This document shows, piece by piece, positions 1-22,928 of a DNA stretch of 22,928 nt. The notes beneath the pieces were generated by a model, which saw only the letters and a program-made list of their open reading frames with translations, did no database searches and was not told the DNA's origin. Every line of letters starts with the position of its first letter. Positions within the stretch are counted from its first letter, which is position 1. Both the position numbers and the translations under genes were made by a program. Origin of the DNA: a virus; IMG/VR virus record IMGVR_UViG_3300030419_005240, positions 1 to 22,928 of that record. The stretch is one strand, 5' to 3'.

Positions 1-36
1 GTTTAGACCAAAAATAAGGTCAAATTTGAATTTCTG

Positions 37-42
37 ATTATA
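37..42 (-). promoter_or_regulatory. Possible -10 box reading out of the left edge
   Basis: On the minus strand the hexamer is a perfect TATAAT. It lies in the 137-base gap beyond the last gene of the left operon, so it could drive a gene outside the window. I see no good -35 element at 16-18 bases, so this is only a weak call. The rest of the gap (1-137) shows no reading frame I would defend. Confidence 0.22.
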
Positions 43-122
43 GCTCTCCGCCTCGGGTAGACCACAGGTGGTCGTTAGTGCTCCTAATGTAGTGCTATTT
101 AATTGTTAGTTGTTTATGTCGC

Positions 123-150
123 TATTAGCGAGTATTTCTACTCGCCAATA
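123..150 (-). terminator. Hairpin across the end of the left operon
   Basis: A 7-bp perfect stem (GCGAGTA / TACTCGC, loop TTTC) extends by four more pairs after one mismatch. It overlaps the stop codon of the last minus-strand gene. There is no U-tract after it on the minus strand, so it may be a transcript-end stabiliser rather than an intrinsic terminator. Confidence 0.35.
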
Positions 151-308
151 ACGTATGCTATTGCAAAGGCAACTGCAATGCCAAGAGGTGCAGTAATTGA
201 TTGACCAACAAGCCAACAACTAAAGCATTCCTGCATTACATCTAACCCTGGGAATAGCCACCAAGGACTAGATGCTGTTAACGTAAATACAGCAGTTATT
301 TTATCCAT
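138..308 (-). CDS. Small membrane protein, 56 aa
   Basis: Not recognised as a family. The start at 308 is chosen because a very good Shine-Dalgarno (AGGAGGTG) lies just upstream; an upstream extension of the frame has no such site. The ATG overlaps the end of the preceding amidoligase gene by eight bases (ATGGATAA), so translation is probably coupled. The protein has two hydrophobic stretches, roughly residues 5-26 (containing PWWLFPG) and 33-54, with a short CFSC motif between them and a single acidic residue at the very end. Size and layout would fit a holin-like or membrane-anchoring peptide, but nothing in the sequence shows lysis function. As the last gene of the amidoligase operon it may also tether that system to the membrane; this is a guess. 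Confidence 0.7.
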   Translation of the reverse strand: MDKITAVFTLTASSPWWLFPGLDVMQECFSCWLVGQSITAPLGIAVAFAIAYVIGE

Positions 309-1551
309 GGGACACCTCCTCTGTGTCTTGTGTTGTATTATCTTCCCAATCTTTTGATTGGAAATTTTCATTGAGACTGCGTAATGCATCAACAGGATTC
401 AAAACGCCTCCCCAACTGTATATATTACTTTCTGATTTCCATCGCTTTCTAATGAAAGTACCAAGTTCACTGGTATATCCAACAGCGTTTGGATTAGTAA
501 TATATTGTGCGAACATATCCACATTGTTTAGGAATTGCATCACATGAGAATATTTCTCATCTTTAACAAAGTCCATAAGTAGATGGACATATCTCCATGA
601 CATATCAACGAATGCATAGTTCTTAATAAGCCTCTCAGGTATCTGATTAGCTTTGAACATTCTTAACTCTATGGTGTTACCATGACCATTGAAGTTAATC
701 TGCAGACCTCTGCCTTGTGACCATCTCCTATTTTCTACAGCATCTAACAGTTGAGTAACTGTAGACGTAGAATTGAGACCGTTCCAATTGCAAGGTTCAC
801 GTTGACCAACGATGCTCAATAATGATTTACCATTTGATGAGTGTGCAGACTGAGAAAGATTCTCCATCAGCATCAACCACATAAATAGTTCTACATCATT
901 GAATGCAGCCTTTGGTATATGAATATGTAAGCCAGCAGTGTCTGTATCATGACCTTCAAATGCCGAATAACCGACATCCTGCCATGTAGACGCTGCATAC
1001 TTAGTAAAAGCAGTTCTTGTAAATGGTTGTAAGTTAAACTCAACACCATTACGTAAAGAACCGTCACCCTTTGCAGTAATCGGAGCTGTATAATGAAACC
1101 AATCTTGTGATTTCTTTATAGCATAGTTCTTCATACCATCCTGTACTCTCTTATTGATTACTTGAAGGACTTCACGTACCTTGTCATAATCTTGATAGTA
1201 AACATATCCGTCGTTACTGTATGCTTCACAAACACCGAATTCGCAAGCACCATGAGCATTCTCATAGCAAGCTTCGCATTCGTTTTCACACATACATGGC
1301 GACGGAGACATGTCAGATGGTAGTTCCAACTCTAACTCCATACCCATAGGTATTCCTTTCTTCCAATATCTCTTTTGGACTTTCTCTAGTTTCTTCATGG
1401 TCTTAAATCGACCACGATTTCTACCAGCAGGAACACCAATACTATTAGGATATATATTCCATATAGAACCCCTTCCGAAGCCGCCATAGCTAACGGCTTC
1501 TGCAGGGTTGGTATGCAATGAATGTTTAATATCGTCCGTATTTCTTGGCAT
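301..1551 (-). CDS. Amidoligase (glutamine-synthetase-like fold), 416 aa
   Basis: Predicted ATP-dependent COOH-NH2 ligase of the Amidoligase_2 type, which forms amide bonds between a carboxylate and an amine. The family's conserved points appear in order: G70-M-E72-L-E74 (metal/ATP site), D163-G-S165 with G169-V-E171, GLHIHIP around 207-213 (H209, H211), and NTIELRMF around 292-299 (E295, R297). A cysteine cluster (C86, C88, C92, C95, C103, C108) is inserted just after the first motif and could bind zinc; I do not know this insertion from typical members. The N-terminal ~60 residues are unassigned. The gene starts 4 bases after the 978-aa ligase gene, with its ribosome site (AAAGG) inside that gene's stop region, so the two ligases are likely made together. 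The substrate is unknown. Family assignment is firm; role is inference. Confidence 0.85.
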   Translation of the reverse strand: MPRNTDDIKHSLHTNPAEAVSYGGFGRGSIWNIYPNSIGVPAGRNRGRFKTMKKLEKVQKRYWKKGIPMGMELELELPSDMSPSPCMCENECEACYENAHGACEFGVCEAYSNDGYVYYQDYDKVREVLQVINKRVQDGMKNYAIKKSQDWFHYTAPITAKGDGSLRNGVEFNLQPFTRTAFTKYAASTWQDVGYSAFEGHDTDTAGLHIHIPKAAFNDVELFMWLMLMENLSQSAHSSNGKSLLSIVGQREPCNWNGLNSTSTVTQLLDAVENRRWSQGRGLQINFNGHGNTIELRMFKANQIPERLIKNYAFVDMSWRYVHLLMDFVKDEKYSHVMQFLNNVDMFAQYITNPNAVGYTSELGTFIRKRWKSESNIYSWGGVLNPVDALRSLNENFQSKDWEDNTTQDTEEVSHG

Positions 1552-1555
1552 GATA

Positions 1556-4492
1556 TTACCTTTCTATCATCGCGTTAGTGTATTCAATATCATCGACAGT
1601 AATTGTCTCTGATTCGAAGACAAAGTTTCCATTGATAAAGAAGCTAACACTTTCTTGAATGTCCTCTTCTTCCATCTCAACTGGTGTTTCCCAGTAACCA
1701 ATGTCTTCTAGCTCTATTGTTCTATCAGAGCTTGTTTCCTCATTAGTATCTAATAAGAAACTGTATAGATTTGGATACCTATCAGGGTTCTCAATCACAT
1801 AATCATATATCTGCTTTTCAATATGATTAGCAAATGGTACTTCCTCATCATGTATAGTATCAATCTTAGCTTTAGGTGATTGGTTGCCGTATTCTACAGC
1901 AGTCTCAATCAAGCTAGCAGTAGGAACATCCCTTTCGGTGTCCCAACCACCAGAGTTCAAGTAATCCCTCTTAGTTAATTCATAGATTGCATCTACGAAC
2001 TCTAAGTTCTTAAGGATTCTATCTCCCTTAGCATTAGATTGAAAGTATCTCAACTCTATTGTATTTGAGTGTTGCAAGTTTATGCCTTTATACTTGTCAT
2101 TATCTGAACGAGTACGTTGCTTTGCAACCTCAGCCACAACATTGTAAGCGTCTCTGAACGTTAACAAATCCCATCTGGAATAAGAAACATCAGCTCTTTG
2201 AGCGACCTTTCTTAACATTCCATTCGGATTGATTTGTAACGAGTTCAACGCTGATAACATTGCATAAGCATGTCCAACTTCCATTGATGCCCAAGGGAAG
2301 TGGATATGTATACCAACATCTTCAACCTGGAAGGCTTTGTAATTAGCTTCTACAAAGTTCCAGAACTTAGTTGGTACAGCATGCCATGCAGCCAGTGACA
2401 TAGGTTGTGATATAAACTCAACGCCTGTTTCACTCGGAAGTGAACCATCACGTTTCGAATATAGTAACTGTGTATTGTAAGCACCCGCTCCTATTTGGTT
2501 TTCTAAACCTTTAGGATGGAATACCTCAACAGTTCTCTCAAACAATTGCGGAGGACCAATCTCATCTAAGAGCCTTGAATCCCTTGCAATTAGTTCAAGT
2601 TCCAACCCCATAGAGACGCCACGAGTATGATGCCACTCAGGTCTACTTGGGTGACTTCTATTCTGTTCTCTACAGTCATCACTGGTACACGTACACCTAT
2701 CAGAGTTTACAACTCCAACGGTTGGCGTATCTGTTGACTGGTTGTAATACATTCCATCTCTGTAATGTACATAATAGAATCTAGGTGAATAGTTGTATTC
2801 ATTCTTATCCTTATTAAGCTCCAGACCTATGCCTGGTGGCTCAATCCAACCATCATCAGTTACGCGTGCCTGTGCATTTCTTCCGTTACGACCCCTTGAT
2901 TGATAACGAAACTCTCTATCCCAGAGAGCATTATCAATTCTTAAGCTGATAATAGTATCAGCTAATGGATTGTCAGACGAATAGATATACACATTAGGTA
3001 GTTGTAACCCTACCATACGTGCAAAATCAGCACCGCTTATTGGGCTGTTAGAATCGTCTTCGAGATAACCGCCAACTGCATCGTGATTATGTTGACCTGC
3101 GCTACTAGAATCTTCTAGTACCCTAAATTTACAGACATCAGTAATCACTTGTGACCGTATATCTCCTGGTACACCCTTAAAGTTGGTGTACAGCCAAGTC
3201 ATATACTTACGAGCATCTACCTGAAGCATTGTTACTGCATCTTCGACATATTCATCATTGAAGACTTCTATGTCTTGGTAGTTAGCATCGTCAATATACT
3301 TAATCATATAATCACGAGAACCACGTGCTCTAGGTGAGTCGTTACCATGTATGTAGTTAACATACCAGTCAGCACCCATCCCTTCGTACTGTTGATTCGT
3401 ATCATATGATACCTTGGGACTCAACTTAACCCATGACTTCTTAGATGGATTGTAAGATGATGTTGTGAAAGTATTGCATATGAAGCATATTCTCTCTCGA
3501 GCGCTTCTGCTATAACTGTCCAACGTCTTATACCATGTTAAGAAGTGAGCATTGTACATCAATCGGCAGATAGTACATTCTCTGTACTGTCTTCCACCCC
3601 ATCGATGCTCACGCGGCTTCCATCTATCTTCGTGGAAATCATAGAACCTTGCATGGTCATAGGCAGAAGTAGAGCCACCGTAGTAGCCATTTCCTGCTCC
3701 AGTTTGATACAAGTTAACTAGATTATCACTCCACATTAGATAGTTAGAATCCATTCTCTCTATAGATTCAGGGATATCCCTTTCTTCATAGAGGAACTCT
3801 TTATAGGTTTCACTTGGTAGTGGTAAGCAAATGTATCTTAGTGGCATCTTCTTCCAGAATCTTGCTGCAGAAGTTGCCATAAATACCCTTTGCCTTAGGA
3901 ACGCCATATCTTCCATTGATATTCGTACTCCTTCAGGATATTGCCATGGTTGTACATAGAATGTCCTGTTCAGAATACTGAACAATGGATGAATTTCGGC
4001 TGAACCATAACCTCGATTGATTACCTCAGTCGATTGCACACCATCAAAAGCATCTAGGATATCTTCATTATCAAAGATTCCACCATACATCTTGTAAAGT
4101 ATGCGCCTGTCATCAGCATCCTGCACATCGTGCTGCATCACTTTATTTACAATATCGTAAATATCGTTCAACAGATTATTGATGAACAGTCCATCGTTGT
4201 CTCTATTAAATAGAGAGTGCCAATCAAGGTCGTTGTCACCACCAAATAAGTCGATTATAAGTAACTTATCGTACTGTAGATTTGTTATCTCTCCATCACG
4301 AATAGGTGTTGACCTATCCGGGTGGTTGGAGTCTAACCAATCTCTATAAGAATATTCCATATTTCGGAACTGGAATGTTCCGCCATTGGAAGATGCTTCA
4401 TTAGTTACGATAGGTTCTATTTCAGACCAGTCAGCAACCTTATAACTAAGGATGTTGTGAACTGGACTAATAAATGATTCTTTTTCAATCAT
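1556..4492 (-). CDS. Large two-part protein with C-terminal amidoligase domain, 978 aa
   Basis: The C-terminal part (about 625-845) repeats the amidoligase signature: GVSMGLELELIA around 625-636, D682-G-S684 with G690-V-E692, VGIHIHF around 726-732 (H729, H731), and NTIELRYF around 810-817 (E813, R815). It is the same family as the 416-aa neighbour, and the lead-in to the first motif is also alike (G-x-x-M-G-x-E-L-E-L). The N-terminal ~590 residues match nothing I recognise. They carry a four-cysteine zinc-ribbon pattern (C306-x2-C309, C336-x2-C339), and a second cluster (C600, C602, C607) sits directly before the ligase domain. The C-terminus is acidic. The start has a clear AAGGAGATAG ribosome site. 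A ligase fused to a large, probably substrate-recognising, region is unusual; the usual domain alone is about 250-300 residues. Confidence 0.82.
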   Translation of the reverse strand: MIEKESFISPVHNILSYKVADWSEIEPIVTNEASSNGGTFQFRNMEYSYRDWLDSNHPDRSTPIRDGEITNLQYDKLLIIDLFGGDNDLDWHSLFNRDNDGLFINNLLNDIYDIVNKVMQHDVQDADDRRILYKMYGGIFDNEDILDAFDGVQSTEVINRGYGSAEIHPLFSILNRTFYVQPWQYPEGVRISMEDMAFLRQRVFMATSAARFWKKMPLRYICLPLPSETYKEFLYEERDIPESIERMDSNYLMWSDNLVNLYQTGAGNGYYGGSTSAYDHARFYDFHEDRWKPREHRWGGRQYRECTICRLMYNAHFLTWYKTLDSYSRSARERICFICNTFTTSSYNPSKKSWVKLSPKVSYDTNQQYEGMGADWYVNYIHGNDSPRARGSRDYMIKYIDDANYQDIEVFNDEYVEDAVTMLQVDARKYMTWLYTNFKGVPGDIRSQVITDVCKFRVLEDSSSAGQHNHDAVGGYLEDDSNSPISGADFARMVGLQLPNVYIYSSDNPLADTIISLRIDNALWDREFRYQSRGRNGRNAQARVTDDGWIEPPGIGLELNKDKNEYNYSPRFYYVHYRDGMYYNQSTDTPTVGVVNSDRCTCTSDDCREQNRSHPSRPEWHHTRGVSMGLELELIARDSRLLDEIGPPQLFERTVEVFHPKGLENQIGAGAYNTQLLYSKRDGSLPSETGVEFISQPMSLAAWHAVPTKFWNFVEANYKAFQVEDVGIHIHFPWASMEVGHAYAMLSALNSLQINPNGMLRKVAQRADVSYSRWDLLTFRDAYNVVAEVAKQRTRSDNDKYKGINLQHSNTIELRYFQSNAKGDRILKNLEFVDAIYELTKRDYLNSGGWDTERDVPTASLIETAVEYGNQSPKAKIDTIHDEEVPFANHIEKQIYDYVIENPDRYPNLYSFLLDTNEETSSDRTIELEDIGYWETPVEMEEEDIQESVSFFINGNFVFESETITVDDIEYTNAMIER

Positions 4493-4525
4493 TATCTATC
4501 TCCTTATAGTGTAGTTATTTTATTG

Positions 4526-5737
4526 TCAGTCAAACAGACTAGTTTGACCGGTTATGTCAGGATATACTGTGTGATTCACAGCTTTCCTAACATGTTTGTC
4601 TACAGCTTGCTCTATGTCAGCTCTTTCCTCCCAGGGAGTAGTATCATTCTGCTTCCAGTCTTGTCTTTCAGCAGCTATTCTCTCTGATTCTTCTAGCTCT
4701 TCATAGTATTCTTCAGCTGTTGAACCATCCCAATTCTCAAACATACATGTCTCATGACATGTTCTTTCGAAATTATTTGTTTGGTCTAGTTCATTTTGAC
4801 AATCAGGGCATCTGAATTTACCATCTATGTCTATTTCAAAGTACATACCCTCAAGGGCGTCTTTGAGATTGTTATATCTGGTAACTTCGAGTAGTGCCTC
4901 GATTTTCTTTAGGAAGTCATCATCGTCTATAAGATTTTCATCATATAGTCCGTCCATGAGCCCTATAGCATCCAATTCATCATCGGACATTTCTGCCCAA
5001 TTACTGGTATTGAATCTTCCATTAGCATCCGGGTCTCCTTGAGCAATGGCACTCAATACTTCACTGTCGCGAGATATTGATTCATTTGCACCGTCGAAGG
5101 TCTTTCGTCCCCAGTTATCATCCCTGATATTGGAATAAACAGGCTTTATATGGTTCTGATTAGAGAACCAACATGCGTCCTTGTAAACTCCTCGACCAGA
5201 GTTGATGACATAAGTTTGATGTTTCAATGCAGGATTTGCATTAAGAACCACCAGCTTATTACCCCATCCAATCAACTCTTCAATTACGTCGATTACTCTA
5301 GGGTCATCAAGTGCTCGTATATCAAAGTTGCCCCAGAAGAGCTCATTGAATCTACGAGTATCACTGATTTGGATGCCATCAGTATCTCTATCTTTCTCCG
5401 TTGTTAAGAACGCAGAAGGTAGGATACCGTTATGTGCAAATACCATATCCTTCAATGGTTTTCCATCCTGTATTACATTGAACGGGTGAACGTTCTGTTT
5501 ACAGACATCACCATGTGTTTTGACACGCATATGCACTAGTATGTCATTGGAACCATGTTCCTTGACAATCTCCTTGAACCACTTCAAGAAGGTTTTGAGC
5601 TTCAGAGTCTTCTTGACTTTGATAGCTCCATCCTTGATGAAGGCTATGCCTCCACCATCAGGATTGGTCTGCCACATATCTCTGAGTTCTTCCTCAGTGA
5701 TTGTTTGACCAGCGGGTATACTTGCTATTACGCACAT
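4526..5737 (-). CDS. Class II (Ntn-type) glutamine amidotransferase, 403 aa
   Basis: Predicted glutaminase-type enzyme of the Gn_AT_II / Ntn-hydrolase fold. After removal of Met1 the N-terminal Cys2 would be the nucleophile (MCVIASI). Supporting motifs are NPDGGG (25-30), HMRVKTHG (69-76), HPF (84-86), FAHNGIL (100-106) and SDT (125-127), as in GlmS/PurF-type amidotransferase domains. The start is fixed by Cys2 and an AAAGGAAA ribosome site. After residue ~190 there is no synthetase domain. Instead there is an acidic stretch, a four-cysteine zinc motif (C310-x2-C313, C327-x3-C331) and a C-terminal tail ending GQTSLFD, which resembles a bacterial sliding-clamp-binding peptide. Next to two amidoligases it probably supplies ammonia or processes an amide for them; that pairing of families is known from phage and bacterial gene neighbourhoods. 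Substrate unknown. Confidence 0.86.
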   Translation of the reverse strand: MCVIASIPAGQTITEEELRDMWQTNPDGGGIAFIKDGAIKVKKTLKLKTFLKWFKEIVKEHGSNDILVHMRVKTHGDVCKQNVHPFNVIQDGKPLKDMVFAHNGILPSAFLTTEKDRDTDGIQISDTRRFNELFWGNFDIRALDDPRVIDVIEELIGWGNKLVVLNANPALKHQTYVINSGRGVYKDACWFSNQNHIKPVYSNIRDDNWGRKTFDGANESISRDSEVLSAIAQGDPDANGRFNTSNWAEMSDDELDAIGLMDGLYDENLIDDDDFLKKIEALLEVTRYNNLKDALEGMYFEIDIDGKFRCPDCQNELDQTNNFERTCHETCMFENWDGSTAEEYYEELEESERIAAERQDWKQNDTTPWEERADIEQAVDKHVRKAVNHTVYPDITGQTSLFD

Positions 5738-5771
5738 ATATTTCCTTTTCCTAGTGTTTATTTAGTTGTAT

Positions 5772-6167
5772 CTATGCAAAGCGAGCCAGTCCCGTAAACG
5801 GAAATGGCTCTGCATAGGATATATCTTTTAATTGTATGAAACCATACATAGACATATCAGTTATTATATGCCAGGCATATACATTGAGTTGATAATCAGT
5901 TAAACCTACTAGGTTAACATTCTGTCTCAACACATGTACTGTTTCTAGCAATGTGTTTACTACATAATTTCTGCCTTGGACGGTATAGTTCTCCGCCGAA
6001 GCATAGTCATATAGTGCTATTGTTAAGTCAACATCACCTTTATCAGGTAGATGTGTTCTTAAGTAATTAACCTGAACTACGTTCAAGTTTTTATATCCAT
6101 AGTTATCTTTATTAAGATAAGCATGAAGATTACGCATAATGGGTAGTTTGTTCAATTTACTCTCCAT
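5772..6167 (-). CDS. Hypothetical protein, 131 aa, amidoligase operon
   Basis: I do not recognise the family. The protein is soluble-looking, with no cysteines and no membrane segment, and is rich in Asn and Tyr (for example the stretch around NKDNYGYKNLNVVQVNYL-). It lies 10 bases after the preceding gene and 34 before the amidotransferase gene, so it is co-transcribed with them. The ribosome site at the chosen ATG (6167) is poor; an in-frame ATG eleven codons on has no better one. Its position directly before the glutaminase gene suggests a partner or substrate of that enzyme, but only context says so. Confidence 0.65.
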   Translation of the reverse strand: MESKLNKLPIMRNLHAYLNKDNYGYKNLNVVQVNYLRTHLPDKGDVDLTIALYDYASAENYTVQGRNYVVNTLLETVHVLRQNVNLVGLTDYQLNVYAWHIITDMSMYGFIQLKDISYAEPFPFTGLARFA

Positions 6168-6176
6168 ATTTATGTG

Positions 6177-6446
6177 TTATTTATTTTTTTCAACTATAGC
6201 CAATGCCATAGCTGTCGGGTCAAGAAGAGCAGACCTTTCGGCCTTTCTTTGTTCTTCTCTTTCCATTTTTCTCAAATCAGCATCAATGCTTCTTCGATAG
6301 CTAGAGAATCCTCTAACTCTGCGATACTTAGATTTTTTAGACGCAGCTTTCCGGCCAAACGACCGACCAGTTAGCATCTCTACATCCTCAGTACCAACGT
6401 GTTGTTGTTCATTTAACCAAACAACATTCTTTTGGTTTATCTTCAA
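6177..6446 (-). CDS. Basic hypothetical protein, 89 aa, TTG start
   Basis: Not recognised. The only start with a proper ribosome site is TTG at 6446 (AGGAG seven bases upstream); the first in-frame ATG would delete 23 residues. The middle is strongly basic (RSFGRKAASKKSKYRRVRG), followed by a charged helix (KMEREEQRKAERS) and a lysine-containing C-terminus ending EKNK. A lysine-rich protein inside an operon of amide-forming enzymes could be their substrate or a nucleic-acid-binding helper; the sequence cannot tell these apart. It is 27 bases downstream of the 194-aa gene and 9 bases upstream of the 131-aa gene. Confidence 0.62.
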   Translation of the reverse strand: MKINQKNVVWLNEQQHVGTEDVEMLTGRSFGRKAASKKSKYRRVRGFSSYRRSIDADLRKMEREEQRKAERSALLDPTAMALAIVEKNK

Positions 6447-6473
6447 TGTAGTCTCCTACAGTTGTGTGTTATA

Positions 6474-7058
6474 TTAACTTGCTAACTTAAGTTTCTTAAG
6501 TTCAGCAAAAGGTGATTTCTCCTTATATCCCTTAGATGTGGATGAATAAACACCCTTGTTCATCTCTTGAGACTTGAAGGAAATATCATAGTTGCTAGTT
6601 ATGATATCGGTATACTTCTTATGAAGTAAGTCGAAATTACCTTCATGATAAGCTCTACGTAAAGTTGCAGTTCTCATCAATTTATAAAGAGCATAGTCCT
6701 CTGGACACTTCTCTGCTAAAAACGCATGAAGCCATCTTTGGACTTGTCTCTGTTGATTACAAGAAGAACCATCAACATCCGCACACTGTTCAAAGTGTGG
6801 TTTATTTGGGTTCTCACTTGTATCAATACAATCAAGGTTAGCCTTGTAGTATCTGATGACAGAATGTAACCAATCTGTCCAAAACCCTGGCACTGCACAA
6901 ATTGTGCAAGCACAGGACTGAGGATGGATTCGATAATTAGCATCAAGTACCACTTGACCGCCCTTGATTTGAAGACCTGCACGATTAGCGATTGCTGTTC
7001 GCTCATCTGCAGTTAGTCTATTATTTCGGAAGGAATTTGTTCCTTTTCCTACTTTCAT
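6474..7058 (-). CDS. Cysteine-rich hypothetical protein, 194 aa
   Basis: Family not recognised. Seven cysteines, including a tight group C49-x-C51-x2-C54 and further ones at 77, 92, 100 and 118, suggest a metal-binding fold in the first 120 residues. A segment with W60, W63 and aromatic residues follows the first cluster. The C-terminal third is basic and probably helical or flexible (ends KKLKLAS). The start has a clear AGGAG site eight bases upstream. It is the second gene of the minus-strand operon. Several proteins of this operon share CxxC-type clusters, which suggests they act on a common target or bind nucleic acid, but no motif names the function. Confidence 0.7.
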   Translation of the reverse strand: MKVGKGTNSFRNNRLTADERTAIANRAGLQIKGGQVVLDANYRIHPQSCACTICAVPGFWTDWLHSVIRYYKANLDCIDTSENPNKPHFEQCADVDGSSCNQQRQVQRWLHAFLAEKCPEDYALYKLMRTATLRRAYHEGNFDLLHKKYTDIITSNYDISFKSQEMNKGVYSSTSKGYKEKSPFAELKKLKLAS

Positions 7059-7081
7059 AGCTTTCTCCTATTTTTGTGTAG

Positions 7082-7127
7082 CATTAGATATGGGTCTCCG
7101 ACCCGGTGACCCATTAATTATCTAATG
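7082..7127. repeat. Long two-level inverted repeat between operon genes
   Basis: Outer arms are a perfect 9-bp pair (CATTAGATA at 7082-7090, TATCTAATG at 7119-7127). Inside, TGGGTC (7091-7096) can pair with GACCCA (7108-7113) or, as GGGTC, with GACCC at 7100-7104. The two inner pairings exclude each other. It sits between the 341-aa and 194-aa genes. No U-tract follows on either strand, so attenuation, RNA processing or an operator are all possible. Confidence 0.5.
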
Positions 7128-7135
7128 TTGTTTAA

Positions 7136-8161
7136 TCAGCTATGTGTTAGCTGTTTTTTATTTCTCTTCCTGTTGGAAGCCTGAACTTTTTCAATAGCTC
7201 TTGCATCTTCCAAGAGTTTCTCTGCTAAGTCCATTTTCTCAAAGTAATGAGCATATTCAGATTCAATAGACTTCCGAAATTTCCAGTACTTTGGTATATC
7301 AAGTTCTCCAAATTGCTTGGAAAAGTCACTCTTGTTATACGCCTTAGTAGCTTTAACTTCTATGTCATATCTCTCTTGAATTTCACTGTGGACAAGTAAT
7401 GAAATGTCCGCTAGTTGTTGCTCAAGTCTTTGAAGTTGCTTAGACTCACTGTCTCCAAACATTAATTCTGTTTGTAGACGAGAATTTAGCATACGAGTTT
7501 TAGATTTTGCAATTGCATCATCACAATACTCTTCGCTATATCCCTGTACAGTCAAAGCGCAGGTTGAACACTGGTTTGTATCTGCTACAAATGGTTCAGC
7601 CTCTCCAAAGGTGCTTCGAGATTGCCAACAAGGTAGAGTACCATTAATCTCCTTTGGACGAATGGTAGTAGTAGTCTGTCTACGCTCTAGCCATTTATTA
7701 ATTCTGGCTATAGCTTTGACGTCATATCTACTACGTCGTTCCTCAGAAGGTAATGGATTTAATCCGATGAATGGTCTCCTCGCTATACCTGTATAGATAT
7801 AACGATTGTTAACTGGAGCTACATCATATTTAGGTGCTTTACCAACTACGCCAATCATGGCTTCATCAGTAATCCAAACAGAGTTGTAGACTCTAGTTTC
7901 ACATTCAAACGAAACAGGTTGATAGTTCCCGCTATGGTTTAAAGGGTTCTTTCTGGTATCAACTAATCCGTTTTTACCATATTGAACCTGTCCACTATAG
8001 ACAAGAGTTTCAACTGATTCATCCAAAGAGATTTCATCAGTGACATTGCCAGAATTAGATTTTCGACCAAGTTGCTTCTTAGCATACCCAGTTCGATTAT
8101 CATGTTTCTTAGCAATGGCAATAGCATCAGATAGGGATATCTCCCTTTTATCTTTCTTCAA
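7136..8161 (-). CDS. Hypothetical protein, 341 aa, first gene of the amidoligase operon
   Basis: I do not recognise it. The start is TTG at 8161, supported by AAAAAGGAG seven bases upstream; the frame has no early ATG. The N-terminus is basic and repetitive in Ala/Lys. The middle has a possible zinc site (C178, C198-x2-C201, C213). Residues ~222-265 look like a coiled coil (RLQTELMF to IQERYD), and the C-terminus is basic (NRKRNKKQ). A coiled coil plus zinc site plus basic ends suggests an oligomeric nucleic-acid- or protein-binding factor. It leads the operon that runs through the amidotransferase and both ligases. Confidence 0.68.
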   Translation of the reverse strand: MKKDKREISLSDAIAIAKKHDNRTGYAKKQLGRKSNSGNVTDEISLDESVETLVYSGQVQYGKNGLVDTRKNPLNHSGNYQPVSFECETRVYNSVWITDEAMIGVVGKAPKYDVAPVNNRYIYTGIARRPFIGLNPLPSEERRSRYDVKAIARINKWLERRQTTTTIRPKEINGTLPCWQSRSTFGEAEPFVADTNQCSTCALTVQGYSEEYCDDAIAKSKTRMLNSRLQTELMFGDSESKQLQRLEQQLADISLLVHSEIQERYDIEVKATKAYNKSDFSKQFGELDIPKYWKFRKSIESEYAHYFEKMDLAEKLLEDARAIEKVQASNRKRNKKQLTHS

Positions 8162-8239
8162 CTATATTCTCCTTTTTGAATACCTAGCTAGTCCTAATTC
8201 ACTAGGCTTACATGTGGTAGTTGTAAAGCGATACTCAGG

Positions 8240-8282
8240 TTGTCACATGAGGTAGATTGTCACCAGTTAAACTGGCTACCTC
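8240..8282. promoter_or_regulatory. Operator-like repeats upstream of the minus-strand operon
   Basis: The 183-base leader of the 341-aa gene contains the direct repeat TTGTCAC at 8240-8246 and 8257-8263. It also has a palindrome CCAGTT-A-AACTGG at 8263-8275, nested inside GAGGTAG (8249-8255) / CTACCTC (8276-8282). Its position, 80-120 bases before the first gene, suits control of the operon. I could not pick out a convincing -35/-10 pair. Confidence 0.4.
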
Positions 8283-8317
8283 CCCTTTCTCTCAACTGCC
8301 ATATCAATCTACAGAAG

Positions 8318-8339
8318 TGGGGGAGCCGAAACTCCCCCA
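8318..8339 (-). terminator. GC-rich 8-bp hairpin after the 65-aa gene
   Basis: Perfect stem TGGGGGAG / CTCCCCCA with a 6-base loop, starting 6 bases past the stop codon of the minus-strand 65-aa gene. It is the strongest GC hairpin in an AT-rich region. The minus-strand sequence after it (ACTTCTG) is not a U-tract, so termination may be weak or may depend on a factor. Confidence 0.5.
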
Positions 8340-8344
8340 TCTGT

Positions 8345-8542
8345 TTAGTATTGGAGCCAGTAGTAGTATCCAATTCTGCCATCAGCTCTCAATGTTGAAT
8401 AAGCTATCCAACGCATGAGTTTTGCTAATGGGTTGTTTGAATTACCACCAAAGAACAAGTTAACGTAATGTGATATCTTCATATCACGTTCTTGTTCAGC
8501 TATCATTTCATCAATTGAATTTTGATAATCGTTAGCATTCAT
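8345..8542 (-). CDS. Small protein, 65 aa, possibly membrane-associated
   Basis: Unrecognised. The start at 8542 is set by AAAGGAGGAACC directly upstream. The N-terminal third is acidic and probably helical (SIDEMIAEQERDMK). The C-terminal half is aromatic and partly hydrophobic (KLMRWIAYSTLRA, then YYYWLQY at the end), which could bind a membrane interface. It is flanked by two GC-rich hairpins (8318-8339 after it, 8575-8599 before it), so it looks like a single transcription unit. Confidence 0.62.
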   Translation of the reverse strand: MNANDYQNSIDEMIAEQERDMKISHYVNLFFGGNSNNPLAKLMRWIAYSTLRADGRIGYYYWLQY

Positions 8543-8574
8543 GGTTCCTCCTTTCCATAGACTCATATGGCAGT

Positions 8575-8599
8575 GCGGGGAAACCTTCCGTCCCCCCGC
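8575..8599 (-). other. GC hairpin upstream of the 65-aa gene
   Basis: GCGGGG (8575-8580) pairs with CCCCGC (8594-8599) across a 13-base loop, about 33 bases before the start codon of the 65-aa gene. It would lie in that gene's 5' leader and could end upstream transcription or protect the leader. Confidence 0.35.
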
Positions 8600-8672
8600 G
8601 TTTGCCTTAAACAACTACACAAACTAATTAGGAACACTAACCACCACCTAACCTCTTTTTAAGATGCCTAAA

Positions 8673-8780
8673 CTATGTGCAATACTGTAAGGGGGACGCT
8701 GGCTGCGTACCAATCAAGCTGTTTACACTTGTTACCCAGGAGATGAACGCATCTTCTCCCACTTCCTTACAGCACCTCAT
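8673..8780 (-). CDS. Possible small peptide, 35 aa, overlapping
   Basis: A frame of 35 codons overlaps the end of the 37-aa frame upstream by 14 bases. It begins MRCCKEVGEDAFISW and ends LQYCT. Composition is protein-like, but there is no good ribosome site; coupling to the upstream frame would be needed. Weak call. Confidence 0.2.
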   Translation of the reverse strand: MRCCKEVGEDAFISWVTSVNSLIGTQPASPLQYCT

Positions 8781-8880
8781 AGAATGTCACAAAACATCCG
8801 AGGTAGGTGGCTTGCGGAGGCAGGGCAAAGCTCGCTATACTGCGAGAGGTGTTGTGCAATTCGCTCTGGTCATTCATCAT
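8767..8880 (-). CDS. Possible small peptide, 37 aa
   Basis: A 37-codon frame begins MMNDQSELHNTSRS. The main support is its ribosome site: AAGGAGGTAAGGAG just before the ATG, among the strongest in the window. The product is polar at first and more hydrophobic in its second half (GCFVTFYEVL). No family recognised. The gene would be transcribed toward the 65-aa gene. Confidence 0.42.
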   Translation of the reverse strand: MMNDQSELHNTSRSIASFALPPQATYLGCFVTFYEVL

Positions 8881-8933
8881 GACGCTCCTTACCTCCTTAT
8901 CCCATCACGCTTCCCAATCACTTATGGTTCACG

Positions 8934-8965
8934 GGTACACACTTGTTTTGGTGGTGTACCTTTTT
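8934..8965 (+). terminator. Plus-strand hairpin with T-run
   Basis: GGTACAC (8934-8940) pairs with GTGTACC (8954-8960), and five Ts follow at 8961-8965. This is the layout of an intrinsic terminator for plus-strand transcription, yet no plus-strand gene precedes it. Either a short plus-strand RNA ends here or the match is fortuitous. Confidence 0.35.
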
Positions 8966-9000
8966 ACCTTTCATACACTTTCAGTTCTGTAAAATTTGAT

Positions 9001-9054
9001 ATGCCAATTTGACGCTGGTATGTATGTTACATTTCCCCGCCACTAGATTGGCAT
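9001..9054. repeat. 8-bp inverted repeat around a short palindrome
   Basis: ATGCCAAT (9001-9008) and ATTGGCAT (9047-9054) are exact inverted copies 38 bases apart. Between them lies ATGTA-TGT-TACAT (9020-9032). A plus-strand TTGATA (8996-9001) is 17 bases from TATGTA, a possible promoter. It may be an operator pair or part of a control region. Confidence 0.35.
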
Positions 9055-9080
9055 GAAACAGCTATGTATGAATAAAGACC

Positions 9081-9137
9081 GGTATTGTTGACGACAATAC
9101 CCAGAACCTCCCATCCTAAAGGGGAAGGACAGGAGGT
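9081..9137 (-). terminator. Two adjacent hairpins after the small membrane-protein cluster
   Basis: GGTATTGT / ACAATACC (9081-9101, 8-bp perfect stem, 5-base loop) lies next to ACCTCC / GGAGGT (9106-9137, with inner CCT/AGG pairs). On the minus strand they follow the 75-aa gene within about 55 bases, and the second one encountered leads into GGTCTTTATT. They probably end or protect the transcript of the 9154-9876 cluster. Confidence 0.45.
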
Positions 9138-9153
9138 CCAAGCTATTGCCTAG

Positions 9154-9381
9154 CTACGCACAATCCCCGCATATAAATTCAGGTATACCCTGATAATGCA
9201 GGTCATGTGGATTTGGCTCAGCCTTATCACGAAGCTTCTTTTCATCCCACTTCGTTCTAAGCCAGCCGCCAAACATGTTGGCAGCTTTAAGCCACATACC
9301 TAGAGCAAAAAGAGCCATGATAAAACCATGGGGTGTTAAAACCCCACGGATTATCTCTATCATCCACTCTTCGGCAGTCAT
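9154..9381 (-). CDS. Small membrane protein, 75 aa
   Basis: Unrecognised family. One clear membrane segment at about residues 13-35 (around GFIMALFALGMWL) is followed by a charged stretch (RTKWDEKKLRDKAE) and a C-terminus with a CGDC motif. The start has AGGAGG seven bases upstream; those bases are the last codons of the 26-aa gene before it, so translation is coupled. The layout (membrane helix, charged cytoplasmic tail) fits a holin or an accessory membrane peptide, but no lysin gene is in this window to support a lysis cassette. Confidence 0.65.
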   Translation of the reverse strand: MTAEEWMIEIIRGVLTPHGFIMALFALGMWLKAANMFGGWLRTKWDEKKLRDKAEPNPHDLHYQGIPEFICGDCA

Positions 9382-9384
9382 AGA

Positions 9385-9465
9385 CTACCTCCTCTCTATC
9401 TTGCTTATATAAAATAGTAAGAGTGCTAATCCTACTATTCCTACGTATAATGGTAGTAAAGTCAT
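9385..9465 (-). CDS. Membrane micropeptide, 26 aa
   Basis: A frame of 26 codons encodes almost only a hydrophobic helix (begins MTLLPLYVGIVG, ends ISKIERR). A GAGGTG ribosome site precedes it, the stop of the zinc-ribbon gene is two bases upstream, and the next start is three bases downstream. This tight packing and the positive C-terminal end argue it is real. Single-pass, with the basic end probably cytoplasmic. Function unknown; it may be a holin or antiholin-like piece of the same cluster. Confidence 0.6.
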   Translation of the reverse strand: MTLLPLYVGIVGLALLLFYISKIERR

Positions 9466-9467
9466 AT

Positions 9468-9638
9468 TCACCTCACATTCCCATTATTTATGCGCTGCAA
9501 ATGCATCCATTTTTTAGTTTGGTACATTGACAGGCAATCGTCACAAATGAAACCATCTTTATGTGTCCTTTTGAGACTTAGTTTCTTTTCGTGACAGGCA
9601 GTACATAGTAACTGGTGTAATCCAAACACGCTACTCAT
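9468..9638 (-). CDS. Zinc-ribbon protein, 56 aa
   Basis: Two cysteine pairs (C12-x2-C15 and C32-x2-C35) with a basic stretch between them make a compact zinc ribbon. The start at 9638 is chosen for AAAGGAGGTACAT; a longer frame upstream lacks a ribosome site and crosses a stable hairpin. The C-terminus is basic. Such small ribbons in phages usually bind nucleic acid or host proteins. The specific role is unknown. It heads a three-gene overlapping run with the two membrane peptides. Confidence 0.62.
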   Translation of the reverse strand: MSSVFGLHQLLCTACHEKKLSLKRTHKDGFICDDCLSMYQTKKWMHLQRINNGNVR

Positions 9639-9654
9639 ATGTACCTCCTTTCCT

Positions 9655-9680
9655 GTTGTCTTGCCGAAGCAAGGGACAAC
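9655..9680 (-). promoter_or_regulatory. UUCG-tetraloop hairpin in front of the zinc-ribbon gene
   Basis: On the minus strand CTTGC-TTCG-GCAAG forms a stem closed by a canonical C(UUCG)G loop, with five further pairs (GTTGT / ACAAC) beyond a two-base bulge. It ends about 7 bases before the ribosome site of the 56-aa gene. It could be a terminator without U-tract, a 5' stabiliser or a translation control element. Confidence 0.45.
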
Positions 9681-9735
9681 AACCATAAGTTGCTCTCCCC
9701 TGCCTCGCGACAGAGGGTATAGGTTTATACTATTT

Positions 9736-9876
9736 TTATATAACTGTCTTAAATACTTTTATAAAGAAGTATCTAAATGCAGCTATCAACACTGGCCATA
9801 ACCAGAGGTCGATGCCATTAAAGATACCGTCCCCGTTTATGTCCAGAGCAGTCCATATCATGTCTATACTTGACAT
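9736..9876 (-). CDS. Membrane peptide with dockerin/EF-hand-like loop, 46 aa
   Basis: The start at 9876 has AAAGGAG five bases upstream. Residues 12-23 read DINGDGIFNGID, the pattern of a dockerin-type or EF-hand calcium loop (ligand-like D12, N14, D16, D23). A hydrophobic helix follows directly (LWLWPVLIAAFRYFFIKVF) with a short basic end. A single calcium loop on a membrane peptide is odd, because dockerins normally have two. It may be a calcium-responsive small membrane protein or a chance match to a short motif. It is the first gene of the 9154-9876 cluster. Confidence 0.6.
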   Translation of the reverse strand: MSSIDMIWTALDINGDGIFNGIDLWLWPVLIAAFRYFFIKVFKTVI

Positions 9877-9971
9877 AATTGCTCCTTTCCTTTTTTGTTT
9901 AATTGAAATTGTATTCTCACGCCGCAACTGAACGCCTATTCTTGCGGTAGAATTTGATATACAGATATGCA

Positions 9972-10010
9972 AGTGTGAATACCACTAAGCCCTCAGTTTC
10001 CTAAGGGCTT
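9972..10010 (-). repeat. Inverted-repeat copy A with hairpin
   Basis: Bases 9972-9992 are the inverted copy (20 of 21 identical) of 12016-12036. Read on the minus strand: GGGCTTAGTGGTATTCACAC and one more T. In addition AAGCCCT (9987 onward) pairs with AGGGCTT (to 10010), a 7-bp stem with a 10-base loop. It starts right after the stop of the PD-(D/E)XK gene, just as copy B starts at the terminase small subunit stop. Confidence 0.75.
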
Positions 10011-10017
10011 TAGCTAC

Positions 10018-10719
10018 TCACTTGGTTAGTTGGTTATCTATAAAGGATTGTAAGTATTCATCTGTTATAGGCTTACTTTCTATCGTTTGCTCTATTGGAT
10101 TGAATATTTTAATTTCCTTTATGTTGATACCCTTTTGGCTAGCCATTGTTGCGTATATCATAAGTTGGTTGAAGTGTGTCTGTCTTTCATAATCACTTGT
10201 TCCATTGTAATTCTTAAAGTCATAAAGACTGTAAGACTTATCTTTGTTTCTGTGTATCACATCAGCAGTTCCACTATATATGAAGTTGTTAATAACTGCT
10301 CCATATATTTCCATTTCATACCTTTGGTTGTTAAAGTCTAAGCAGTTATCAAGTAACCACTTAGCTCCACTTAAGCAAAGCTCTTTATTTAGCTTGTAGT
10401 GTTTAAGTTGGCTAACATCCTTTTTGATACTTAGATATTTCGCACTTCGGGATAGCTCCCCATTGGCGTAACCTCTAATTTTTATAACTTCTTTGATTGT
10501 ATCAATTAAGTCATAATTATTTTCACTAACCATTTCAATACCATAGTGTATTGTATTTCCAATAAATAATGTATTGGGCTTACAAGTTTCATAAACAACA
10601 TTTTGTTTAGTCTTACTTAATCCCATAGTGTTTGGTAAATACTTACTAACACTAGATGGCGATAAGTGAAAACTGTTTAAGTTGTTTGGTATTGACTTTG
10701 TATTGTTGTAATTTATCAT
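10018..10719 (-). CDS. PD-(D/E)XK-superfamily nuclease (RecB/Cas4-like), 233 aa
   Basis: Predicted metal-dependent exonuclease. The order of motifs matches the RecB-nuclease/Cas4 group: an early GNTIHYGIE (54-62, H58), an acidic site (E135/E137), GTADVI (150-155, D153), LYDFK (165-169, D167 and K169) and the trailing Q motif HFNQLMIYA (182-190). No iron-sulphur cysteine cluster like Cas4 is present. In phages such enzymes process DNA ends for recombination or degrade host DNA. The start has AGAAAGG upstream. The gene is very AT-rich, like its exonuclease neighbour and unlike the terminase gene beyond. It is separated from that neighbour by a strong hairpin, so it may be transcribed on its own. 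Confidence 0.8.
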   Translation of the reverse strand: MINYNNTKSIPNNLNSFHLSPSSVSKYLPNTMGLSKTKQNVVYETCKPNTLFIGNTIHYGIEMVSENNYDLIDTIKEVIKIRGYANGELSRSAKYLSIKKDVSQLKHYKLNKELCLSGAKWLLDNCLDFNNQRYEMEIYGAVINNFIYSGTADVIHRNKDKSYSLYDFKNYNGTSDYERQTHFNQLMIYATMASQKGINIKEIKIFNPIEQTIESKPITDEYLQSFIDNQLTK

Positions 10720-10760
10720 TTTTTTCCTTTCTAATAAATTAGATACTTATACTTTATAAA

Positions 10761-10798
10761 TATCTATCTAGCCACTTTTTACAATGGCTAGTTAGATA
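10761..10798 (-). terminator. 14-bp hairpin between the two nuclease genes
   Basis: Arms TATCTATCTAGCCA and TGGCTAGTTAGATA pair with one mismatch around a 10-base loop, six bases after the stop of the 182-aa exonuclease. Minus-strand sequence after it is TTTATAAAG, a short T-run. This is the longest near-perfect hairpin in the left half and a good terminator candidate. The 10720-10760 stretch beyond it could then hold the promoter for the next gene. Confidence 0.55.
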
Positions 10799-10804
10799 GT
10801 TACT

Positions 10805-11353
10805 TTATATTTCTATAATGTTTTGTCTTACCATATTCATAAAAACACTTCTTAACATTTTGGCGTCTACAAGTCCATTATGTGCATTTTCATCATATAC
10901 CCCAATTTGTTTAGCTAGTCTTTCTAATTTTGTATAAGACTTATTCTTTACCCCAAAATAATCTGCGTAGATTTGTTTACTGTCTACCCAATTAATATTT
11001 TGGAACATATTTAAGCCATAATTTTTTAATGATTGATAAATAACATTTCTATCAAAATTCATATTATGGGCTATTATCGTATTTCCTTCTAGCTTGTCTT
11101 TAAGCTCTAAGTAATAATTTGGTAATTCATGCATATCTTTAACTATATCCCACGTTAATCTATGGTCGGCATACCAATTATCTGTTTCATGATAAGTTTT
11201 ATATGGTCTTAAAATAATGTCTGTTTCATTATCAAATAAGTCTATAAAACTAATCTGTATTAGGTCATTTTGATTTTCAATATTGCTCCAATAATCTGTT
11301 TGATTGCTTACTGTTTCAACATCTAAGAAAATCAATTTACTTAATTTATTCAT
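10805..11353 (-). CDS. DEDDh 3'-5' exonuclease (DnaQ-like), 182 aa
   Basis: Standalone proofreading-type exonuclease. The three motifs are present: FLDVET (9-14; D11, E13), AHNMNFD (95-101; D101), and a late H158-x4-D163 (AHNGLVD). This is the DEDDh pattern of DnaQ and RNase T relatives. There is no polymerase or helicase domain. It may trim DNA ends or RNA. The ribosome site (AAAGGAG) is ten bases from the ATG, a little long. The gene is markedly AT-rich (sampled 60-base stretches are about 22-28% GC). A second DEDDh protein of different sequence is encoded on the other strand at 12411-13028, so the phage carries two. Confidence 0.83.
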   Translation of the reverse strand: MNKLSKLIFLDVETVSNQTDYWSNIENQNDLIQISFIDLFDNETDIILRPYKTYHETDNWYADHRLTWDIVKDMHELPNYYLELKDKLEGNTIIAHNMNFDRNVIYQSLKNYGLNMFQNINWVDSKQIYADYFGVKNKSYTKLERLAKQIGVYDENAHNGLVDAKMLRSVFMNMVRQNIIEI

Positions 11354-11547
11354 AGTGTTTCATCTCCTTTAGTTTTGACACTCTTTTGAATAGAACACTC
11401 ATTTAGTCAAACATACACCCCAGGGGGTAAAATTTGATTAACAAATACTCTTACGCGTTGCGTTAGTGTTGCGTATAAATTTTTCTGTATTTCTGGAGCT
11501 TGAAAAGCCGTAGTTTCGTCCAAGGGGCTAGTAAAATCAAGAATGAT
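11354..11547. promoter_or_regulatory. Divergent control region; possible cos or terminase-binding site
   Basis: Transcription diverges here. A GC-rich near-palindrome, ACCCC-AG-GGGGT (11417-11428), stands out in AT-rich DNA. The heptamer GTTGCGT occurs at 11457-11463 and 11468-11474, exactly 11 bp apart (one helical turn), and the second copy runs into TATAAA (11474-11479), a plausible -10 for the plus strand. Tandem sites next to a terminase small subunit gene could be its DNA-binding sites, or an operator for this promoter. No cohesive end can be proven from sequence. Confidence 0.45.
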
Positions 11548-12009
11548 ATGGCACGTCCTAGTAAGTTAACCCCAGAGGTTCAAGAGAATATATGTAACTG
11601 GCTTAAGTTAGGTTACTATCAAGAAGATGCCGCTATTATGGCTGGGATTGCTCCGTCCACTTATTACGAATGGATGAAAAAAGGAGAGGTAGAAAGGGTT
11701 GCTTTAGAGAGTGATGAAGACATGCTAGCGTTACCTGACACTTCCTTACCAGCCTCTAAGGACGGTACTCCAGAGATAGAGTTGGTCTATCCGTTTATGG
11801 AGTTTTCGGAGGCAGTAAAAAAAGCAAGAGCCGAAGCCGAGGGCGCTCACATAAGGAATATAAGGAAAGCAGCCGATAACGGAGTTTGGCAGGCTAGCGC
11901 TTGGTTCCTAGAGAGAAGCCACCCAAAGAAGTGGGGAAAGCGCTCCCAATTGGACTTAGTTGCTGAGAACGATGAACCAGTCCAGTTCGAGATAACATAC
12001 GGAGATTAA
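11548..12009 (+). CDS. terS: Terminase small subunit, 153 aa
   Basis: DNA-recognition subunit of the packaging motor. The N-terminus (MARPSKLTPEVQENI) and helix-turn-helix (around YQEDAAIMAGIAPSTYYEWMKKG, split here as residues ~23-45) are typical. The middle binds or oligomerises (AVKKARAEAEG), and the tail reads KKWGKRSQLDL, often seen near the end of these proteins. ATG at 11548 is chosen by homology; the ribosome site there is weak, and an upstream TTG at 11500 sits too close to its GGAG. GC content is clearly higher than in the exonuclease gene on the other side of the control region. The large subunit lies 3 kb away, which is unusual. Confidence 0.78.
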   Translation: MARPSKLTPEVQENICNWLKLGYYQEDAAIMAGIAPSTYYEWMKKGEVERVALESDEDMLALPDTSLPASKDGTPEIELVYPFMEFSEAVKKARAEAEGAHIRNIRKAADNGVWQASAWFLERSHPKKWGKRSQLDLVAENDEPVQFEITYGD

Positions 12010-12036
12010 GCCCTTGGGCTTAGTGGTACTCACACT
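12007..12036 (+). repeat. Inverted-repeat copy B with hairpin
   Basis: Bases 12016-12036 match the reverse complement of 9972-9992 at 20 of 21 positions. The terminase stop codon is inside the hairpin TAAGCC-CTTG-GGCTTA (12007-12022). As in copy A, a GGGCTT hairpin arm is followed by AGTGGTAYTCACACT. The two copies face each other across 2 kb. Confidence 0.75.
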
Positions 12037-12113
12037 ATTTTCTGTATTTCTTTGCACATCTAATACCTACAATACCCCTAATACCTTAGTATCCCTGTTT
12101 TCAAACCTTTTTT

Positions 12114-12129
12114 TCGAACATTTGTTCGA
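12114..12129. promoter_or_regulatory. LexA (SOS) box upstream of whiB
   Basis: TCGAAC-ATTT-GTTCGA is a perfect 16-bp palindrome and equals the actinobacterial LexA consensus TCGAAC-N4-GTTCGA; it also fits the Gram-positive DinR form. It ends 15 bases before the whiB start, on top of the likely promoter, where a bound repressor would block transcription. Host LexA would thus tie WhiB, and the overlapping exonuclease gene, to DNA damage. Confidence 0.78.
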
Positions 12130-12130
12130 G

Positions 12131-12136
12131 TACAGT
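12131..12136 (+). promoter_or_regulatory. Likely -10 element of whiB
   Basis: TACAGT fits the actinobacterial TANNNT pattern and lies 8 bases before the ATG, so the transcript would begin at or within a base or two of the start codon. No ribosome site is visible, which agrees with a leaderless mRNA. The element is inside a small palindrome AGTAC-A-GTACT (12129-12139). No convincing -35 is seen; the LexA box covers that side. Confidence 0.45.
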
Positions 12137-12144
12137 ACTGATAT

Positions 12145-12414
12145 ATGGATTTACATACGGATTTAGCAGAGTTCCTTGATATTCCCCCTTGGTATAAGGA
12201 CGCTAATTGTAAAGGCACTAATCAAGATGAGTTCTTTCCAGACCGAGGAAGTTCAACTATTAAAGCTAAGAAGATTTGTAGCGAATGCAAAGTTATCGAT
12301 ATATGCCTTGAATACGCCGTAGAACGCAAGGAAAGGTTCGGGATTTGGGGAGGTAAGTCAGAACGAGAGCGTAGAGCTATTCGTAGGGAGCGTAGATTAA
12401 AGGAAAAGAAATGA
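12145..12414 (+). CDS. whiB: WhiB-family iron-sulphur regulator, 89 aa
   Basis: WhiB proteins are actinobacterial 4Fe-4S transcription factors that bind the host sigma factor. All four cluster ligands are present (C22, C45-x2-C48-x5-C54), then the diagnostic G66-I-W-G-G70 turn and a basic C-terminal tail (RRAIRRERRLKEKK) for DNA contact. Length is normal for the family. In mycobacteriophage TM4 a WhiB protein interferes with a host WhiB, so this copy may also reshape host gene expression; that is inference. It has no ribosome site and seems leaderless, under a LexA box. Its stop overlaps the exonuclease start (ATGA), so the two are one transcript. Confidence 0.92.
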   Translation: MDLHTDLAEFLDIPPWYKDANCKGTNQDEFFPDRGSSTIKAKKICSECKVIDICLEYAVERKERFGIWGGKSERERRAIRRERRLKEKK

Positions 12415-13028
12415 GTGCATACTTCGAAGGTGCAGAGAAATTTGTCTTCATAGATTTCGAAACAACAGGCAGAGATTTACTAGGTAGAGACTATTTTAGT
12501 GAGGATGTTTCTAAGAATGATGCGACACAAGTAGCAATTGCTTGGTTTGATGACGCACACCTTACATCTGCACACAGTTATATACAACCTTTATCAGAGT
12601 ATTTTAAGCTAAAACATTGGTCTCATGTTTCCCCAAAGAGAGAAAATTGCATAGATGCACCTAAATTTAGTGAATTACACCCAATTCTTGCAGGAATTAT
12701 AGGCGGAAAGACTTTAGTTGCTCATAATTCGCCATTTGATAAAAGAGTTTTAGATGATTCTATGATTGCAATAGGTAAAGTACCTTTCCAAAACGAATGG
12801 GTTGATACAAAAGAGTTATCTAAACATTATTTACCGAACTCAGGACCTTGTTTTAAAAGTTGTGATAGTAGATGCGGGGGACATACATTAAAACATTTAC
12901 ACAGCTATTTTGGATTTGGAGATTTTGACCACCATAATGCAATTGCAGATGTTTTTGCTCTAGCAAGAATTTTTTCTATTATGTACAAACCTAAAACCGA
13001 CTATACTAAAGATTGGTTATTTACTTAA
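12411..13028 (+). CDS. DEDDh 3'-5' exonuclease, 205 aa
   Basis: Second DnaQ-like exonuclease of the window. Motifs: FIDFETTG (13-20; D15, E17), AHNSPFD (104-110; D110) and H175-x4-D180 (HNAIAD), a complete DEDDh site. An insertion before the last motif carries C147, C151 and C155 near H158, possibly a small zinc site not found in the 182-aa copy. It overlaps whiB by four bases and so is probably SOS-linked with it. A role in DNA repair or end trimming is plausible. A hairpin terminator follows at 13041. Confidence 0.85.
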   Translation: MSAYFEGAEKFVFIDFETTGRDLLGRDYFSEDVSKNDATQVAIAWFDDAHLTSAHSYIQPLSEYFKLKHWSHVSPKRENCIDAPKFSELHPILAGIIGGKTLVAHNSPFDKRVLDDSMIAIGKVPFQNEWVDTKELSKHYLPNSGPCFKSCDSRCGGHTLKHLHSYFGFGDFDHHNAIADVFALARIFSIMYKPKTDYTKDWLFT

Positions 13029-13040
13029 CCTTGCATATTC

Positions 13041-13082
13041 AATTCGAATAAGGCGGGTCCGTGAGCCCGCTTTCGAATTTTT
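13041..13082 (+). terminator. Intrinsic terminator after the exonuclease gene
   Basis: Outer stem AATTCGAA / TTCGAATT (13041-13048, 13072-13079), inner GC stem GCGGGT / GCCCGC (13053-13058, 13065-13070), loop CCGTGA, then Ts to 13082. It ends exactly where the tmRNA-like RNA begins. Either it ends the whiB transcript and the RNA has its own promoter, or it forms part of the RNA precursor. Confidence 0.7.
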
Positions 13083-13162
13083 GGGGCTGAATGGTTTGAC
13101 TTATTGTAGTTGCGGGACAGTAGTTACAAGAAGTAACTCGGGTTCGATTCCCGACAGCTCCA
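13083..13162 (+). ncRNA. 80-nt tmRNA-derived, tRNA-Ala-like RNA
   Basis: Both ends resemble actinobacterial tmRNA. The 5' end GGGGCTGAATGGTTTGACTT differs from the form I remember by one change and one missing base. The 3' end carries a T-arm TCGGG-TTCGATT-CCCGA (13138-13154) and CAGCTCCA. The acceptor stem is seven pairs with G3-U, the alanine identity pair of tRNA-Ala and tmRNA. But the tag frame and pseudoknots are gone: total length is 80. The middle folds as ATTGT / ACAGT (13103-13107, 13117-13121) with a nine-base loop whose centre is T-TGC-G, an Ala UGC anticodon after U33, and then GTTAC / GTAAC as a long variable arm. There is no D-stem, as in tmRNA. CCA is not encoded. It may be a charged tRNA-Ala, a decoy, or a remnant used as an attachment site. 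Confidence 0.72.
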
Positions 13163-13186
13163 CAAAAAACAAATACCACACCCTTG

Positions 13187-13195
13187 TGATATAGT
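13187..13195 (+). promoter_or_regulatory. Extended -10 promoter
   Basis: TGA-TATAGT matches the extended -10 pattern TGn-TANNNT. It lies 9 bases before the ATG of the 74-aa gene, so that transcript may be leaderless; no ribosome site is seen there. Confidence 0.5.
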
Positions 13196-13204
13196 TTTAA
13201 TACA

Positions 13205-13429
13205 ATGATTAACGATTATATTTTCGCAAACAAAAAAAGATTTAAGGTAATTGAAGCAGATGAAAACTACATAATAGAAATGTATTCTCACAATGAACTG
13301 ATTGATGAATTTCGTATTGAAAAAGGAGCCAACCCAAGAGAAATTAGAGAATCAATTCTTTTCTGGTTTAGTATGAACTACTCCTTACCTCAGTCATTAA
13401 ATACCATAAAAAGTAAAGCGAAGAGTTAA
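13205..13429 (+). CDS. Hypothetical protein, 74 aa
   Basis: Unrecognised. Acidic-to-neutral, probably compact alpha/beta, no cysteines and no membrane helix. Residues 1-36 could form strands (YIFANKKRFKVIEADENYIIEM), followed by a helix (REIRESILFWFSMN) and a basic end. No Shine-Dalgarno precedes the ATG, while an extended -10 sits just upstream, so leaderless translation is likely. It lies between the tmRNA-like RNA and the next promoter, apparently as its own unit. Confidence 0.6.
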   Translation: MINDYIFANKKRFKVIEADENYIIEMYSHNELIDEFRIEKGANPREIRESILFWFSMNYSLPQSLNTIKSKAKS

Positions 13430-13470
13430 AGTGGTTATGTCGGCATCCACACCGACCTCCTCCCATCATC

Positions 13471-13490
13471 GGCTCTTCTACGGAAGAGCT
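13471..13490 (+). other. UACG-tetraloop hairpin after the 74-aa gene
   Basis: GCTCTTC-TACG-GAAGAGC is a 7-bp perfect stem closed by a C(UACG)G loop, extended by one G-U pair. It follows a smaller stem GTCGG / CCGAC. There is no U-tract. It probably marks the 3' end or processing point of the 74-aa transcript; a promoter comes 20 bases later. Confidence 0.4.
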
Positions 13491-13511
13491 GTATCTAAAA
13501 CCAAAATCCAC

Positions 13512-13517
13512 TATAAT
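13512..13517 (+). promoter_or_regulatory. -10 box for the small-gene/packaging operon
   Basis: A perfect TATAAT lies 27 bases before the ribosome site of the 54-aa gene. The -35 region is poor (CTGTAT at 17 bases), so an activator may be needed. From here genes run without real gaps to the portal. Confidence 0.5.
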
Positions 13518-13543
13518 AAATCATAAGAGAGAGAGGAGAAATA

Positions 13544-13708
13544 ATGATGCGTAAGTGGAATATCCAATTTCTAGGTCATAGGCAATATATTGCACCAGAT
13601 TTAGAAACTGCAAAAGATATGGCTTTAAAAGATTTAGCCACAACATCCAGTAACCTAGGACTAGCTATTAATGGTCATATGGATTTAGGCGAAATAGGAG
13701 AAGAGTAA
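13544..13708 (+). CDS. Hypothetical small protein, 54 aa
   Basis: The frame starts MMRKWNIQFLGH, has GAGAGGAG seven bases upstream and a TATAAT further up, so expression is well supported. Unrecognised. The start resembles a short beta strand and turn followed by a helix (LETAKDMALKDLA), with an acidic end (LGEIGEE), a layout seen in many tiny phage proteins that adapt host factors. Its last base overlaps the next start (TAATG), so it is coupled to the 38-aa gene. Confidence 0.6.
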   Translation: MMRKWNIQFLGHRQYIAPDLETAKDMALKDLATTSSNLGLAINGHMDLGEIGEE

Positions 13709-13824
13709 TGTTCTACATAGATGTTGTTGAGTGGATAGATAAGGAAACTTTGAAATTAATCAACAGAAAATTAAAAATCCAAAAAGAGTTACTTGAAATA
13801 GATAAGGAGCTAGGTATAGATTGA
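13708..13824 (+). CDS. Coiled-coil micropeptide, 38 aa
   Basis: The frame starts MFYIDVVEWIDKE and continues as a regular amphipathic helix with Leu/Ile spaced as in a coiled coil (LINRKLKIQKELLEID). A ribosome site (AGGAG) lies eight bases upstream inside the preceding gene, and start and stop overlap with both neighbours. No family recognised. It may dimerise or pair with a neighbour's helix. Confidence 0.52.
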   Translation: MFYIDVVEWIDKETLKLINRKLKIQKELLEIDKELGID

Positions 13825-14036
13825 AAAAATACGATTACATTTTTGATGGTAAAGAAACCATTACTGTAAAAGGTAAAGGTCTTAAGGAAGCTCTTAGAGA
13901 ATATCGACAACAACATCCCCAACAACTTGAAGCTACTGTTGAATGGTTAGCTAAGAGTGGTAAGGAAATGAAAGAACTTATCAGACTTAGAGAAGTTAAT
14001 ATTGGGATTGATAGACACGGAAATATAATTAGGTAA
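13821..14036 (+). CDS. Hypothetical protein, 71 aa, TTG start
   Basis: The start is TTG at 13821, overlapping the previous stop (TTGA), with AGGT and AGGAG upstream inside that gene. Unrecognised. The first 20 residues look like two strands (YDYIFDGKETITVKGK), then a helix rich in Glu/Arg/Gln, then a final strand pair (NIGIDRHGNIIR). No membrane or metal site. It is part of the tightly overlapped small-gene run before the HNH gene. Confidence 0.6.
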   Translation: MKKYDYIFDGKETITVKGKGLKEALREYRQQHPQQLEATVEWLAKSGKEMKELIRLREVNIGIDRHGNIIR

Positions 14037-14176
14037 TGAGCCAATCCAAAGAGAAAAAACTCTATATGGCTGCTAAATACAAAAGAAGAAAAGAAGCTCG
14101 TCAAATTGAAAGATTGTTAAACGAACCAGTACTCGACCCCATTTTAGATGAAATTATTTTTGAGGAGGAAGAATGA
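14036..14176 (+). CDS. Charged small protein, 46 aa
   Basis: It overlaps the previous stop by one base (TAATG) and the HNH start by four (ATGA), so it is probably translated by coupling; its own ribosome site is weak. The N-terminal half is strongly basic (KYKRRKEARQIER), the C-terminal half acidic (ends IFEEEE). Probably helical. Such a charge-split peptide might bind DNA or a neighbour such as the HNH protein. Family unknown. Confidence 0.52.
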   Translation: MSQSKEKKLYMAAKYKRRKEARQIERLLNEPVLDPILDEIIFEEEE

Positions 14177-14553
14177 GAACTTCTTGGGACCCCGAGAAAG
14201 AATCATGGGATGAATTTAAAAAAAGAAGAAGTGCTAATTCTGGAATATCTGGTATAGGACAAAAAAAACGAGAAGGCACAGGAAAAATAAATAAATCTAA
14301 ACTTAGAGAGTTTTCATTGAAAAGAGCAGGATACAAATGTGAATGGCCAGAATGTGATACTACTCAATGGCTTGAAATGGCACACATCACCGGAATAGGT
14401 ATGGGAGGAATGAATAGAGATATTTCTAACAATGAAGGAAATGTAGCTATATTCTGTAAGTATCATCATGATATTTTTGATGGTAAAACTATATCTGGTC
14501 AAAAAAGAGAGTACACTAAGTTTGTTAGAGCCTACTTGGGAAGATATGCCTAG
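14173..14553 (+). CDS. HNH endonuclease, 126 aa
   Basis: Small phage HNH nuclease. The basic N-terminus is followed by a treble-clef zinc finger and active site: C56-x4-C61, H71 (in EMAHITGIG), N87/N90 and C95-x2-H98-H99. HNH proteins next to terminase are common in HK97-like and cos phages, where they cut DNA together with the terminase large subunit during packaging. Here it is separated from the large subunit by only two small genes, which fits. The ribosome site is strong (GAGGAGG). Homing activity is less likely because the gene is embedded in overlapping neighbours, though it cannot be excluded. Confidence 0.84.
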   Translation: MRTSWDPEKESWDEFKKRRSANSGISGIGQKKREGTGKINKSKLREFSLKRAGYKCEWPECDTTQWLEMAHITGIGMGGMNRDISNNEGNVAIFCKYHHDIFDGKTISGQKREYTKFVRAYLGRYA

Positions 14554-14791
14554 ATATGAACATAAATGCATAAAAGATATCTGTGATTTTTTATTTGAAG
14601 TAACTTATAGCATAACAGATGACCCGGACATTAATTGTCCTAAATGTGCAAGCCCTACTAAAAGACAAATTTCACGAAATGTCACGTTTGAGACCCCTAT
14701 GGATGTAGACTTTACACAAGACCCAAGTGAAGTAAGCCAAAAAGGTTTAGCAAAGGTTGCAAAAGCTAGAAAAACAAAGTTTAGATGGTAG
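14546..14791 (+). CDS. FmdB-type zinc-ribbon protein, 81 aa
   Basis: The start at 14546 gives MPRYEHKCIKDICDFLFEV, the hallmark beginning of FmdB-family zinc ribbons. Metal ligands are C8, C13, C31 and C34 (the second pair as CPKC). The spacing of the first pair (four residues) is wider than the usual two. The C-terminal half has a run of small polar residues and a basic end (KARKTKFRW). FmdB proteins are small putative regulators of unclear function. It overlaps the HNH gene by eight bases and uses a different frame. Confidence 0.75.
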   Translation: MPRYEHKCIKDICDFLFEVTYSITDDPDINCPKCASPTKRQISRNVTFETPMDVDFTQDPSEVSQKGLAKVAKARKTKFRW

Positions 14792-14797
14792 GAGAAT

Positions 14798-15010
14798 ATG
14801 GAATATAAATATATTACAGAAGAAGATAAGTTATCAATTATAGAGAATCAACTTAAACAATTAGAAGGTAATCATTTCAGCCTTACTTTAGTTGAACCTT
14901 CTCAATTACAAGAACAAGACCAACATTTGGTATGGAAGCAACAAATTACAGCAATTGAGAAATCTATAGAAAAAATGCGAAGATTCCAATCTAAAGAAGA
15001 GAATGGCTAA
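14798..15010 (+). CDS. Helical small protein before terminase, 70 aa
   Basis: Unrecognised by name. It has an AGGAG site six bases upstream and overlaps the terminase large subunit start by eight bases. The sequence is mostly helical and Gln/Glu/Lys-rich (IIENQLKQLEG, then QITAIEKSIEKMRRF), probably a coiled coil. Position and size suggest a terminase accessory or a DNA-binding partner, but no motif proves it. Confidence 0.65.
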   Translation: MEYKYITEEDKLSIIENQLKQLEGNHFSLTLVEPSQLQEQDQHLVWKQQITAIEKSIEKMRRFQSKEENG

Positions 15011-16220
15011 ATATGCGCCGAAACTACCTGGATTACATCCTGCACAACAAAATGTTGCAGATTCTGAAGCAAGGTGGAAGATTCTTTGTGCTGGGAGGCG
15101 TTTTGGCAAGACTAGATTGGGTGTTCAATTATGCATCCAAACTGCCTTGGCCGGTGGTAGAGCTTGGTGGGTTGCTCCTACTTTTTCTATTGCTAGGGTT
15201 GGCTGGAGAGCTTTAGAAAATGCAGCTATGTCGTTTCCTAAAGAAATTGAGCCTAAGATTTCTATCGCTAACATGGAAGTTAATTTCCCGAATGGTGGTT
15301 TTATTGCTTGTAAGTCTGCTGATAATCCGCAAAGACTAAGAGGTGAAGGTTTAGACTTTATTGTTATTGATGAAGCTGCTTTTGTTAAAGAAGAAGTTTG
15401 GCATGAAGTTCTCAGACCTACACTTACAGAAAGAAAAGGTTCTGCATTATTTATTTCCACTCCATTAGGTGTTGGTAATTGGTTTTATGATTTATGGACT
15501 AATGCAGAAGATAAAGAGGATTGGGAAAGATTTCGTTATCCTACTACGGATAATCCTGCTATTGACCCTGAAGAAGTTGAAGGAGCAAAAAAAGAAGTAG
15601 GTTCTATAGTATTTGCTCAAGAATACATGGCAGAGTTTATTGAAGCTGGGCAAGGTTTATTTAAGCAAGATTGGTTTTCTTATTTTGATTTAATGGATGA
15701 TGGTTTTTATGTTGGAGGTGGAGGTCAATTCAATCCTAAAATGTTGACACACTTTGGTACTATTGATGTTGCTGTAACAACAGAGGAGAGAAGTGATTAT
15801 ACAGCGATAACTAGCTGTGCTTTAACAACAGATGGAAAGATTTTCGTTGAAGACATCTTTAGAGAAAAAATAGAATCACCCGATATAATTCCAAAAGCAA
15901 AACAACTTGCAAGTAAACATAATTGGTCTTATGTATGTATAGAGAATCAAGGATTATCAAAACCTTTTATCCAAGAAGCTGGAAGAGCTGGTTTAAGAGT
16001 CAAAGAAATAAGGGCTGAAAAAGATAAAATAACCAAAAGTTTACCTTTATCAGCTAGGATGGAGGCAGGTGACATCCTTTTTAAGAAGGGTTCACCGTGG
16101 TTAGCAGACTTAGAAAGAGAACTGCTAACGTTTCCTGTCGGAAAAAATGACGACATGGTAGACGCTCTGGGATTAGCCGCTGCCACACTTTCTGCTAGGA
16201 GAGAATGGACAGCATATTAG
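15003..16220 (+). CDS. terL: Terminase large subunit, 405 aa
   Basis: ATP-driven DNA packaging motor and nuclease. ATPase: Walker A GRRFGKT (31-37), Walker B FIVIDEAA (119-126; D123, E124), coupling motif STP (152-154). Nuclease (RNase H fold): D255 in TIDVAV, E314 in IENQG, D384/D387 in DDMVDALG. All catalytic acids are present, so it should be active. At 405 residues it is a compact terminase of the Terminase_6 type. Neighbouring HNH and portal genes are in the usual order. The small subunit is instead upstream of whiB at 11548. Confidence 0.93.
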   Translation: MAKYAPKLPGLHPAQQNVADSEARWKILCAGRRFGKTRLGVQLCIQTALAGGRAWWVAPTFSIARVGWRALENAAMSFPKEIEPKISIANMEVNFPNGGFIACKSADNPQRLRGEGLDFIVIDEAAFVKEEVWHEVLRPTLTERKGSALFISTPLGVGNWFYDLWTNAEDKEDWERFRYPTTDNPAIDPEEVEGAKKEVGSIVFAQEYMAEFIEAGQGLFKQDWFSYFDLMDDGFYVGGGGQFNPKMLTHFGTIDVAVTTEERSDYTAITSCALTTDGKIFVEDIFREKIESPDIIPKAKQLASKHNWSYVCIENQGLSKPFIQEAGRAGLRVKEIRAEKDKITKSLPLSARMEAGDILFKKGSPWLADLERELLTFPVGKNDDMVDALGLAAATLSARREWTAY

Positions 16221-16237
16221 TACTGGGTACTGGGTAA

Positions 16238-18193
16238 ATGGAAGAAAGAAATAGATTTCAAAAAGCTTTAGATATTTTTAGACCGTCGAGAAGGGCGGAG
16301 CAAAAATTACAATCGAATTATAATCAATTATTTGGGAACGACGCTTCCATATATGGATATAACACATCATCAGGATTTATAGAGTCCAATAAGTTAAAAG
16401 AAATTGGTGATGGTTCTGGTAACTCCGCAGTAACAGCATGTTTGAATGTTTTATCTACATCGTTTTCAGAACCCCCATTACAAGTTGTTAAGAGAGACCA
16501 AGTTTTTGGCGATAGAGAAATACAATATACACATCCTTTAGCAGAGTTATATCACAGACCTAATCCTTTTATGTCACAAAACTTAATGTCTCACTATATT
16601 GTTATGGCATTAAATACTCTTGGCGATGCTTTTCTTTACAAAAATAGAAATAAAAGAGGACAAGTTGTTGAATTAGTACCTCTAATGCCACATATGGTAG
16701 AAGTTAGAGGAAGCGAAGAAAGACTGATTACTCATTATGAATATTACGCTTACGGTAAAGGAGATTTTGTAAAAATACCATTTGAAGATATGGTACATAT
16801 CCGACAAGGAATAGACCCTAATGACCATAGAAGAGGTCATGCACCACTAAAAACAGTTTTAAGAGAAATTTTAGGAGATGAGGCAGCAGGACAATTTACT
16901 TTTGCTTTACTAGACAATATGGCAGTGCCTGGTGTAGTACTTACACCTAGAAATGACGGTTATGGTGGACCAACAAGAGAAGAAGCAGAAACTATTTCAG
17001 CAATGTATAAAGAAAAATTTGGTGGTGCTAATAGAGGAGCACCTATGGTTTTATCTGGTGCAATGAATGTTGAAGTTGTATCGTTCTCTCCTGAACAAAT
17101 GAGATTAGCAGCACTTAGAAGAATTCCTGAAGAAAGAGTATCAGCAGTTCTTGGTGTTCCAGCTATCCTTGCTGGCCTCGGAGCTGGATTAGATTCGGCG
17201 ACATACAACAACACAAAAGAACTTAAAGAATTTTTTACAGAACAAAAGTTAATTCCAATGTGGAGAACTGTTGCAGCTGAATTAACACATCAACTTCTTA
17301 TACCTGACTTTGGTGAAACAGGATTGATGTGTGATTATGACATACAATCTGTGAGAGCTTTACAACCTGATGTTGATAATCTTTATAAGAGAGTAAACAT
17401 GGGTGTATCTGGTGGTTGGATAACAATTGGTGAAGCTAGAAAAGTTGTCGGACTTGAAGTTGATAAAACTCACGATGTTTATTTGAGACCATTAAACATG
17501 ATACAAGTTGACGAAGATGGTATAGCAATATTAAACGACCCTCCTCAACAAAATAGAGACGCTTCTAGGAGAGAACAAGAACAATTAAGAGCTGCTTCAT
17601 TAGAAGTTGTTCCTGAAACTAAAGATACTTTGAATACAACAGCAGCTAAGCCAGAAAGTAGAAGAACAGGTAAAATCAAACCAAAACCAACTAGATTAAA
17701 GAATGATAATATTGAAGAATTGAAAGTTAGCACAGAAGAAGCTGAAGTATTACATGAATCACAATTTGAGATAGAAGCTGAGAATGAAAAAAAAAGTAAA
17801 TTTGAATTATCTTTAGCAAGAAAGGCTGAAAATCAAAACAATTCAATTATTGAAGCAAGGAAAAGAGCTGCTGCTGACATGGCAGATGAAATTTATTCAG
17901 AAAAGGTTAAAGAAACTCATTCTATCCCAAGCGAAATAATGGATTCTATACTGTCTAAGATAAAAGAACATAATTCTAATAATCCAAAATACACAATTGA
18001 TTTAAAAACTTTAACAACAGTTTTCATAAGAGGTGTCGGTGCTAAATCTGCTGACCATCCAGAGTCTGCGTACAAGTGGGGCATGGGTCGTGTGAACGGT
18101 TTTCTACATGCATTAAGAAAAGATAAGTTCAAAAGGAAACCATATGATAAAGACTTGTTACCAATAAATCATCCACTTAGTTCTAAAAAGTAA
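16238..18193 (+). CDS. Portal protein with long C-terminal extension, 651 aa
   Basis: HK97-family portal, the dodecameric ring at the DNA entry vertex. Family features include GNSAVTACLNVL (60-71), PHMVEV, DMVHIRQG, GRGHAPLK-like RRGHAPLK, VPAILAG and TYNNTKELKEFF in order within about the first 400 residues. A normal portal of this group ends near 420-450. Here a charged linker and then a separate C-terminal domain follow (593-651; RGVGAKS, WGMGRVNGFLHALR, then KDLLP). I recall similar RG-x-GA...W-x-x-xRVN-x-FL...DLLP segments at the ends of other phage head proteins, function unknown. The ribosome site is weak; the 17-base gap before it contains a small TACTGGG tandem repeat. Confidence 0.88.
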   Translation: MEERNRFQKALDIFRPSRRAEQKLQSNYNQLFGNDASIYGYNTSSGFIESNKLKEIGDGSGNSAVTACLNVLSTSFSEPPLQVVKRDQVFGDREIQYTHPLAELYHRPNPFMSQNLMSHYIVMALNTLGDAFLYKNRNKRGQVVELVPLMPHMVEVRGSEERLITHYEYYAYGKGDFVKIPFEDMVHIRQGIDPNDHRRGHAPLKTVLREILGDEAAGQFTFALLDNMAVPGVVLTPRNDGYGGPTREEAETISAMYKEKFGGANRGAPMVLSGAMNVEVVSFSPEQMRLAALRRIPEERVSAVLGVPAILAGLGAGLDSATYNNTKELKEFFTEQKLIPMWRTVAAELTHQLLIPDFGETGLMCDYDIQSVRALQPDVDNLYKRVNMGVSGGWITIGEARKVVGLEVDKTHDVYLRPLNMIQVDEDGIAILNDPPQQNRDASRREQEQLRAASLEVVPETKDTLNTTAAKPESRRTGKIKPKPTRLKNDNIEELKVSTEEAEVLHESQFEIEAENEKKSKFELSLARKAENQNNSIIEARKRAAADMADEIYSEKVKETHSIPSEIMDSILSKIKEHNSNNPKYTIDLKTLTTVFIRGVGAKSADHPESAYKWGMGRVNGFLHALRKDKFKRKPYDKDLLPINHPLSSKK

Positions 18194-18258
18194 CAAAAAA
18201 AGAGATAAAAATCTATTTAAAAAATATCCTTACTAAGCCTATTAAATAACACATCTTT

Positions 18259-18287
18259 TTGAAACATTAGTTAATATTTCTTATATA
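18259..18287 (+). promoter_or_regulatory. Promoter for the capsid genes
   Basis: TTGAAA (18259-18264), 17 bases, TATATA (18282-18287): a good sigma-70-type promoter inside the 131-base gap between portal and protease genes. The predicted start is about 30 bases before the protease ATG, with a clear AGGAG between. It would let capsid genes be made at higher level than the portal. Confidence 0.65.
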
Positions 18288-18324
18288 GCGTACCTAATTA
18301 CTGTTAACAGGAGATATAGGTAAC

Positions 18325-19572
18325 ATGTCTGAAAAAGAAGTTAAAAATATTGACCTCGAAATCAAAGAAGATTCTGAGGGAAAAGTTTCCGCTGTCTTTT
18401 CTGTATTTAATTCTCTCGATTCTGATGGAGACATTGTACTCCCGGGGTCGATAAAATCAGGTTTCAAATCTGGTTCTGTACCTATGGTATGGGCTCACAA
18501 ATGGGACATGCCAATTGGTAAAGGTTCAATTGATAGTGATGGAGATAAAGCTACATTTAATGGTGAGTTTTTCATGGATACAGAATCTGGTCAAGAAGCT
18601 TATAAAATAGTCAAAAATATGGCTGATATGCAACAATGGTCATTCGGCTATAGAGTAAATGATGCTGAACATGGTAAAACCGGTGAAGGCGATGATGAAA
18701 AAGAAGCTAGGTTTTTAAAAGACCTAACTGTCTTTGAAGTTTCACCAGTACTTGTTGGAGCAAATCAAGATACTTACACAATGGCAATCAAATCAAATAA
18801 AGAATTGCTTAAAGAAATAGTAAGTGAAAATGAAGAAAAAGCTGTACTAGGTTCCTCTTCATTTGGTAAAGAACCAGTTTCTGAAACATTAGAAGAAGAA
18901 GAAGCTGTTAATCCAAAAGTTGAAGGTGCTGAGTTAGATACAGAAAAGACTGCTGAAGAAGAATCAGTTAAATGTGTAGATTGCGAAAGCATGCTTGAAA
19001 GTCCTGCAAAGTATTTGAGAGCATTATATGAAGCAAAAGAAGCAATAATAGCTGGAACACAGCAAGAAGAAGTTTCCGAAGAAGCCCCAAAGGCTTTTTC
19101 AGAACAAGTCAAAGATGTGCTTGCCGCATTAAATGACTTAATGGTACGAGCTACCGCCATAGCGATGTTGCGTGCCAAAGATGGAAGGAAATTAGGCTCA
19201 AAAGCCACAGATGCCTTAAGAGCAGTTCAAGATGACTTGCAAGATGCTTGGGTCGAATTAGACCAATTCATCGAAAGTACTGGAACTGTTGAGGAATCTG
19301 AAGTTGAAGTAGAAGAGGAACAATCTGAAGAGGGACAAGAAGAAGCTGCAGAACCTGTAGTTGAAGAAACTGCAGAGGAATCTGAAGTTGAAGAAGCTGC
19401 AGAGGAATCTGAAGTTGAAGAAGTCGAAGCTCAAACAAACCCAGAGGTTGAGCTTACCGAATCAGAAGATAACACTGAATCCGACGACGAGATGGATGAG
19501 CTTTGGTTAGAGGCACAGCAAAATATTGCTGAGTCTTTGGATGCTGAATTAGAAGTAGAAGACAATATATAG
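18325..19572 (+). CDS. Prohead protease with acidic, scaffold-like tail, 415 aa
   Basis: HK97/U35-type prohead serine protease in its first ~155 residues: VFNSLDSDGDIVLPGS (27-42), catalytic H58 in MVWAHKW, catalytic S106 in WSFGYRV, then EVSPVLVGAN (138-147). It cuts the capsid delta domain and itself during head maturation. The remaining 260 residues are very acidic, with a helical middle (AIAMLRAKDGRKL, 271-283 region) and Glu-rich repeats (EESEVEEA). HK97-like phages often combine protease and scaffold in one chain or as adjacent genes; no separate scaffold gene is seen here, so the tail probably does that job. Good AGGAG ribosome site. Confidence 0.88.
   Translation: MSEKEVKNIDLEIKEDSEGKVSAVFSVFNSLDSDGDIVLPGSIKSGFKSGSVPMVWAHKWDMPIGKGSIDSDGDKATFNGEFFMDTESGQEAYKIVKNMADMQQWSFGYRVNDAEHGKTGEGDDEKEARFLKDLTVFEVSPVLVGANQDTYTMAIKSNKELLKEIVSENEEKAVLGSSSFGKEPVSETLEEEEAVNPKVEGAELDTEKTAEEESVKCVDCESMLESPAKYLRALYEAKEAIIAGTQQEEVSEEAPKAFSEQVKDVLAALNDLMVRATAIAMLRAKDGRKLGSKATDALRAVQDDLQDAWVELDQFIESTGTVEESEVEVEEEQSEEGQEEAAEPVVEETAEESEVEEAAEESEVEEVEAQTNPEVELTESEDNTESDDEMDELWLEAQQNIAESLDAELEVEDNI
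19291..19420 (+). repeat. In-frame 19-bp repeats in the protease tail
   Basis: GAGGAATCTGAAGTTGAAG occurs exactly at 19291-19309, 19375-19393 and 19402-19420; the last two are 27 bases apart, giving a nine-residue protein repeat (EESEVEEAA/V). Slippage-prone, so length may vary between related phages. Confidence 0.7.
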
Positions 19573-19586
19573 GAGATATATAAACC

Positions 19587-20819
19587 ATGAGTGAAGTAGC
19601 AAAGCTCAAAGAGCAAATTGCAAAATCTCGTGAAGAACTAAAAGCTGCTTTTGATTCACAAGAAGACGGTAAGTACACAGCTGAAGCCAAAGAGAAAATC
19701 AAAGGCTACAACGAAGAACTTGCTGGACTTGTTGATGATTTAAAAATCGAAGAAGCTAAAGTTCAAAACGAGAAAGCTTTAGAGGTTGATAATGAGCCTG
19801 TAAATTCTATCCCTAATGTAATGCCTGAAGCACAAGACGGACCAAAATCAATTGGTTCTCAATTTGCTGAATCTGATGCTTATAAAGCATATACAGAAAA
19901 TGGCGTTAAAGGTGTAGATTCACATGCTGAATTTAAGACAACCTTAAACACAACTGGTTATCCACCAGAGAGCCTAAGAGCTCCTGGAATCCTAGAGACC
20001 GCTTTAAGAAATCCTGATAGCGTTATTGGATTGTTTGACCAAATTCAAACAAATCAAAATGCTTATGTTTATCTTGAAGAAACAACATTCACCAACAACG
20101 TTGGTGCAGTTGCTGAATCTACTGACATTAGTTCTGCTAATGAAAGTGCTTTAGCATTTACAGAAAGAACAGAATCCATCAGAAAGATGGCTACTTTCTT
20201 GCCTGTAACTGACGAATTGTTAGCTGATGTTGCTGGTATTCAAGGATATGTCAACTCACGTTTATCAACAATGATGAAGTTGAACTTGGACAACCAACTT
20301 ATTAATGGTGACGGAAGTGCTCCTAACTTAACTGGTATATTGAACAAATCAGGTATTAATACCTTTGCATTTGGCTCATATTCCGGTAAGTTAAGGAAAA
20401 TCGGTCAAGTTTATCAAGCTATAACTGAAATCAGAAAAGATGCATTCGTAGAAGCTGATTCTATCGTAATGCACCCATCTGACTGGTACGACATTGTTAC
20501 AGAAGAAAGTTCTGTAGAAACAAGTGGTTCTAGAAACCCATTGTTTGTCGTTGCTGGTGGTTTTGGTGAAGCCCCAACTCCAAGGCTTTGGGGTCTTAAA
20601 GTTGTACCTTCAACAGTAGTTGCTGAAGGAACAATGATTGTAGGTAAATTTGGCGGTGGCGACGCTGCTCAAGTAGTTATGAGAGAAGGCGTTGACCTAG
20701 CTGTTTCCGACAGCCACAGCGATTTCTTTGCAAAGAATCAATTGGCAATCAGATTGACAATGAGATTAGGATTTGCAATTTATCGTCCAACTGCATTCTG
20801 TTCTATAACAGCAATGTAA
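19587..20819 (+). CDS. Major capsid protein (HK97 fold), 410 aa
   Basis: Forms the head shell. Residues 1-65 are a charged helical coiled coil, the delta domain normally removed by the prohead protease; the mature arm begins around 110-135 (EFKTTLNTTGYPPESLRAPG). HK97-fold hallmarks follow: the E-loop region (TNNVGAVAESTDISSANE), the FLPVTDELLAD spine segment, and NGDGSAPNLTGIL with the A-domain (LWGLKVVPS, near 330). Length is typical. A strong AGGAG precedes the start, and the protease gene is 14 bases upstream. I do not see the cleavage site directly. Confidence 0.93.
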   Translation: MSEVAKLKEQIAKSREELKAAFDSQEDGKYTAEAKEKIKGYNEELAGLVDDLKIEEAKVQNEKALEVDNEPVNSIPNVMPEAQDGPKSIGSQFAESDAYKAYTENGVKGVDSHAEFKTTLNTTGYPPESLRAPGILETALRNPDSVIGLFDQIQTNQNAYVYLEETTFTNNVGAVAESTDISSANESALAFTERTESIRKMATFLPVTDELLADVAGIQGYVNSRLSTMMKLNLDNQLINGDGSAPNLTGILNKSGINTFAFGSYSGKLRKIGQVYQAITEIRKDAFVEADSIVMHPSDWYDIVTEESSVETSGSRNPLFVVAGGFGEAPTPRLWGLKVVPSTVVAEGTMIVGKFGGGDAAQVVMREGVDLAVSDSHSDFFAKNQLAIRLTMRLGFAIYRPTAFCSITAM

Positions 20820-20833
20820 TTAGACTATTAGGT

Positions 20834-20867
20834 TTTATAAGGGCGGATTTATATTCGCCCTTATAAA
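20834..20867 (+). terminator. 12-bp perfect hairpin after the capsid gene
   Basis: TTTATAAGGGCG and CGCCCTTATAAA are exact inverted copies around a 10-base loop, with two more weak pairs inside. It lies 15 bases after the capsid stop. No U-tract follows, so it may partly terminate or stabilise the capsid message; the next gene's ribosome site comes just after. Confidence 0.6.
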
Positions 20868-20879
20868 CAAGGGAGTAAA

Positions 20880-21026
20880 ATGAAGAGACAAGTAATGAGT
20901 CCAGAAGATTCAAAAAATCAACTCGAAAAATTTGGAATGGTTATGAGAGATGAAGAATTTTTTAAGAGGTCAGAAGAAATAGTGAAGATGTTTACTGATG
21001 AGGATGCTTCGACAGAAGAAGAGTAA
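20880..21026 (+). CDS. Small charged protein, 48 aa
   Basis: The frame starts MKRQVMSPEDSK and has GGGAG six bases upstream, directly after the post-capsid hairpin. It is mostly helical and acidic (ends EDASTEEE), with no cysteines or membrane helix. Unrecognised. Tiny genes after the capsid gene are often head decoration or assembly helpers, but this one is too short and charged for a typical decoration protein. Confidence 0.55.
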   Translation: MKRQVMSPEDSKNQLEKFGMVMRDEEFFKRSEEIVKMFTDEDASTEEE

Positions 21027-21066
21027 AAGACTTAAATTAGAGATTATTGGAGTAAGATAGATTATT

Positions 21067-21315
21067 ATGTATACAATACCAGAAGAGAATATTTACAAAT
21101 TACCTGACGGTAAGATTTGGAAAGGTGTTCCAGCTGATTTACCATCTAGTCAAGCTGACTTGATTGCTAAAGCAGGACATGAATACCCAACTGATTGGTT
21201 AAAAGAGCAAGGTGCATTAAAAGCTCCTGCTAAGAAAAAAGCAGAGCCAGCAAAAGCTAAAGCTCAAAAACCAGCAGAAAACAAAGCTGCCAAAGTCGAA
21301 AAAGAATCTAAGTAA
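21067..21315 (+). CDS. Hypothetical head-region protein, 82 aa
   Basis: The first ~55 residues form a small fold (MYTIPEENIYKLPDGKIWKG; then PTDWLKEQGAL). The rest is a low-complexity Ala/Lys/Pro tail (APAKKKAEPAKAKAQKPA). Such basic tails bind DNA or the acidic inside of the head. Position between capsid and connector suggests a minor head protein. The ribosome site GGAG is 14 bases from the ATG, too far, so initiation may be weak or the true start uncertain. Confidence 0.6.
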   Translation: MYTIPEENIYKLPDGKIWKGVPADLPSSQADLIAKAGHEYPTDWLKEQGALKAPAKKKAEPAKAKAQKPAENKAAKVEKESK

Positions 21316-21331
21316 ACAGGAGGGCTAAAAT

Positions 21332-21985
21332 ATGGCTTTCTGTACCGCCGCAGATGTGGAAACATTTGCACAAATAGATTTTAACTCAGCATTAGAGACA
21401 GTCCTAACAAATGAGATAATACCTATTGTTGAAGATGTTATTAACGACTACTTAGGATATACAGCTGATTACGGAACACATACTGAATATATGGATGGTA
21501 ATCAAACTAGAGAACTATTTTTAGAAAACATGCCTATATTGGCGGTTACTTCTGTTAAAGAAGATGGGACAACATTAACACACGGAAATCAAGAAGATTA
21601 TTTGTGGTATGAAAATGGAAGATTAAGAAGAATAGGTTCAAGATGGTCTTTTGCATATCCTAATAATATTGAAGTAACTTATACTGCAGGATATGACACA
21701 GGAGGAGGATACGGAAGAGCACTCCCTAGAGCTTTTAGAGTTGCTACCGCTCGTGCTTCAGCTAGAGTTTTAGAAGCTTCATTAGTATTAGCTGCACAAC
21801 AAGAACCTGGTGAAATAACACCACATACATCAACAACAGCATCAAATTTTACAGCAGCAGACTCTGAATCATTAGGAGATTACTCCGTACAATATGTTGG
21901 TAACTTAGGAATGAACTCAATAGCTATATTATCTGCAGCAGATTTACAATTACTTGGTAAATATAGAAAAAATTTCTTTATTTAA
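21332..21985 (+). CDS. Head-tail connector (gp6/gp15-like), 217 aa
   Basis: Predicted adaptor ring below the portal. The helical N-terminus (TAADVETFAQIDF, then IIPIVEDVINDYLGY) and the central strand region (LFLENMPILAVTSVKEDG, then WSFAYPNNIEVTYTAGY) followed by a helix (ALPRAFRVATARASARVL) match the HK97 gp6/SPP1 gp15 group. At 217 residues it is longer than the basic fold (~100), with a Ser/Thr-rich stretch around 165-180. AGGAGG lies eight bases before the ATG. Its place after the capsid gene is standard. Confidence 0.78.
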   Translation: MAFCTAADVETFAQIDFNSALETVLTNEIIPIVEDVINDYLGYTADYGTHTEYMDGNQTRELFLENMPILAVTSVKEDGTTLTHGNQEDYLWYENGRLRRIGSRWSFAYPNNIEVTYTAGYDTGGGYGRALPRAFRVATARASARVLEASLVLAAQQEPGEITPHTSTTASNFTAADSESLGDYSVQYVGNLGMNSIAILSAADLQLLGKYRKNFFI

Positions 21986-21998
21986 TTAGAATAGGCAT

Positions 21999-22640
21999 AT
22001 GCCTATTAGAAAAACACCACAGCCAGAAGAAGCTAGAAAGCTATTTATTGCTTATCCTAATAAGACTTTACAAGAATGGGCTGATGAATGGGGAAGTACT
22101 GCTGAAAGAGTAAGACAAATAAGACACGAATCAGGTATTGGCGCAGTATTTAAAATAAATTATGACGTTGTAGAAACGGTTGCCAAAAGAATAGAAAGTG
22201 GTCAATCAACCTTAACAAGCAGGGATATGTATAAAGACTTACCTATTGGAATAGAAGCATTTAAAACTTGGATAAGAGATGACATTGATGCAGCTCAAAG
22301 AATACACGAAGCACAAGAGTTAGCAATCAAAAATAAACAAAATCCTACTAGCAAAATTTGTACTGTGTGCAAATTAGAAAAAAATGTATCTAATTATAAA
22401 AAAAGTCAAAAATTTATTGATGGTTATAAAAAAGTATGTAATAAATGTTTAGAAACTACTGAATTTAAAAAACCTACAAAATACAAAACTTGTTTAAGTT
22501 GTAAAAAAGAAAAATCTAAAAAATCTTTTACTGGTAATAAAAAATTCGAAGATGGTCTTGTTCCATTTTGTAAAACTTGTAAATCTAAGATGCGTAGAGC
22601 AAAAAGGACATTAAATGCGAAACTAGCTGATACTATCTAA
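21999..22640 (+). CDS. Helix-turn-helix and double zinc-finger DNA-binding protein, 213 aa
   Basis: Residues ~23-44 look like a helix-turn-helix (LQEWADEWGSTAERVRQIR). The C-terminal half has two repeated zinc fingers: C121-x2-C124 ... C147-x2-C150 and C165-x2-C168 ... C191-x2-C194, each with a similar K-x-F...DG spacer. Such C-x-x-C...F...DG...C-x-x-C units occur in phage treble-clef and HNH-related proteins, but I see no HNH catalytic His/Asn set. The C-terminus is basic. It sits between two head-tail connector genes, an odd place for a DNA-binding protein, which suggests insertion or a late regulator. No Shine-Dalgarno is obvious. Confidence 0.68.
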   Translation: MPIRKTPQPEEARKLFIAYPNKTLQEWADEWGSTAERVRQIRHESGIGAVFKINYDVVETVAKRIESGQSTLTSRDMYKDLPIGIEAFKTWIRDDIDAAQRIHEAQELAIKNKQNPTSKICTVCKLEKNVSNYKKSQKFIDGYKKVCNKCLETTEFKKPTKYKTCLSCKKEKSKKSFTGNKKFEDGLVPFCKTCKSKMRRAKRTLNAKLADTI

Positions 22641-22643
22641 TGT

Positions 22644-22928
22644 ATGGTAGGTCAACTAAGAAAAGTATTATTTGAACATAAAATTAATGTACAACATTTA
22701 GACCAGTCAACTGTTGATGAAAGAGGCGAACTCTCAGATACATGGTCTAATAAATTTACAAATGTTGCTTGTCGTATTGTAGAACAAGGAGAAACAGAGA
22801 ATAGAGATGGTAGAAATACCGTATTAAAACAGTATATTATTTATGTTCATGGTGATTCCGCTATCCTTGCAAGTGATAGATTACAAGATACTGTTGATAA
22901 TAGTTTGTATTATGAAATTGATAGCGTA
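22644..22928 (+). CDS. Partial gene, probable head-closure / head-tail joining protein
   Basis: The frame is open from ATG at 22644 to the window end (95 codons). The product begins MVGQLRKVLFEHKINVQHL and has a small-beta-barrel look (NKFTNVACRIVEQGE, then LKQYIIYVHGDS, a possible strand near IDSV). Size and place after the gp6-like connector fit the SPP1 gp16/head-closure group; this is mainly a context call. The start is four bases after the preceding stop, without a clear ribosome site; an ATG four bases earlier is in a frame that closes quickly. Confidence 0.6.
   Translation, partial: MVGQLRKVLFEHKINVQHLDQSTVDERGELSDTWSNKFTNVACRIVEQGETENRDGRNTVLKQYIIYVHGDSAILASDRLQDTVDNSLYYEIDSV

Follow-up and report, generated by a model that had tools for sequence, protein, structure and literature searches.

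Among phage tmRNAs, that of the mycobacteriophage DS6A is listed as 'TLD only', i.e., as consisting of the tRNA-like domain (TLD) only, by Hudson and others 2014 (PMC4131195). Nawrocki and others 2025 classified 9 of 97,179 tmRNAs as 'standard, no CDS' (PMC11915505). According to the accounts of Mao 2009 in PMC4131195 and PMC11915505, a TLD-only-like molecule strongly inhibits tmRNA whether or not it can be charged, perhaps by titrating SmpB. The determinant recognised by AlaRS is the G3-U70 pair, which is fixed in tmRNA, and SmpB contacts the deformed D-arm of tmRNA (PMC3985003).

The window, i.e., the whole stretch of 22,928 nt of viral DNA analysed here, contains a TLD-only, tag-less mini-tmRNA gene of 80 nt at 13083..13162 (+), running from its 5' end to the discriminator A. 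The Rfam tmRNA model RF00023 matched these positions with 49.2 bits (E 7.3e-17; gathering score 47) over model positions 1-374, with both model ends aligned to the window RNA and ~290 positions skipped in the middle. R1, a covariance model built only from the mini-tmRNAs of other phages, gave 50.3 bits (E 2.8e-8). ARAGORN called neither a tRNA nor a tmRNA in the window. The whole 80-nt RNA had a folding z of -2.8.

All elements of the window RNA lie on the + strand. The acceptor stem combines a 5' strand GGGGCUG (13083..13089) with a 3' strand CAGCUCC, which is followed by the discriminator A73 (13155..13162); 7/7 pairs are formed, among them the AlaRS identity pair of G3 (13085) and U70 (13159). 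The window does not encode CCA, since A73 is followed by CAA. The stem-less D-loop AAUGGUUUG (13090..13098) is of the tmRNA type GG..UYGAC and lacks one base relative to the consensus of the family. Next, folding predicts a P2-type hairpin (13099..13134) of 4 bp, an A-G mismatch and 10 bp, with the 6-nt loop GGGACA at 13114-13119. The T-arm (13138..13154), with a stem of 5 bp and the loop UUCGAUU, and the 3' acceptor strand are supported by both the RF00023 match and folding. Neither a tag reading frame nor pseudoknots are present in the 80 nt or in the RF00023 alignment. Like a TLD-only tmRNA, the window RNA thus has G3-U70, the stem-less D-loop and the T-arm in standard 5'-3' order, lacks the mRNA-like domain and has little beyond the TLD. 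It is a tmRNA reduced to its tRNA-like domain and closed by a short P2 hairpin. An earlier note, made from the letters of this DNA, had described tmRNA-type ends, a length of 80 nt, the G3-U pair and the absence of a D-stem and a tag frame, all of which were confirmed. Its claim of tmRNA ancestry is upheld by the Rfam scoring that it had proposed, where tmRNA similarity above the gathering score was found across both ends of the model. Its statement that full-length phage tmRNAs were known but not this form overlooks the TLD-only tmRNA of mycobacteriophage DS6A (PMC4131195).

The middle of the RNA folds differently from what had been proposed. The earlier note drew a 5-bp variable arm and an anticodon arm whose 9-nt loop holds UGC. 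Its fold has an energy of -24.4 kcal/mol, compared with -28.6 kcal/mol for the P2-like hairpin, in which RNA positions 17-20/49-52 and 22-31/38-47 are paired (14 bp), a difference of 4.2 kcal/mol. The pair probabilities were 0.6-1.0 for P2 and 0.0 for all pairs of the proposed anticodon and variable arms. The anticodon-arm fold was dropped on account of its energy and pairing probability. In the window RNA, UGC (13111-13113) sits within the P2 stem. Constrained folding of 76 non-redundant relatives with a single middle hairpin placed UGC in the apical loop of only one. An atypical tRNA-Ala(UGC), reading Ala codons, would fit the alanine identity pair and the U-preceded UGC in the middle of the RNA. 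However, neither the D-stem nor the 5-bp/7-nt anticodon arm of such a tRNA is found and ARAGORN was negative, and with no anticodon loop formed and UGC hardly ever apical, the suggested reading of Ala codons is the least probable of the explanations considered here. The instability of the UGC arm and the presence of the P2 hairpin imply that the RNA follows the plan of a tmRNA (acceptor, D-loop, P2, T-arm) rather than that of a tRNA.

Pattern scans of viral contigs, with the acceptor sequence prescribed in the first two patterns, yielded at least 186 distinct mini-tmRNA sequences of 64-92 nt, with a length peak at 78-79 nt; among the matches listed, 119 of these at least 186 sequences share <85% identity with each other. 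Three pattern matches (L116, L117, L141) resembled true tRNAs by eye and were taken out of the census, from which L163 was also excluded. When 97 members were aligned, 97.4% of the pair cells were paired, 15/19 pairs showed compensatory changes on both sides, and the covariation score was 0.73 compared with 0.04-0.09 for slid structures, in an alignment that was fitted to the structure and hence is biased towards it. A separate MAFFT alignment of 30 members showed compensatory changes in 12/19 predicted pairs, including all P2 pairs. In many members, P2 ends in a recurrent cap, in which a 7-8-bp stem is followed by an A-rich strand of ~4 nt (AAAG, AAGA) facing A or AA, and is topped by three pairs (e.g., CCG/CGG) with a loop, for instance CACG or CAUG. 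A rough survey with per-member constrained folds found this A-rich internal-loop cap clearly in only 37 members, and 42/119 folded with two middle hairpins. The window RNA has a long straight P2 without the cap, as do L122, L082, L055 and L103. It is a divergent member, ranking 94/97 by score, with its straight P2 and a D-loop that is one base short. No close, exact-type siblings that could serve a covariation test of its own P2 were found. Two further observations concern the set as a whole. The base after A73 was C in 150/162 mini-tmRNAs, yet only 33 had CCA. Furthermore, one phage locus (L181) contained two mini-tmRNA matches, at 5-81 and 1317-1392.

The features relevant to charging with alanine were followed in an unbiased scan, which fixed C66, A67, the T-loop and the D-loop GGTTTCGAC but left the 5' acceptor strand entirely free, as well as positions 68-73. 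The scan returned 79 distinct matches, of which 78 were mini-tmRNAs. All 78 had both G3-U70 and A73, and in the same 78 the pairs 4-69 and 5-68 varied with covariation. Moreover, G3-U70 was invariant in the 97 aligned members, and the mini-tmRNAs of the cultured Streptomyces phages retained it despite a changed pair 4-69 or 6-67 (GGGUCUG/CAGAUCC, GGGGUAG/CUACUCC). Because G3-U70 and A73 did not change where the scan left both free, the alanylation of mini-tmRNAs appears to be selected. The conservation of G3-U70 could partly be inherited, as tmRNAs generally share this pair. Its survival over a wide divergence nevertheless argues for the use of alanylation. Hence, the probable charging with alanine that the earlier note suggested gains support from the invariant G3-U70 and A73, as far as sequences can tell.

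With a strict pattern, viral contigs gave 43 matching stretches, compared with 3 from 257 Gb of prokaryote genomes (bacteria and archaea). These raw counts, in which the viral base total is not factored in, show a strong bias towards phage contigs. Two of the three prokaryote-genome contigs with mini-tmRNAs carry WhiB-like and HNH genes, of actinophage type; the third has methyltransferase-like and glycosyltransferase-like genes and is phage-like by reading only. Six records of cultured Streptomyces phages contain mini-tmRNAs that are not named in the annotation. Those of LuckySocke, Alone3, pSt2308, BRock and Shaeky were found by the R1 model, and 4/5 of these also by Rfam, while the mini-tmRNA of GiJojo was found by BLAST (86.8% identity, 85% of the query covered). 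With the window RNA as BLAST query, phage records gave mostly T-arm matches, and the Streptomyces phage mini-tmRNAs came up with other members as queries. One such T-arm match, the 'tRNA-Ser' of Gordonia phage Madeline (L151), was rejected as a tRNA- or att-type sequence beside an integrase. Unannotated mini-tmRNAs occur in Streptomyces phage tRNA arrays at 2491-2568 (L350), 2491-2569 (L351), 2487-2563 (L352), 2477-2554 (L353) and 2471-2548 (L354), either after tRNA-Val or between tRNA-Phe and tRNA-Leu. In metagenomic phages, as judged from sequence reading, they often adjoin terminase, portal, protease, scaffold or capsid-like genes. These unrelated neighbourhoods suggest that the RNA acts in trans rather than on a fixed neighbour. 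Among 1,582 ORFs neighbouring the mini-tmRNAs, phmmer detected no match to SmpB. As a separate observation, permuted two-piece tmRNAs above the Rfam cut-off, where no feature was annotated, were seen in the cultured phages Pseudomonas SM1, Xanthomonas Rb1 and X1, and Acinetobacter BUCT628 (L356, L357, L360, L361).

Both neighbouring genes were on the same strand as the RNA in 71/110 loci. Such co-directional genes would suit a processing punctuation mark, i.e., an RNA that RNase P and 3' nucleases excise from late transcripts, thereby setting mRNA ends. Against this explanation, an ordinary tRNA would suffice for the purpose, the invariant G3-U70/A73 and the tmRNA D-loop are left unexplained, and cultured Streptomyces phages have their mini-tmRNAs embedded in tRNA arrays. 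We consider it improbable.

The window phage encodes terminase subunits, a WhiB-like protein, DNA-polymerase exonuclease-type proteins, HNH, portal, protease and capsid proteins. Because of the WhiB-like protein, its host is probably an actinobacterium. Elsewhere in its contig (L349), an ORF of 1791 aa at 488-5863 had no PHROG match at E 0.001. Regex and R1 searches found no mini-tmRNA in the best 80 TerL relatives listed (66-93% identity). Directly 5' of the window RNA lies a terminator-like hairpin with a T-run (13050..13082, +), and a similar hairpin occupies the same place in the relatives without the RNA. On the 3' side, a conserved leader- or promoter-like stretch AAATACCA...GTGATATAG with the start of the next gene (13171..13207, +) marks the border of the inserted module. 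In relatives that cover this region, the conserved AAATACCA leader comes immediately after the terminator-like hairpin, whereas in the window the two are ~88 bases apart, a distance taken up by the RNA together with a few A-rich bases. The junction without RNA in the relatives implies that the RNA is a discrete module with a clean insertion, which by this comparison was either gained by the window lineage or lost in the others. With a terminator-like hairpin immediately 5' of it, the RNA can be transcribed only by read-through or from a promoter that is not apparent. Further downstream, 13438-13492 holds a non-coding element that is very strongly conserved in 66/80 TerL relatives, among the best 80 listed. 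It has two hairpins around an invariant CTCCTCCCATCATC containing ACCTCCT, which resembles the 16S anti-Shine-Dalgarno, a folding z of -4.9 and no Rfam match, and may be a cos site or else encode a small RNA.

A module of this kind might be what is left of a tmRNA from host or phage, or an attP core that derives from the host ssrA, as the earlier note had also envisaged (a leftover or attachment core). The tmRNA gene is often an integration site of genomic islands (PMC11915505), and tyrosine integrase genes lie near a few mini-tmRNAs (L049, L024). However, such genes were detected in only 3/125 related loci. No integrase match was obtained among the 30 searched proteins, which cover all but a few small ORFs of the 29.7-kb contig, itself only part of the genome. 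Moreover, both ends of the RNA are intact and match tmRNA, its two halves rather than the 3' half alone are present where the kin of the window phage have nothing, and in the family both halves are conserved and the stems covary. We therefore regard a remnant or attachment core as very improbable.

Our preferred reading, to which we assign a probability of roughly 0.6, is that the mini-tmRNA is an antagonist of host trans-translation acting via AlaRS, SmpB and EF-Tu. RNase P and 3' processing would free it from a longer transcript, after which the matured RNA would receive CCA and then alanine from AlaRS. The charged RNA would be bound by SmpB and EF-Tu and would compete with, or replace, the host tmRNA on stalled ribosomes. 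Since it lacks the message part, it has no resume codon and no tag would be added. Antagonism may result from titration of SmpB, or the charged RNA may enter the A-site and form a dead end there. Owing to the invariant alanine identity pair, we favour the charged form that enters the ribosome over pure SmpB titration. Pointing in the other direction, charging was reportedly unnecessary for inhibition in Mao 2009, so far as that work is recounted in later papers, which leaves the constraint on G3-U70 unexplained by titration alone. The phage may benefit because its own proteins would be spared tagging and proteolysis, or because anti-phage ribosome rescue would be blunted. The earlier note had listed a decoy that blocks trans-translation among its options, an idea that agrees with the inhibition reported for a similar molecule in what PMC4131195 and PMC11915505 relate of it.

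The main rival to the antagonist reading is a working tag-less rescue RNA. It would be charged, bind SmpB and take over the nascent chain of stalled ribosomes, upon which these would fall apart without mRNA and be freed for the phage, leaving the peptide unmarked for proteolysis. The invariant alanine identity of the mini-tmRNAs fits this role, and mitochondrial tmRNAs without a tag frame have been retained alongside SmpB and may still be of use when mRNAs are incomplete (PMC11915505). In contrast, a TLD-only molecule is reported to inhibit E. coli tmRNA, in the accounts given by PMC4131195 and PMC11915505, and the RNA has no visible trigger for peptide release. Hence, we think that a rescue role is unlikely.

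Returning to antagonism, a broader proposal is held more tentatively, at somewhat less than even odds. In this proposal, the widespread and almost virus-specific charged mini-tmRNAs would constitute an RNA-based anti-rescue system, i.e., a counter-defence, in which, as the invariant alanine identity pair would imply, the alanylated RNA with SmpB and EF-Tu acts on stalled ribosomes instead of being a mere SmpB sponge, and which unrelated phages gained repeatedly. At least 186 distinct viral mini-tmRNAs occur, although ARAGORN did not detect the one in the window and the records of cultured phages do not annotate theirs; this number suggests that the use of an RNA to interfere with ribosome rescue is a common phage strategy. 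The cultured Streptomyces phages that carry them open direct experimental access.

Compared with known systems, the window RNA has the GGGGNUG acceptor, G3-U70, stem-less D-loop, T-arm and A73 in common with standard tmRNA/ssrA (RF00023). It differs in lacking the message part, the pseudoknots and the tag, and in having a short loop at the end of P2. Full-length phage tmRNAs (Bxz1 and others, Kumao, and Streptomyces phages such as Samisti12) are likewise phage-encoded and have the same tRNA-like ends; they are either annotated, with a length of 407 bases in Kumao, or known by the names of their tag peptides, whereas the window RNA cannot tag. The CDS-less tmRNAs of mitochondria and of Mallomonadaceae plastids (~65 bp in the plastids; PMC11915505) are tag-less as well. 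However, these are organellar and the mitochondrial gene is usually permuted, whereas the window RNA belongs to a phage and has the standard order. Like the window RNA, the TLD-only tmRNA of DS6A (tmID 11587, 'Phage__Mycobacterium.9') is phage-encoded, without a tag frame and with little beyond the TLD, a likeness drawn from its published description. DS6A is a single named case. In contrast, the window RNA is one of many, and what is new here is that mini-tmRNAs form a large and diverse set across several phage groups.
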